Part shown: positions 1 to 64,000 of the stretch, one piece after another
Layout of the letters: each line of letters opens with the position of its first letter
How positions within the stretch are numbered: the stretch's first letter is position 1
Source of the DNA: Methylotenera sp.
GTDB taxonomy: Bacteria; Pseudomonadota; Gammaproteobacteria; Burkholderiales; Methylophilaceae
Reading direction: 5' to 3'
NCBI GenBank assembly: GCA_013140755.1
Contig: JABFSF010000026.1
Location: 41,971 to 105,970 of the forward strand
DNA length: 64,000 bases
Notes under the pieces: generated by a model
What the model was told of the DNA's origin: nothing
Database searches by the model: none
The model's input: the letters and a program-made list of their open reading frames with translations, nothing else
Position numbers and translations under genes: made by a program

Positions 1-1341
1 TGAGTCAATCATCACTGGCACCCGCGCAATATCTGGCTCAGAGGCTACCAAATTCAAAAAGTGCGTCATAGCTTTGATGGCATCCAACATGCCTTCATCC
101 ATGTTAATGTCAATAATCTGTGCGCCGTTTTCCACCTGCTGACGTGCCACGCTCAAGGCTTCTTCATATTGTTCGTTGATAATCATGCGGGCAAAGGCTT
201 TAGAGCCCGTTACATTGGTGCGCTCACCCACGTTTACAAATAGAGAATCATCGTTGATGATAAACGGCTCTAGCCCTGAAAGCCGCGTAAATGCTGGCAC
301 TTGGGGCAATTGGCGTGGTGGAATATCTTTAATCGCGTTATAAATCGCGTTGATGTGCGCAGGGGTTGTGCCGCAGCAACCGCCCGCAATGTTCACAAAG
401 CCACTTTGTGCAAATTCTTTCACCAAGCTTGCCGTAATATCTGGCGTTTCATCAAAGCCTGTATCGCTCATGGGGTTAGGCAAGCCAGCATTGGGGTAAA
501 CGCAGATAAACGTATCAGCGATTTTTGAGATTTCCTCGGCATAAGGGCGCATCAACGTTGCCCCCAATGCGCAGTTTAAGCCAATGGTGAGCGGCTTGGC
601 GTGGCGCACAGAATGCCAAAATGCCGTCACCGTTTGCCCAGATAAAATGCGCCCAGAAGCGTCTGTTACCGTGCCAGAAATCATAATCGGCATGGTGTAA
701 CCGACTTCTTCAAAGAACGTATCAATCGCAAACAACGCCGCCTTGCAATTGAGCGTATCAAAGATGGTTTCCACCATCAAAACATCCGCGCCGCCATTCA
801 CCAAACCACGCGCTTGCTCAAGGTACGAAGCCACTAGCTGGTCAAAACTCACGTTACGTGCGGCGGGGTCGTTTACGTCTGGCGAAATCGAAGCCGTTTT
901 AGGCGTAGGCCCAAGCGTGCCCGCCACAAAGCGCGGTTTATCTGGGGTGCTGTATTTTTGGCAAGCGGCTTTAGCGAGTTTGGCGGCTTCCACGTTCATT
1001 TCATAAACGAGATGTGCCATGTGGTAATCATCCTGTGCCACGCTGGTTGCACCAAAAGTATTGGTTTCAATAATATCCGCACCCGCCGCGAGATATTTTT
1101 CGTGAATCTCTTGAATAATGTGCGGCTGAGTTAAGGTCAATAACTCATTGTTGCCTTTTACAAATAGCTCGCGCTCACCTGCTGGTGCTTTGAAATCCGC
1201 AAAACGCACACCGCGATAATCCGCTTCTGTCAGCTTATATTGCTGAATCATCGTGCCCATTGCGCCATCTAAAATTAAGATGCGTTGGCTAAGCGTTGCG
1301 CGTAGTTGTTTTTCTAAGGGTGAGATAGGCAGTGAAGACAT
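1..1341 (-). CDS. metH: Methionine synthase (cobalamin-dependent), N-terminal part, cut by window edge
   Basis: Manual minus-strand translation from the ATG at 1341 gives [12 protein letters not shown]..., [12 protein letters not shown]..., [11 protein letters not shown] and [13 protein letters not shown]; open to the window edge, so absent from the ORF track. Confidence 0.93.
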
Positions 1342-1419
1342 AAAAAAAGCTTGTTTAATATAATGTGCAATTGTATCACTTGAGCGATAAAATGCTGAGC
1401 AAGGCCTAGTTAGTCAAAC

Positions 1420-3480
1420 TTAAACCTTCACCAACTCTTCAGCATGGCTCATCCAGCGTGCTAAATGTTGCTCAACTTCTGCTGGGTGTTGCTTGAGTAA
1501 ATCATCAGCCAGAGCTTTGGCCGTTTCAAGTAAATCAACATCGCGTGATAAATCGGCAATTTTGAGCATAGGCACACCGCTCTGGCGTACACCAAGTAGC
1601 TCGCCTGGCCCACGAATGTGCAAATCGGCTTGCGCAATGGCAAAGCCGTCGTTACTTTCATAGATGACTTTTAATCTAGCGCGCGCTGTTTCAGAAAGTT
1701 TATTTTGGTAAAGCAAAATACACGTGCTTTTTACTGCGCCCCGCCCAACGCGGCCGCGCAATTGATGCAATTGTGATAATCCCATACGCTCAGCATGTTC
1801 AATGACCATTAAGCTGGCATTCGGCACATCAACACCTACTTCAATCACCGTGGTGGCGACCAGTAATTGCAGCTCCCCCGCGCTAAATGCGGCCATCACT
1901 GCTTGTTTTTCTACAGGTTTCATGCGCCCATGCACCAAACCAATGTGTAACTCGGGGAACTCACTTTGTAGCAATGCATAGGTATCATTGGCAGTTACTA
2001 GCTGCAAGGCTTCAGACTCTTCAATCAGCGGGCATACCCAATACGCTTGATTGCCCTGCAAACAGGCCTCTCGTACGCGCTGTAAAATTTCATCGCGCCT
2101 GCTATCAGCAACCAACTTGGTGACGATAGGTGTGCGCCCAGGAGGCAATGCATCAATCACCGAAATATCCAAATCTGCGTAATAACTCATGGAAAGCGTG
2201 CGTGGAATGGGCGTGGCACTCATCATGAGTTGATGCGGATCAGGTTGCCCTTTTTGCCGCAAGGCTAAGCGCTGATGTACACCGAAGCGATGTTGCTCAT
2301 CAATAATGGCTAACCCTAAATTTTTAAACTGCACTGCTTCTTGAAACAAAGCATGTGTGCCCACTACCAATTGTGCAGAACCATCAAGAATGATAGCAAG
2401 TGCTAACTCACGTTCTTTTTTGCTTTGGCTACCCGTGAGCCAAGCAATGCGAATATTGAGCGGAGTGAGCCAAGTGAGCATTTTGCGATAATGCTGCTCA
2501 GCCAAGATTTCTGTGGGTGCCATGAGTGCCACTTGCCAGCCGTTTTCAATACTTTGCAACGCCGCCATGCACGCCACAATGGTTTTGCCACTACCCACAT
2601 CGCCTTGTAATAAGCGCTGCATGGGATGCGGCTGCGTTAAATCGCGCTCAATTTCTAACGCTACCTTTTGCTGTGCGGCGGTGAGTGCAAACGGCAAACT
2701 TTTGAGCAACGCCGTGACGAAATGTTGAGAAGGCGCAAACTGCGGCGCACTCACGCTACGCCGCCTTGCGTAATGTTTGCGCATTGAGAGCTGCTGTGCC
2801 AGTAACTCATCAAATGCCAGCCTGCGCCAATGCGGCGTAGTTTTTTGTTCTAAAGCTTGCAAATTGACCTCAGGTGGCGGGTTGTGTAAGCTTTGCAAGC
2901 TTTGCGCAAAACTTGGCAAATGCAAGGGCGCATACACACTGGCTGGTAAAGTTTCTGCCAAATCGCCTTGCGCTAGTGCAATACGAATCGCTTTGCGCAG
3001 GCTGGGTTGTGAAAGCCCCGCTACGGCAGGGTAAACAGGCGTGAGCGTTTCAGTCACTTGCGTTTTTTCGCCAACCACCTTACACGTTGGATGCACCATT
3101 TCATAGCCGAAAAAACCGTGGCGCACTTCTCCATAAACACGCAGCTTAGTGCCTACTTTCAGCACCGCAATTTGGCTAGGGTAGAAATGCAAAAAGCGCA
3201 GCATGAGCTGCCCACTAGCATCTTCTAGCTTTGCGATAAGTGCTTTACGCGGCTTATAGCTGACTTCTGCATGGGTAATTTCACCCTCAACTTGGGCAGA
3301 TTCGCCTAAACGCAAATCGCGGATGGTCGTGATGTGCGTTTCATCAATATAGCGTAGTGGTAGATGTAAAAGTAAAGCTTGCAGATTAGCAATACCAAGC
3401 TTGGTTAAGTTGGTGATTAGCGGCTTAGTAAAGGTTTTGATGTTTGAAAGTGGAATCACATTGATGACATTAAGGAGCAA
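1420..3480 (-). CDS. recG: ATP-dependent DNA helicase RecG
   Basis: 686 aa; LLQGDVGSGKTIVA, DEQHRFGVHQR, MSATPIPRTL, QLRGRVGRG motifs. Confidence 0.97.
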   Translation of the reverse strand: MLLNVINVIPLSNIKTFTKPLITNLTKLGIANLQALLLHLPLRYIDETHITTIRDLRLGESAQVEGEITHAEVSYKPRKALIAKLEDASGQLMLRFLHFYPSQIAVLKVGTKLRVYGEVRHGFFGYEMVHPTCKVVGEKTQVTETLTPVYPAVAGLSQPSLRKAIRIALAQGDLAETLPASVYAPLHLPSFAQSLQSLHNPPPEVNLQALEQKTTPHWRRLAFDELLAQQLSMRKHYARRRSVSAPQFAPSQHFVTALLKSLPFALTAAQQKVALEIERDLTQPHPMQRLLQGDVGSGKTIVACMAALQSIENGWQVALMAPTEILAEQHYRKMLTWLTPLNIRIAWLTGSQSKKERELALAIILDGSAQLVVGTHALFQEAVQFKNLGLAIIDEQHRFGVHQRLALRQKGQPDPHQLMMSATPIPRTLSMSYYADLDISVIDALPPGRTPIVTKLVADSRRDEILQRVREACLQGNQAYWVCPLIEESEALQLVTANDTYALLQSEFPELHIGLVHGRMKPVEKQAVMAAFSAGELQLLVATTVIEVGVDVPNASLMVIEHAERMGLSQLHQLRGRVGRGAVKSTCILLYQNKLSETARARLKVIYESNDGFAIAQADLHIRGPGELLGVRQSGVPMLKIADLSRDVDLLETAKALADDLLKQHPAEVEQHLARWMSHAEELVKV

Positions 3481-3493
3481 TCATTGCGGTAAA

Positions 3494-4144
3494 TTAACGC
3501 GCATTTTGCGATATATTTTCTATAAGCGAGGCCATTTTTGACGCTTCCAAATCGTCTAATCGCTTTAAGCCTTTGACTACGCCTGTCTGATTTGCTGTGG
3601 GTTGATTTTGACTCACTTTCCATTTGCCTACCAGTTTAGTGACTGAAATTTCAATGCCAATAATCGCGTTAATCATTTGATTGGTAAACTCAGCAGGTGC
3701 GTCTGAAACTGCCCATGGCTTATCAAATGAGGCTTCATATTGCGTTGTTAGTGACTCAAGCTGATTTTTAATCCAAACGGCGTCATCTATAATGCGCAAG
3801 GTACCATAAGCATGAACAACCACATAGTTCCAAGTGGGCACTACTTTGCCATGTTCGTGTTTTGTTGGGTACCATGATGGGGTGATGTAGTGATTGGTGC
3901 CATGAAATATCACCAATGCTTCAACATTGCTTAGTAAATCAGTCCATATTGGGTTTGCACGTGCAACATGCCCACGTAGCGTTCCGTATTGCCCCAACTC
4001 TTGAATCAGCAGCAAAGGCACATGATTCGCGTTAATACCATCAGAAGACATGGTAATCAGCGTTGCAAGTGGGTGCGTACGCATCAGGTCATGTAGAACC
4101 TCGATTCTTGATTCCTCAAAATGCGCTGGAATATACATGGGCAT
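3494..4144 (-). CDS. FMN-binding negative transcriptional regulator, PaiB family
   Basis: MYIPAHFEE... HPLATLIT... WNYVVVHAYG typical PaiB architecture. Confidence 0.88.
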   Translation of the reverse strand: MPMYIPAHFEESRIEVLHDLMRTHPLATLITMSSDGINANHVPLLLIQELGQYGTLRGHVARANPIWTDLLSNVEALVIFHGTNHYITPSWYPTKHEHGKVVPTWNYVVVHAYGTLRIIDDAVWIKNQLESLTTQYEASFDKPWAVSDAPAEFTNQMINAIIGIEISVTKLVGKWKVSQNQPTANQTGVVKGLKRLDDLEASKMASLIENISQNAR

Positions 4145-4161
4145 TGTTACGCAATATGACT

Positions 4162-4548
4162 TTAAATCACCATCACACCATCCGCTTCAACCAAAGCACC
4201 ACGTGGTAATGAAGCTACCCCCACTGCTGCGCGGGCTGGATAAGGCTGGCTAAAGTATTCCGCCATAATGGTGTTCACTAAGGTAAAGTGGCTCAAATCG
4301 GTTAAGAAAATATTGAGTTTAACGACATCAGCCAAGCTACCACCTGCGGCTTCAGCCACAGCTTTTAAGTTGCTAAACACACGATGTACTTGCGCTTCAA
4401 TACCTTCTACCATTTCCATGGTAGCTGGGTCTAGGCCAATTTGGCCTGATAAATATACGGTGTTGCCGACTTTTACCGCTTGTGAATACGTGCCAATGGC
4501 TGCGGGTGCACCTTGCGTTTGGATGATTTGTTTGGATTGTGTCGTCAT
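4162..4548 (-). CDS. ridA: RidA family (YjgF/YER057c/UK114) reactive intermediate deaminase
   Basis: [33 protein letters not shown] ... [17 protein letters not shown]. Confidence 0.94.
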
Positions 4549-4582
4549 GTTGTCGTTACCTAGTGAATAAAAATATATGCCT

Positions 4583-6808
4583 TTACTTTTCTGTGCCTCT
4601 TCTGTGCAAATTGCCTTTGGTGCGGTTAATCCGCACTACATCTGGTATTTTACGCAAACCGCGCATAAGGTCTGCCAAATGTACGCGGTTTTTCACTTGT
4701 ACGGTAAAGTATAAATTAGCGTATGCGCTGCCATCAGATTCTTCCACACTCACGTTATCAATATTTGAATCTGCATCGGCAATACCTGCGGCAATTTTAG
4801 CTAGCATACCAGGCTGGTTAGCTACTGTTAAATTGAGGTTGGTTTTAAATAGGTGCGTGCTTTCTGGCTCCCACTCTACATCTAGCCATTTGTCTGGATC
4901 GAGCTTAAATTTACGCACACTTGGGCAATCATGGGTATGAATCACTAAACCTTTATCTTTGTTGATGAAACCTAAAATGGGGTCACCTGGAATGGGCCTG
5001 CAACATGGCGCAAACTGTACAGCCATGCCCTCAGTACCTCTAATGGTAATGGTGTCGAGCGAGGCAGTAGGAAGCTTAGTATGCTTTTCTAGGTGGTTAT
5101 CCGTCATGGCCACTAGTTGGTGTGCAACCATTACATTTTGCCGCTTACCTAAGCCAATATCAGATAAAATTTCCGCCTTTGTTTTAATACCATAATCGCG
5201 TATCAGTTTTTGCCAGTGCGCCTCGGTAATCTGCTTAGGCTCAATATGCAAAGCCCGCAAGGCTTGATTCAGCATACGCTCGCCCAAATGGGCTGATTCT
5301 GTCGATTGTTGCGATTTTAAAAAGTGGCGAATATGTGCTCTGGCACGACCTGTGATGACATAATTTAGCCACGCAGGGTTAGGTTTTGCCATTGAGCCTG
5401 TAATAATTTCTACATGATCACCATTGCGTAACTCTGTGCGTAATGGAGCTAACTCTTGGTTAATGCGCACCGCTACACAGCAATTGCCAATGTCTGAATG
5501 CACGGCATAAGCAAAATCTACCGCAGTGGCACGGCGTGGCAAGGCCATAATTTTACCTTTAGGCGTAAATACATACACCTCATCAGGGAATAAATCAATT
5601 TTGAGATGCTCAAGAAAATCCAGTGAATCGGCACTTTCACTTTGAATGTCTAATAAACGTTGTAACCACTGATGTGTTTGCTGTTGTAATGCGGTAAGCT
5701 GTGCATCGCTGGCTTTATATAACCAGTGTGCCGCCACACCTGCATCTGCAATATTGTGCATATCGGCACTACGAATTTGCACCTCAATGGGGGTGCCAAA
5801 AGGACCAAATAACGTGGTATGTAGTGATTGGTAACCATTGGCTTTAGGGATCGCAATGTAATCTTTAAACTTACTTGGAATCGGCTTGTAAAGCCCGTGT
5901 AGCGCACCAAGTGCTAGGTAGCAGTTGGCCATATCTTTCACTACCACCCTAAAACCATAAATGTCATACACTTGCGAAAAAGGTGTCGCTTTGCTCGTCA
6001 TCTTTTTATAAATGCTGTAAAGATTTTTTTCGCGTCCTGAAATATCCGCCTCAATATTAAAAGCTTTAAGTTGCTGTTTGATGGATTCTAGTATTTTGCT
6101 GATGACTTCTTTACGGTTGCCACGCGCGACCATGATGGCTTTAGAAATGGCGTTATAGCGCATGGGGTAGAGGTATTTAAAGCTTAAATCCTCTAAACTT
6201 TGGTAGATTTCATTGAGCCCCAAGCGGTTAGCAATGGGTGCATAGATATCTAAGGTTTCTTTGGCAATAAGCTTTTGTTTTTCTGGGCGCATGGCTTCTA
6301 GCGTTTGCATATTATGCAAGCGATCAGCTAGTTTAACCAAAATCACGCGTACATCTTGGCTCATCGCCAAGAGCATTTTGCGAAAATTCTCTGCCTGTGC
6401 TTGGCTAGCACTTTGAAATTCAATTTTATCGAGCTTGGTTACGCCATCAACTAAATCCGCTACTTGTGACCCAAATTTTTCTTTAATATCTAGCGTGGTG
6501 ATGTCAGTATCTTCTACCACATCGTGCAACAAAGCCGCTAAAATGGTGGGGACATCCAAATGCAAATCAGCCAAAATGCACGCGACTGAAACAGGGTGTG
6601 TAATGTAGGGTTCGCCTGTTTTGCGCACAATGCCATCATGCGCGGCAAAAGCGTAGCGATAAGCCCCCCATACTTGAGCAATATCTTGAGGTTTAAGGTA
6701 TTGTTTAAGGCGAACGGTTAGTGCAGACTCCTCCCTGTCAGCAGGCAACAAGGGGTCGGGGCTAGATTTTGATAACCCCGCTTTAAGATTAGATGCGGCT
6801 TTAGGCAT
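4583..6808 (-). CDS. spoT: Bifunctional (p)ppGpp synthetase/hydrolase, RelA/SpoT family
   Basis: HD domain ([10 protein letters not shown]), synthetase domain ([15 protein letters not shown]), TGS and ACT domains; adjacent to rpoZ and gmk. Confidence 0.96.
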
Positions 6809-6837
6809 GGGATTTGCACAACTTTAATACTGAATAA

Positions 6838-7050
6838 TTAAATATGCCCGCGTAATAAAATTTCTGTGCCAATTTTACCTGCCGCTATTTCACGTAATGC
6901 AATCACGGTAGATTTATCACGTGTGTTTTGCACATTGACTTGTGGCTCTGCACCATTGTGCAGCTGGCGCGCACGACGTGCTGCCACTAAAGTTAATTCA
7001 AAGCGGTTAGGGATTTTTTCTAAACAATCATCAACGGTAATGCGTGCCAT
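6838..7050 (-). CDS. rpoZ: DNA-directed RNA polymerase subunit omega
   Basis: [30 protein letters not shown]; start placed at the internal ATG. Confidence 0.97.
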
Positions 7051-7071
7051 TTTATACTCCAAATTTAAGGG

Positions 7072-7683
7072 TTAAGTGAGTGCTTGAATAAGCGTCTGAT
7101 AGCGGCTGAGCTGAGTGCTTGCTTTTAGACCTTGCGCGCGAATAATCGCCAATAAGTCTTCAAGTGCCACATCAAAATAATCGTTAATTGTAACATAATC
7201 AAACTCTACTACATGACGCATTTCATCACGCGCTGCTGCTAGACGCTTGGCAATCACGGCAGGGCTATCTTGACCACGGTCGTTTAGCCTTTGGGCTAAA
7301 GCTTCTATAGAAGGCGGTAGAATAAAAATGCTAATGGCATCAGGATATTGCTGGCGTACTTGCTGTGCGCCTTGCCAATCTATTTCCAGTAGCACATCTA
7401 CACCTGCTTGCAGAGATTGCAGCACTTGCGCTTGCGATGTGCCATAGCGTGCATCATGCACGTGCGCAGACTCTAAAAACTCGCCACGTCCTAACATTGC
7501 AACAAATTGCGCATCGCTTAAAAAATGATAATGCACACCATTTTCTTCGTTTGGTCGTGCTGGGCGCGTGGTATGAGAAACTGAGAGCTTTAACTCAGGT
7601 TTTTTTGCTAATAATGCTTTAACCAAGCTGGTTTTGCCCGTACCTGAAGCCGCAGAAATAATAAATAAATGTCCGTATGCCAT
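7072..7683 (-). CDS. gmk: Guanylate kinase
   Basis: LFIISAASGTGKTSLVKALL, SVSHTTRPARPNE. Confidence 0.97.
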   Translation of the reverse strand: MAYGHLFIISAASGTGKTSLVKALLAKKPELKLSVSHTTRPARPNEENGVHYHFLSDAQFVAMLGRGEFLESAHVHDARYGTSQAQVLQSLQAGVDVLLEIDWQGAQQVRQQYPDAISIFILPPSIEALAQRLNDRGQDSPAVIAKRLAAARDEMRHVVEFDYVTINDYFDVALEDLLAIIRAQGLKASTQLSRYQTLIQALT

Positions 7684-7686
7684 GCA

Positions 7687-8421
7687 TTAACACCAGTCTG
7701 GGCTTGGCAGTGCTGAGAATACTTTTTTCAAACCATCGCCCCAGCCTTTTCTAATTTCCGCAAAATAGGGGTCGTTTTCAGTAATACGCTCTTTGCAATC
7801 TGCATGTAAGCTATCGGTGCGATACAGTAGCATATCAATCGGTGCAGCCACCGAAACATTGCTACGAATCGTTGAATCAAACGAAATAAGTAAACACTTT
7901 ACCGCATCCATCATGTCTGTGTGATATTTGACTACGCGGTCAATAATTGGTTTGCCATACTTGGTTTCACCAATTTGAAAGTACGGGGTTTCTGCGCAGG
8001 TTTCGATAAAATTACCTGCCGCATACACATTAAATAAGCGCGGTGCTTCCCCTTTAATTTGTCCGCCTAGCAAAATGCTCGCATTAAAATCAATACTGTG
8101 GTTTTTAAGGGCTTTTGCATCACGCTCAAATGCTGCGCGTAGTTCTGCCCCCACTAAGCCTGCTGCTTCAAATAAGCTATCCACATTATGTAAATGCTTA
8201 CTTTCGCTGTCTGCCTTAGTAATTGCGGCTCTCAAGTGGCTGACCACAGACTGTGTAATGGCTAAATTGCCAGCGGTCATTAGCACAATCACGCGATCAT
8301 CTTTAATTTCAAAAATATGCATTTTGGGTGAAATCGCAACTTGATCTACCCCAGCGTTGGTGCGGGTGTCTGAGGCGAATACCAAACCTTGTTCTAGCAA
8401 TAAACCTACGCAATACGTCAT
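7687..8421 (-). CDS. Proteasome-type Ntn-hydrolase peptidase, Anbu family
   Basis: MTYCVGLLLEQGLVFASDTRTNAGVDQVAISPKMHIFE; Thr2 after initiator Met fits an N-terminal nucleophile; start moved to MTYCVG. Confidence 0.9.
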   Translation of the reverse strand: MTYCVGLLLEQGLVFASDTRTNAGVDQVAISPKMHIFEIKDDRVIVLMTAGNLAITQSVVSHLRAAITKADSESKHLHNVDSLFEAAGLVGAELRAAFERDAKALKNHSIDFNASILLGGQIKGEAPRLFNVYAAGNFIETCAETPYFQIGETKYGKPIIDRVVKYHTDMMDAVKCLLISFDSTIRSNVSVAAPIDMLLYRTDSLHADCKERITENDPYFAEIRKGWGDGLKKVFSALPSPDWC

Positions 8422-8524
8422 AGCAAGCTCTATAAATATGAGTGAAGCAATCAAAGGTAAATCATATCATTAGCGGGTGATTATCTGACATAAAAATGCG
8501 GGGTAGTTGTTCAAATTTCTATCT

Positions 8525-9433
8525 TTAGCGGCCAGAGAATAAAGTTCGTTGTGCCGCCTCACTTATTGCCTTGACGGCAGGGTGGCTAAGTCGGCGCTCT
8601 ACGGTAATAGCATAATAATAATCTACCACTTCATCAGCCTGCCCCAATGAGACTACGCCGAATTGCCTTTCAATTTCAGTGGCAATGACCGAAGGTCCAG
8701 TAAAAATACCCGCACCTGCTTGCCCAAATGCTTTTTTTAATGCGCTATCATCAAATTCGCCAACAATTCGGGGCGTTAATTTATGTGAAGCCAGCCAGCG
8801 CATGAGTCGTCCGCGTATCGCAGTTTCTGCACTGGGGAGCAATAATGGCGCGTTGTTAAGATTAGCAGGGAAATTTTTTCCATAACGTTCAGCAAGGGCT
8901 ACGGTGGCAAAAAAACTCACACCACATTCGCCTAGTTTAGTGCTATAGCCTTTTACATCCATTTCAGGCGGCATGGGTTTGTCTGACAACACCAAATCTA
9001 GGCGATGTGTGGCCAGTTCACCAAGCAAACGCGTTAATTTATCTTCACGGCAAATAATCTTAATCGGCTCAGCTAACGACATCGCAGGGGCTAACAAATT
9101 ATAAACAATTGATTTTGCCATGACATCTGCAATCCCAACGCGAAATTGCATGGTGCGCTGGATGACTCCGCCACTTAACACTTGCTCTAGCTCCGCACCA
9201 ATTTCAAAAATCTCATCCGCGTATGAGAGCGCAAGTCGCCCAGCTTCTGTGAGCTCTAGTCCACGTCCAACGCGTCTAAATAAAGTTGCCTCTAATGCAG
9301 ATTCTAACAAGCCTATTTGTCCGCTTAAGGTTTGTGGTGTGAGATCAAGTTGCTTACTGGCGCGCGCAATACTCCCTGCGCGTGCAACCTGCCAAAAATA
9401 ATGCAGTTGTTTGTAGTTAATCATCATAACCAT
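8525..9433 (-). CDS. nhaR: LysR-family transcriptional regulator, NhaR-like
   Basis: INYKQLHYFWQVARAGSIARASKQLDLTPQTLSGQIGLLE resembles NhaR. Confidence 0.82.
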   Translation of the reverse strand: MVMMINYKQLHYFWQVARAGSIARASKQLDLTPQTLSGQIGLLESALEATLFRRVGRGLELTEAGRLALSYADEIFEIGAELEQVLSGGVIQRTMQFRVGIADVMAKSIVYNLLAPAMSLAEPIKIICREDKLTRLLGELATHRLDLVLSDKPMPPEMDVKGYSTKLGECGVSFFATVALAERYGKNFPANLNNAPLLLPSAETAIRGRLMRWLASHKLTPRIVGEFDDSALKKAFGQAGAGIFTGPSVIATEIERQFGVVSLGQADEVVDYYYAITVERRLSHPAVKAISEAAQRTLFSGR

Positions 9434-9530
9434 CAGTTTTTTACGAATATTTAATCAGTATATTCTATATTTTTACGATATGTTAAATCATTTATGATGC
9501 GCACATACATAATACAAGAGGAAGTAAATA

Positions 9531-9707
9531 ATGCATCCTACAGTGAAAAATAAAGTGCTACTTGAAACATTGCGCGTTTACTCAGCAAGACAGTTGCAAT
9601 TTGCGATTAGGTTGCGAATGCTACCAACACCAGACAAATTAAAAAACATTTTGAAAAGAAAGTCTGGCTCAGAAAACGATGTGCAGTTGTTGATTAAAAG
9701 TTTATAA
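9531..9707 (+). CDS. Small 58-aa hypothetical protein
   Basis: ATG at 9531 preceded by aagaggaagt; manual translation MHPTVKNKVLLETLRVYSARQLQFAIRLRMLPTPDKLKNILKRKSGSENDVQLLIKSL*; under the apparent length cutoff of the supplied track. Confidence 0.55.
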   Translation: MHPTVKNKVLLETLRVYSARQLQFAIRLRMLPTPDKLKNILKRKSGSENDVQLLIKSL

Positions 9708-9777
9708 GACATGAAGTGTTAAAAAACGATTCACCTTTGGATACTTCATATTTTCACTTACCTTTTTGGAGAACACG

Positions 9778-10125
9778 ATGCAATTGGATATTCAAACAAA
9801 TGGTTTTTCGCTCACAGAAGGCATAAGAGATTACACAATACGGCGTTTGCAATTTGCCTTGGATAGAAACGATCAGCAGATTACTCGGGTGCAAGTGCGG
9901 CTAGCCGATATTAATGGTCCTCGTGGTGGTGTAGATAAGCGTTGCCAAATTGATTTAACGCTGGCTGGGCAAGGCGATATTGTGATTGAGGATGTTGAAA
10001 CGAATCTTTATGTAGCAATAGACCGCGCCAGCGACCGTTGCGCACGCACGCTAACAAGGCGGTTAGAGCGGTCACGTGAATTTTCACATGAAAAGGTGCC
10101 TTTTTTTATTAAAGAATCGCCATAA
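9778..10125 (+). CDS. HPF/RaiA family ribosome-associated protein
   Basis: MQLDIQTNGFSLTEGIRDYTIRRLQFALDR...; RBS ttttggaga upstream of the ATG at 9778. Confidence 0.85.
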   Translation: MQLDIQTNGFSLTEGIRDYTIRRLQFALDRNDQQITRVQVRLADINGPRGGVDKRCQIDLTLAGQGDIVIEDVETNLYVAIDRASDRCARTLTRRLERSREFSHEKVPFFIKESP

Positions 10126-10216
10126 AAATCGTTGAATGTTTTTGGCATGAGCCAGCCAAAATGCACATAAGATTGGCTCAAAACAACTTAAATTATCAAT
10201 TATTTTAAAGGATTAA

Positions 10217-10777
10217 ATGATGAGGTCTCTCTATTTATCTCTCACAGGTCTTGCATTAGCAGGCTTCACAATGACAGCCTCAGCGACCACTGTGGTTAAT
10301 CAAGCTATCACTGAATCTGAAGTTGCTGGTGCGCAAAAAGCGTGGTGCCAAGCTTTGGTTGATATTAGCAGCACTTACGCTAAAGACGGCCAACCTGCAG
10401 CCAAAGCACTCGCTGAAAAAGTGATTGATAGTGCTTACGGCTATCAGATGGGTGCAGTGCTGTTCAAACCTACGCTTACTGTTGCCCCACAAACTTTCCG
10501 CACTACTCGTGCTGGAGCACTCGCCTATTTTGTTGGTGGTGACCCTGCTTATCCGCAAGATAAAGGCTTTGCACTCAAAGGTTGGACGAATTGTGAAGCG
10601 CAAAACGCTGGTGTTTTTATTACGGGTGACTCAGCAACCAGTATGGGTAATGTAATGGTGACGAATAAAGATGGTAAAGTCACTACCGTTGACAAGACTT
10701 GGACTTACGTCAAAGACGATACTGGCAACTTACGCATTGTGGTACACCACTCTTCACTGCCATACACTGGCAAATAA
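10217..10777 (+). CDS. Secreted protein of unknown function (NTF2-like fold suspected)
   Basis: Signal peptide MMRSLYLSLTGLALAGFTMTASA; no firm family call. Confidence 0.6.
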   Translation: MMRSLYLSLTGLALAGFTMTASATTVVNQAITESEVAGAQKAWCQALVDISSTYAKDGQPAAKALAEKVIDSAYGYQMGAVLFKPTLTVAPQTFRTTRAGALAYFVGGDPAYPQDKGFALKGWTNCEAQNAGVFITGDSATSMGNVMVTNKDGKVTTVDKTWTYVKDDTGNLRIVVHHSSLPYTGK

Positions 10778-10802
10778 TTGGTAAACTGTCAAAATGACTT
10801 AA

Positions 10803-10838
10803 CTAGCCACCCCATGCAGGGGGCGGCTAGATTTTACT
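10803..10838 (+). terminator. Probable rho-independent terminator downstream of 10217..10777
   Basis: ctagccacccc-atgca-gggggcggctag hairpin followed by atttt. Confidence 0.6.
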
Positions 10839-10848
10839 GGGGATTTTA

Positions 10849-11724
10849 ATGAAACGTATTTTCTATTTTTTAGCGACTAACCTTGCCATTATGTTGGTGC
10901 TTTCAGTCACCATGCGCCTATTGGGCGTTGAGCCTTATCTCAATGCTAATGGCTTAGATTTGAAAAACCTACTCGCTTTCGCCGCCATTATGGGCTTTGG
11001 CGGTGCGTTTATTTCATTGGCAATGTCTAAATGGTCTGCCAAACGCATGTCTGGCGCGGTAGTGATTGAAGAAGCCAAAACGCCCACTGAAATTTGGCTG
11101 CTTAAAACAGTGCGATCCCAAGCCGATATGGTCGGCATTAAAATGCCTGAAGTGGCGATATTTGATTCCCCTGAAGTGAATGCCTTCGCCACGGGTATGA
11201 CTAAAAATAGCTCATTAGTCGCGGTATCAACTGGCTTACTCAATAAAATGAGTAAAGATGAAGCCGAAGCAGTGCTGGCGCATGAGGTATCACATATTGC
11301 CAATGGTGATATGGTGACGCTCACGCTAATTCAAGGTGTAGTGAATACCTTTGTTATGTTCCTGTCACGTGTGATTGGTTATGCGGTAGATAAAATTATT
11401 TTCAAAACCGAAAAAGGCACAGGTCCTGCTTTCTTTGTTACGATGATTATTGCAGAGCTAGTATTGGGGGTTTTAGCTTCTATTGTTGTGATGTGGTTTT
11501 CACGTCAACGTGAATTTCGCGCAGATGCAGGTGCCGCTAAATTATCAAGCAGTAAAAAGATGATTGCGGCATTAGAGCGATTGCAAGCAGAGCATGAGCC
11601 CTCAGCTTTACCTAAACAAATGGCGGCTTCTGGCATTTCTGGGGGCGGAGCGAGCGGCTTGAAAAAATTGTTTATGACGCACCCGAGCTTAGATGAGCGT
11701 ATTGCTGCGCTTAAAGCGCAGTAA
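10849..11724 (+). CDS. htpX: Protease HtpX (M48 membrane metallopeptidase)
   Basis: [33 protein letters not shown]. Confidence 0.97.
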
Positions 11725-11760
11725 GGTCTCTAAACCTAATATTTGAAAGTACTGAAAAAA

Positions 11761-12300
11761 ATGAAAATGAAACGCGTTGAGCTATTTTTAGAGCACTTTA
11801 TGTTTGGCAGTCGTTGGTTATTAGTACCGTTTTATATTGGCTTAATTGCGTCAATTGCTCTATTACTCGTTAAATTTGCTAAAGCATTTATGGCTTTGCT
11901 ACCTGTGATATTCAACGGTGATGGTGGCGCAGCTTTGTTGGGAATTCTCACATTAGTTGATATTACTTTAGTGGCCAACTTACTACTGATTATCATTTTT
12001 GCTGGGTATGAAAACTTTGTATCAAAAATCGATACGGGTGATAATGAAGACCGCCCAGATTGGATGGGACATGTTGGTTTTTCTGATCTAAAACTCAAGT
12101 TAATTGGCTCTATCGTTGCTATTTCTGGCATTGAGTTACTTAAGTATTTTATTAACGTAAAAGAAGTATTGGCTGAACCTAACGGCAATTACCAACTCGC
12201 TTGGCTGGTTGGCATACATTTCACACTGGTTGTTTCTGGCGTGATGTTTGCCTTGATGGACAAAATTGCGGCTAGCAGTCATACCAGCAAAGCAAAGTAA
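11761..12300 (+). CDS. YqhA/UPF0114 family membrane protein
   Basis: FLEHFMFGSRWLLVPFYIGLIASIALLL...; likely starts at an internal ATG of ORF 11743..12300. Confidence 0.85.
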   Translation: MKMKRVELFLEHFMFGSRWLLVPFYIGLIASIALLLVKFAKAFMALLPVIFNGDGGAALLGILTLVDITLVANLLLIIIFAGYENFVSKIDTGDNEDRPDWMGHVGFSDLKLKLIGSIVAISGIELLKYFINVKEVLAEPNGNYQLAWLVGIHFTLVVSGVMFALMDKIAASSHTSKAK

Positions 12301-13373
12301 TGATGCTTACGAATAGCCCAGTGAGCAGACGCATCGTGCCATGGCTTGCCTTAGTAGGCTTGATGCTGTTAGTTTTTATGGTGGTGACGCCATTTTTGGT
12401 ACCTATCGCTTGGGCAGGCATATTAGCTTATGCTTCTTGGCCAGTGGCGATGCGAATTCGTCGCTGGTGCAAAAATCGTGACACTCTAGCGGCAAGCCTC
12501 ACCACACTGCTCGCGGCTTTAACGTTATTGATGCCGCTACTTTGGTTAATCTGGTTGGCGCAGCAAGAGTTAAGGCAAGTTTATCCTGCTCTGCAATCGT
12601 TGTTAGCCAATCCGCCACCTTTACCAGAGCCTTTAAAAACGTTGCCTTGGTTGGGCGAGTGGCTTACACAACAGCACGCGCAATTGATAGCGCATCCACA
12701 AGAGCTAGGTGCAGCACTCAAAACATGGATTTCTACAAATGGTCATGATTTAGCCTCCATCGCTGGTGATGTTGGCAAAAATCTAATCAAACTAATTTTT
12801 GTGATTGTGATTTTGTTTTTCTTTTATCGCGATGGCACTCGCATTGTGGCTGAACTACGTCAGGTATTAGCGCGCTTCATCGGTGTACAAGTGCATGATT
12901 ATTTACATGCGGCTGGTACCACCACACGTGCAGTTGTTTATGGGGTTTTGCTTACAGCCTTTGTTCAAGGCATAGTGGCAGGTTTAGGCTATTGGGTTGC
13001 AGGCTTAAACTCCCCCGTACTATTTGGGGTACTCACCATGATATTAGCCCTTATTCCATTTTGCACACCTTTGGCATGGGGCTCTGCTGGTTTATGGCTA
13101 TTATTACAAGGCGAAACTGGCGCGGCGATTGGTGTGTGGCTATGGGGAGCATTGGTAGTGAGTCAGTTAGATAACTTTTTGCGCCCCTTATTTATCAGTA
13201 GCGTTAGCCCTGTGCCTTTTTTATTAGTATTATTTGGCGTATTAGGTGGGTTGTTAGCTTTTGGTTTGGTTGGGCTTTTTATTGGTCCGATTGTACTCAC
13301 TGTGGCATGGGCGGTTTGGCGTGAGTGGACGGTGCATTTAGATGATGATCGCACGCAAGTTTTAGGTGATTAA
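12300..13373 (+). CDS. AI-2E family transporter (YdiK/PerM-like)
   Basis: Multi-TM protein with PFLVPIAWAGILAYASWPV and FLRPLFIS...PFLLVLFGVLGGLLAFGLVGLFIGPIVL. Confidence 0.88.
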   Translation: MMLTNSPVSRRIVPWLALVGLMLLVFMVVTPFLVPIAWAGILAYASWPVAMRIRRWCKNRDTLAASLTTLLAALTLLMPLLWLIWLAQQELRQVYPALQSLLANPPPLPEPLKTLPWLGEWLTQQHAQLIAHPQELGAALKTWISTNGHDLASIAGDVGKNLIKLIFVIVILFFFYRDGTRIVAELRQVLARFIGVQVHDYLHAAGTTTRAVVYGVLLTAFVQGIVAGLGYWVAGLNSPVLFGVLTMILALIPFCTPLAWGSAGLWLLLQGETGAAIGVWLWGALVVSQLDNFLRPLFISSVSPVPFLLVLFGVLGGLLAFGLVGLFIGPIVLTVAWAVWREWTVHLDDDRTQVLGD

Positions 13374-13378
13374 ACAAT

Positions 13379-14626
13379 ATGGCAGTTGATCAATTTTTTC
13401 TTTTTTTAGCGGTTATCTTGATTGCAGCACGACTTTTTTCTGAAGTCGCTGTGCGCCATGGCATTCCGCCTGTGATTGGAGAATTATTGGCTGGTTTAAT
13501 GGTGGGACCATCCTTGCTGGGCTGGGTTACACCAGATGAAACCATGAAGTTACTGGCAGAAATTGGCATCATTCTATTATTGTTTGAAGTAGGCATGGAC
13601 ACCGATCTCTATCGTCTTGCGCGTTCAGGTACCAAGCCAATTGTCGTTGCAATGGTTGGTTTTGTTGCGCCTTTTGTCTTGGGGTATTTGGTTTGTTATT
13701 ATCTTTTTGATTTATCCAATATTGTATCTTTATTTATTGGTGGCACGCTCACTGCCACTAGCATTGGGATTACCGTTAGGGTGCTGGATGACCTCAAGCG
13801 TCGCCAAAGTGATGAAGCCCAAATTGTCATAGGTGCGGCAGTATTAGATGATATTTTGGGCGTTTTAACCTTGGCATTTCTCTATCAATTTGCAGAGCAA
13901 AAGCAAGTTTCACTTGCCGCTACTGGCGAAGTGGCTATCTACATTATCTTATTCATGGTGCTATCGCCATTTGCTGCAAAGCTAGTGGGGCGAGTGATTG
14001 AAAGGTTTAGCCACACAGCGAGTACGCCAGGCTTGCTACTCACGATGGCACTGTCACTTATTTTGCTGTTTTCATGGTTAGCCCATGCTGTAGGTGCGCC
14101 TGTGATTATGGGTGGATTTGCAGCAGGTGTGGCATTGTCTCAACACTTTCACCTCACCTTTAAAGCGAGTAAATCAGTATTTACTGCGCGTGTTCAACAT
14201 AAACTCACCGAGTGGTTTGCGCCAAGTTCAGAATTGCACCATGCATTAGAAACACAGATGCGCCCATTGATTCACACCTTTGCACCCTTGTTTTTTGTCA
14301 TGGTAGGGGTGTCGCTTAATTTTAACACTGTGGATTGGAGTTCAGGCTTTGTGTGGCAACTAGGTGGTTTGCTTTTACTCGTGGCCTTTATTGGCAAGTT
14401 AGCAGCTGGCTTTTTTATTAAAGAACCACGTGCGAACCAAATAGCGATTGGCTTAGCAATGATTCCGCGCGGTGAGGTTGGATTGATTTTTGCTCAATTA
14501 GGTCTAGCACAAGGCATTTTAGATATCAGCTTATATGCTGCATTGTTGCTAGTGATTGCGCTCACTACACTCGCACCACCCTTTTTAATGAAGGTATTTT
14601 ATGTGCGTTATCTGCCTGAGGCATAA
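13379..14626 (+). CDS. Cation:proton antiporter (Kef/CPA2 type)
   Basis: GELLAGLMVGPSLLGWV, ARSGTKPIVVAMVG, IPRGEVGLIFAQLG. Confidence 0.9.
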   Translation: MAVDQFFLFLAVILIAARLFSEVAVRHGIPPVIGELLAGLMVGPSLLGWVTPDETMKLLAEIGIILLLFEVGMDTDLYRLARSGTKPIVVAMVGFVAPFVLGYLVCYYLFDLSNIVSLFIGGTLTATSIGITVRVLDDLKRRQSDEAQIVIGAAVLDDILGVLTLAFLYQFAEQKQVSLAATGEVAIYIILFMVLSPFAAKLVGRVIERFSHTASTPGLLLTMALSLILLFSWLAHAVGAPVIMGGFAAGVALSQHFHLTFKASKSVFTARVQHKLTEWFAPSSELHHALETQMRPLIHTFAPLFFVMVGVSLNFNTVDWSSGFVWQLGGLLLLVAFIGKLAAGFFIKEPRANQIAIGLAMIPRGEVGLIFAQLGLAQGILDISLYAALLLVIALTTLAPPFLMKVFYVRYLPEA

Positions 14627-14692
14627 CATTTTTTAACCTAATAGCAAAATCGCTATTGCAACATCAAAGTGAATAAAAAAGTGAAATAAAAT

Positions 14693-15646
14693 ATGAACGA
14701 ATTACAAACAATAGGTACTTGGTGGATGTGGGCTGGCTTTGGTTTATTTGTCATCGCTATGTTAGGCGTTGATATGTTTGCGCTTGGGCGTAAAGGAGCA
14801 CATAAGGTGGGTGCTAAGGAGGCACTGGTATGGTCTGCCATTTGGTTTAGTTTGGCGATATTGTTCAGTGCAGTGTTATGGAACTGGCTTGACTATACCT
14901 CAGGGCGTGCAATTGCTGATGCCAGAACGATGGAGTTTCTGACAGGCTATCTCCTAGAAAAAACCTTGGCGATGGATAACATTTTTGTGTTTGTAATGAT
15001 TTTCAGCTACTTTGCCGTGCCAATTGAGTATCAAAAACGCGTATTGCTTTATGGCGTGCTCGGCGCGATTATTTTACGCGTATTGATGATTTTGCTAGGT
15101 GCTTGGCTTATCGCAAAGTTTCACTGGGTATTGTATTTATTTGGCGCATTTTTGCTCATTACGGGCGTAAAAATGTTTATTTTTGCCGATAAAGAGCCGA
15201 ATTTGGCCGAAAACCCTATTCTAAAATGGCTTAAAAAACATGTACGTATTACCGATGATTACCACGGTGACAAGTTTTGGATTATCAAGAACGGCGTACG
15301 CTGGTTTACGCCTATGTTTTTAGTGCTCGTGCTGATTGAATTTTCAGATGTGATTTTTGCAATGGATAGCATCCCTGCGATTTTTGCCGTCACTAGCGAC
15401 CCATTTATTGTATTTACCTCTAACATCTTCGCCATTTTGGGTTTACGCGCTTTGTACTTTTTGCTGGCAGATATGGCAGACCGTTTTCATTTACTTAAAT
15501 ATGGCTTGGCTGTGGTACTAATATTTGTAGGCACAAAAATGCTCATTGTGGATTGGTTTAAAATCCCCGTGGCAGTATCGCTTGCGGTGGTAATTGCGGT
15601 GCTAGGCATCAGTATATTATTGAGCTTAAAGGCTAGCCGTAAGTAA
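14693..15646 (+). CDS. TerC family membrane protein (Alx-like)
   Basis: TGYLLEKTLAMDNIFVFVMIFSYFAVP..., LVLIEFSDVIFAMDSIPAIFAVTSDPFIVFTSNIFAILGLRALYFLL. Confidence 0.95.
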   Translation: MNELQTIGTWWMWAGFGLFVIAMLGVDMFALGRKGAHKVGAKEALVWSAIWFSLAILFSAVLWNWLDYTSGRAIADARTMEFLTGYLLEKTLAMDNIFVFVMIFSYFAVPIEYQKRVLLYGVLGAIILRVLMILLGAWLIAKFHWVLYLFGAFLLITGVKMFIFADKEPNLAENPILKWLKKHVRITDDYHGDKFWIIKNGVRWFTPMFLVLVLIEFSDVIFAMDSIPAIFAVTSDPFIVFTSNIFAILGLRALYFLLADMADRFHLLKYGLAVVLIFVGTKMLIVDWFKIPVAVSLAVVIAVLGISILLSLKASRK

Positions 15647-15673
15647 GCTTAGCCTAACTGACAGAAGTGATTG

Positions 15674-16129
15674 CTAATTTCTATCGCTTAAATCTTGCCG
15701 ATGGCGGGTAATCACTTCTTGTGAGGCTAAAATGATTTCTCGTAAAAAGCAAAGTAAGCCAAAAATTAGAGAAAACATGGCGGTAATAAAGGTAATTAAC
15801 ACAAAGCCTGATAAATGAACACTAATTGCCACGCCAATAAAAATTGAGGCAATCGCCAACGCTACACATAGGCCTGCAAAAATAAATAAGCCAACTGACC
15901 AGCGCATCCAAGTAGTTCTCGCTGCAATAATGTCCAATTCCTCTAAAAACTCTTTTCGTTTGTCAACATTTAAAGTATTTAAATTGCGTGCGCGATCAAT
16001 TGCACGCCCTAGCCGATTGACCAATACACCCAAGATTGAGCCGATGCCTGTGAGTAAAAATACAGGTGCTACGGCATCGTGAATTGCAGTAGAAATATCG
16101 CGAATATCTGAAGGAGAATTAAATATCAT
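15674..16129 (-). CDS. DUF2721 family membrane protein
   Basis: AIHDAVAPVFLLTGIGSILGVLVNRLGRAIDRAR..., C-terminal RHRQDL. Confidence 0.8.
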   Translation of the reverse strand: MIFNSPSDIRDISTAIHDAVAPVFLLTGIGSILGVLVNRLGRAIDRARNLNTLNVDKRKEFLEELDIIAARTTWMRWSVGLFIFAGLCVALAIASIFIGVAISVHLSGFVLITFITAMFSLIFGLLCFLREIILASQEVITRHRQDLSDRN

Positions 16130-16141
16130 GCAGTGATTTTT

Positions 16142-17017
16142 TTATTGTTGCGCTTGCTGTGATTGCCGCATCAGCTCAGCATTTTCCACTAAAGCCGAAG
16201 CATCAATGCGCCGTTGCTGATGCTGAGGAGTCCCTGATTGATTCACAATCACGCTGCTGGCCATGCCTTCCACGCCACCCCCTGAGCGCATTCCAGCCAC
16301 TGGGCTAGCACTGTTATAATCTAAACCCGTGGCCAAACGCACATGTGTTTCACTTGCACGGCAGCCGTTAGAGACATCAAAACTTTGCCAACCACCATGA
16401 TTTAAATGCACATCTGCCCACGCATGGGTTTGCATCAGGCTGCCATCTTCAGTAAATAAGTAACCACTTACATACCGCGCTGGTAGGCCGATTGCGCGAC
16501 AACATGCAATAAAGACATGTGCATGGTCTTGGCAAACGCCTTGACCTAGGACAAACGCCTCAATGGCAGAGGTGGTGACTTGGGTTGCGCCTTTAATGTA
16601 TTGCACACGCTGCAATAAGGCGTGCATCATGTTTTCTAATGCGGCAGATTGTGCATAAGCATCGGTTTTATAAGGAACTGCAAATTGACGAATGGCCTCA
16701 TCACTCATGGTGAGAGGCGTATCACGTAGGTAAATGAATAAGGGAAGTGTTTGATGTTGGGTGACTACTTCAACCCCTGTTTCCACCTCACCCGACGCGA
16801 TGATTAAGATGTCTTGATGTGGAGTATCAACCACTAAGGTGTGTGTGGTGTTGCCGTACGCATCTTCTGTGGCATGAAGCTCGCCATTGACTTTAATATC
16901 CCAGCGTTTTACGTGTTGCCCGAAGCCATTTTGCGGGGTGAGGCGTAGTTGCTGTATAGTGTAATTCACATCATCGCTGTAGGCGTAGCGTGTGTGATGT
17001 TCAATATTGAGTAACAT
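16142..17017 (-). CDS. Transglutaminase-like cysteine protease family protein
   Basis: LLNIEHHTRYAYSDDVNYTIQQLRLTPQ..., LGQGVCQDHAHVFIACCRAIGLPARYVSGYL; Cys/His/Asp context intact. Confidence 0.94.
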   Translation of the reverse strand: MLLNIEHHTRYAYSDDVNYTIQQLRLTPQNGFGQHVKRWDIKVNGELHATEDAYGNTTHTLVVDTPHQDILIIASGEVETGVEVVTQHQTLPLFIYLRDTPLTMSDEAIRQFAVPYKTDAYAQSAALENMMHALLQRVQYIKGATQVTTSAIEAFVLGQGVCQDHAHVFIACCRAIGLPARYVSGYLFTEDGSLMQTHAWADVHLNHGGWQSFDVSNGCRASETHVRLATGLDYNSASPVAGMRSGGGVEGMASSVIVNQSGTPQHQQRRIDASALVENAELMRQSQQAQQ

Positions 17018-17020
17018 GGA

Positions 17021-17965
17021 TTAAGTCGCAATGCTAAAAAAAGTCTTATGTATTTCTACACCAAGTTTATTATTGGATTGCACAAAATCACTTAAAAACT
17101 CATGTAAGCCATGTTGAAAAATATCTTTCATTTTTCCATAACGCAATTTGGAATGCAGTTCACCTGCTAAGCGTTTGCATTCGGTGTGGCGCGTACCAGA
17201 AAGCAACTCTAAAATAGGGGTGATTTCATCAAAGCACGCATGTAATGAGCGCGGCATATCGCGTCTTAATACCAATAATTCTGCCACGCGCCATGGTTCT
17301 ATCGTGTCGCTATAAATTTTTTGATACGCTTGGAAGGAAGAAACAGATCGTAATACAGCACTCCATTCGTAGTAATCTACTGCGCCACCAATCTCCTCTT
17401 GCTTGGGTAGTAATAGATGATATTTCACATCTAATAGCCGCGCTGTGTTATCGGCACGTTCAATAAATGTACCTAAACGCACAAAGCTAAAGGCATCATC
17501 ACGTAACATGGTGCCATAACACACACCTCTAAATAAATGTGAACGCGCCTTCACCCAATCACAAAATTCGCGTAAGCCACTTTTAGCTAAGTCTTGCCCA
17601 ACAAACTGCCCAAACTCTAACCACAAGGCGTTAATATTTTCCCATGTTTCAGTGGTCATTGCTACGCGCACGGCATGGGCATTTTCACGCGCACTGCGCA
17701 AAGTGCTGTAAATACTAGAAGGGTTATTCATATCTAACGCTAAGTAGTGAATTACGTTACTTGCGGTATAGGCATCATACGTATCTGCGTATGCTTCTAC
17801 ATTACCTGAAATTTCTAAGGCAGGTAACCATAAAGCGGCCTCAGATTCTGCCGCATTTGGGACGAGTGACATGTTATAAGTCACATCCAACACACGCGCC
17901 ATGTTTTCTGCACGCTCAATATAGCGCGCCATCCAGTAGAGATGATCTGCGGTTCTGCTTAACAT
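17021..17965 (-). CDS. Alpha-E domain-containing protein (COG2307)
   Basis: MLSRTADHLYWMARYIERAENMARVLDVTYN... Confidence 0.95.
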   Translation of the reverse strand: MLSRTADHLYWMARYIERAENMARVLDVTYNMSLVPNAAESEAALWLPALEISGNVEAYADTYDAYTASNVIHYLALDMNNPSSIYSTLRSARENAHAVRVAMTTETWENINALWLEFGQFVGQDLAKSGLREFCDWVKARSHLFRGVCYGTMLRDDAFSFVRLGTFIERADNTARLLDVKYHLLLPKQEEIGGAVDYYEWSAVLRSVSSFQAYQKIYSDTIEPWRVAELLVLRRDMPRSLHACFDEITPILELLSGTRHTECKRLAGELHSKLRYGKMKDIFQHGLHEFLSDFVQSNNKLGVEIHKTFFSIAT

Positions 17966-19449
17966 GAGAGCTCCTCAACTTTTTCTGCTTGCTGTGTTGT
18001 TGGGGTTTCAATGGCTTCTTCTAGCACCCATGTGTCTTTTGTGCCACCACCTTGCGATGAATTCACCACGAGCGAACCTTCTTTCATGGCAACACGACAC
18101 AATGCGCCTGGCACTAGGGTGACCGTTTTACCTGATAATACAAAGGGTCGTAAATCCACATGGCGAGGTGCAATGCCTGCCTCTACCAAGGTTGGGCAAG
18201 TTGAAAGAGCCAAGGTGGGCTGGGCGATATAATTAGCTGGTTTTGAGAGAATGCGAATACGAAACTCCTCGAGCTCTTGCTTGCTTGCCGCAGGTCCTAC
18301 CAACATGCCATAGCCACCTGAGCCTTGTACTTCTTTTACCACTAACTCATCTAGGTGCGCCAAGGTATAGGCCAAATCATCCGATTTGCTTAACTCATAA
18401 GTAGGCACATTTTCTAAAATAGGCTCCTCATCTAAATAAAACTTAATCATGGCGGGCACATGAATATACGTCGCTTTATCATCAGCTACCCCTGTTCCTA
18501 CGGCATTGGCTAACGTCACGCCACCATTGCGATACACCGAGAGTAAACCTGGCACACCTAACATAGAGTTTGCATTAAAAACAAGCGGGTCTAGGTAATC
18601 ATCATCAATTCTTCGGTAAATGACATCGATGCGCTGTGGGCCTTGTGTTGTGCGCATATACACAGCATTATTGCGCACAAATAAGTCCTGCCCTTCAACC
18701 AACTCAACACCCATTTGTTGCGCCAAAAAGGCATGCTCAAAATACGCGCTGTTATAGGCTCCTGGTGATAACACTACCACCGTAGGTTCATGCACGCCTG
18801 ATTGTGCAACTGCACGTAAGTTTTTGAGTAACACTTGTGGGTAATGATCCACTGGAGCTACCGAATAGCGACGGAATAACTCAGGGAAAAGCCGCATCAT
18901 CATTTTGCGGTCTTCCAACATATAAGACACACCTGAGGGTGTGCGAAGATTATCTTCTAGCACATAAAACTGCGATTCACTGGTGCGTACTAAATCAATG
19001 CCTGCAATATGGGCATAAATTTGTTGCGGCACATTTACACCAAACATTTCAGGGCGATACTGCGCGTTGGTTAGCACACTTGCAGGGACTACTCCCGCCT
19101 TTATAATGTGCTGCTCATGGTAAATATCATGCAAAAACATGTTCAATGCACGCACGCGTTGAATTGCGCCCGCTGACAAATGCGCCCACTCTTTTGCATC
19201 TAAGATACGCGGTACCACGTCAAACGGAATTAAGCGCTCCGCACCATCGTCATTGCCATACACATTGAAGGTAATGCCAACTCGCCTAAATAGTACTTCA
19301 GCTTCTTGGCGTTTGCTATCTAATAAATCCTTTGGAATACTTTTTAACCAATGTTGATATGCATTATAGATTTCACGCACATTCAAAGTATCCGTATTTG
19401 CAATATTGATTTGCATTTCGTCAAAAAAAGTTGGGAGTGAGTTCGTCAT
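17959..19449 (-). CDS. Circularly permuted ATP-grasp protein (COG2308)
   Basis: ERLIPFDVVPRILDAKEWAHLSAGAIQRVRALNMFLHDIY..., VLEDNLRTPSGVSYMLEDRKMMMRLFPELF; overlaps the alpha-E gene by 7 bp. Confidence 0.95.
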   Translation of the reverse strand: MTNSLPTFFDEMQINIANTDTLNVREIYNAYQHWLKSIPKDLLDSKRQEAEVLFRRVGITFNVYGNDDGAERLIPFDVVPRILDAKEWAHLSAGAIQRVRALNMFLHDIYHEQHIIKAGVVPASVLTNAQYRPEMFGVNVPQQIYAHIAGIDLVRTSESQFYVLEDNLRTPSGVSYMLEDRKMMMRLFPELFRRYSVAPVDHYPQVLLKNLRAVAQSGVHEPTVVVLSPGAYNSAYFEHAFLAQQMGVELVEGQDLFVRNNAVYMRTTQGPQRIDVIYRRIDDDYLDPLVFNANSMLGVPGLLSVYRNGGVTLANAVGTGVADDKATYIHVPAMIKFYLDEEPILENVPTYELSKSDDLAYTLAHLDELVVKEVQGSGGYGMLVGPAASKQELEEFRIRILSKPANYIAQPTLALSTCPTLVEAGIAPRHVDLRPFVLSGKTVTLVPGALCRVAMKEGSLVVNSSQGGGTKDTWVLEEAIETPTTQQAEKVEELSC

Positions 19450-19721
19450 GATTAAGGCTTTCTTTTATATCAAAAGCTTAAGCAAATAGTGTGCCAATTT
19501 ATTTTTATATAAAAATCAATAGGTTGAGAAATTTTTTATAAAGCGCACATCAATAATGCACTTTTTTTGTGCGTAAAAAAACAAGTTAAGATTTAATGTG
19601 CGAATGGAGTGCATGCTGTAAGCACTCTCTCCAAATATACAAAGCAGTGTGTACACCAGTTTAAAGTGTGTTCCAAAGATATGGCGTAGAATGAGTCTAT
19701 GGTTAAGAAGGGAGAAATAAG

Positions 19722-20447
19722 ATGTCTGTTTTGCATGATCCACACTTAAATCATTTGTTAGATGCGCTACTAGTCGCAGATTATGATCGCTTATTTCCAA
19801 ATCTTGAGTTAATCGAATTACCTCTTGGTAAAGTGCTGTGTGAATCTGGCGAAAAACTAAAGCATGTTTATTTTCCAACAACCTCTATCATCTCGTTACT
19901 TTATGTGATGGAAGACGGCGCATCCGCAGAAATTGCAGTGGTTGGCAATGAAGGCATGTTGGGGGTGCCGATTTTATTGGGTGGCGATACTACTCCCAGC
20001 CGCGCCGTGGTACAAAGTGCGGGTCATGGCTATCGTATGAAAGCGCATGTATTAAAAAATGAGTTTAATCAGGCTGGACCATTCCAACGCTTATTATTAC
20101 GTTACACCCAAGCGTTAATCACACAGATGTCGCAAACCGCCGTATGTAATCGACACCACTCGGTAGAGCAACAACTGTGTCGCTGGCTTTTATTGAGTAT
20201 AGACCGTTTATCTGGCGATGAGCTCAATATGACGCAAGAACTCATTGCTAATATGTTAGGCGTACGGCGTGAAGGGGTGACCGAAGCGGCGGGCAAGTTG
20301 CAATATGCAGGTCTAATCCATTATAGCCGAGGGCATATTAAGGTCATTGATAGAAAAGGCTTGGAAGCTAAATGCTGCGAATGTTATCAAGTGGTAAAAG
20401 ATGAGTTTGATCGGCTGTTGCCTGCTTTTCATGGTATTGCGCAATAA
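19722..20447 (+). CDS. Crp/Fnr family transcriptional regulator
   Basis: cNMP-binding-like N-terminus and HTH (MTQELIANMLGVRREGVTEAAGKLQYAGLIHYSRGHIKVIDRKGLE). Confidence 0.9.
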   Translation: MSVLHDPHLNHLLDALLVADYDRLFPNLELIELPLGKVLCESGEKLKHVYFPTTSIISLLYVMEDGASAEIAVVGNEGMLGVPILLGGDTTPSRAVVQSAGHGYRMKAHVLKNEFNQAGPFQRLLLRYTQALITQMSQTAVCNRHHSVEQQLCRWLLLSIDRLSGDELNMTQELIANMLGVRREGVTEAAGKLQYAGLIHYSRGHIKVIDRKGLEAKCCECYQVVKDEFDRLLPAFHGIAQ

Positions 20448-20518
20448 TGCGTATCTAGGTAGCACATAAAAAAGTAACTTGTATCACAATAACTGGCAAC
20501 AAGTAAGCACTCACTTAA

Positions 20519-21709
20519 TCAGCGTGCAATGGAAAGCCCCAAGCGAATTTGTGTGTCACTACTTTTGTTGTAATCCAACAGTGTTTCACCATAACCCGAA
20601 AGCAATTGCAGGTGTATAAAAGCACCAGTGCGTGCAAAAATACGGTCACTTAACGGGTACGAAATATCCAGCTGATTAGTGCTGTAACCACCTGTACCTA
20701 AACGATAAAGATTGCTTAATATAAGACCATCTTCACGTCCATACCGCAGCTGCCAATCTATATAACCACGATAGCGCGCAATATCTGCATTGTCATTTTT
20801 GTTTAAGTATTGCTGAAATTTAGGAGAAAAGATGAGTTGTCGACCATTGGCTAAATCAAAGTTCCAGCTTGGGCGTACATAAAAAGTATTTAATGAGCGA
20901 GAGTTAGTGCCTGCCTGACCATTAGATTCATGTTCAGCACCAGCACGCCATGTATCGGGTAATAGACCTCTACCACTGCCCGCCCAGCGATAAAAAACAC
21001 TTGGACGGTAACTGGTATCACGAAAAGGGCTAGAATTATCGCCAAAATCCCATAATGTGGTTTGTGTATAGGCAAAGTAGAGGTTACTAAAAAATGGTGC
21101 AAAGTTAGAAACAGAACCTGCTGGATCAAATGGGCGGTACTTAAAACTGAGCTGAAATCTTGAATCGGATCCATGTTTAGCGTCTTTACCCACCACAAAA
21201 TACATGGGTTCGTTAGCGGAAAGCGTAGGTTCATCGCTGGGGCTTGCAATGACCACTACTGTGGCAGTACTTTTAGTAGCAAGGAGGTTGTGACTATGGT
21301 CGTCTAAATTTGTTGGATTAGGTGTTTCATCTATTTGTGTAGAACCCGCGTATTCATTTAAGGCGAGCAATATCAAGCGATTAGAAGATTCCCCCATAAG
21401 CTCAGCGCGAACTACACCAACATATTTCTTGCTAGCAACGCCAATATACGTGCGTCGAAGTGTACTGGAGCTAAAATACTTAGTAGGAGAAAGTAATACT
21501 GCTTCGCTCACCCCATTACCAAATAGCTTCATTGTGAAAGTTTTTGGCCAATTACTTAGCGGTTCTGCTTTGGCAATATCAATGCTAATGGTTTGCCCTA
21601 AGTTAATTGATTCGCTTTGACTTGCAATGAGCCACGTATCCGCTGCCCAGCCATTCATGGATAGCAGACTCACAGCCAGTGCTATGCAATATAGTTTAGT
21701 TTGATTCAT
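20519..21709 (-). CDS. pldA: Outer membrane phospholipase A family protein
   Basis: AYTQTTLWDFGDNSSPFRDTSYRPSVFYRW..., GAEHESNGQAGTNSRSLNTFYVRPSW. Confidence 0.87.
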   Translation of the reverse strand: MNQTKLYCIALAVSLLSMNGWAADTWLIASQSESINLGQTISIDIAKAEPLSNWPKTFTMKLFGNGVSEAVLLSPTKYFSSSTLRRTYIGVASKKYVGVVRAELMGESSNRLILLALNEYAGSTQIDETPNPTNLDDHSHNLLATKSTATVVVIASPSDEPTLSANEPMYFVVGKDAKHGSDSRFQLSFKYRPFDPAGSVSNFAPFFSNLYFAYTQTTLWDFGDNSSPFRDTSYRPSVFYRWAGSGRGLLPDTWRAGAEHESNGQAGTNSRSLNTFYVRPSWNFDLANGRQLIFSPKFQQYLNKNDNADIARYRGYIDWQLRYGREDGLILSNLYRLGTGGYSTNQLDISYPLSDRIFARTGAFIHLQLLSGYGETLLDYNKSSDTQIRLGLSIAR

Positions 21710-21759
21710 TTACTTTTAACTTGGTTTTTTTAATGCATCTTCTTCTGTTTAATTAGTCC

Positions 21760-22038
21760 TTATATTTTCGTCTTAAATACACTTGAATGTTTCATTGTTG
21801 GTTTAGACTTACGATTAAGTGCATCTCTAGACTTGTTTCTATTGGCTCTTGCGGTTGCAATGCAAGCATTGTTATCACCTGAAAGTGCATCACACCGTTC
21901 AACGGCGGCATCATATTCTTTCATAATGTTATCTTCAAAAAATTTATACTCATATTGAGTCATGGGGTCAGCCATTGCGCTAACGCTTATGGTGAGCCCA
22001 AACACGAGGGCAATGCAGTAAATGTTTGTTTTTTTCAT
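21760..22038 (-). CDS. Small secreted hypothetical protein
   Basis: Signal peptide MKKTNIYCIALVFGLTISVSAMA; two Cys. Confidence 0.6.
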   Translation of the reverse strand: MKKTNIYCIALVFGLTISVSAMADPMTQYEYKFFEDNIMKEYDAAVERCDALSGDNNACIATARANRNKSRDALNRKSKPTMKHSSVFKTKI

Positions 22039-22123
22039 GATGATTCCTTAATTTTTAAGTTGTTGAGGCATTGTGTTTAGTGGCAGGACACTTCAGTGAT
22101 AAAGTGGTCTGCCTTAGGGGTGA

Positions 22124-22363
22124 CTAAATTGCTTTAGCGGGTTCATCTTTAAAGCAATTAGCTTCTTTTTGCGTTTTTTGCCAATCCAAAATTTGTTTTT
22201 CAACATCTTCTTTGGTGTGACCATAAACTTCTTGTATCTTGCCAGCGAGTTGCTCGCGCTTACCTGCTATCACATCCAGTTGGTCGTCCGTGAGTTTTCC
22301 CCACTGTTTTTTAATATTGCCTGTGAGTTGTTTCCAATTTCCTTCAATTTGATCCCAGTTCAT
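22124..22363 (-). CDS. CsbD family stress protein
   Basis: MNWDQIEGNWKQLTGNIKKQWGKLTDDQLDVIAGKREQLAGKIQEVYG. Confidence 0.96.
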   Translation of the reverse strand: MNWDQIEGNWKQLTGNIKKQWGKLTDDQLDVIAGKREQLAGKIQEVYGHTKEDVEKQILDWQKTQKEANCFKDEPAKAI

Positions 22364-22650
22364 GATGTGTTCCTTTTGGGTTTAACGATGTGGGCGATTC
22401 ATACAGCCACAACGAAGGACAAACATCAGTAAACCGATTAGTTTATGAAGTGCTTGTCTCATGGTGCTAGATTATGATGATTTGATTTTGCAGTCTGTCT
22501 GTTAGCGCACATAGTTATGGTTTACAGCGTTTGCAAAGGTATAAGTTAGACAACGCACAGACAAAGCCGCTCTTAACCAGTAATTTCGTTAGCTGCACGG
22601 ATACTATTTTTTGTTATTAAGCATGCCGTTAAATCTTGAGGAGAGGTGCT

Positions 22651-23358
22651 GTGCCGCAAAGCAATTTAGTTTCACATCGTAATCTACTGCTAGCAGCACT
22701 TCCTGAAGATGATTTACGACATTTCTTGTTATCTTGTCATCCAGTGCATTTAACGATAGAAAGTATTATCAATGAGCCCAGCGAGGTGATTCGCAATGTT
22801 TATTTCCCGACACAAAGTTTTATTTCGTTGGTAAAGCCGCTTGATGGCGGTGGGTTAGAAGTTGGGTTAATTGGTAATGAAGGCATGTACGGTATGCCAA
22901 TTTATCTTGGTGTTGAGATTGCGCCATTTCGTGCGATTGTCCAAGGTGCAGGTACTGCGTTATGTCTTTCATCACAGGCATTTGCACTGGAGCTACAACA
23001 TAGCATTGCCTTACAAATTCAAATGAAACGCTACCTATATGTATCAATGAGCCAATTGGCACAAACAGCGGCTTGCAATCGTTTTCATGTTGTTGAAGAA
23101 CGCTTAGCACGCTGGTTACTGATGACCCGAGATCGCTCACATGCGATGCAATTTCATATCACACATGCATTTTTAGCGCAGATGTTAGGGGTGCGCCGTG
23201 TTGGCGTCACTAAAGCGGCTGGTTCGCTACAACAAAAAAAGCTAATCAGCTATCGTAGAGGCAATATTTCAATTCTTGATAATGCTGGTTTAGAACGGGT
23301 TTCTTGTAGTTGTTATCAATCAGATAAAAATATATATAAGCAAATTTTGCATCGGTAA
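22651..23358 (+). CDS. Crp/Fnr family transcriptional regulator (second paralog)
   Basis: GTG start with RBS gaggagagg; LAQMLGVRRVGVTKAAGSLQQKKLISYRRGNISILDNAGLERVSCSCYQSD parallels the protein at 19722..20447. Confidence 0.88.
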   Translation: MPQSNLVSHRNLLLAALPEDDLRHFLLSCHPVHLTIESIINEPSEVIRNVYFPTQSFISLVKPLDGGGLEVGLIGNEGMYGMPIYLGVEIAPFRAIVQGAGTALCLSSQAFALELQHSIALQIQMKRYLYVSMSQLAQTAACNRFHVVEERLARWLLMTRDRSHAMQFHITHAFLAQMLGVRRVGVTKAAGSLQQKKLISYRRGNISILDNAGLERVSCSCYQSDKNIYKQILHR

Positions 23359-23417
23359 CATATTGATTATTATTGAATAGTCGCCACACAACAGATGCAT
23401 CATTTGTTAGCTGTCAA

Positions 23418-23744
23418 TTAACGGCGGCTCATTAACAAGCCAATCACTACACCTACGCTGGCGGCAAAGCCGATGGCTTTCCAAGGGTTTTCATGCACAT
23501 ACACATCCGTCATTTTGGCGGTGGCTTTGGTTTTTGCTACCAAGGCTTCTTGCGCATTGACCATTCTATTTTTTGCAATCTTTAGCGATTCTTCGGCACG
23601 GCTACGAATCTCTGCGACTTTCTCACCACCGACGTTTGCCGTGGCTAACAGCAAGGCTTCAGCATCTGTTACTGCAACTTTAAAGTCGTTGATAAGTTGA
23701 TCTTTATTAAAATGATTTGATAATAATTCCATGTCTTTCTCCAT
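23418..23744 (-). CDS. DUF883 family membrane-anchored protein (ElaB/YqjD-like)
   Basis: AEEALLLATA...RAEESLKIAK..., VHENPWKAIGFAASVGVVIGLLMSRR. Confidence 0.93.
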   Translation of the reverse strand: MEKDMELLSNHFNKDQLINDFKVAVTDAEALLLATANVGGEKVAEIRSRAEESLKIAKNRMVNAQEALVAKTKATAKMTDVYVHENPWKAIGFAASVGVVIGLLMSRR

Positions 23745-23837
23745 TCAATTAAATAAACGCTAATGCGTAATGCCCATATTCAAGCTGTTAAAGAGACCTT
23801 TACAAATCAATGCATTTGCAAAAGTCTCGTCATATTG

Positions 23838-23984
23838 CTACAAGCGCTTACCTTGAATCACGCGTACCAATACCACCACAATGGCAAGTATCAATAGCAA
23901 ATGAATAAACCCGCCCATCGTGTATGCAGTGACTAAACCAAGCAACCATAAAACAATTAAAATAACCGCAATCGTTTCAAGCAT
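23838..23984 (-). CDS. Small lmo0937-like membrane protein (48 aa)
   Basis: Manual translation MLETIAVILIVLWLLGLVTAYTMGGFIHLLLILAIVVVLVRVIQGKRL*; RBS aaggag upstream; below the apparent length cutoff of the track. Confidence 0.85.
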   Translation of the reverse strand: MLETIAVILIVLWLLGLVTAYTMGGFIHLLLILAIVVVLVRVIQGKRL

Positions 23985-24020
23985 TTTTTTCTCCTTAACC
24001 CAACAAAACCAGTGGGTACA

Positions 24021-24335
24021 TTATTTTTTAACACGCATATCATTTTTAACGGACGTTACACCTTTCACTTGGCGCGCAACGGTGGCCGCTTTTGCAATAT
24101 CCGCTTCAGAATTCACAAAGCCGCTAAGCTGCACCACACCTTTAAAAGTTTCGACATTAATTTCTGAAGATTTTAATGTGGGTTCATTTAACACAGCAGC
24201 TTTTACTTTTGTGGTGATGATACTGTCATCAAAATATTCGCCCGTACCTTCATGTTTGGCAGTTGAGGCGCAGCCAAGCATTGCTGCAAAAGCCAAGGCA
24301 AAAATTGTTGCGTAAATATATTTAAGTTGTTTCAT
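24021..24335 (-). CDS. BON domain lipoprotein (OsmY-like)
   Basis: Lipobox LGCAS; DDSIITTKVKAAVLNEPTLKSSEINVETFKGVVQLSGFV. Confidence 0.93.
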   Translation of the reverse strand: MKQLKYIYATIFALAFAAMLGCASTAKHEGTGEYFDDSIITTKVKAAVLNEPTLKSSEINVETFKGVVQLSGFVNSEADIAKAATVARQVKGVTSVKNDMRVKK

Positions 24336-24563
24336 ACGGTATTCTCCATCTTTGTTTAAACCAATGACTAGCAACGCATGTTGCCATTTGGTATGCCATC
24401 TTGCCTTATTAAATTAGGAGTTTCTGTTCGCTAGCGCACTTATGGAGAACGCTTGTTGCAAGTTTATTACTAAGGGCACTTCTAAAAATTAAGTGCTTGG
24501 GTCAAAAAATGTCAAAGTGGTTTATACTTTCGGCATTGACTGAAACAATAAATTGAACAGTAA

Positions 24564-25934
24564 ATGAATAAACTTAACATTGTGATTTTAGCGGCAGGCA
24601 AAGGCACGCGTATGCACTCTAACCTGCCAAAAGTGTTGCATGTCATAGGTGCAAAGCCCATTTTGGCGCATGTGATTGATTGTGCAAAAAAATTGAATCC
24701 ACAAAAAATGATTGTGGTGTACGGCTTTGGTGGCGAAACAGTCAAACAAGCCTTTGCGCATGAAGATATTATTTGGGTGCATCAAGCGGTACAATTAGGC
24801 ACAGGCCATGCTGTGCAGCAAGCGGTTCCACATTTAGATAGCGATGCACAAACACTTATTTTGTTGGGTGATGTGCCGCTAGTGGATTCAGAAGCTTGTG
24901 TGCAATTGCTTACGCAAGCGCATGATAAGCTCGCGATTTTATCGTTCAATAAAGCTGACCCCACTGGCTATGGTCGCATCGTGCGTGGAGCGGCTGACAA
25001 TGTTAGTGCGATTGTTGAGCATAAAGATGCTACAGAAGCGCAACGTACTATCAATGAAGTCAATACAGGCATCATGGCCATGCCGAATCAGCATTTAACA
25101 AAATGGCTATCACAACTGACAAATAAGAATGCACAAGGCGAATATTACTTGACCGACATTGTGGCACTTGCGGTGACAGACAATGTGAACGTGGTGGCAC
25201 AAATCACGCAAGATGAGTGGTCTGTCACAGGAATCAATAGCAAGGCGGATTTAGCCCAAATTGAACGGGTGCATCAAAGCCGAATCGCCAATCAATTATT
25301 ACAACAAGGAGTGACACTCAAAGACTCCGCGCGCTTAGATGTGCGCGGTGAATTAAGCTGTGGTCAAGATGTTGAAATTGACATCAACTGCGTATTTGAA
25401 GGCCATGTGACTTTAGGTGATAACGTAAAAATTGCCGCCAATTGCGTGATTAAAAATGCAATGATTGCTGCAGGTGCGCAGATTGCACCTTTCACGCATA
25501 TTGACGACACTAAAATTGGTGAAAATAGCCGCATTGGTCCCTATGCGCGTTTGCGCCCTGGCACTACCTTGGCTGCTGATACGCATATTGGTAACTTTGT
25601 AGAACTCAAAAATGCGCAAGTCGATATCGGTAGTAAAATCAACCATCTCAGCTATGTGGGCGATAGTACTGTTGGCAAACATGTGAATATTGGTGCTGGC
25701 ACAATTACTTGCAACTACGATGGTGCCAATAAATTTAGAACGGTGATTGAAGATCATGCCTTTATTGGCTCCGACACACAATTGGTCGCACCTGTGACCA
25801 TTGGGCGCGGTGCCACGATTGCAGCTGGCTCTACCATTACCAGAAATGCACCCGCTGACCAACTTACCTTATGCCGAGCCAAAGAGCAAAAGTCGATAGT
25901 TGGTTGGAAGCGACCAGTAAAAGTTAAAAAATAA
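24564..25934 (+). CDS. glmU: Bifunctional UDP-GlcNAc pyrophosphorylase/GlcN-1-P acetyltransferase
   Basis: [23 protein letters not shown]; left-handed beta-helix repeats; [14 protein letters not shown]. Confidence 0.97.
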
Positions 25935-25942
25935 AATTGCGG

Positions 25943-25997
25943 GAACCCAATTTATTGGGCGAATTTTGCGTTATCGCGCAACGCGTTGCGCCCCTAC
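25943..25997. repeat. Dispersed palindromic intergenic element
   Basis: cccaa-ttta-ttggg hairpin (25946-25959) and perfect 16-bp palindrome gcgcaacgcgttgcgc (25976-25991) followed by cccctacc. Confidence 0.6.
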
Positions 25998-26022
25998 CTT
26001 AATGAAGAAAGACACAAAGAAT

Positions 26023-27852
26023 ATGTGTGGCATCGTCGGTGCAGTAGCTAATAGAAATGTCGTTTCAACTTTGATAGAAGGCTTAAGCCGCCTTGAATAT
26101 CGTGGGTATGACTCTGCGGGCGTGGCTGTACTCAATGCGCAAGGTATTGAGCGTGTGCGTGCTGTGGGGCGCGTTTCAAATATGACTGAGAAAGCCAATG
26201 CAGTCGGCTTGAGTGGTCAAGTGGGTATTGGCCATACGCGCTGGGCAACGCATGGCGGTGTCACTGAAAGTAACGCACATCCGCATGTATCAAAAGGTGA
26301 GCTTGCTGTGGTGCATAATGGCATTATTGAAAATCACGATGAGCAACGTACCCGCTTGAAAGCACTAGGCTACGAATTTGTGTCACAAACCGATACTGAA
26401 GTCATCGCGCATTTAATTCATTACTATCATCAAAATTTGCGGCTCTTGGCTGCCACGCAAAAAGCGGTGAGCGAGCTCACGGGTGCTTTTGCGATTAGTG
26501 TGATTTCAGTTAAAGAGCCTGAGCACATGGTTACAGCACGCCTAGGCTGCCCATTGCTCATTGGCTTGGGCGAAAATGAAAATTTTATTGCGTCTGATGT
26601 CTCTGCCGTATTGTCGGTCACCCGCAAGGTGATTTACCTTGAAGATGGTGATGTTGCAGATGTTCGCCGTGATGGCGTCACCATTTTTGGCCGTGACGGT
26701 AACACTGTCACACGTAAAATCCACATGAGCGATGTGTCGCTTGCTAGCATGGAGCTTGGCCCTTACAGCCACTTTATGCAAAAAGAAATACACGAACAAC
26801 CACGCGCGCTAACGGATACGATTGAAGCGCTGATTGATGATAACCGATTCTCCCCCGCCCTGTTTGGTGATAGTGCCGAGGCAGTATTTAAACAAGTCGA
26901 TAGCATTTTAATTTTAGCCGCAGGCACCAGCTACTACGCCGCCTTGACCGCTAAATACTGGCTGGAAAGCATCGCCAAATTACCCACCAGTGTAGAAATT
27001 GCCAGTGAATACCGCTACCGCGAATCAGTGCCCAATCCTAAGCAATTGATTGTGACCATTTCACAATCGGGCGAAACACTCGATACGATGGAAGCGCTTA
27101 AACATGCTAAATCACTCGGGCAGCACCTTACATTGGCGATTTGCAATGTGCAAGAGAGCGCCATTCCACGCGCTTCACAGCTGGTATTTTATACTCGCGC
27201 TGGGGCTGAAATCGGCGTAGCTTCTACCAAAGCGTTTACCACGCAATTAGTGGCACTATTTACCTTAGCAGCTACTTTAGCCAAGCAGCGTGGCTTGCTT
27301 GATGCAGAAGCCGAGCAATCCCACCTAAGCGCATTGCGCCAATTGGCGGGCAGCGTGCAACATGCGCTTAATTTAGAGCCGCAAATTCGTGAGTGGGCTA
27401 AATCCTTTGCCAACAAACAACATGCGTTATTTTTAGGGCGTGGCATACACTATCCCATTGCGCTCGAGGGTGCATTAAAACTAAAAGAAATTTCCTACAT
27501 TCACGCAGAAGCTTACCCCGCAGGCGAACTCAAACACGGCCCATTGGCGCTAGTGGATAGCGATATGCCAGTAGTGGTGATTGCGCCTAATGATGCGTTA
27601 CTGGAAAAAGTAAAATCCAATATGCAAGAAGTGAAAGCCCGTGGCGGCGAGCTATTTGTATTTGCTGATGCCGATAGTCACTTCACGGAATCAGAAGGTG
27701 TGCATGTGATTCGCACACCACGTCATGTGGGCGTGCTCTCCCCAATTTTACATACCATTCCCGTGCAAATATTGGCCTATCATGCGGCCTTATTAAAAGG
27801 CACGGATGTGGATAAACCCAGGAATTTAGCGAAGAGTGTGACAGTAGAGTAA
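26023..27852 (+). CDS. glmS: Glutamine--fructose-6-phosphate aminotransferase (isomerizing)
   Basis: [14 protein letters not shown]-terminal [11 protein letters not shown]; start moved to the ATG before CGIVGA. Confidence 0.97.
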
Positions 27853-28009
27853 GTCTGCTAAAAACATCACTATCTCTTTATTCACATTGTGTTGATAAAT
27901 CATAAAGTTATCTATATAATGCGCCCTTCATGTAAATGAATGCATTTAAGCGGTTGGTTTTTTGGCTGCTTTTGCATTGACGCTAACTATTCAATTTAGG
28001 AAAATAAAG

Positions 28010-28279
28010 ATGGCAACTACAGCGCAAGACACCGCAAAAATCATTGCAGAATACCAACGTGCTCCAAACGATACTGCTAGCCCAGAAGTGCAAGTAGCAC
28101 TTTTAACTAACCGTATTAGCTATTTGACAGAGCATTTTAAATCTAACAAAAAAGACAATCACTCACGCCGTGGTTTGTTGGCTTTAGTGAGTCAACGCCG
28201 GAGCTTGTTAGATTATTTAAAACGTAAAGACGCAAGCCGTTATCAAACTTTGATTCAACGCTTGAACTTGCGTAAATAA
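28010..28279 (+). CDS. rpsO: 30S ribosomal protein S15
   Basis: 89 aa; [44 protein letters not shown]. Confidence 0.98.
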
Positions 28280-28330
28280 TTACCGTAAGTGTTTTAGGTC
28301 TCTTTGGACTCACATTTATTGTAGTAGTAG

Positions 28331-28369
28331 AAAGCCGATTGCATTTGAAGTGCATCGGCTTTTTTTATT
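28331..28369 (+). terminator. Rho-independent terminator after rpsO
   Basis: aaagccgattgca-tttgaag-tgcatcggcttttttt. Confidence 0.85.
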
Positions 28370-28419
28370 GTTAGCTTGTTATTGGGTAGTGAATAACAAG
28401 CATTGAAAAAGGAAACATT

Positions 28420-30549
28420 ATGTTTAATAAGGTAACAAAAAGTATTCAGTACGGCGCACATACGCTTACGCTTGAAACAGGCGAAATCTCACGTCAAGCC
28501 GATGCGGCGGTGATGGTGAGCTATGGCGATACTGTGGTTTTAGTGGCGGTGACTAGCAAAAGAGAAGTTAAAGAAGGTCAAGATTTTTTCCCGCTTACTG
28601 TAGATTACATGGAAAAAACTTACGCTGCAGGTAAAATCCCAGGTGGATTTTTCAAACGCGAAGGTCGTCCTTCAGAAAAAGAAACACTCACAAGCCGTTT
28701 AATCGACCGCCCGTTGCGTCCACTCTTCCCTGAAGCGTTCTATAATGAAGTGCAAGTGGTGGCAACAGTGTTGTCATCTGACCCAGAAATTGATGCGGAT
28801 ATTCCCGCCATTATCGGCGCATCTGCTGCAATGTCATTGTCAGGCATTCCATTTTTTGGTCCATTAGGTGCAGCGCGTGTAGGCTACATCAATGACGCGT
28901 ATGTGCTTAATCCAAGTGCCACACAAATGGCTGAAACTGAGATGGATTTAGTGGTAGCTGCTACTGAAACGGCTGTGATGATGGTGGAGTCTGAAGCCAA
29001 AGAATTATCTGAAGAAGTAATGTTAGGCGCGGTAGTGTATGGTCACGAGCAAATGCAAGCGGTCATTAAAATGATTAACGAAATGGCAAGTGAGGCAGGT
29101 AAAGACGCTTGGGATTGGGTAGCCCCTGAGCCAGATACCGCTTTGATTGAGAAAGTCGCAAGCTTGGCTTCGGCGGATGTGAATGCAGCTTTTCAAATTA
29201 AAGCCAAAGGTGCACGCTCAAGCAAGCTAGATGAAATCAAAAACCGCGTCATGAGTGAGCTGATTAACGAAAACACCTCAACGCTAGAGGCGAACAAAAT
29301 TAAAGATGAATTCTTTAAATTAGAAGCAAAAACTGTGCGCAGCCAAATTTTAAATGGTGAGCCACGTATTGATGGCCGTGATACACGCACAGTTCGTCCA
29401 ATTAGCATCCGCACGGGCGTGTTACCACGTACACACGGCTCAGCCTTGTTTACGCGTGGTGAAACGCAAGCTTTGGTAGTGGCTACACTTGGTACAGGTC
29501 GTGATGAGCAAGTGATTGACGATTTGCAAGGCGAGTACAAAGACCGCTTTATGTTGCACTACAACATGCCACCGTATGCCACGGGCGAAACGGGTCGCGT
29601 AGGTACACCAAAACGCCGCGAAATCGGCCATGGTCGCTTGGCCAAACGCGCATTAGTTGCAGCATTGCCAGCCAAAGAAGATTTTGATTACACCATGCGC
29701 GTGGTGTCTGAAATTACAGAATCAAACGGATCAAGCTCAATGGCCTCAGTTTGTGGTGGTTGTTTAGCTTTGATGGACGCAGGTGTACCAATGAAGAACC
29801 ACGTGGCAGGTATTGCGATGGGTTTGATTAAAGAAGGTAACCGCGTTGCGGTGCTGACTGACATTCTTGGCGATGAAGATCACTTGGGCGATATGGACTT
29901 TAAAGTAGCGGGTACAGAAGATGGCATTACCGCGCTACAAATGGACATCAAAATTACAGGCATTACCGCACAAATTATGCAAGTGGCTTTAGCGCAAGCT
30001 AAAGAAGGTCGTGCACATATTTTGGGTATTATGAAAAACGCAGTGAGCGGTGCTAATACTGAAATGTCAGCGTTTGCGCCACGCATTATTACCATGAAAA
30101 TCAACCCCGATAAAATTCGTGATGTGATTGGTAAAGGCGGCGCTGTGATTCAAGCCTTGACTAAAGAAACCAATACCAGCATTGATATTGAAGAAGACGG
30201 CACAGTGAAAATTGCATGCACCAATGCCGATGAAGGCGCAGAAGCACAACGCCGCATTGCTGCTATTACGGCTGAAATTGAAGTTGGCCAAGTGTATGAA
30301 GGTGCTGTTATTAAGTTGCTTGATTTTGGTGCTGTGGTTTCATTATTGCCAGGCAAAGATGGCTTAGTGCATATTTCACAAATCGCCCACGAGCGCGTTA
30401 AAGCCGTGAGTGACTTCTTAAAAGAAGGCGATATTGTTAAAGTAAAAGTGGTTGAAGCGGACGAAAAAGGCCGAGTGCGTTTAAGCATGAAAGCCTTGAT
30501 TGACCCGCCAGCCGCAGAACCAAAAGCACAAACAGAGGCTGACGAGTAA
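28420..30549 (+). CDS. pnp: Polynucleotide phosphorylase
   Basis: 709 aa; [32 protein letters not shown] and S1 domains. Confidence 0.98.
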
Positions 30550-30581
30550 AATAGCCCCAAGTCAGTAGTTGGTTTAAAGAC

Positions 30582-30611
30582 AAGCCCCGCCAAAATGGTG
30601 GGGCTTTTTTA
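30582..30611 (+). terminator. Rho-independent terminator after pnp
   Basis: aagccccgcc-aaaat-ggtggggcttttttatt. Confidence 0.9.
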
Positions 30612-30652
30612 TTGGCGCGAAGTCTGTTTGAAACTTTAAAAAGCAGTACAAG

Positions 30653-30765
30653 CCACAGAGCGCACAGAAGACACCGAGACAATATAAGGATTAAACACCA
30701 TTCTATTTTCAGCGAATAGATGATTGGCTAACGCTTTGTTGCTCCTCTGAGCACTCTGTGACCAA
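30653..30765. repeat. Degenerate CACAGAG/CTCTGTG dispersed intergenic element
   Basis: ccacagagcgcacagaagacaccgagac ... ctcctctgagcactctgtgacc, opposed arms. Confidence 0.4.
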
Positions 30766-30860
30766 CATCTTTTTCTGGGGTGAAACACTTGACTTAATCA
30801 GGGATAAGCCCAAGTCTGCTAAAATAACCACTTTATTTTTCCTCGTATTGATTGCTTATC

Positions 30861-32147
30861 ATGATTTCAAACAACCAAACTCTTTTTGAAAAATCTCAAC
30901 AACTCATCCCTGGTGGCGTAAACTCCCCTGTACGTGCTTTTCGTAGCGTAGGCGGCACGCCCGTGTTCTTTAAAAAAGGTTTAGGCTCAAGGCTTTGGGA
31001 TGTGGATGGCAAAGAGTACATTGATTACATCAACTCATGGGGACCGATGATTGTTGGCCATGCGCATCCAGACGTAATTGCGGCGGTGCAAGCAGCAGCA
31101 GCAAATAGCTTGTCATTTGGTGCGCCTACAGGCTTGGAGCTTGAAATTGCTGAACTTATTTACAAGCTCGTACCTAGCATGGAGCAAGTGCGTTTAGTGA
31201 GTAGTGGCACAGAAGCCACGATGAGTGCAATTCGTGTTGCGCGTGGGTTTACAGGGCGCGATAAAATTGTAAAATTTGAAGGCTGCTACCACGGACACTC
31301 TGATGGTTTATTGGTGAAAGCGGGTTCTGGTTTGCTCACTTTTGGTGAACCTGACTCAGGTGGTGTGCCAGCAAGTATAGCGGCGCATACGCTCACTTTA
31401 GAGTATAACAATATCCAGCAATTGCACGATTTATTTAAGCAATCGGGTGATGAAATTGCCTGCGTGATTATTGAGCCAGTCGTTGGCAATATGAATTTAA
31501 TTGTGCCGCACATGGAATTCTTACAAACCCTGCGCGAACTTTGCACTAAGCACGGCACCGTGTTGATTTTTGATGAGGTGATGACAGGCTTTCGCGTTGC
31601 CTTGGGTGGCGCGCAAGCACTTTACAACATCAAACCAGATATGACCACGCTAGGTAAAGTTATTGGTGGCGGCTTGCCAGTCGGCGCATTTGGTGGGCGT
31701 AAAGACATTATGCAATGCTTAGCACCTGTGGGTAAGGTTTATCAAGCAGGCACGTTGTCGGGCAACCCTGTTGCGGTGACGGCTGGCTTAAAAACTTTGG
31801 AGTTAATTCAAGCACCAGATTTTCATGCAAAATTAACTGCGCAAACGGCCAAATTGATTGATGGTCTTAAAGCCGCCGCATTCGATGCGGGAGTAATATT
31901 TAATGCGCAAAGTGTAGGCGGTATGTTTGGTTTATATTTCTGCGAAAAGTGCCCAACTACATATCATGAGATGATGCAGTCGAACAAACAACACTTTAAT
32001 CAGTTCTTCCATAGTATGTTAGATCAAGGCATTTATCTTGGACCATCCGCTTTTGAGGCAGGCTTTGTTTCTGCGGCGCATAGTGATGAAGATATCGCGT
32101 TAACTTTGGTAGCAGCAGAAAAAGCATTTCGGGCGATTGTAGGGTAA
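30861..32147 (+). CDS. hemL: Glutamate-1-semialdehyde 2,1-aminomutase
   Basis: [57 protein letters not shown]. Confidence 0.98.
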
Positions 32148-32262
32148 TTGGTTGTTTGAATGATGCTTCATATTTTTTAATATTTGGCATCTAAATTATT
32201 GAACTTATAGGCATTTGGCGGTAAACTTGAAGGTTCCGCTAAATGTTTTGTGATTAGATAAT

Positions 32263-35200
32263 ATGGCAACAGATTTAAGTACTGCAACTGGTTTAAAAAA
32301 TATTTCAGAGGCATCACCTCAGCATTATTCAGGTCAGCCTGCGCAGCAGGGGTTATATACGCCTTCCAACGAGCGCGATGCTTGTGGTGTGGGCTTTGTG
32401 GCGCATATTAAAGGTGCAAAAAGCCACAAAATTGTGCAGCAAGGCTTGGAGTTGCTCACTAATTTAACGCACCGTGGTGCTACTGGGTATGACCCTAAAT
32501 TGGGTGATGGTGCAGGCCTGCTCATGCAGATGCCAGATGCGTTCATGCGTAAAGAGGCGGCAAAGCTTAATATCAATCTGCCCGCCGCTGGGCAATATGC
32601 AGTAGGTAATGTTTTTCTGCCGCAAGATGTGAAAAATCGCGCTGCATGTGAAGCTTTATTTACAAAAATCATCGCGGAAGAAAATCAAACATTATTGGGC
32701 TGGCGTGATGTGCCAGTTGATAACAGCAACATCGCTCAAGCTGCGCGTGATGTTGAGCCGACCATGCGTCAGGTATTTATTGCGTCAACTAGCACAGACC
32801 AAAATGTATTCGAGCGCAAATTATTTGTGATTCGCAAACGTATTGAGCACGCAGTACGCGCACTTGAATTAAAAGACAGCGCAGCGTTCTATATGCCCTC
32901 ATTGTCATCACGCACGATTGTTTACAAAGGCATGTTGCTTGCCAATGAAGTAGGTGTGTATTACAAAGACTTAAACGACGAGAGCGTGGTTTCAGCACTT
33001 GCGCTAGTACATCAGCGATTTTCAACCAATACATTCCCCGCTTGGGATTTAGCACATCCATTTCGCATGATTGCGCACAACGGTGAAATCAATACCGTTC
33101 AAGGTAATGTGAACTGGATGGCGGCGCGTCATGAAGCGATGCGCTCTAGCGTGATTGGTGAAGATTTAGAAAAGCTGTGGCCTTTGATTGCCGAAGGTCA
33201 ATCTGATTCAGCTTGTTTTGATAACTGTTTAGAGTTGTTAGTTGCGGGTGGTTACAGCTTACCTCACGCAATGATGATGTTGATTCCAGAAGCTTGGGGC
33301 AACAATCCGCTGATGGATGAAAACCGCCGTGCATTCTACGAATACCACGCGGCATTGATGGAGCCATGGGATGGTCCAGCAGCGGTGGCATTTACTGATG
33401 GTCGCATGATTGGCGCAACTTTAGACCGTAACGGTTTGCGTCCAGCGCGTTATTTGGTGACTGATGACGACCTCGTGATGATGGCGTCTGAAATGGGCGT
33501 GTTGACGTTCCCGCAAGAGAAAATCGTTAAAAAATGGCGTTTGCAACCAGGTAAGATGTTGCTGATTGACATGGAGCAGGGGCGTATTATTGATGATGAA
33601 GAAGTCAAAAATGAGCTTGCTACAGCAAAACCCTATAAACAATGGTTGACCGACTCTCGTCACACTTTGAGCATATTGCCTAAAGTAGAAGGTGGCTTGC
33701 AGATGGCAGTGGATGTGTTAGACGCACAGCAAGCCTTTGGTTATACGCAAGAAGATATTAAATTTGTGTTGCAACCCATGGTGCAGAATGGCGAAGAAGG
33801 TTCGGGTTCAATGGGTAATGACGCTGCATTGCCAGTGTTGTCGGCCAAACCAAAAGTGTTATACAACTACTTTAAACAGTTGTTTGCACAAGTGACTAAC
33901 CCGCCAATCGATCCGATTCGTGAAGAATTGGTGATGTCGCTGGTGACGTTTATTGGTCCTAAACCAAACTTGTTAGGCGTAGATGAAACAACCCCGCCAA
34001 TGCGTTTAGAAGCAAGTCAGCCAGTGTTGCTATTGGAGGAGTTGGAACAACTAAAAGCGATTGCGACACTGACTCAAAACCAATATAAATCATTGGTGTT
34101 AGATATTACCTACCCAGCTTTGCTGGGCAAGGCTGGTATGGCAGATGCACTGCAAGCTTTAACTGATGCGGCTTCTAAGGCTGTGCATGATGGTTATAAC
34201 ATCTTAATTTTATCTGACCGTAGCGTGAGTCAAGATTGTGTGGCGATTCCAGCGTTATTAGCTTGTTCAGCTACGCATGAGCATTTGGTTAAAGCAGGTT
34301 TGCGCACCAGCACAGGCTTGGTGGTAGATACAGGCTCAGCACGTGAAGTGCATCATTTTGCCTTATTGGCAGGCTACGGTGCAGAGGCCGTGTGTCCGTG
34401 GCTCACGTTTGAGACGATCAAAGGCATGACGGTGGATACTTACACCGCAAATAAGAACTTTGTGAAAGCCATCAGCAAGGGCTTGTATAAAGTCATGTCA
34501 AAAATGGGCATTTCTACCTATCAATCTTACTGTGGTGCACAGATTTTTGAAGCAATCGGCTTGAATAGCCAATTTGTTGCGCAGTATTTCACAGGTACGG
34601 TTTCACAAATTGAAGGCATTGGGTTGGCACAAGTGGCTGAAGAATCAGTACGTTTGCACACTGCGGCCTTTGGTGCAGACCCCGTATTAGCGAATAGTTT
34701 AGATGCAGGTGGCGAGTACGCCTTCCGCGTACGTGGTGAAGAGCATACTTGGACACCAGATTCGATTGCAAAACTGCAAAATGCAACGCGCACAGGCAAG
34801 TATGAAACTTACAAAGAATACGCTAAGCTGATTAACGACCAAACACGCCGTCACATGACATTACGTGGTTTGTTTGAAATAAAATCAGCAGGTGCTGCAA
34901 TTCCGTTAGACCAAGTGGAGCCTGCTTCAGCAATCGTGAAACGCTTTGCTACAGGGGCGATGTCTTTAGGTTCCATTTCTACTGAAGCACACGCAACACT
35001 CGCGATTGCCATGAACCGTATTGGTGGTAAATCCAACACGGGTGAAGGTGGCGAAGACGCAAAACGCTTTATTCCAGTGGCAAATGCCACCACCATGGCC
35101 GCAGTGTTGGGTGGCAATTTGATTGAAAAAGACATTCCGTTAAAAGCGGGTGACTCCATGCGTTCAAGCATCAAGCAAGTGGCATCAGGTCGCTTTGGTG

Positions 35201-36930
35201 TCACGGCTGAATACTTGGCCAATGCCGATCAAATTCAAATCAAAATGGCGCAAGGTGCAAAACCTGGTGAAGGTGGTCAATTACCAGGTCATAAAGTGTC
35301 TGAGTACATCGCTAAATTGCGTTTCTCAGTACCAGGTGTGGGTTTGATTTCACCCCCGCCACACCACGATATTTACTCAATTGAAGATTTAGCCCAGTTA
35401 ATCCATGACCTAAAAAATGCAAACCCTAAAGCTTCTATTTCAGTGAAACTCGTATCTGAAACAGGCGTGGGCACCGTGGCTGCGGGTGTGGCAAAAGCAA
35501 AATCTGACCACATTGTAATTGCAGGGCATGACGGCGGTACTGGTGCATCACCAATCTCGTCAATCAAACATGCTGGTACACCATGGGAATTAGGCTTATC
35601 AGAAACACAGCAAACTTTAGTGTTAAATCAATTGCGTGGTCGCGTGATTGTGCAGGTTGATGGGCAGATCAAAACAGGCCGCGATGTAGTCATCGGTGCC
35701 CTTTTAGGGGCGGATGAATTCGGTTTTGCAACCGCGCCGCTAGTGGTTGAAGGCTGTATCATGATGCGTAAGTGTCATTTGAACACCTGCCCAGTAGGTG
35801 TTGCGACACAAGACCCTGAATTGCGTAAACGCTTTACAGGTCAGCCAGAGCATGTGGTGAATTACTTCTTCTTTGTGGCTGAAGAAGTCCGCGAGCTGAT
35901 GGCTTCAATGGGTATCGCGAAATTCGAGGATTTAATCGGCCGTCCAGATTTGCTGGATATGCAGGCAGGTATAGAACATTGGAAGATCAACGGTCTGGAT
36001 TTCAGCAAGGTATTCCATCAACCAGATATGCCAGCGAGCGTTTCACGTAAAAACAACGACGTGCAAGACCATGGCTTAATCAATGCACTGGATAATAAGC
36101 TGGTAGCACTAGCAAAACCAGCGTTGGAAAAAGGTGAAAAAGTGGTGTTAGATATTCCCATCACCAATACCAATCGTACTGTGGGTACGATGCTTTCTAA
36201 CCAAGTGGCGACGCGTTACGGTAACGTTGGCTTACCAAACGATACCATCTGCGTGAATTTCACAGGTACGTCAGGGCAAAGTTTTGCCGCATTCTTGGCT
36301 AAAGGTATTACTTTTAATCTCACGGGCGAAGGCAACGACTACGTGGGTAAAGGCTTGTGTGGTGGTCGCATTGTAATTAAGCCTCCCAAAACATTCCGTG
36401 GCATTGCGCATGAGAATATCATTGTAGGTAACACCGTGATGTTTGGCGCAACCACGGGTGAAAGTTACTTTAGCGGTGTGGCGGGGGAGCGTTTCTGTGT
36501 GCGTAACTCAGGTGCAACTGCCGTAGTTGAAGGCACAGGTAATCACGGTTGTGAGTACATGACTGGCGGCACTGTCGTGGTGCTAGGGGTCACAGGCTTA
36601 AACTTTGCCGCAGGCATGAGTGGTGGCGTGGCGTATGTGTATGATGAAGACGGCATGTTTGCTAAGCGTTGCAATATGGGCATGGTAACCTTAGAGAAAG
36701 TAGAGGCGGCAGAAGCTTCAGTGGGTAAAGTGCAGCATCTAAACCAGCCTGATGAAGTCACCCTTAGAACCTTGATTGAAAATCATGCAAACTTGACTGA
36801 TAGCACACGCGCCAAAGCACTGCTCGCCAATTGGGAAGCTTCACGTGCGAAATTTGTAAAAGTCATGCCAAATGAATATAAACGCGCCTTAACAGAATTG
36901 GCCGCAGTAGCAAGTAAGGAAGCAGCATAA
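32263..36930 (+). CDS. gltB: Glutamate synthase (NADPH) large subunit
   Basis: 1555 aa; [38 protein letters not shown]. Confidence 0.98.
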
Positions 36931-38357
36931 TGGGAAAAGCAACGGGATTTATGGAATTTGAGCGTCTCTCAGAGGCAAACTTGCCAGTCGCAGAGCGCGT
37001 AAAAAATTATAAAGAGTTTGTGTTACATCTCACCGATGACCAAGCCAAGCAACAAGGCGCACGTTGTATGGATTGTGGCATTCCATTTTGTACTTCAGGC
37101 TGCCCAATTAACAATATTATTCCTGATTTTAACGACTTGGTTTACAACCAAGACTGGAAAACAGCGATTGATGTGCTGCACTCAACCAATAACTTTCCTG
37201 AATTTACTGGTCGTATTTGCCCTGCCCCATGCGAAGCTGCTTGTACGCTCAATATCAATGCGGATGCTGTAGGCATTAAATCGATTGAACATGCAATTAT
37301 TGATAAAGCTTGGGAAAATGATTGGGTGCAACCGCAAATCAACCCCAATAAAACAGGTAAAAAAATTGCGATTGTAGGCTCAGGCCCTGCTGGGTTGGCA
37401 GCAGCACAGCAATTGGCGCGTGCAGGTCACAGCGTGGTGGTGTTGGAAAAAAATAGCCGTATCGGTGGTTTGCTACGCTACGGCATCCCAGATTTTAAAA
37501 TGGAAAAGTCGCACATTGACCGCCGTATGGCGCAAATGGCAGCCGAAGGCGTGGAGTTCCGCGTGAGTCAACACGTGGGTGAAAACGTGAGTGCGGATGC
37601 GTTAGTGGCTGAATTCGACGCAGTATTGTTAGCCGCAGGCGCAGAGCAGCCACGTGATTTGCCTGTTACAGGTCGTGAGCTGGATGGCGTGCATTTTGCG
37701 ATGGATTTTTTAACGCCGCAGAATAAAGTGAATGCAGGCGATGAAATCCCTAATCAAATCAGAGCAACAGGTAAACATGTTGTGGTGATTGGCGGCGGTG
37801 ACACAGGTTCTGATTGCGTAGGTACATCAAACCGTCATGGTGCAGTGAGCGTTACACAATTTGAATTGATGCCGCAACCGCCTGAAAAAGAGAACAAAGA
37901 GCTGGTATGGCCAAATTGGCCACTCAAACTGCGTACTTCAAGCTCACATGAAGAAGGTGCGAACCGCGACTGGTCAGTTACCACCAAAGAGCTTATTGGT
38001 GAAAATGGCAAAGTAGTGGCACTGAAGGGCGCACGTGTGGAGTGGAAAGACGGAAAAATGACTGAAATTGCGGGTTCAGAATTTACCATTCCAGCTGATT
38101 TGGTGTTTTTAGCCATGGGCTTTGTTTCACCAGTACAAAAACTGTTAGAGGCTTTTGGGGTAGAAAAAGATCAGCGCGGCAATGCAAATGCCACTACTGA
38201 AGGTGCAAAAAGCTACCAAACCAGCAAAGCAAAAGTATTTGCTGCAGGCGATGTGCGCCGTGGACAATCTTTAGTGGTTTGGGCGATTCGCGAAGGTCGT
38301 CAAGCTGCGTGCGCTGTGGATACATTTTTAATGGGCTCATCTGACCTACCACGCTAA
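36930..38357 (+). CDS. gltD: Glutamate synthase small subunit
   Basis: [28 protein letters not shown]; dinucleotide-binding motif [12 protein letters not shown]. Confidence 0.98.
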
Positions 38358-38360
38358 TGG

Positions 38361-38430
38361 TGCGGCTTAAGCCGCACTGCTCGGTAAAAATACGGCGGAT
38401 CGCGTAAAGGCATCCGCTGTATTTTTATTA
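38361..38430. terminator. Palindrome plus (bi)directional terminator between gltD and the restriction gene
   Basis: Perfect palindrome gtgcggcttaagccgcac (38361-38378), then aaaaatacggcggat-cgcgtaaaggc-atccgctgtatttttatt. Confidence 0.75.
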
Positions 38431-38440
38431 ACCGTCCATA

Positions 38441-41400
38441 CTACCAATCAACTTGGTCAATCTCCAACATTAAGCGATGCGTATTGATTAACGCCGCGAT
38501 TATCTTTTGATAATGCACAATATCTTCATGGTTTAAGGCACCACCTTTGCGGTCTTTTAACCATTTTTGCGCGGGCTGGTAGCCGCCAATGTAAAAGCTC
38601 CAAGCTAGTTCTGGCACGTTTTCAAAATACTGTGTGGCGTTAATGTAAACCTTGCCCGCTTCAAAACTTGGTTTATCCACCACATTACTACCACCAATCG
38701 GGTAATTAATAGCTATGCTTTGCGAACCAATATTCATGTGAGTCGCAGGGTAATCCTCTAAAAGATGTGTTTGGCGTAACTCGCCACCCAAAGCCACTAA
38801 TTGCCAAAACGTAGCGGCATCTTTAGGGTAAGGCACACGCGGAAAATCTATTTTTAAAAACTCTTTATAGGTTTCGCGGTAAGTTGGGCTGTGCAACACG
38901 GCGTAAATGTAATCTAGCAGGTCAATGGGCGCAAATGCAACTACCCCGTCGCTACGCGCCACCCCTTCATTTTGAAGGGGAATAAACTCAGCGGATAATT
39001 CCCCTTCTTTAGAAGGGGTGGATGAGCGAAGCTCAGACGGGGTAGTTGAGGTGGCACGAAGTGACGGAGTAGTTATATTTTGTCTCACAAGCTCAATCAC
39101 ACCACTCAAATTCTTTTTAACTTCAATATCCTGCACATGCAAAACATTCAAACCTAGCCCTTTTAAAAACGTATCGCGTGTTGCATCATATTCTTGTTTA
39201 TCATCGTGCGAGCTACCGTCAATCTCAACAACCAGCGCACACTCATGACAATAAAAATCAACAATATAGTTTCCAATAACACGCTGTCTGTCAAAATCTA
39301 AGCTGTTAAGTTGCTTGTTTTTAACTGCGTTCCAAAATAATACTTCGCTTAAATTGCCTGCTTTGCGTAGCTCACGCGCCTTTTCTTTTAGGGCGGGGTT
39401 ATAGGGTAGTTCGTTTAACTTCGCAACTACCCCGTCGCTACGCGCCACCCCTTCAACTACCCCGTCTGAGCTTCGCTCATCCACCCCTTCTAAAGAAGGG
39501 GAATTAAAACCATTTGCTTCTATTCCCCTTCGGTACGAAGGGGTGGCGCGTAGCGACGGGGTAGTTGCTTTTTCAGCAGTAAATGTAAGCCCCAAACCCT
39601 CCGCGATGACGCCCACGATTTGCATATTGAGGTTGGGCTTCTTACGGGTGGTTTCGGCGAGTAAGTCAGTGGAATCGGGGTAGGTGTAGAGTGGGAATAA
39701 AAGCCCTGCACCATACTGACCAGCTTGTCCTGTGAAATTTCTATCACATAAATTGCTTGAAATAAAAATTCCATAAAGCTCAGTAATTGCTTGTCTTGGT
39801 AACAACAGTGCTAAATTTTCTGACAACATATGTCGCATGACGGAAAATCTATGGCGCACAACTTTTTTTAAGTCATAGCATATATTTCTAGTGTCAAAAG
39901 GACGGTAATTGTATATCTCATTGTCACTATCAAAGCGATTGAAACTTACTAAAGCTTCATCGTCATGAGTTGAAATTCCACTTGAATTTATAATGAAAAG
40001 TTCATTCAAATTGATAAATTTTTTGTATTGAACTTCTACTTCAAAATCTTTCACCGCAAAGAAATAATCAGGTGCTTTCACTTCCAACTCTTGCCAAGGC
40101 ATACTCATAATTGCGCCCGCATTCAAAGCGTCATATTTAGCTTCTCGCTTGCCATATAGGCTGTGGTGAAATACTTTGGCTAATTTTTTGCCACCTGCAA
40201 CTACCCCGTCATCACTACGTGATGCCACTCCTTCATTTTGAAGGGGAATAAATTCAGTGGACAATTCCCCTTCTTTAGAAGGGGTGGCACGAAGTGACGG
40301 GGTAGTTGAAGGGGTGGCGCATAGCGACGGGGTAGTTGTTTTACCCGTTTTAACAAACAAGTTAATGCTCACGCCTTGCATAATGTCAAACACGTTTTCA
40401 TCTTTGCTGCCATCGGGCGCGGTTTCTTTCTTTTTGGCGTTGCCATGCAGGTCTAAAATGTAAATTTCATCAAAACTTTCCAACAAACTTTTACGCATTT
40501 GACGATGAATTAAGCCATCTATAAAGCTGTTGTTGCTAATGTAAGCCAACACGCCTTCGCCGTTTTTATCAATAAAATGTTGCCCAAAGCGAATGAATTT
40601 AATGTAATCGTCTGATAGCGGCTGTATATTGCGTTCATTCAAATCTTTTTTGTAATCTTTGAGTAAATCTTGTATCCAATCGCTTTTGTTGCTGCTGCTC
40701 ACGCTATAAGGCGGGTTGCCCATCACCACCATGACAGGCGCATCGCGCTTAATGCGGTTGGCTTCGTTGGCTTCTACGCTTAGATAGTTAAACAGCGGCA
40801 AATCGGGCGCGTCGTCGTTTTCTAAACTATTGGTGAGGTAAATGCGCAGGCGGTCTTGTGACGTTTTAACTACCGTTTCTAAAGGCACTACCCCGTCACT
40901 TCGTGCCACCCCTTCGTTCCGAAGGGGAATAGAGGCCGATGGTTTTAATTCCCCTTCTTCAGAAGGGGTGGCACGAAGTGACGGGGTAGCCGCGTAAGCG
41001 CCAGTTTCTGTCAGCAGCATATCTAGCTTGAGGTGCGCCATGGCGTAGCTGGTCATCAGTAGCTCAAAACCGTTAAGCCGTGGGATTAAATGCTCTTTGA
41101 CATATTGCGGCCATGCGCCTTGCATATTGGCAAACTGTTTGCCATAAATGTGGCGCACTACTTGCGCTAAAAACGTACCCGTGCCCGTGGCGGGGTCTAG
41201 TATTTGTACTTTGTGGATTTCTTTAGTGAGCTTTTCTGTTTTGCCTTTTTTGCCTGCGCCTTGTACTTCTACTGTGATTTGCGTTTTGCTGGTATCGCCC
41301 AAGCCTTGTGGTAGCTTAAACTTGGTTTTTAAAATATCATCCACGGCGCGGACGATGAAATTCACCACTGGTTCTGGCGTGTACCAAACACCACGCGCTT

Positions 41401-42352
41401 TACGCAGTTTTGGGTCGTACTCGGCTAAAAATGTTTCGTAAAAATGTACCACTGGGTCTTGCTGGCGCGTAGCACGGCCAAAGTTTTGCATAATGCTGGC
41501 AACATCGGTTGCCAGAAAAATTTGCACCAATTCTTCTACTATCCAAAGCAGGCGTTTACCATCACTATCGTCTAAATTGTAGCCCGCGACCGTGCGAAAA
41601 AGCTGCCGCAAAAATGGGTTGCTTTGCGGGATTAACCTTGCCGCTTCTTCACGGCTAAAGTTTTGTAGAGTTGGGTCGTGGTAGCGTGCTGCAAACATGC
41701 CGTAGGCAATGGTTTGTGCGTAAATGTCGGCAAAAGCGGCGTTACTGATGTCGTGTATGAGAACGGTTTTAAAAGCTTCATACTGGTTTTTAAGCTCGCT
41801 TTGGCTTTGATTGGCATCATCTTCATCTAGTGCTTTGTGTATCACATCGGCCATCAGTTTGGCTTTAGCCGCCATCATTTGCGCAAGTTTTACAGGCGAT
41901 TTTATGCTTTGTGTGACGGTGAGCGCAAAGTTTTGAATCAGGCTGGCGAATGTATCAAAGTGTTGTGGGTTGGCAAACACTTTGCCGTTGCTCACTGCGC
42001 CAATCGCGCAACTGGCTTTTAATTCACCTTGCTTATAAAAGTGAAATTGCAGGTAATCGGTAATAATGAGGTTGTCGAGCGCGGCTTTGTAGCGGTTAAA
42101 CTGTTCTTGATACGCTTTGCTACCTAGCTCTGCGCCGATGTCTTTCGCCTCAATATAGCCTAGGGGGATGTCTTTGCAGCTTAAAATATAATCAGGCGCA
42201 CCGCAGTCAATGCGTTTGGGTTCATTGGTAATATCCACATTGGGCAAGAGTGCTTGTAGCAAGTTTTGCAAGTCCCCACGATAACTGTGTTCAGTGGCTT
42301 TGCCCGTTTGAAATAACGCGGCAACACGGCGGATATATTCTGCGATGGTCAT
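38441..42352 (-). CDS. Single-polypeptide restriction-methyltransferase (type ISP/IIG-like, no helicase) with four in-frame repeat insertions and an embedded DUF559 domain
   Basis: N-terminal PD-(D/E)XK-like GAPDYIL..LGYIEAKD; MTase motif I DPATGTGTFLAQ; motif IV NPPY; C-terminal target-recognition-like region; internal TTPSLRATPS...EGVARSDGVV peptides; no helicase motifs seen. Confidence 0.88.
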   Translation of the reverse strand: MTIAEYIRRVAALFQTGKATEHSYRGDLQNLLQALLPNVDITNEPKRIDCGAPDYILSCKDIPLGYIEAKDIGAELGSKAYQEQFNRYKAALDNLIITDYLQFHFYKQGELKASCAIGAVSNGKVFANPQHFDTFASLIQNFALTVTQSIKSPVKLAQMMAAKAKLMADVIHKALDEDDANQSQSELKNQYEAFKTVLIHDISNAAFADIYAQTIAYGMFAARYHDPTLQNFSREEAARLIPQSNPFLRQLFRTVAGYNLDDSDGKRLLWIVEELVQIFLATDVASIMQNFGRATRQQDPVVHFYETFLAEYDPKLRKARGVWYTPEPVVNFIVRAVDDILKTKFKLPQGLGDTSKTQITVEVQGAGKKGKTEKLTKEIHKVQILDPATGTGTFLAQVVRHIYGKQFANMQGAWPQYVKEHLIPRLNGFELLMTSYAMAHLKLDMLLTETGAYAATPSLRATPSEEGELKPSASIPLRNEGVARSDGVVPLETVVKTSQDRLRIYLTNSLENDDAPDLPLFNYLSVEANEANRIKRDAPVMVVMGNPPYSVSSSNKSDWIQDLLKDYKKDLNERNIQPLSDDYIKFIRFGQHFIDKNGEGVLAYISNNSFIDGLIHRQMRKSLLESFDEIYILDLHGNAKKKETAPDGSKDENVFDIMQGVSINLFVKTGKTTTPSLCATPSTTPSLRATPSKEGELSTEFIPLQNEGVASRSDDGVVAGGKKLAKVFHHSLYGKREAKYDALNAGAIMSMPWQELEVKAPDYFFAVKDFEVEVQYKKFINLNELFIINSSGISTHDDEALVSFNRFDSDNEIYNYRPFDTRNICYDLKKVVRHRFSVMRHMLSENLALLLPRQAITELYGIFISSNLCDRNFTGQAGQYGAGLLFPLYTYPDSTDLLAETTRKKPNLNMQIVGVIAEGLGLTFTAEKATTPSLRATPSYRRGIEANGFNSPSLEGVDERSSDGVVEGVARSDGVVAKLNELPYNPALKEKARELRKAGNLSEVLFWNAVKNKQLNSLDFDRQRVIGNYIVDFYCHECALVVEIDGSSHDDKQEYDATRDTFLKGLGLNVLHVQDIEVKKNLSGVIELVRQNITTPSLRATSTTPSELRSSTPSKEGELSAEFIPLQNEGVARSDGVVAFAPIDLLDYIYAVLHSPTYRETYKEFLKIDFPRVPYPKDAATFWQLVALGGELRQTHLLEDYPATHMNIGSQSIAINYPIGGSNVVDKPSFEAGKVYINATQYFENVPELAWSFYIGGYQPAQKWLKDRKGGALNHEDIVHYQKIIAALINTHRLMLEIDQVDW
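38940..39074. repeat. Palindromic repeat array 1 (full element 38940-39047 plus right-arm half copy 39050-39074)
   Basis: actaccccgtcgctacgcgccaccccttc...gaaggggtggatgagcgaagctcagacggggtagtt + ggtggcacgaagtgacggagtagtt. Confidence 0.93.
39075..39425 (-). other. DUF559 (Vsr/very-short-patch-repair endonuclease-like) domain embedded in frame between arrays 1 and 2
   Basis: KLNELPYNPALKEKARELRKAGNLSEVLFWNAVKNKQLNSLDFDRQRVIGNYIVDFYCHECALVVEIDGSSHDDKQEYDATRDTFLKGLGLNVLHVQDIEV. Confidence 0.9.
39426..39566. repeat. Palindromic repeat array 2 (left-arm half copy 39426-39455 plus full element 39456-39566)
   Basis: actaccccgtcgctacgcgccaccccttca + actaccccgtctgagcttcgctcatccaccccttc...gaaggggtggcgcgtagcgacggggtagtt. 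Confidence 0.93.
40200..40337. repeat. Palindromic repeat array 3 (full element 40200-40307 plus half copy 40308-40337)
   Basis: actaccccgtcatcactacgtgatgccactccttc...gaaggggtggcacgaagtgacggggtagtt + gaaggggtggcgcatagcgacggggtagtt. Confidence 0.93.
40887..40989. repeat. Palindromic repeat array 4 (single full element)
   Basis: actaccccgtcacttcgtgccaccccttcgttccgaagggg...ccccttcttcagaaggggtggcacgaagtgacggggtag. Confidence 0.93.
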
Positions 42353-42394
42353 GGTTAAACTGGCAATTTAATAGGGGTTATAAAAATTTAAGCA

Positions 42395-43261
42395 TTATTC
42401 AATGTTTTGAATTTGCTCACGCATTTGTTCAATCAGCACTTTAAGCTCCATAGAGGTTTGCGTGGTTTGCACCGCGACTGATTTTGAGCCCAAGGTATTG
42501 GCTTCACGGTTGAGTTCTTGCATTAAAAAGTCTAGGCGTTTACCTGCGGGAGCGTTACTACTTAAGATGCGTTTGACTTCTGAAACGTGGGTGCTAAGTC
42601 TGCCGAGTTCTTCATCTACATCAATGCGTTGCGCAAAAAGTACAAGCTCTTGTGCAATGCGTTCTTGGTCTATCGTTTTTAGGGTTTCATGCAGTTTATG
42701 TTCAAGTTTTGCTTGGTATTCTTGGTGCAAAGTAGGGAGCAGGGGTTTCACTTGAGCGACTAAGGTTTCAATGTGTTGAATGCGATCTAAAATAATGGCT
42801 TTTAATTTTTCACCCTCGCGCACGCGTGAGGCATTTAAATCTTGCAAGCCTTGTTGCACCAGTGTTTTTACTTGCTCGGCTAAGGCCTCGTGGTTGGCTT
42901 CTTCATGAATCACTACGCCAGGCCAGCGCAGAATGTCTGCTACACTCAAAGCGCGACTTTGCGGAAATATCGTTTGTGTTTGCGTTTGCAGTTGCGCGAG
43001 ATGTTTAAGTAGTTGGGTATCAAGCTGTGGGGCTTGCTGAGATTGTGTGCGCTGTATTAAGCTAAGTTTGCACTCAATTTTTCCACGGCTTACGTGGGTG
43101 CTAATAAGCTCTCTTATGCTCGGCTCTAGACTTTTTAAGGCATCATCCAGTTTAAAGTTAATATCTAAATAACGGCTATTGACTGCGCGTAGCTCTAATA
43201 TTAGGGTGGCACTTTCAATGGCTTGCTCTACTGCGGCAAATCCCGTCATGCTAAAAGTCAT
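42395..43261 (-). CDS. yicC: YicC family endoribonuclease-like protein
   Basis: MTGFAAVEQ..., ELRAVNSRYLDINFKL, GKRLDFLMQELNREANTLGSKS. Confidence 0.95.
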   Translation of the reverse strand: MTFSMTGFAAVEQAIESATLILELRAVNSRYLDINFKLDDALKSLEPSIRELISTHVSRGKIECKLSLIQRTQSQQAPQLDTQLLKHLAQLQTQTQTIFPQSRALSVADILRWPGVVIHEEANHEALAEQVKTLVQQGLQDLNASRVREGEKLKAIILDRIQHIETLVAQVKPLLPTLHQEYQAKLEHKLHETLKTIDQERIAQELVLFAQRIDVDEELGRLSTHVSEVKRILSSNAPAGKRLDFLMQELNREANTLGSKSVAVQTTQTSMELKVLIEQMREQIQNIE

Positions 43262-43473
43262 GGTGTTGAGCTTTCAAAAAATGAGAAATAAATACAATTT
43301 AAGGCATGGTATCAAAAGTAAGGGGTTTTTTATAAGAAACGCATACTTTTAGTGCCTGAGTTTTGTGAAATGCACTAAAAAACTTTAATTTACATGCATT
43401 ACACGTTATATTGGCATTAGTGATGACATTTAAATAAAAGTAACACTTTGCAGGGGTAGGTTTAAATAAAACA

Positions 43474-44436
43474 ATGGCCAAATCAACCGCTACTAAAAAT
43501 CTTGCGTTGCCAATTGGCTATCAGTTGCATGATTATGAAATTACCAAAGTGTTAAGCTCTGGTGGCTTTAGCTTTGTGTATTTGGCAAGGGATAAAGAAA
43601 AAAATGTGGTGGCGATTAAAGAGTATTTGCCAACTTCTCTTGCGTGTCGCGCTGAAAACTCAACGGTGTTTCCTAATTCAGATGATGTGTTATTGTTTAG
43701 ACATGGGCTGAAATGTTTTTTTGATGAAGGTTTAGCACTGGCTAAAATTGAGCATAAAAACATTGTGCGCGTGGTCAATTTTTTTCGCGCAAATGAAACC
43801 GTGTATATGGTGATGCAATACGAGCGTGGTAAATCGTTACAAGATTATATTTTAGGTCAGCCTGAGCCTGTATCTGAAAAGTTTATCCGCCGTGTATTTG
43901 GTGAGCTTGCCAATGGCTTGCGTGAAGTACACACTCACAAGCTTTTACACTTAGACATTAAACCCGCCAATATTTACATTCGCCTAGATGGCTCGCCTGT
44001 GCTGTTAGATTTTGGCTCATCACGCCAAACCTTAAATGAATTGCCCTCTAAAGTAGCCCCGAGTTTTACGCCAGGATTTGCCTCGCCTGAGCAGTATTAC
44101 GATAGAAAACTACTCGGACCTTGGAGCGATATTTATAGCATTGGGGCGACGATGTACTCATGCTTAACGCGCACCTCACCCATGGCGGCGAACTTGCGCG
44201 TTAAAAAGGACATGCTCACCCCAGCGGTAAATTTGGGTAAAACACAGTATTCGCAAGAGTTGTTATCGCTGATTGATGATTGCTTAAATGTGGATTTTCT
44301 TAAACGCCCCCAAAGTGTTTTTTCGTTACAAAAATCATTGCTAGAATATACGCCAAAACCCTCGCCAAAACCTAGCTTGGTGAATAAAATTGCTAATGTA
44401 TTTAATAAACCTATTTCTATTAAAAAATCATCATGA
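43474..44436 (+). CDS. Hanks-type serine/threonine protein kinase
   Basis: SSGGFSFVYLARD, VAIKEY, HLDIKPANIYI catalytic loop, LLDFGSSR. Confidence 0.95.
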   Translation: MAKSTATKNLALPIGYQLHDYEITKVLSSGGFSFVYLARDKEKNVVAIKEYLPTSLACRAENSTVFPNSDDVLLFRHGLKCFFDEGLALAKIEHKNIVRVVNFFRANETVYMVMQYERGKSLQDYILGQPEPVSEKFIRRVFGELANGLREVHTHKLLHLDIKPANIYIRLDGSPVLLDFGSSRQTLNELPSKVAPSFTPGFASPEQYYDRKLLGPWSDIYSIGATMYSCLTRTSPMAANLRVKKDMLTPAVNLGKTQYSQELLSLIDDCLNVDFLKRPQSVFSLQKSLLEYTPKPSPKPSLVNKIANVFNKPISIKKSS

Positions 44437-45350
44437 AATTTACAATCTTTCAAAATAGCCTGCAAGGCCCACGCCCTTATAATCAAGACAGATTAGCTTA
44501 TTCATACAGCAAAGATGCATTGTTGCTGGTGGTGGCGGATGGCATGGGCGGTCATCGGCATGGTGAACTTGCGGCACAATTAGCGGTAACCACAATGACT
44601 GAAGCTTTTCAGCGTTTGGCGGTGCCTGCGTTATCAAGCCCTGCAAAATTCTTAATTGATAATATTCAACAAATTCATGACATGATAGACCAGCTTACGC
44701 AAGAGCGTGAGATGCTAGAAGCACCCCGTACCACTATTGTTGCCGCCATTGTGCAGCGGGGCATGTTGTATTGTGCTCATGTGGGAGATTCTCGGCTTTA
44801 TCACTTTCGGGATAATCATTTGTTATTTCGCACTGAAGACCACTCCATTGTGCAGTCTTTGTATAACAAAGGCATGATTAATAAAAATGAGATGTCCACG
44901 CACCCATACCGTCATAAGGTGTTTAGCTGTTTAGGTGGCGATGTACCCCCGAAAATTGACTTGTCAGATAGGCAGGAGTTGATGGAAGGCGATACCATTA
45001 TGCTTTGTACTGATGGTATATGGGGTGCTATTTCAGATGATCAAATTAAGCAGATACTCAGCGGTACTTCAATCTCAGATAATATTTCTCGTTTATTAAC
45101 GCAGGCTGAAACGGTGAGCAAGGAAAATGGCGACAACATGAGTGCCATTGGTTTGCAGTGGGGTGATAAACAAAGTAACCCCTTGGCCGTTTCAACCATC
45201 ACGATGCCCATGGGAACGACCACTACCATTATGAATCCCTCGCAGGCAAGTAATCGTGGTGGTAAGCCCCTTGCCATTACAAATGATGAAATTGAAAAAA
45301 CAATCAATGAAATACAAGATGCTTTACGCAAAACTAAGCGTGTTAAATAA
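44433..45350 (+). CDS. PP2C family serine/threonine phosphatase
   Basis: [49 protein letters not shown]; overlaps the kinase stop codon. Confidence 0.95.
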
Positions 45351-45385
45351 GCGAGTATTATTTACTAAAAATTAGAAAGTCAGCC

Positions 45386-46114
45386 ATGCAAGTTTTAGTT
45401 CGTCCTAGCCAGCGCGCTCAAAATCAATTGCGCCAAGTTGAAATTATCCGCCATTACACCAAACATGCGGAAGGTTCAGTGCTCATTAAATTTGGGGATA
45501 CGCATGTGCTTTGTACCGCCAGTATTGATGAAAAAGTCCCTAGCTTTTTAAAAGGCAAGGGTCAAGGTTGGGTGACAGCAGAATATGGCATGTTGCCACG
45601 TTCTACTGGCAGCCGCATGGATAGAGAAGCAGCCAAAGGTAAACAGTCTGGTCGCACGCAAGAAATTCAACGTTTAATTGGACGCTCTTTACGCGCGATT
45701 ATTGATTTAGAAAAACTCGGTGAGCGTAGCATTCAAATTGATTGTGACGTGATTCAAGCGGATGGTGGCACTCGTACCGCCAGCATTACAGGAGCTTACG
45801 TGGCATTGCACGATGCGATTTCTACACTTATTAAAAACGGCAAACTTACACAAAGCCCGCTCAAGCAAGCAGTTGCTGCGATTTCTGTTGGCGTTTATAA
45901 AGGTGCACCAGTACTTGATTTAGACTACATTGAAGATTCTGACTGCGACACTGACATGAATGTCGTGATGACCGCAGATGGCGGTTTTGTGGAAATTCAA
46001 GGCACGGCGGAAGGTGAGCCATTTAGCCGTGATGCCATGAATGCCATGCTAGATCTTGCTGCACAAGGTATTGCACAATTGATTAGCAAGCAACAAGAGG
46101 TGTTAAGTGCTTAA
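45386..46114 (+). CDS. rph: Ribonuclease PH
   Basis: [60 protein letters not shown]. Confidence 0.97.
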
Positions 46115-46721
46115 TCAACTGGTGATTGCCACAGGCAACAAAGGCAAATTACGTGAAATTCAGCATATTTTAGCTCCCTTGCAAATTAAGGTGATTCCTC
46201 AGTCATCATTTAACGTGCCAGAATGCGAAGAGCCATTTTGTACTTTTATTGAAAACGCGCTTGCCAAAGCGCGCCATGCCAGCCAACACACAGGTTTGCC
46301 TGCGCTTGCCGATGATTCTGGCTTGTGTGTTGATGCCCTACAAGGCGCGCCAGGTGTTCTTTCTGCGCGATATGCAGGTAAAAACTCCCCCAATAGCCTG
46401 CTCACGCAAGATGAGCGTAATAACGACAAGCTACTACTTGAAATGAGCAGTATTTCAGCGCGCCAAGCGCATTTTTATTGCGTGATGGTGTTAGTTCGCG
46501 ATGCGCATGATCCAGAGCCCCTTATTGCTGAGGGTAGTTGGCATGGCACGATTTTACGTGAGTATCGTGGCACGGATGGCTTTGGCTACGACCCACTGTT
46601 TTTGGATGATAAGACAGGCAAAACCGTTGCTGAATTACCGCTTGAGATTAAAAGTCGCATCAGCCACCGTGGTCACGCCATGGCAAAACTGCTACAAAAA
46701 TTAGAGCGTTTAAGTACATGA
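46107..46721 (+). CDS. rdgB: dITP/XTP pyrophosphatase
   Basis: [40 protein letters not shown]. Confidence 0.96.
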
Positions 46722-46942
46722 GTTTAAAAGAAAAACCAGCTTGGCCAAAGTGGCTGCGTGATGATGGTAGCGTTGTGGCCTGTACGGAAAAAGTTAAAGT
46801 CATGACCGAAAATTTTGATGAAATTAAACAAATCGCCCAAGATGCGCTTGAAGACGGGTTACTCATGGAAGTTTCTGAAGCGCAAATGCGCGAGGCTTTG
46901 CACCAGTTGGTGGACTTGTTGGTAAATCCATATCAAAGATAA
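46718..46942 (+). CDS. Small conserved-looking hypothetical protein
   Basis: Overlaps the rdgB stop; acidic C-terminal helix; operon context. Confidence 0.7.
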   Translation: MSLKEKPAWPKWLRDDGSVVACTEKVKVMTENFDEIKQIAQDALEDGLLMEVSEAQMREALHQLVDLLVNPYQR

Positions 46943-46977
46943 TTCCCTAAATTCTCTCATCTGCAAGTTGGAGGGAG

Positions 46978-48237
46978 TTGGGCAAGAGGGCTGGTCTTAT
47001 CAAAAAAATTATCAAAATTAAACCTGCGGAAACATTCAAATCCATCAACCAAATCGCGCCATTGGTTGGTAATGCTACATTTTCAGAGTTGACCAACTCA
47101 CCACCACTGTCTTTATACATCCACATTCCATGGTGTGTGCGTAAATGTCCTTATTGTGATTTCAACTCGCATGAAAACCGCAACAGTTTAGGTGAGATTC
47201 CAGAAGCCGCTTATGTGGATGCGTTGATTGCTGATTTAGAACTTGCCACGCCCAAAGTATGGGGAAAAAAAATTAAATCGGTATTTTTTGGTGGTGGTAC
47301 GCCGAGTTTGTTTTCACCTGAGGCGATTGACCGAATTTTGAGCCAAGTGCGTGCGCTGACACCGCTTGAGTATGATGCCGAAATTACGCTTGAAGCCAAC
47401 CCTGGCACGGTGGACATTGCACATTTTGAAGGTTACAAACAAGCGGGGGTGAATCGTTTATCGCTTGGCATACAAAGTTTTAATGCGGATTACCTTAAAG
47501 CATTGGGCAGAATTCACGATGATGAACAAGCCATATTGGCGGCAGAGTTAGCACTGACTACCTTTGAGCGTGTTAATTTTGATGTGATGTATGGCTTGCC
47601 TAAGCAAACACTTGCTCATGCGCTACAAGATGCACAGCAGGCGGTTGCACTCAGCCCTGAGCATTTATCGTTTTACCATTTAACGCTAGAACCCAACACG
47701 CCGTTTTATCGCACGCCGCCGAGTTTGCCTGATGATGACGCAAGTGCTGAAATGCAAATTGCCATTGAAAATTTGCTAGCACAACATGACTATACGCATT
47801 ATGAAACATCAGCTTTTGCCAAGGCTGGCAAGCAAGCGAAGCATAATCTTAATTATTGGACTTTTGGCGATTATTTAGGCATTGGTGCGGGGGCGCATTC
47901 TAAGCTGAGCTATTTTGACAAAATTACCCGCGAAACCCGCCATAAACACCCTAAAGCGTATATGGAGCAGGCGTTGCAAGGCCACGCAATTGAGCGCGAA
48001 TGGCAAATTGGCTCAGAAGACTTGGGCTTTGAATTTATGATGAACGCGCTACGTTTGATCGAGGGTGTACCCTTAGATTTATTTCAGCAACGCACAGGTT
48101 TAAATATTCACACGTTAGAAACTGCCATTAAACAAGCGCAAGCCAAGGGGCTATTGCTGATTGCGCAAAGCACATTAAAACCTACGCCATTGGGGCAGCG
48201 GTTCTTAAATGAGCTGTTGGCGTTGTTTCTAGATTAA
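46978..48237 (+). CDS. hemW: Radical SAM heme chaperone HemW (start uncertain)
   Basis: SLYIHIPWCVRKCPYCDFNSH, SVFFGGGTPSLF, NYWTFGDYLGIGAGAHSK. Confidence 0.95.
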   Translation: MGKRAGLIKKIIKIKPAETFKSINQIAPLVGNATFSELTNSPPLSLYIHIPWCVRKCPYCDFNSHENRNSLGEIPEAAYVDALIADLELATPKVWGKKIKSVFFGGGTPSLFSPEAIDRILSQVRALTPLEYDAEITLEANPGTVDIAHFEGYKQAGVNRLSLGIQSFNADYLKALGRIHDDEQAILAAELALTTFERVNFDVMYGLPKQTLAHALQDAQQAVALSPEHLSFYHLTLEPNTPFYRTPPSLPDDDASAEMQIAIENLLAQHDYTHYETSAFAKAGKQAKHNLNYWTFGDYLGIGAGAHSKLSYFDKITRETRHKHPKAYMEQALQGHAIEREWQIGSEDLGFEFMMNALRLIEGVPLDLFQQRTGLNIHTLETAIKQAQAKGLLLIAQSTLKPTPLGQRFLNELLALFLD

Positions 48238-48249
48238 ATTTTTACGCAC

Positions 48250-49719
48250 TTATTTTTTTGCTATTACTAGTAAATCGTTTTGTACAATTTCAGCTTGAAT
48301 TCGTGCAATCGCCGCTTGTACCTGTGCTGGAGCCGTGCCGCCAATATGATTACGGCTATTGACGGAGCCTTCTAGTGTCAGCACACTATAAACATCTTCA
48401 CCAATTTCAGTTGCAAATTCTTGTAGAGTTGAAAGTGGTAATTCGCTTAAATCTACTTTTTTATCCACAGCGTGACGCACTGCCAACGCAACGGCTTCAT
48501 GCGCATCTCTAAATGGCATCCCTTTTTTCACCAAGTAATCCGCTAAATCAGTGGCAGTAGCGTAGCCTTCAAATGCGGCTTTGCGCATATTTTCTTTATT
48601 CACCATAAAGCCCGCCTTAACTACCTTGCCACCCTCCACTACTGGCAAACGCAACATATCAGCATAAATTTCAAGTGTCACAAGTAGAGTATCTGCCGTA
48701 TCAAATAGCGGTTCTTTGTCTTCTTGATTGTCTTTGTTGTAAGCAAGTGGCTGACCTTTCATCAAGGTGAGCAAGGCGGTTAAATGCCCATATACACGTC
48801 CTGTTTTGCCGCGCACTAACTCTGGCACGTCTGGATTTTTCTTTTGCGGCATGATAGATGAGCCAGTGCAAAAACGATCTGCAATATCCACAAAAGCAAA
48901 GCGTGGTGAGCTCCATAAAATAAGCTCTTCAGATAATCTTGATAAATGCGTCATTACCAATGAAGCGGCAAATGTAAATTCAATCGCAAAATCACGGTCT
49001 GAAACTGCATCAAGTGAATTCTCACATACGCCATCAAAGCCCAAAGTCTTAGCCACCATTTCACGGTCTATAGGGTAGCTGGTGCCAGCCAATGCCGCCG
49101 CGCCTAGCGGTAAGCGATTGATGCGCTTTCTACAATCTGCAAATCGTGCGGCATCGCGTTTAAGCATTTCCACATACGCCATAAGATGATGCCCAAAGGT
49201 CACAGGTTGCGCCACTTGTAAATGCGTAAAGCCTGGTATGATGGTATCAAAATGCGCTTGGGCTAAATCCAGCAGGCTGGCTTGCAGCTTGGTGATGCCT
49301 GCAATCACTTGGTCTGTGGTGGCGCGTAACCACAAACGTACATCCGTTGCCACTTGGTCATTACGGCTTCTGCCAGTATGTAAGCGCTTACCTGCATCTC
49401 CAATTTTGTCCGTCAGGCGTTTTTCAATATTCAAATGCACATCTTCTAAATCTAGCAACCATTCAAATTGACCCGCTTCAATTTCTTGCAAAATTTCAGC
49501 CAAGCCTTGTTCAATGGCTTTTACATCATCTAAGCTAATAATGCCTTGAGCCCCCAGCATTTTCGCGTGTGCTAATGAGCCTTGAATATCATAAGCAGCC
49601 AAGCGATAATCAAAACCAACAGAAGCAGTGTATTTTTTCACCAATTCTGCCACTGGCTCATTAAAGCGACCTGACCAGCTTGTGTCTTTTTTATTGAGGG
49701 AGTTTGTTTTTTCTATCAC
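48250..49719 (-). CDS. argH: Argininosuccinate lyase
   Basis: [51 protein letters not shown]. Confidence 0.98.
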
Positions 49720-49888
49720 TTGAATGACCTGCCTATTTTAAACTTTAAAGTTGAAAGTGCTTTGTTGCATTGTCAAAAATAGAAAATGCTAAATCAGCAA
49801 ATATGAATATGCGTTAGTATAATGCAAATTAAACTCTTTTTTAGGCGTAATCGTACAAGCGCGTTGCCACTGCAAGTGAATGCGATGA

Positions 49889-50893
49889 GTGAACATGAAA
49901 AATACTAGCCAGATTCCTAACTTTAGCAATTTGGGCGTTATCTTGCGTACGCTCATTATGGTCAATAGCCTATTGGCCTTGGTAGCATTTGGTTTAAGCC
50001 ATAGTTGGCAAAGTTTTTTTATTAAAATAAGTACACTATCAACATTTGCGCAGCCTATTTTACTTATTTGTCTATTTTTACTGTATGGATGCTACCCGCT
50101 GTCAAAAAAACTTGCTTACCGTCATGCTGTTTTGGGGGTATTGAGTTTGGTGTTGTTTACCACCACGGGCATCTATGCTTTTTTTACGCAGTTTTGGCTT
50201 TTTAATGACTTACCTAGTCTGACGCGCATTTTATTTGGTGTGACTTTAATCAGTGCCGTGGTGCTGTATTACTTTTATTTGCATCAGCGCGCTTATTCGC
50301 CAGCCATTGCTGAGGCGCGCCTACAAGCACTGCAAGCCCGTATTCGCCCGCATTTTTTGTTTAACAGCATCAATGCCGTGCTCTCGCTGATTCGTAGCCA
50401 ACCCAAACAGGCGGAAACCGCGCTTGAAGACATGGCCGATTTATTTCGCGTATTGATGGCGGATAACCGTGAGTTGGTGCCACTAGCGCAAGAAATTGCC
50501 CTGTGCCGCCAGTATTTATCTCTTGAAAAACTACGCTTAGGCGATAGGCTCAACATTGAATGGCACATTGATGCAATGCCCCCAGATGCTTTAATTCCAC
50601 CCTTAATTTTGCAGCCTTTGCTTGAAAACGCGGTGTATCATGGTATTGAGCCTTTGCCCACAGGTGGTAGGGTGCGTATCCATATTTATACCCAGCAAAA
50701 AGAAATTCATTTGGTATTAAAAAACCCATACCAATTACCCAATGGTCATCATCATGGCAATAAAATTGCGTTGAATAATATTAAAGAACGTTTAACGTTG
50801 CACTTTGATCTTGAGGCTTCACTCAAGAGTAAGCAAGCCGATGGCGAATATGAGGTTCATATTACCTTACCGCACCAAAAACAAGCCCTATGA
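49889..50893 (+). CDS. LytS/AlgZ-type sensor histidine kinase
   Basis: LQALQARIRPHFLFNSINAVLSLIR (His_kinase), LILQPLLENAVYHGIEP. Confidence 0.92.
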   Translation: MNMKNTSQIPNFSNLGVILRTLIMVNSLLALVAFGLSHSWQSFFIKISTLSTFAQPILLICLFLLYGCYPLSKKLAYRHAVLGVLSLVLFTTTGIYAFFTQFWLFNDLPSLTRILFGVTLISAVVLYYFYLHQRAYSPAIAEARLQALQARIRPHFLFNSINAVLSLIRSQPKQAETALEDMADLFRVLMADNRELVPLAQEIALCRQYLSLEKLRLGDRLNIEWHIDAMPPDALIPPLILQPLLENAVYHGIEPLPTGGRVRIHIYTQQKEIHLVLKNPYQLPNGHHHGNKIALNNIKERLTLHFDLEASLKSKQADGEYEVHITLPHQKQAL

Positions 50894-51648
50894 ACACGCT
50901 ACTGCACATTCTCATTGCCGATGATGAAACTCCAGCGCGCAACCGCTTGAAAGATTTATTGTCAGATTTTAACAACACGCAGATTGTTGGCGAAGCAAGT
51001 AATGGCAAAGAAGCTCTCAACCTCGCCAGCATGTTGACGCCAGATATTGTATTGCTAGACATTCGTATGCCAGAAATGGACGGCATTGAGGCCGCGCAAC
51101 ACTTGCAAAAACTCGCTAAGCCACCCGCCATTATTTTTACTACCGCTTATGATAGCTATGCGTTACAAGCGTTTGACATGAATGCGGTGGATTATTTATT
51201 AAAGCCCATTCGTTCAGAACGCTTACAAACCGCTTTGCAAAAGGCGCGCGCCTTATTGCCTAGCCAGCTTGCCGCAATAGTGCCACTCACCCCACAAAGA
51301 ACTCACCTCAGCATTCATGAGCGTGGGCGCGTGCTATTAGTGCCAATTGCCGATATTATTTATCTACGGGCAGAGCTGAAATACATTACCGTGCGCACGG
51401 CTGAGCGTGAATACTTAATTGAAGAATCACTCACGCACCTAGAGCAAGAGTTTAGTACTATTTTTATCCGCTTACACCGCAATTGCTTAGTGGCAAGTGC
51501 CGCTATTTTAGGCTATGAAAAACGCGAGTTAAACTTTGATGCACAAGGAAATGTGAATACAGAAAAACAATGGGTGGCTTTGCTTAAGCATATTCCAGAT
51601 GTGGTGGCAGTCAGCCGCCGTCAGCAACATTTAATTCGTCAAAGTTGA
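50890..51648 (+). CDS. LytTR-family response regulator (AlgR-like)
   Basis: LIADDETPARNRL, DIVLLDIRMPEMDGIEAAQ, C-terminal LytTR domain; overlaps the kinase gene. Confidence 0.94.
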   Translation: MNTLLHILIADDETPARNRLKDLLSDFNNTQIVGEASNGKEALNLASMLTPDIVLLDIRMPEMDGIEAAQHLQKLAKPPAIIFTTAYDSYALQAFDMNAVDYLLKPIRSERLQTALQKARALLPSQLAAIVPLTPQRTHLSIHERGRVLLVPIADIIYLRAELKYITVRTAEREYLIEESLTHLEQEFSTIFIRLHRNCLVASAAILGYEKRELNFDAQGNVNTEKQWVALLKHIPDVVAVSRRQQHLIRQS

Positions 51649-51663
51649 ATAATTGTTGCCCAT

Positions 51664-52764
51664 TTAAGTTTTGCTACTCAGCCATTGTCTGCGCCAAAAA
51701 ATTAAAACCATCACGAGGGCAATGCTGAGCATGATGCTAATTGCCCACCAAAAGCCATGTTTATCTTCTAACCACGGCATGTAATGAAAGTTCATACCAA
51801 AAATACCTGCAATCAGGGTGGCTGGCATAAAGAGCATGGCTACTACCGTTAAAGCGCGTAGTTCTAAATTAACGCGCTGACTTACGCTTGCCATATAAAT
51901 ATCCATCATGCCACTTAAGCTGTCTCGAATGGATTCTAGCGATTCAATAAAATTAACGGTGTGGTCATATACATCGCGTAAATAGGGCATGGTAGCGGGT
52001 TGAAAAAAGCCTTTTTCATTGCGAGTGAGTGTGTTAATGACTTCACGTAGCGGCCAAACTGCGCGGCGTAGCTCTATGCTCACGTGTTTGAGTTGGTGAA
52101 TACTGTGTAATTCTGCATTTGTGGGTTTTGTGAGTAATTGTTCTTCTAAGGTTTCGCTAGCCTCGCCTACCTCTTCTAGTACGTTAAAGTATTTATCTAC
52201 AATGCTATCTAAAAGTGCGTAGGCTAAATAATCAATGCCCAATGTGCGCATTTGCGCTCGGCTAGCACGCAAACGTTCACGCACTGGCTCAAATGCGCCT
52301 GTTGAGCGTTCTTGAAAGGTGAGCAAAAAGTTGCTTCCTAGCACCATGCTAATTTGTTCAGAGCTGACGGACATACTTTCCTGATGATAGTAAAACAAAC
52401 GAGTTTCTAAAAACACATAGTGGTCAAATTCGTCAATTTTAGGGCGTTGTTCTGTGTTAAGAATATCTTCAATCACTAAAGGATGAAGGTTGAAAGCTTC
52501 GCCAATTTGTTTAACCAGCGCAACATCATGCACGCCATGAAGGTTTAGCCAGTGCTTTTGGTGTGGGTTGGGTTTGAAGTTTGCGAGTGCTTTAGGAGTG
52601 AGTTCGCACTCTGTGATTTCATTTGAATCGTAACTGATTTTGCTGATTTTAGCGGGTTGGTTTTGCTCAGGGGCAACATTACCAATGTAAACTAACGCGC
52701 CTGGGGGTAAGCCTGCTTTCCGTGCGTGATGTTTTTTTCTACGAGATAAGTGAATTTTTTTCAT
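51664..52764 (-). CDS. corA: Magnesium/cobalt transporter CorA
   Basis: C-terminal TLIAGIFGMNFHYMPWLEDKHGFWWA (GMN motif) and two TM segments. Confidence 0.96.
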   Translation of the reverse strand: MKKIHLSRRKKHHARKAGLPPGALVYIGNVAPEQNQPAKISKISYDSNEITECELTPKALANFKPNPHQKHWLNLHGVHDVALVKQIGEAFNLHPLVIEDILNTEQRPKIDEFDHYVFLETRLFYYHQESMSVSSEQISMVLGSNFLLTFQERSTGAFEPVRERLRASRAQMRTLGIDYLAYALLDSIVDKYFNVLEEVGEASETLEEQLLTKPTNAELHSIHQLKHVSIELRRAVWPLREVINTLTRNEKGFFQPATMPYLRDVYDHTVNFIESLESIRDSLSGMMDIYMASVSQRVNLELRALTVVAMLFMPATLIAGIFGMNFHYMPWLEDKHGFWWAISIMLSIALVMVLIFWRRQWLSSKT

Positions 52765-52807
52765 AACTGCTTGGGGTTTGCATGTTTATGCATACTATAC
52801 CGCTTTT

Positions 52808-52857
52808 AAAGCCCACTGCATAACTACTGCGCTCGCTACGTTATGCAGTGGGCTTTA
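52808..52857 (-). terminator. Strong 17-bp perfect hairpin between the TonB receptor and corA
   Basis: aaagcccactgcataac ... gttatgcagtgggcttt, 15-nt loop. Confidence 0.7.
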
Positions 52858-52913
52858 TTGTTGAGGCCTCTTCATCCTAAAAGACCTCAACAAACCCAAT
52901 TAGCCAGTGCCGA

Positions 52914-54938
52914 TTAAAAATCAGCGCGTGCGCCCAATAGAATAGAACGTTCCCCTGCGGGTGAAATGTCTTTTAAGAAAGAGGAGTGTTCGCGAATTTC
53001 TTGATTTAACAGGTTTTTAGCTTTAGCAAAGAGTTCAAAGTTAAATTTTGTAATGGGTAGTTTATAGCTCACCATTGCGGTGACATCTGTGTACCCATCG
53101 GTTTTCAGCTCATTTTCAGCAGTTCTATTTTGAGCAAAAGCATGTAGGACATCTAAGCGTGCGCCGATGCGATTGTACTCGTAGCGCAAACCAGTGCCTA
53201 AGCGTAATGGCGTAATGCGCGGTAGTGCATCACCATTGTCGCGGTTGGTGGCACGTACATAGTCGCCACGTACGGTTAAATCTAAATGGTCAATTAAGTT
53301 AAATTTACCTTCTGCTTCTAAGCCTTTAAAAGTGGCGGAGAGTGCCGAAAATTGGGCGATGGGTAAGCCTGAATCTACATCATTCACGCCCGTTTCCAGC
53401 AAGCCTAAAAAGCTACTAAAGCGAGTGTAATACGCCCCAAAGCTAAAAGTGTTTTTGCCTGCCTTCCAACGTAATTGCGCATCTAAGCCGTTTGAGCGTT
53501 CTTTGCTAAAGCTGGCGTTACCGACTTCATATTGCCCTGTGGCTAAGTGTGCGCCATCCGCATAAAGCTCAAAATAACTCGGGGCACGTTCGTTGTGCGA
53601 GAAGTTAGTGGCAACTGACCAATTGGGCGTGAAGGTGTAAACGCCGCCCAAGGCGTAGCTATAAGCATTAAAGCGGTTAGATTGTGCATTGGCAGCTTTT
53701 GCCCAAGCGGCAGCGTCTTGTGAGGTATGCTCAACGCGCCCGCCAAAGCTGAGTTTAAATGCATCTATCGGCAACTCTTCATACACGTATAATGCTTTGC
53801 TAGTGGTGCTTACAGGCGGCACAAAAGCTTCATCGCCTAGAGCCTCAAAATCAGTGTTTTGAAATTGAAAGCCTAGCACCCCTTCTATATTACCAATTTT
53901 TTCATGACCAAGCTCAATGCTACCTTCTACCCCCTCATTCTTAAAGGTTGTGCCCACTGCGCCATCTTCAATTTCTTGATGTTGGTAATCGGTATAAGCC
54001 ATACGTGCTTTAACGCGGTTTACAAGTGTGCCTAGCTCTCTAAATTCGGTAGCTACATCCACGCGGTCACTACGCATATCGGCACGTACGGCTTCTTCAG
54101 CCACTGTGCCGTAGTTATTTCTAAAACCTGAGTACGATGCCCCTAAATAACCGTTCTCAAAAATAAACGAGGCACCAATAGCACCGCCATCACCGCTGGC
54201 ACTGCTATTCACGAGCTTGCCTTTATTTTCACGCAAGCTGCCATCAGCACGCGCTTTACGGCTTGAAACAGCATAGCCATTAAGGTCTAAATCGCTGGTT
54301 TTTCGTGTGTAAGCATCCGCATGAATGGCAATCGCATTGGTGCCTGCGTCCACCACGCCTGCCAAATTATTTTGGCTATCAGCACCGCCAATGCTGCCTT
54401 CTACACGCCCAGTGACTCCATTTAAACTCTCTTTGGGAATGCGATTGTCTGTCGCATTGACTACACCACCCACGGCACTGCCACCATATAGCAAGGCGGC
54501 TGGACCACGCACCACATCAATTTGCTCAATAATCAGCGGGTCAATCGTCACGGCATGATCAAAACTTAAAGAGGATGCATCTAGTATGCCTACGCCATTT
54601 TGCATAATGCGTACACGTTCTGCATCTAGCCCCCGAATCACTGGGCGTGAAGCGTTAGGTCCAAAATGTGTGGCTGCAACCCCAGGAATACTGTTTAACG
54701 TATCGCCTAGCGTGCCTTCTCGGCGAAAAGAGAGTTCGCTTCCATTTAAAGTTGAAACAGGCACAGCGAGCGCATTAGCACTTAAACCAAGCGGATTGCC
54801 TGTGACTGAAATTGCTGAAAGCTCAACTGCATCTGGCTCTGTTGCTAGGGCGTGGTGGGTAAAAAGGCAACTGATTGCCAAAAAAAGTACTTTAGGTGCA
54901 AAGCGCGTACGCACCTGTAATAAAGATGATTTGTTCAT
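52914..54938 (-). CDS. TonB-dependent receptor, ZnuD-like
   Basis: TLGDTLNSIPGVAATHFGPNASRPVIRGLDAERVRIMQNGVGILDASSLSFDHAVTIDPLIIEQIDVVRGPAALLYGGSAVGGVVNATDNRIP; C-terminal NLLNQEIREHSSFLKD. Confidence 0.88.
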   Translation of the reverse strand: MNKSSLLQVRTRFAPKVLFLAISCLFTHHALATEPDAVELSAISVTGNPLGLSANALAVPVSTLNGSELSFRREGTLGDTLNSIPGVAATHFGPNASRPVIRGLDAERVRIMQNGVGILDASSLSFDHAVTIDPLIIEQIDVVRGPAALLYGGSAVGGVVNATDNRIPKESLNGVTGRVEGSIGGADSQNNLAGVVDAGTNAIAIHADAYTRKTSDLDLNGYAVSSRKARADGSLRENKGKLVNSSASGDGGAIGASFIFENGYLGASYSGFRNNYGTVAEEAVRADMRSDRVDVATEFRELGTLVNRVKARMAYTDYQHQEIEDGAVGTTFKNEGVEGSIELGHEKIGNIEGVLGFQFQNTDFEALGDEAFVPPVSTTSKALYVYEELPIDAFKLSFGGRVEHTSQDAAAWAKAANAQSNRFNAYSYALGGVYTFTPNWSVATNFSHNERAPSYFELYADGAHLATGQYEVGNASFSKERSNGLDAQLRWKAGKNTFSFGAYYTRFSSFLGLLETGVNDVDSGLPIAQFSALSATFKGLEAEGKFNLIDHLDLTVRGDYVRATNRDNGDALPRITPLRLGTGLRYEYNRIGARLDVLHAFAQNRTAENELKTDGYTDVTAMVSYKLPITKFNFELFAKAKNLLNQEIREHSSFLKDISPAGERSILLGARADF

Positions 54939-55000
54939 GATAGAACCCTCAAATAAATAGCAAAACTGTTCGGCGTAAAGGCCGAGCGACTCAATAAAAG

Positions 55001-55309
55001 CTATAAAAGTGAGGGAGGTGCGCGCGCAGCATACGCGGCGTGAGGTGAAGTTAAAGCATTAAAAAAGTAGTGTGATGCAGTTTGAAAGTGGGCATCAAAG
55101 GTTGGCAAAGCAAACGCGTGCGATTGCAAACCACTGCCCACTTGCGTGTAAGCAATACATTGCCCGCATTGCTCTGAAGGCGTATTTTTATCGTGTTGGC
55201 TATGTTTTTCTGCGGTTGAAAAGTGGCTAATTTCATGCGTGGCAACGCCTATTTGCGTTAAAGCAAATACAAAAACAAGTGCAATTTGAATAAAAAAGCG
55301 TTGTAGCAT
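55001..55309 (-). CDS. Small secreted His/Cys-containing protein (possible metal-binding; DUF2946-like)
   Basis: Signal-peptide-like N-terminus, THEISHFSTAEKHSQHDK and CGQC motifs; next to the TonB receptor. Confidence 0.6.
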   Translation of the reverse strand: MLQRFFIQIALVFVFALTQIGVATHEISHFSTAEKHSQHDKNTPSEQCGQCIAYTQVGSGLQSHAFALPTFDAHFQTASHYFFNALTSPHAAYAARAPPSLL

Positions 55310-55323
55310 GGGTGAATACTAAC

Positions 55324-56172
55324 TTATTTGCGCACAAATTCAATGCGCGTATCAGAAATGTAACTAATGTTAAGCGCATTCTCTTCTTTAGCAGGCTCGC
55401 CAAATTTTGGATGATCAAACATCGGGTCTTCGTCCTCTTCTTTGGCTTGGCTTAAGTTTTTAAAGTCATATAAATCAAAATCAGCCAAGTGTGATGGTTC
55501 TACATTGCCAATGGCGCGAAAAATATTATTGATGCGACCTGGTTGCTCAAGCTCCCAAGTGTTGAGCATTTCTTTCACTTTTTGGCGTTGCAAGTGTTCT
55601 TGTGAGCCGCATAAATCGCACGGAATAATCGGGAATTCCATTTGCCGCGCATAGCTGGCAATGTCTTTTTCAGCACAATAAGCCAGTGGACGAATCACCA
55701 TAAACTCACCTTTATTGGTGGATAATTTGGGCGGCATGGCTTTCATTTTTGCGCCAAAAAACATATTTAAAAACAAGGTTTGCACGATGTCATCGCGGTG
55801 GTGTCCGAGTGCAATTTTATTCGCGCCCAATTGCTTGGCTGTGGTGTAAATAATGCCACGGCGTAAGCGCGAACACAATGAACACGTGGTTTTACCTTCT
55901 GGAATTTTTTCTTTAACAATTGAATAAGTGTCAGCCTCAACAATGCGGTAATCAATGCCTAGTTTTTCAAAATACGCGGGTAAAATATCGGCAGGAAAAC
56001 CTGGCTGTTTTTGATCTAAATTCATTGCAATGAGCTTAAACTTAATCGGTGCACGCTCTTGTAAAGCCAGCAAAATCATCAGCAAAGCATGCGAGTCTTT
56101 GCTTATTAGCACAACTCTGTCCGTTAACTTTGTGTAAAGTTCAATGAATTCATATATAAAATAAAGTATCAT
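55324..56172 (-). pseudogene. ttcA: 5'-truncated tRNA 2-thiocytidine(32) synthetase TtcA; PP-loop damaged
   Basis: Core [45 protein letters not shown] and CDLCGS kept; SGGKDS appears as ISKDS and the native N-terminus is missing. Confidence 0.7.
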
Positions 56173-56668
56173 GTTTACATAATAATATAAATGTTAACTT
56201 TTTTTGGACTTTAAGTTAAATCTTTACATTTTTTCGCTTTAAATTTTATCGAAATTACTTGGCTAAGCATAATATATTAGCAACATGTAATTCAAATTAA
56301 TTACTCATTACAGTAATGTTCAGAAAAGCAGTTAGTCAAAATGATTAAGTTTAAAGATATGCATATCTTAACTTTGAACTGCTGTCGTTTAAGTTACGAT
56401 ATTAAGTAGCCTCTACTTGATCATTTTAATCCTGAAATAGCATCCAAGAGTATGCTAAACCTGCTTTAGAGACTGGTCAGCGCCTTTGGTTTTACTAATA
56501 CAAGTGGATTTACTAATCAATGAACTACTACTGGATAGTGAAGATGTTTACTTTGAAGTTTTATGGGAATAATTTAAGTCTTCTGAACTGTGATGAGAGA
56601 GGTCATGTTTCGATAGGAAAAGCTAATAACATACCAATAAACGGCTCCTTAATCAGACGTTCATCTAT

Positions 56669-56950
56669 CTATGCTTTGACAACTGCTAACTCTCTAACTA
56701 ATCTATTTAATAGTTCTTTTGATTGTATATCCTCGCCGACTTCTGAATATGTCATCAATAAAATGGTTATCGGATGAACTCCTAATACACCGGCTATATC
56801 CTCAAGCTTTTCTAATGTAATTGACTTCATACCTCTTTCAAGCGTGCTCATATAGGTTCTACTTGATACATCAGAAAAATCTTCTTGCGTAAGCCCACGT
56901 TTTTTTCTGATTAACTTTAAAGCCTTGCCAAATGATAAATTTATATCCAT
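56669..56950 (-). CDS. XRE-family helix-turn-helix regulator
   Basis: FGKALKLIRKKRGLTQEDFSDVSSRTYMSTLERGMKSITLEKLEDIAGVLGV. Confidence 0.9.
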   Translation of the reverse strand: MDINLSFGKALKLIRKKRGLTQEDFSDVSSRTYMSTLERGMKSITLEKLEDIAGVLGVHPITILLMTYSEVGEDIQSKELLNRLVRELAVVKA

Positions 56951-56983
56951 AGAGCTTCCTTTTTAATAAGCTCTATATAGCCA

Positions 56984-57022
56984 AAATGAACACTATAGGA
57001 CTACAATCTATAGTGTTCATTT
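56984..57022. promoter_or_regulatory. Candidate XRE operator: 15-bp perfect inverted repeat
   Basis: aaatgaacactatag-gactacaat-ctatagtgttcattt between divergent genes. Confidence 0.75.
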
Positions 57023-57036
57023 AAAGGATTAATTAG

Positions 57037-57465
57037 ATGTTTATTACATCAGAAAAAACGAGAATTAAAAATCCATTTCTTGAAGTGGATCAGTATGGCT
57101 GGTCAAAAGTAGATTTAATGCTTTATGCACCGTTGTATTTTTGTAGATACATCGATTATATGGAAGGCGGAGAATTTACGACTACATCTCTTCTATCAAG
57201 AGTTTTTCAACTTCGTGATTTATCTAACATGTCTCATGTAACTATTAAAGATGTATATTTGATTAGTCCTGGGCACAAAAATAACACCGAGGGCTGGTTG
57301 ATGGGTAAAGTTTCCAAAATATTTGTATCAACAGATCATGAATCTAAGAATGGTCCGCCGGTATATAAGATCATTAAAAATGATGGGGCTGAGATTTTCG
57401 TTGATGAATGTTTCGAAGTTGATGATGAACAGTTAAGTTATGAAATGATTTTAGATGTAGGGTAA
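57037..57465 (+). CDS. Hypothetical protein divergent from the XRE regulator
   Basis: 142-aa ORF with RBS aaagga; no family recognised. Confidence 0.6.
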   Translation: MFITSEKTRIKNPFLEVDQYGWSKVDLMLYAPLYFCRYIDYMEGGEFTTTSLLSRVFQLRDLSNMSHVTIKDVYLISPGHKNNTEGWLMGKVSKIFVSTDHESKNGPPVYKIIKNDGAEIFVDECFEVDDEQLSYEMILDVG

Positions 57466-57505
57466 GAAGGACTTGATCAAGATGGCTGCAGCAGCTATGT
57501 TGAGT

Positions 57506-57940
57506 TTATGCTTCAGGCTTAGCGTACCATGGTTTAAATCGTTGAGTTAGGCTAATTTGAGCTCTCAGAAGCCAGCCAACCCAACCATCAAAAAATGGAG
57601 GAAACTCATGGGCAGCATCATCAAGGGCTAACCACAACCCATCATATTTTATCAACTTTATCCAAGTTAAGATTTCTTCGTAGCGATAATAATTAGTCTC
57701 TTCATTGATTGGAATAATTGGGCATTTATCAACAACTCTTTGTCGCAAATCCTCACTGAAAATCTCTCTCAAAGCCTCCATTCTCTTTATTTCGCGCCAC
57801 GATGAAGAAATAACCACATCGACTTCCGGATACTCACGAAGCCAATTTTCAAGTAGCGGCAGTTTATTGAAATCGTCCGGATGGCCTGCCGCATTGAGTG
57901 CAGAGTGAAGCACACCGTCGAAATCTAGAAAAAGTATCAT
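57506..57940 (-). CDS. HAD-domain protein
   Basis: MILFLDFDGVLHSA motif I, VISSSWRE motif II. Confidence 0.85.
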   Translation of the reverse strand: MILFLDFDGVLHSALNAAGHPDDFNKLPLLENWLREYPEVDVVISSSWREIKRMEALREIFSEDLRQRVVDKCPIIPINEETNYYRYEEILTWIKLIKYDGLWLALDDAAHEFPPFFDGWVGWLLRAQISLTQRFKPWYAKPEA

Positions 57941-58590
57941 AATGATTGATCTAAATTGGCTTCAGCAGGATATTCTTCAAACCAATTCACCCGACTATAT
58001 CTAAATTGATTAAAAGCTTCATCAATACCAATTTCGTGTTTAAGAATTCGTTTTACTACTACTAGCAATGCCGCGACATCTTCAGCAGAACGAATCTCAG
58101 CTGGCGCGCATAAAGAGACAGATTTACCATCTTTCCACCATCTCACTACAATACTTGGTTTGACAATAATGTCTGTTTCTTTCCGCACATTTTCTTGTGC
58201 GAGCTTTAGTACTGTCGCGAAAGCGTCACTATTTATTTTTGAGGGAAGGGTCAGCCATGCACTTATCTGCTTGCGAGATTTACCTAGTTTTTTATAAATA
58301 GGTACAACTGCACTCGTAAGCGCATTTGGAAGTTCGTCTCCAAAGAGAAGCTTCGCTTGTATACATGCTTGACCAGTGACTGCCTCTTGAAATGCCATGC
58401 GCGGGTGTTTCAAATATACGGTAATGTAACAACCATTTAACAGAAAGCTAAAGTCTGACCACCAGGTTAAATCAGTAGGTGCTATCTCGGTAAACGAGTG
58501 ATGACAGAAGATTTTATTCACGAACTCGGACTTTGTTGGTGTAGCACTTTTGAACGCACGCCTGATGTTTTCATAATAATGATTTTTCAA
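57937..58590 (-). CDS. Hypothetical protein, TTG start
   Basis: 217-aa ORF with GAGGA upstream; 4-bp overlap with the HAD gene. Confidence 0.6.
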   Translation of the reverse strand: MKNHYYENIRRAFKSATPTKSEFVNKIFCHHSFTEIAPTDLTWWSDFSFLLNGCYITVYLKHPRMAFQEAVTGQACIQAKLLFGDELPNALTSAVVPIYKKLGKSRKQISAWLTLPSKINSDAFATVLKLAQENVRKETDIIVKPSIVVRWWKDGKSVSLCAPAEIRSAEDVAALLVVVKRILKHEIGIDEAFNQFRYSRVNWFEEYPAEANLDQSL

Positions 58591-59134
58591 TTAAAACATC
58601 CTCAGATTTGATTGCACGCTTGGCTTAACTCAACAGTATCTTCAAGTTGAGAAATCTCCTCTTTTGAGGAGAGTGATATTGAAGCTTGGTCACGACTCTT
58701 GCCAATAATATCATTCAAACTCTATGGTATTAAATCATTTATAAGTTTTGTTAAGTTATCCATTTCATGAAACTTTATCATGAAAATAACTAATCTAAGT
58801 AATTGATATGTATATACAAATCTATGTTTCTGTATTACTAATGCATGAATTAAAATTGCTACGATGGTAATCGTTCTGCGGGCTAGATACTAATAAATGT
58901 AAGGGATGCTTTATTCTGATAAAAATATGTTTTTCATATCAAAAAATATTTTGGTCGATGTTTCATCTACAAAGATAACTCCTCAGAGATATAACTGAAA
59001 AACAATTGCTGTCAGCTTGGGGTCAGCTTCGCGCTATAAGATGGAATCCATGGTGACAGATAAAGCAACAAATAAATCTCAGCCAGCAATTCTTGATGCA
59101 GTACCTATTATTACTTTATTCTTTGGAGGTTTAA

Positions 59135-59410
59135 ATGAACAAATTTTTAGCAACATTGTTGGCTGGCGCATTTGCATTAACATTAGGTGCATCAGCATTT
59201 GCCGCTGACGCAGCTAAACCAGCAGAAGCTGTAAAAGCGACAGCAACTAAAGCTGCTGAACCAGTAAAAGTCGAAGCGGCTGCAGTTAAGCCAGCGGCTG
59301 AAGCTAAGGCAGCACCTGCAAAAGCAGCGAAAAAACATCATAAACATGCAAAAAAAGCAGTTAAAACAGCAGCACCATCTGATGCCGCAGCAGCGCTAAC
59401 TGGCAAATAA
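59135..59410 (+). CDS. Small secreted Ala/Lys-rich protein
   Basis: RBS ggaggt; signal peptide MNKFLATLLAGAFALTLGASAFA; AAKPAEAVKA low-complexity tail. Confidence 0.75.
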   Translation: MNKFLATLLAGAFALTLGASAFAADAAKPAEAVKATATKAAEPVKVEAAAVKPAAEAKAAPAKAAKKHHKHAKKAVKTAAPSDAAAALTGK

Positions 59411-59455
59411 GATTTAGAAGCCAGATTTAAGTCTAGTCAAATTAAAGCATGTGAT

Positions 59456-59481
59456 AGGGGTAGAGAAATCTACCCCTTTTT
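59456..59481 (+). terminator. Rho-independent terminator
   Basis: aggggtaga-gaaa-tctacccctttttt. Confidence 0.92.
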
Positions 59482-59581
59482 TCATTTAAACTTCGTCTTG
59501 AAATGATGAATATTGCGATACTTCAAAACCACCTTAGTTTTTTTAGTTTGGAAAAGTATGTTGGATAATGCATACGTTACG

Positions 59582-59693
59582 AACGGCAGCTTTCAGGAAA
59601 GCAAAAATGAGGAGCCAAGGGCAGGTTCGGGCCCATTTGAGACTGTCGCTAATCTTTATCAATCGGCAACTAAGGGGGGACAAAGCTGCCGTT
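59582..59693. mobile_element. Candidate MITE-like element or insertion-sequence remnant with 12-bp terminal inverted repeats
   Basis: aacggcagcttt ... aaagctgccgtt, 112 bp, ends at the first recognisable arsA codon. Confidence 0.45.
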
Positions 59694-60068
59694 TATCATC
59701 GTGAAGTCACGCGTCAAATGGGTAAAACTAATCTGCATTTCACAACCCCCATGATGCAATTGCAAGACCCTAAGCAAACCAAAATTCTGATCGTCACGCT
59801 TGCAGAGAAAACACCTGTATTGGAAGCGGCAAACCTTCAATCTGACTTACGACGTGCTGGGATTGAGCCTTGGGCATGGGTGATTAACAACAGTGTTGCA
59901 GCAACTGTTACTAACTCGCCTTTGCTACATCAAAGAGCACTTAACGAGCTAGTTGAGATTAATGCAGTGGAGCAAGATTATTCAAAACGATATGCCGTTG
60001 TAGCAATGCTTAAAGATGAGCCAATTGGTGTGGCTCGATTACTAGAGTTAGCTGGAAGCAATAATTAA
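59694..60068 (+). pseudogene. arsA: ArsA arsenical-pump ATPase, C-terminal remnant
   Basis: YHREVTRQM...HFTTPMMQLQDPKQTKILIVTLAEKTPVLEAANLQSDLRRAGIEPWAWVINNSVAA...LLHQRALNEL; Walker A half absent. Confidence 0.85.
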
Positions 60069-60348
60069 AAGAGCTTCTGAAATGGTAGAGTAACATTCCA
60101 TCTTTTAATCATCGCAATAGAATTTTTGGGTATTCGTAAAGTTCTGTGTATTGACAAAATTTAAGGTAATGCTACAAAGTAGTTAAATCTCGTAAAATAA
60201 TGTCGATTTTAGTTTCTAATAGTCCGCTTTATGGCAATCTAATTGATAAGTTATGGGGCAAAAATCGGCCAAAACCTGTCGTTCAAGTCTAGCATATCAA
60301 CTTCAGAGCTTGTGCAATGAAGGCGGATAAAGCTACATAAAAGGTTGA

Positions 60349-61752
60349 TTAGCAGTTAGGAAAAGTAATTTTAAAACGAGTAGTACCTTTTGATGAAAAT
60401 ACCTGAATATTTCCTCGGTGGGCTTCAATAATCGATTTTGTTATGGCAAGCCCAAGTCCAGCGCCATCACTGGTTTTATGACGGGAAGGATCAACTCTAT
60501 AAAAGCGATCAAATAACCTAGATAGATGCTCCATCGCTATAGTTTCACCAGAATTTTCAATGGCAAGATTCGTTTCTTCAGGATTGGAATGATCGATGAA
60601 TACATTAATCGATCCGCCGTTTGGGGTGTGTCTAATGGCATTTGAAAGTAAGTTGCTTATAGCCCTGCGAAGCATTAGCCGGTCACCACTAACAGTACCT
60701 TGTCCGGTAAGAATCAGACTTACGCCTTGTTCATCTGCAATCGCTTCGTAGAAACCAAACAGCTCTCGCACTTCTTGAGCTAAGTCTACTATTTCGCTAC
60801 TTGGTATGATTAACCCATTATCAGCTTTTGCCAGAAAAAGCATATCGGCAATCATACGTGCCAGTCGCTCGTATTCTTCCAAGTTTGAATATAGTACCTC
60901 TCGATATTCCTCTGCCGACCTGCCCTTGGATAAAGCCACCTGCGTCTGAGTCATCAAATTGCTGATTGGTGTTCTTAACTCATGAGCTAGGTCAGATGAG
61001 AAATCTGATAAGCGATGGAATGAACCCTCAAGGCGCGTCAGCATTTCATTAAAGGCAATCGCAAGATTAGCTAATTCGGGAGGGACAGAGTTTGATGATA
61101 AACGATCACTCAAGTGACTTGCCGAAATTCCTTTTGCTACATCTGCCATTTGACGCACTGGAGCCAATCCTCGGCGAGCAGCAACCCAACCTAGCACTAT
61201 GGTTAATAGAATACCCGCGGTGATTGCCTTCCACAAATTATTATGAAATGCTTTCATGAAGGTCTGATGATGCTCAATATTAATTGCCAGTGCGACTTTG
61301 GTCGAGGACTGCCCAGTAATTCCAGTTTCTGCAAATGCAGAAATACCGCGATATATTTTTCCTTCTTGTTCCCACATCACGGGACTGGATTCACTTTCAC
61401 CAGATAAATCTTTACTTCTAGGTTTCTCAAGAAGGAAGGTGGCAAATGCTGCGTTTGGCGTAGTGAACAATATACGCTGGTCTGGCCCAAGGATTGCTAC
61501 TGAAAGGTCTGGATGCCCAATTAGCGCGTCAGAAAGAATCTGAGGAACGTTAGTGAGTTCGGATGAAGTTTTGACCTTAGCCAGTGCATGACGGACAAGT
61601 TCTAGCTTACCATGAAGCTCCATAAGGTCTTGTTCCTCAAAGTGTGATTCCACCAGAGAACCAACTAGCAGTCCTACTACAAGCAATATTAAAGTCGATG
61701 CTGTTGAAAAAAATAGCGTTAGACGTGAAGTAATTGATTTAGGATTCATCAT
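60349..61752 (-). CDS. Heavy-metal sensor histidine kinase (CusS-like)
   Basis: HAMP region, [45 protein letters not shown]. Confidence 0.93.
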
Positions 61753-62426
61753 GATTCTGGGATTTCCAATACGTATCCCATGCCCCTGATAGTCTGGATG
61801 AGCTTAGGCTCGAATTCATCATCAATTTTTGCACGAAGTCGACGCATTGCAACTTCAATCACATTGGTGTCACTGTCGAAGTTCATGTCCCATACTTGTG
61901 ATGCAATCAGAGAACGAGGTAGTACCTCACCTTGACGCCGAATTAGCAATTCAAGAAGGGTAAATTCCTTGGCACTAAGGTCGATACGTTTACCTGCTCG
62001 TGTGACTCTGCGTCGCAAAATGTCCAATTCCAAGTCAGCAACATGTAGAAGCTCCGGCTCCTTACCTTTACCACGGCGCAACAACGTACGTACTCTTGCA
62101 AGCAGCTCAGAAAATGCAAACGGTTTGACGAGGTAATCATCAGCACCAAGCTCCAATCCCTTTACTCTATCCTCAATCTGGTCACGAGCTGAAAGGAATA
62201 GCACGGGCATGTGCTTACCCCCTTGCCTGACTCGCTGAAGAACTTGCCAGCCATCTAACTTAGGTAGCATGACATCAAGTACTACAAGATCGTAATCTTC
62301 AGTTAATGCTTGATGTACGCCATCGAGTCCATCACGCACTAAATCTACTACAAAGCCTGCTTCGGTTAAACCTTGTTTCAGGTAGTCGCCAGTTTTCTGT
62401 TCATCTTCGACTATTAAGACTTTCAT
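61749..62426 (-). CDS. Heavy-metal response regulator (CusR-like, OmpR family)
   Basis: [43 protein letters not shown], winged-helix C-terminus. Confidence 0.94.
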
Positions 62427-62484
62427 CTTTTTCTCTCAGAGATTTATCAACGTGCTAATTGTTGCACGTACCGAGGCAAATTAC

Positions 62485-62508
62485 CCAACATTACAAAATT
62501 GTAATGTT
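62485..62508. promoter_or_regulatory. Candidate metal-response-regulator binding palindrome
   Basis: caacattacaa-aa-ttgtaatgttg, 11-bp arms, between cusR-like gene and divergent operon. Confidence 0.7.
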
Positions 62509-62627
62509 GTTGTAAGCAACCGGTAATACGCCGACCATGATAATGGTATTAGTCAAAAGGGTTCAAGTAGGAATTACCTTTTTGTAGTTATCTGTCTTTT
62601 TTTTAATTTTAGTTAGGAGTTTTTATT

Positions 62628-63023
62628 ATGAGCAAACACAACATTCACAAAATGATCGGCATTATTGCCATTAGTTGCATTGGCTTGATCTCTGCATCAG
62701 CTATCGCTGGTCCGGATAGTTTTCAAAGGGACATGATACAACGTGTTCAGCAAGCTAAGCTTAAACTACAGCAGGCTGAAGCAGCTAAGGGTGCTGAACA
62801 TAAAAAGCTCTTGGCTGAGCATACGCAGATGATGAAGGAAGATATGGATAAATGCCGAACAATGAAACCGAAGGAAGGATTGTCGGAGAAGGAGCGTGAA
62901 GAGTGGTATATCGAGCATAATAAGATCATGCAAGAGATTATGGATCAGATGATGCAAGAGAATCAAATGATGCATAAGATGGACGATATGCCTATGGATT
63001 CAGGTGACGCGCACAAGCATTAA
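62628..63023 (+). CDS. Secreted Met/His-rich protein, probable metal-binding
   Basis: Signal peptide; C-terminal QEIMDQMMQENQMMHKMDDMPMDSGDAHKH. Confidence 0.75.
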   Translation: MSKHNIHKMIGIIAISCIGLISASAIAGPDSFQRDMIQRVQQAKLKLQQAEAAKGAEHKKLLAEHTQMMKEDMDKCRTMKPKEGLSEKEREEWYIEHNKIMQEIMDQMMQENQMMHKMDDMPMDSGDAHKH

Positions 63024-63187
63024 TTAAGTACTGGGCGGATTAACTTTCGCCCAGCTTCTAGCTATATTTAACTATGTGGCTAATCATTTACAAACAGTGT
63101 AAATATGACAACTTGTTTAATTATAAGTCGCATATAGTTATGCGAGTCAGTCCCTTAGCGGGTTTTGTATCAAAATATGAGGGTAAT

Positions 63188-64000
63188 ATGTCATTTTTAC
63201 GATTAGTAGCCGTTGCTGTTATGACAACAGTGCTATTTCCAATAGCTTCTGTGCAGGCAGAAACGCTGCACGAGGCATTAGAGTCTGCTTGGAACAGACA
63301 GCCAGCGCAACGTGCAGAAACTGCACGACTGGGTGAGCTTGAAGCCAAACGCCAAGCCACGACCAATTTAACGCCATTACCTAGCTCTATCTCATTGGGG
63401 CAGCGTACCGACCAAATTGGCAGTAATGTAGGTCAACGCCAAACCGACATTGAATTCTCTGCACCATTATGGTTACCAGGTCAGCGCGATAGCCAACGTG
63501 CCTTGGTAGAGGCTGAAACCAGTCGTTTTAGTGCCACACAAACCTTCACCAAATGGCGTCTTGCAGGTGAAGTGCGTTATTTATGGTGGGCAACGCGTCT
63601 CGCACAATCTGAAAAAGACCTCGCCAACCAACGTGTATCAAGTGCTCAAAAATTACTCTCCGATGTCGAGCGAAGGGTAAAAGCCGGTGACTTAGCCAGA
63701 GTAGATGCTAATCGTGTCAATGTAGCGTTACAGACGGCTAACATCGCCTTAAAAGATGCTGAAGCGCAAGCTTTCAGAGCAATGCAACAATTTACAGCGC
63801 TAACAGGTTTAACGGCTATACCGCAAGAAACTGAATCCGTTAATCTGCAGCCATCCGAAAATCATCCGCAAAAACTGGCAGCACAATCTTTATTCCTGGC
63901 ACAGAAGCGTTTGGATTTGATACGTTCAACACCAAGAGATGCACCTGAATTGTCCCTTGGCCTTACTCATCAAAAAGACATTTCAAATGACCCTTATAAC
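63188..64000 (+). CDS. TolC-family outer membrane efflux protein (CzcC/CusC-like), cut by window edge
   Basis: Manual translation MSFLRLVAVAVMTTVLFPIASVQAETLHEALESAWNRQPAQRAETARLGELEAKR...; open to the edge, so absent from the track. Confidence 0.9.
   Translation, partial: MSFLRLVAVAVMTTVLFPIASVQAETLHEALESAWNRQPAQRAETARLGELEAKRQATTNLTPLPSSISLGQRTDQIGSNVGQRQTDIEFSAPLWLPGQRDSQRALVEAETSRFSATQTFTKWRLAGEVRYLWWATRLAQSEKDLANQRVSSAQKLLSDVERRVKAGDLARVDANRVNVALQTANIALKDAEAQAFRAMQQFTALTGLTAIPQETESVNLQPSENHPQKLAAQSLFLAQKRLDLIRSTPRDAPELSLGLTHQKDISNDPYN

What the first reader, a model, noticed from the sequence alone, without database searches (positions are those of the whole stretch)
38940..39566. DUF559 nuclease domain nested in frame inside a restriction-methyltransferase, bracketed by palindromic repeat arrays
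On the minus strand, the restriction protein runs ...GLGLTFTAEKA, then a repeat-encoded peptide (TTPSLRATPSYRRG...SLEGVDERSSDGVVEGVARSDGVVA), then a complete-looking DUF559 domain (KLNELPYNPALKE...VVEIDGSSHDDKQEYDATRD...), then a second repeat-encoded peptide (TTPSLRATSTTPSELRSSTPSKEGEL...EGVARSDGVVA), then resumes with FAPIDLLDYIYAVLHSPTYRETY. The reading frame is kept throughout and the DUF559 acidic/His residues look intact. The arrangement recalls a homing nuclease sitting in its own mobile repeat and surviving in host coding sequence. Mobility and function are inference; repeats and frame are directly visible.
Basis: partly seen in the sequence, partly recalled or inferred. Interest (0 to 1): 0.88.

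Follow-up and report, generated by a model that had tools for sequence, protein, structure and literature searches.

The report
Nuclease-carrying palindromic element nested in genes
A small DNA-cutting enzyme gene, wrapped in mirror-image repeats, sits in frame inside an intact restriction-enzyme gene; relatives have the uninterrupted gene, and similar packages sit in frame inside about a dozen other bacterial genes, including a genome's only copy of its main DNA polymerase gene, which points to an apparently undescribed kind of mobile element that is translated as part of its host protein.

Summary
A Methylotenera Type ISP restriction-methyltransferase (38441-42352, minus) carries an in-frame insertion at 38937-39568: palindromic repeats, a complete DUF559 nuclease, palindromic repeats. 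The genome's nine strict repeat matches and its only DUF559 all lie in this gene. Orthologues without the insert, one a paralogue inside a relative that also has a filled copy, show empty sites. The same nuclease-plus-repeat unit lies in frame in a different methylase in another Methylotenera; Polaromonas has that methylase empty, with the element just past its stop codon. Across bacteria 70 of 126 DUF559 loci have flanking inverted repeats, against 2 of 978 control segments. DUF559 is nested in frame in HsdM, HsdR, HsdS, MmeI-like, YgiQ-like, asparagine-synthase-like genes and a genome's only DnaE. The nuclease is under purifying selection, and its model resembles homing endonuclease I-Bth0305I. 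Best reading: a nuclease-encoding palindromic mobile element, homing-like, without splicing, tolerated as a translated loop insertion. Cutting and movement are inferred, not shown. In-frame palindromic elements are known (RPE, REP); I found no published link to a DUF559 nuclease in the open library searched.

The parts
38441..42352 (-). host gene: single-chain Type ISP / Type IIG-like restriction-methyltransferase, 1303 aa with inserts
   Evidence: Type_ISP_C, N6_Mtase; PADLOC REase_MTase_IIG PDLC03610, matched in 5 stretches
38937..39568 (-). site 3: the whole insertion (repeats + DUF559 + repeats)
   Evidence: absent from orthologues L061 (G148:C12), L063 (G158), L064 (G171)
39074..39427 (-). 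DUF559 (PD-(D/E)XK / Vsr-EDxHD fold) nuclease domain, 118 aa, no ATG of its own
39426..39565 (-). left repeat block of site 3: half-unit ACTACCCCGTC-stem-CCACCCCTTC..., a diverged partner, then GAAGGGGTGGCGCGTAGCGACGGGGTAGT
38940..39079 (-). right repeat block of site 3: half-units plus a complete dimer 38940-39046
40200..40339 (-). site 2: palindromic dimer without nuclease, in frame, plus an extra half-unit
   Evidence: absent from L061, L063, L064
40887..40999 (-). site 1: palindromic dimer without nuclease, in frame, in the methyltransferase region
   Evidence: absent from G126, G156, L061, L063, L064

Best explanation
The insert is a small mobile element made of a DUF559 nuclease gene bounded by inverted palindromic repeats. 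It has landed in frame, probably in an exposed loop, of the restriction-methyltransferase and is translated as part of that protein. It has no splicing function: it persists because the repeat is stop-free in the frame used, the nuclease folds as its own domain, and the host enzyme tolerates the insertion. Shown by sequence: empty sites, the same unit in other genes, purifying selection on both nuclease and host, linkage of repeat to nuclease. Inferred: the nuclease recognises the palindrome or its G-rich tail (possibly as a hairpin or cruciform), cuts there, and repair copies the element or its bare repeats to the new place, as a homing endonuclease gene does. Bare repeat dimers, as at sites 1 and 2, would be by-products or unoccupied targets. 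My step estimates: mobile as a unit about 0.85; nuclease responsible about 0.6; cut-and-copy at palindromes about 0.45.
For: Empty sites in orthologues and in a paralogue of a filled copy within one genome, G148:C12 against C10. The element in a different methylase in G128 (L046); the Polaromonas orthologue (83% identical) is empty there, and its own 81%-identical nuclease (to the window's) with the same repeats lies just after the stop codon. Nested in-frame DUF559 in other hosts, with junctions mapped on solved structures: between E. coli PolIII alpha 578 and 583, between 7ylz 90 and 94, between 3khk 496 and 503. G545 has no other DnaE match. Inverted repeats at 70/126 DUF559 loci against 2/978 controls. 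Repeat and nuclease co-occur: 6/6 against 1/46 genomes in the genus, p 3e-7; a more general palindrome over 187 family genomes, p 3e-11. Nuclease dN/dS mostly 0.04-0.09, one close pair 0.15; host 0.02-0.17. G148 against G156: nuclease dS 0.18, host flanks 1.2 and 1.6; third-position test p 2e-8. Fold nearest I-Bth0305I after another DUF559 protein. Longer inner stems differ in letters yet stay complementary. No Rfam intron.
Against: No cleavage, movement or excision was observed. No target-site duplication or shared target sequence was recognised. About 44% of DUF559 loci lacked a strong flanking inverted repeat within 250 nt, and one nested case, L114, lacks one. Bare repeats exist without the nuclease (G151). 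The lineage-exchange signal rests on one pair of genomes, and ordinary recombination could give it. Relatedness among genomes was not corrected for in the co-occurrence tests, and the general palindrome pattern was derived from DUF559 loci. Related genomes share site 3, so the five Type ISP cases are not independent insertions.
Confidence: 0.6

Rival explanations
1. Passenger model: the palindromes are moved or copied by another activity (a tyrosine transposase of the RAYT kind, replication slippage, template switching), and the DUF559 gene was caught between two of them and is carried along.
For: Bare repeats at sites 1 and 2, and intergenic in G151, which lacks the nuclease. Nine of 28 genomes with the general palindrome lack DUF559. 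In-frame REPs and RPEs without any coded nuclease are known (PMC3733652).
Against: Y1-type transposases were not found in G126 (90% complete) or G156, which carry the repeats; the window genome has one, on another contig. The nuclease is under purifying selection. The association recurs across phyla with different repeat sequences.
Confidence: 0.22
2. Domain fusion with function: DUF559 is an accessory nuclease recruited by restriction-modification enzymes, and the repeats are just flexible linkers.
For: Ten of thirteen tabulated nested hosts are restriction or modification genes. Three genomes of other families carry window-type relatives next to hsdS.
Against: Hosts also include DnaE, a YgiQ-like and an asparagine-synthase-like protein. 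Orthologous restriction enzymes lack it. Only 3 of 76 loci in a separate set have a restriction gene near by, two of these being nested hosts. The linkers are DNA palindromes whose stems stay complementary when letters change.
Confidence: 0.1
3. Specificity-shuffling device: sites 2 and 3 flank the most variable stretch of the enzyme (about aa 720-930, presumably the target recognition domain), and the repeats plus nuclease promote exchange of that cassette.
For: All five filled copies have both site 2 and site 3, and the stretch between them is the most divergent part of the gene.
Against: The repeat-free paralogue G148:C12 has an equally divergent stretch, so exchange does not need the repeats. 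Site 1 and the DnaE, YgiQ-like and AsnB-like hosts do not fit.
Confidence: 0.06
4. Self-splicing element (intein, group I or II intron) removed from protein or RNA.
For: Nested in conserved genes, one of them a single-copy dnaE; nuclease of a fold used by intron-borne homing enzymes.
Against: No intron family in 14 loci by Rfam; no intein domain in the Pfam scans; the frame is open across the whole insert; bare repeat copies share the behaviour.
Confidence: 0.02

Closest known systems
Rickettsia palindromic elements (RPE) and intragenic REPs (PMC3733652; PMC10969869)
   Same: short palindromic repeats inserted in frame in protein-coding genes, often as inverted dimers, translated as extra peptide
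   Different: as described there they carry no nuclease gene; this one carries a nuclease between the repeats, and its repeat does not fit the CGTC consensus as described in PMC3733652
EDxHD homing endonucleases (I-Bth0305I, PDB 3r3p) and homing endonuclease genes
   Same: catalytic-domain fold; nuclease gene inside a host gene with empty alleles elsewhere
   Different: no intron or intein around it; flanked by palindromes; nested in many unrelated genes, so no single conserved target site; no added DNA-binding region was seen
REPtrons (RAYT transposase genes with REP sequences)
   Same: enzyme gene flanked by palindromic repeats, with bare repeats elsewhere
   Different: a PD-(D/E)XK-like nuclease instead of a Y1 tyrosine transposase; nested in frame in genes
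DUF559 proteins: NGO0050 (PDB 3hrl) and E. coli YcjD (NCBIfam PRK09767)
   Same: same family and fold
   Different: 3hrl is annotated only as a putative endonuclease-like protein; in E. coli ycjD is a free-standing chromosomal gene between sapF and fabI

Membership tests
DUF559 (PF04480) | profile match above the curated cut-off over the full domain | tested here: met
   100.4 bits against 20.6, profile 3-107 of 109
DUF559 (PF04480) | conserved acidic/His residues and nuclease fold | tested here: met
   E28, D57, H74 invariant and D70 at least 90% in 39 sequences; model pLDDT 90, nearest 3hrl
EDxHD homing endonuclease | EDxHD-type catalytic fold | tested here: met
   3r3p TM 0.64/0.76, E 1e-4; motif residues themselves not aligned to 3r3p
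EDxHD homing endonuclease | carried in a self-splicing intron or intein | tested here: not met
   no Rfam intron, no intein domain in Pfam scans
homing endonuclease gene | alleles of the host gene without the element | tested here: met
homing endonuclease gene | element history differs from that of its host gene | tested here: inconclusive
   clear in one pair, G148/G156; G128/Polaromonas positions differ
homing endonuclease gene | cleaves the empty site | not testable with these tools
   needs biochemistry
RPE / intragenic REP | palindromes in frame within ORFs | tested here: met
RPE / CGTC REP | CGTC tag, 8-9 bp stem starting with A-T pairs, CCA tail (PMC3733652) | tested here: not met
   repeat has a GTC next to a small variable stem and a separate CCCCTTC..GAAGGGG stem; read by eye against the published description
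REPtron | RAYT/Y1 transposase between the repeats | tested here: not met
   DUF559 lies there instead; Y1 genes do not track the repeats

The most novel reading that the evidence does not exclude
DUF559 genes with flanking palindromes are an undescribed, widespread class of autonomous mobile element whose nuclease spreads palindromic repeats, including in frame within essential genes, without any splicing: the missing enzyme for at least some intragenic palindromic repeats.
Probability: 0.5. Interest if true: 0.9.

Novelty: new variant of a known kind. Interest (0 to 1): 0.76.

Why it matters
In-frame palindromic insertions in bacterial genes are a long-known puzzle (RPE, intragenic REPs), and PMC3733652 states that CGTC repeats apparently lack a dedicated transposase. 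A nuclease family that travels with palindromes and sits in frame in a genome's only DnaE gives a concrete candidate enzyme for such repeats and a way in which whole domains can be added to working proteins without splicing. E. coli K-12 ycjD belongs to the same family, so the idea can be tested in a laboratory strain.

Tried and rejected
First repeat patterns with wrong spacing gave nothing. Close relatives in viral contigs: none. Intron and intein reading: no support. Presence/absence of the E. coli ycjD locus: some strains have efflux genes next to sapF instead, which is not a clean empty site. A general link of free-standing DUF559 with restriction loci: not found, 3 of 76. AlphaFold2 of the host fragment failed (pLDDT 30 with 4 sequences) and is not used. 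Whole-genome download was not available. Literature searches for DUF559 with palindromes found no prior description in the open library; subscription papers are not covered.

Full report
What is there. The minus-strand ORF 38441-42352 encodes a single-chain Type ISP restriction-methyltransferase of 1303 aa. Its Type_ISP_C domain is split by a DUF559 nuclease domain (residues 988-1092) that lies between palindromic repeats. The insertion spans 38937-39568. Two more in-frame repeat insertions, without nuclease, lie at 40887-40999 and 40200-40339. In the 2.61 Mb genome the strict repeat pattern has nine matches, all in this gene, and DUF559 occurs once.

Empty sites. Orthologues in the same genus and family (G158, G171) and a paralogue inside G148 itself (C12; the filled copy is C10) lack sites 1-3 with the frame kept. 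At site 3 the G148 paralogue reads TFTTEKTDQANTFAPIDLLDY where the window has TFTAEKA-[insert]-FAPIDLLDY. Site 1 is filled in the window and G148:C10 but empty in G126 and G156; a fourth site is filled only in G143. In G059, of another genus, site 3 holds a different palindromic insertion, which I read as a CGTC-1 REP dimer from the description in PMC3733652. Site 3 is therefore a permissive position that two repeat kinds have entered.

Other loci, same repeat. In G128 a close nuclease (81% identical to the window's) with the same repeats is nested in another DNA methylase. Polaromonas has that methylase (83% identical) without the insert, and carries its own nuclease (81% identical to the window's) with the same repeats just beyond the stop codon. 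G151 has an intergenic dimer and no DUF559 match. In three genomes of other families of the order, relatives at 64-68% identity with related palindromes lie next to hsdS.

Other loci, other repeats. DUF559 is nested in frame in an MmeI-like enzyme (L048), a YgiQ-like radical SAM protein (L049), HsdM (L050, L224, L183), HsdR (L226), HsdS (L230), an N6/N4 methyltransferase (L219), an asparagine-synthase-like protein (L220), an Eco57I-type methylase (L114, without a strong flanking repeat) and DnaE (L225). In L225 the insert falls between E. coli PolIII alpha residues 578 and 583, and that complete genome has no other match to the polymerase domain. Over all loci an inverted repeat across the gene scores at least 35 in 70 of 126, against 2 of 978 control segments from the same loci. 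A recurrent layout is a C-rich/G-rich hairpin followed by a G-rich tail; where the two sides of the hairpin differ clearly, the tail points to the nuclease in 36 cases and away in 16.

Selection and history. Pairwise dN/dS for the nuclease is mostly 0.04-0.09 with one close pair at 0.15, and 0.02-0.17 for the host parts measured, so both appear to be kept functional. Between G148 and G156 the nuclease has dS 0.18 while host flanks have 1.2 and 1.6; third-position identity is 100/112 against 452/701, p 2e-8. This fits transfer of the element apart from its host gene, although ordinary recombination could do the same. The window nuclease has no ATG of its own, and L050 has no start codon at all from -45 to +8, so there it can only be made as part of the host protein.

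Enzyme. AlphaFold2 on 39 sequences gives pLDDT 90. Foldseek puts it next to NGO0050 (a DUF559 protein) and then the homing endonuclease I-Bth0305I catalytic domain, with Vsr further down. Conserved E28, D57, D70 and H74 suit that kind of active site; the residue-by-residue match to Vsr is from memory and was not aligned here.

Verdict. Best reading: a palindrome-flanked nuclease gene that moves in a homing-like way and survives in coding sequence because its insertion is translated and tolerated. Mobility is well supported by comparison; cutting and copying are inferred. The pieces are known separately (in-frame palindromes, homing nucleases, REPtrons). I did not find the combination described in the open library, which does not hold subscription papers.

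Noticed in passing
L065 (G059), Type ISP orthologue, site 3: A different in-frame palindromic insertion, CGTCATTCCCGCGAAAGCGGGAATCCA ... TGGATTCCCATTTTCACGGGAATGACG, encoding SPVIPAKAGIH, at the same site where the window has the DUF559 element; it reads as a CGTC-1 REP dimer.
   Followed up: partly
L245 (E. coli K-12 MG1655), ycjD between sapF and fabI: E. coli ycjD is a free-standing DUF559 gene. The region queried around it gives a median of 4 matching places per E. coli genome, including a 41-base palindrome-region match downstream of the gene; copies were not mapped one by one.
   Followed up: partly
L225 (G545), dnaE: The only DnaE of a complete genome carries an in-frame DUF559 insertion.
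   Followed up: yes
window 38935-40339: Sites 2 and 3 flank the most divergent stretch of the restriction enzyme, presumably its target recognition domain.
   Followed up: partly
L247, L248, L249: Relatives of the window nuclease with related palindromes lie directly after hsdS, before RhuM-like genes; in L247 a repeat-encoded peptide also leads into the hsdS frame.
   Followed up: partly

What the first reader, a model, noticed from the sequence alone, without database searches (positions are those of the whole stretch)
38940..40989. Four in-frame palindromic coding insertions in one gene, analogous to Rickettsia palindromic elements
Arrays at 38940-39074, 39426-39566, 40200-40337 and 40887-40989 share actaccccgtc...ccaccccttc left arms and gaaggggtgg...gacggggtagtt right arms, each around an inner hairpin of aagggg/cccctt. 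All four are read in the frame giving TTPSLRATPS...EGVARSDGVV. They lie at apparent linkers: after LTETGAYAA before LETVVKTSQDRLRIYLTNS, after INLFVKTGK before GKKLAKVFHHSLYGKRE, and around the DUF559 insert. The supplied plus-strand ORFs 39018..39248 and 40257..40463 also read SSDGVVEVARSDGVV / SLEGVARSDGVV, so either orientation of the element yields a similar tolerated peptide.
Basis: seen in the sequence. Interest (0 to 1): 0.8.

Follow-up and report, generated by a model that had tools for sequence, protein, structure and literature searches.

The report
Nuclease-linked palindromes inserted within a gene
A bacterial restriction-enzyme gene carries four hairpin-forming repeats inserted without breaking its reading frame, two of them bracketing an inserted nuclease gene; the same nuclease-plus-hairpin arrangement recurs inside other bacterial genes, even the sole, essential methionyl-tRNA synthetase gene, so it looks like a mobile element that survives by being translated.

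Summary
Four palindromic arrays (38938-39076, 39424-39568, 40198-40338, 40887-40989) lie in frame in one 1303-aa Type IIG (Type ISP-like) restriction-methyltransferase gene of a Methylotenera genome and occur nowhere else in that genome. Five orthologs lack them at the same linkers, so they are insertions.

The four are not equivalent. Two bracket an inserted Vsr-like nuclease domain (DUF559, 39077-39421); the other two are solo copies. In two related genomes the nuclease unit is far more alike (12/103 synonymous codons differ) than the host gene around it (254/658; p=1.5e-8), with borders at the element ends, so it has moved between host alleles. A close nuclease with the same repeats sits in frame in a different methyltransferase gene (G128) and beside that gene's intact ortholog in Polaromonas, whose genome holds about 17 dispersed copies.

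Inverted repeats flank DUF559 widely (45% of 154 loci versus 0/620 random places), and such units lie in frame inside metG, recG, dnaG, mnmG, ygiQ, hsdM and mmeI. The Rickettsia analogy is partly right. No paper found links DUF559 to palindromes. Mobility driven by the nuclease is inferred, not shown.

The parts
38441..42352 (-). Host gene: Type IIG / Type ISP-like restriction enzyme-methyltransferase, 1303 aa with all inserts
   Evidence: Pfam Type_ISP_C, N6_Mtase, Eco57I, MmeI_Mtase; PADLOC REase_MTase_IIG in five stretches; orthologs without inserts about 1050 aa
40887..40989 (-). Array A4: solo palindrome at linker LTETG^ERLRIYLTNS in the methyltransferase domain
   Evidence: site empty in 9 of 10 orthologs; G148 has a half-unit there; folds with z -14.1
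40198..40338 (-). Array A3: solo palindrome plus an extra unit, between methyltransferase domain and specificity region (INLFVKTGK^KLAKVFHH)
   Evidence: present in G143, G148, G156, G126, absent in 5 orthologs, replaced by an unrelated palindrome in G059
39424..39568 (-). Array A2: palindrome on the 5' side of the nuclease module; polarity inverted relative to the others
   Evidence: inverted arms shared with A1, 59 nt, 97% complementary
39077..39421 (-). DUF559 nuclease domain (Vsr-like), aa 978-1092 of the fused ORF
   Evidence: PF04480 E 6.9e-29; PDB 3HRL E 1.4e-16 by profile; only DUF559 in the genome; dN/dS about 0.05-0.1
38938..39076 (-). Array A1: palindrome on the 3' side of the nuclease module, next to the Type ISP C-terminal domain (^FAPIDLLDYIY)
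   Evidence: empty site in 5 orthologs; half-unit TTPSLRATPS.EGEL in G126, G143, G148, G156
38938..39568 (-). Inserted nuclease unit: palindrome - DUF559 - palindrome
   Evidence: absent as a block from five orthologs; the tract shared by G148 and G156 has its borders at the ends of this unit

Best explanation
The four arrays belong to one mobile element family: a small Vsr-like endonuclease gene (DUF559) bracketed by inverted, hairpin-forming repeat units, together with solo copies of those repeats. The unit has inserted in frame at permissive linkers of a restriction-methyltransferase gene. Shown: insertion relative to repeat-free orthologs; in-frame readability in either orientation; half-units of 15 codons, so that gain or loss of units keeps the frame; structure-preserving variation of the hairpin stems; purifying selection on the nuclease; exchange of the nuclease unit between host alleles and presence of the same nuclease-repeat combination in a different methyltransferase gene and in another bacterial family; recurrence of palindrome-flanked DUF559 in frame in many other genes. 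Inferred: that the nuclease drives the spread by cutting DNA at or near the palindrome or at an empty target so that repair copies the element in, as homing endonucleases do, and that solo palindromes are left by recombination between the flanking repeats or are moved in trans by the nuclease. Selection then keeps only insertions that stay open and land in loops.
For: Empty sites in orthologs. The nuclease is flanked by long inverted repeats here (alignment score 173) and in 45% of 154 DUF559 loci, versus 0 of 620 random places in the same loci and 6% of mismatched DUF559 pairs. Embedded in frame in MmeI, three HsdM, an Eco57I-type methylase, YgiQ, MetG, RecG, DnaG, MnmG, AsnB, LipB; in seven genomes the only MetG gene carries it, so the insert is very probably translated and tolerated. 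G148 versus G156: DUF559 12/103 differing synonymous codons versus 254/658 in the host gene, p=1.5e-8, borders at the element ends; other pairs have DUF559 synonymous divergence like the host, so the low value is not a slow rate. G128 versus Polaromonas: clean in-frame insertion of the unit in another methyltransferase gene. About 17 dispersed, mostly intergenic copies in the Polaromonas genome, which has the cognate DUF559. Stem covariation: 29/30 Watson-Crick pairs over six distinct 5-bp stems. In the DUF559 tree the MetG copies from five genera form one clade, as do the Type IIG copies, the pattern of host-gene-specific lineages. A Caulobacter DUF559 protein causes DNA damage in vivo (PMC12907096).
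Against: No cleavage, transposition or homing has been observed. No target-site duplication was identified. In this genome the repeat is confined to one gene, so genome-wide mobility is not visible here. About half of DUF559 loci show no strong flanking inverted repeat at the threshold used. MetG copies could be inherited vertically rather than by homing. The G148/G156 tract could be ordinary homologous recombination. G151 has one copy of the palindrome and no DUF559, though past presence is possible.
Confidence: 0.6

Rival explanations
1. The palindromes are ordinary REP/BIME-type repeats moved by a RAYT (Y1 tyrosine transposase); DUF559 is a passenger that happens to lie among them.
For: REP dimers inside genes are known (PMC3733652); the window genome and several relatives hold Y1_Tnp genes.
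Against: G126 and G156 carry the palindromes and no detectable Y1_Tnp, though both are drafts; the palindrome is confined to the DUF559-bearing gene in most Methylotenera; DUF559 is flanked by inverted repeats far beyond chance in many taxa with unrelated repeats; the GTAG motif here sits at the opposite end of the unit from classical GTAG REPs.
Confidence: 0.15
2. The host gene was acquired by horizontal transfer already carrying inert repeats; the arrays are now dead, and differences among relatives reflect only recombination between copies and loss.
For: Repeats only in this gene in the genome; copies within one gene can be as similar to each other as to the same site elsewhere (G143 98%), as gene conversion would give; array lengths vary.
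Against: The nuclease keeps dN/dS of 0.05-0.1; unit-limited exchange between G148 and G156; the same combination in another methyltransferase gene in G128 and in Polaromonas.
Confidence: 0.2
3. The segments are native linker or specificity domains of the enzyme that happen to be encoded by palindromic DNA.
For: They are open, in frame and lie at domain borders.
Against: Five orthologs of about 1050 aa lack them entirely; one ortholog has an unrelated palindrome-encoded peptide at two of the sites; the same peptide occurs in unrelated proteins and between genes.
Confidence: 0.03

Closest known systems
Rickettsia palindromic elements (RPE) and other in-frame intragenic REPs (Di Nocera 2013, PMC3733652)
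   Same: Palindromic repeats inserted in frame in protein genes, sometimes twice per gene, many of them in DNA-metabolism genes and tRNA synthetases
   Different: Here confined to one gene of the genome and built around an inserted DUF559 nuclease; no nuclease partner is described for RPE in what I read; CGTC REPs are said to lack a dedicated transposase
REPtron (RAYT gene flanked by REPs)
   Same: A small DNA-processing enzyme gene flanked by inverted hairpin repeats, with solo repeats elsewhere
   Different: The enzyme is a Vsr-like DUF559 nuclease, not a Y1/HUH tyrosine transposase; units sit in frame inside genes
Homing endonuclease genes and inteins (own knowledge; EDxHD/Vsr-like class such as I-Bth0305I)
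   Same: Small endonuclease inserted in conserved genes at fixed sites, host-gene-specific lineages, element-limited exchange between alleles
   Different: No intron or intein to remove the insert: it is apparently read through and kept in the protein; flanked by palindromic repeats
PARCEL palindromic coding repeats of Mollicutes (PMC2996958, abstract only)
   Same: Palindromic coding repeat spread horizontally
   Different: Intragenic tandem repeats of surface proteins; no nuclease partner known to me

Membership tests
DUF559 (PF04480) endonuclease-like family | Pfam profile match over the curated cut-off | tested here: met
   100.4 bits against a cut-off of 20.6; 3HRL E 1.4e-16
DUF559 (PF04480) endonuclease-like family | Conserved acidic/His motif (VDF...EIDG..H) intact | tested here: met
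   D55, E66, D68, H72 invariant in six relatives
Rickettsia palindromic elements | Palindromic element of about 100-150 nt inserted in frame in coding genes | tested here: met
Rickettsia palindromic elements | Inserted in many unrelated genes of the same genome | tested here: not met
   all copies in one gene
Rickettsia palindromic elements | Sequence homology to an RPE family | not tested
   no RPE consensus was compared
GTAG/CGTC REPs with RAYT | GTAG or CGTC tag at one end of the stem-loop | tested here: inconclusive
   unit contains CTACCCCGTC-hairpin; GTAG appears at the 3' end on the opposite strand
GTAG/CGTC REPs with RAYT | Y1 tyrosine transposase in every repeat-bearing genome | tested here: not met
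   present in G000 and some relatives but not found in repeat-bearing G126 and G156
Intein | Splice-junction residues (C/S at start, HN then C/S/T at end) | tested here: not met
   insert runs EK^ATTPSL...RSDGVV^AFAPID
Homing endonuclease | Cleaves the empty allele and is copied in | not testable with these tools
   element-limited exchange G148/G156 is consistent with it
MITE / insertion sequence | Target-site duplication | tested here: inconclusive
   orthologs too diverged to define the exact empty site; no duplication evident

The most novel reading that the evidence does not exclude
DUF559 nucleases are the dedicated mobility enzymes of a broad, so far unnamed class of palindromic repeats in bacteria, a counterpart of RAYTs for REPs, whose units spread in frame through protein genes, including essential ones, without any splicing, by a homing-like cut at the palindrome or empty site.
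Probability: 0.4. Interest if true: 0.88.

Novelty: new variant of a known kind. Interest (0 to 1): 0.7.

Why it matters
How palindromic repeats spread inside bacterial proteins, and why they are tolerated, is an old open question (the RPE question), and outside RAYT-linked REPs no mobility enzyme is known to me. A nuclease domain of unknown function, present in 157 of 399 genomes sampled from this order, that is flanked by such palindromes and sits with them inside essential genes would give both a function for DUF559 and a testable engine for intragenic palindromes. It would also explain odd fused annotations (DUF559 inside MetG, RecG, HsdM) as insertions rather than multidomain enzymes.

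Tried and rejected
Native-domain reading rejected by orthologs. Intein reading rejected by junction residues. Rfam: no match. AlphaFold of the host protein failed (pLDDT 37), so the loop prediction is untested; AlphaFold of DUF559 was mediocre (pLDDT 60) and Foldseek gave nothing significant (best, E 0.4, the homing endonuclease I-Bth0305I catalytic domain), so it is not used as evidence. Plasmids: only DUF559 under 60% identity. Clustering of palindrome copies by genome versus by site gave no clean answer. Four long open frames with DUF559 (L122, L124, L126 by Pfam; L127 by its near-identity of flanks to L124) have no recognisable host domain and were not counted as host genes. Literature: 14 library papers mention DUF559; searches combining it with palindromes, repeats or mobility brought up none about such a link, judged from titles, abstracts and term hits; only one of them (PMC12907096) was opened.

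Full report
What is there. The minus-strand ORF 38441-42352 (1303 aa) is a Type IIG / Type ISP-like restriction enzyme-methyltransferase. In gene order it contains array A4 (40887-40989), array A3 (40198-40338), then array A2 (39424-39568), a DUF559 domain (39077-39421) and array A1 (38938-39076). The arrays are far beyond chance, match each other strongly and fold into long hairpins. The genome is a Methylotenera (named close relatives). A pattern search and a DNA search of the whole 2.6-Mb genome find the repeat only in this gene, and this is the only DUF559 domain in the genome.

Anatomy. The half-unit is CTACCCCGTC-[variable hairpin]-CCACCCCTTC-[4 or 5 nt]-GAAGGGGAAT; two half-units face each other across a short spacer to form the palindrome. 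In the Methylotenera copies the half with the 4-nt loop is paired with a half with a 5-nt loop, also in an intergenic copy (G151), so the element has a polarity; A2 lies in the opposite polarity to A1, A3 and A4. Each half-unit typically encodes 15 residues (TTPSLRATPSKEGEL or IPLQNEGVARSDGVV), so adding or losing units keeps the frame, and the main hairpin variants in the coding copies differ by 6 nt. The stem sequences are hypervariable but self-complementary: six distinct 5-bp stems, 29 of 30 pairs Watson-Crick, against a mean of 16.8 when arms are exchanged.

Insertions, not native domains. A family-wide search gave ten relatives of the gene. Five (the second G148 copy, G171, G186, G158, G092) have none of the inserts; G143, G148, G156 and G126 have arrays at A3 and the DUF559 module, G148 has only a half-unit at A4, and G143 has an extra half-unit at a fifth site. 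In G059 an unrelated palindrome-encoded peptide (VIPAKAG...MDSRLREND type) sits at two of the same sites, which marks these linkers as permissive. The sites fall between the blocks that align to LlaBIII (4XQK). AlphaFold gave no usable model.

The nuclease module moves. (a) G148 and G156: synonymous differences are 12 of 103 codons in DUF559 and 254 of 658 in the compared rest of the gene (Fisher p=1.5e-8), and identity jumps at the left palindrome and falls again just past the right one. Other pairs show DUF559 synonymous divergence like that of the host, so this is exchange, not slow evolution. (b) G128 carries a DUF559 83% identical with the same repeat, in frame inside another methyltransferase gene; the Polaromonas ortholog of that gene is uninterrupted there and has its own copy of the nuclease unit just past its 3' end. 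(c) The Polaromonas genome has about 17 dispersed sites of the repeat, mostly intergenic. (d) The repeat is also on three viral contigs. DUF559 in the Type IIG genes has dN/dS of about 0.05-0.1 and intact motif residues.

The wider pattern. DUF559 occurs in 157 of 399 genomes sampled from the order. Among 154 DUF559 loci from several phyla, inverted repeats bracket the domain (alignment score 40 or more) in 45%, against 0 of 620 random places in the same loci and 6% of mismatched pairs; the 77 loci from the named-genome collection, not chosen for being inside genes, give 44%. Where DUF559 is inside a long frame, palindrome-encoded peptides flank it and Pfam domains of the host lie on either side or are split: MmeI, HsdM (three loci), YgiQ, MetG, RecG, DnaG, MnmG, AsnB, LipB, and an Eco57I-type methylase; it also precedes MiaA, PrmC and RnpA in one frame. 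In seven genomes of five genera the single MetG gene has the insert, so it is very probably translated and tolerated in an essential enzyme. In the tree the MetG copies form one clade and the Type IIG copies another, the latter nearer to Bacteroidota-type DUF559, so in-frame residence probably arose at least twice.

Mechanism, and what is inferred. The best reading is a homing-like mobile unit whose nuclease is made within, or from inside, the host frame and whose palindromic ends are both tolerable linkers and likely substrates. Evidence that a DUF559 protein damages DNA in vivo exists for Caulobacter VsrA (PMC12907096), but cleavage at these palindromes is not shown. Solo arrays A3 and A4 may be scars left by recombination between flanking palindromes, or copies moved in trans. 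RAYT mobilisation is less likely: G126 and G156 carry the repeats and no Y1 transposase was found, with the caveat of draft genomes.

Comparison with the known. In-frame REPs and RPEs are known (PMC3733652), including dimers, several per gene, and tRNA synthetase hosts; that paper reports no dedicated transposase for CGTC REPs. What differs here is the nuclease partner and the unit structure. Searches of the library for DUF559 with palindromes, repeats or mobility found no paper on such a link, but only one of the DUF559 papers was opened, and subscription literature and preprints were not searchable, so novelty is provisional. Limits: 40 of the DUF559 loci were chosen mostly because they lay in long frames; all genomes are as assembled; no experiment.

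Noticed in passing
L051 (G059), Type IIG gene: An unrelated palindromic repeat (VIPAKAG...MDSRLREND peptide) occupies the A3 site and the DUF559 site of the orthologous gene.
   Followed up: partly
L243, L244, L245 (viral contigs): The same palindrome family occurs on three viral contigs, which look Mu-like to my eye from their ORFs, including copies read in frame at ORF ends in L244.
   Followed up: partly
L181, L183, L187, L194, L207, L208, L238: In Flavobacteria DUF559 lies in one frame just before what looks like rnpA, mostly separated by a TPLKSPQGD-type peptide.
   Followed up: no
window 39569-40197 (aa about 720-930 of the gene): The region between A3 and the DUF559 module is very diverged among orthologs while both sides are conserved, as expected for exchange of target recognition domains.
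   Followed up: no
L047 and L048 (G148): One genome holds two copies of this Type IIG gene, one with the nuclease and palindromes and one clean.
   Followed up: partly
L046 (G143) and L053 (G126): In these two relatives the host gene is broken by a stop or frameshift away from the inserts, while the nuclease frame stays open.
   Followed up: no
L056, L166, L244, L256-L270: A second hairpin subfamily (CGCCCGTTGGGCA, peptide TTPPVGHPF) is paired with the main half-unit in Polaromonas and lies at the 3' side of the G128 nuclease.
   Followed up: partly
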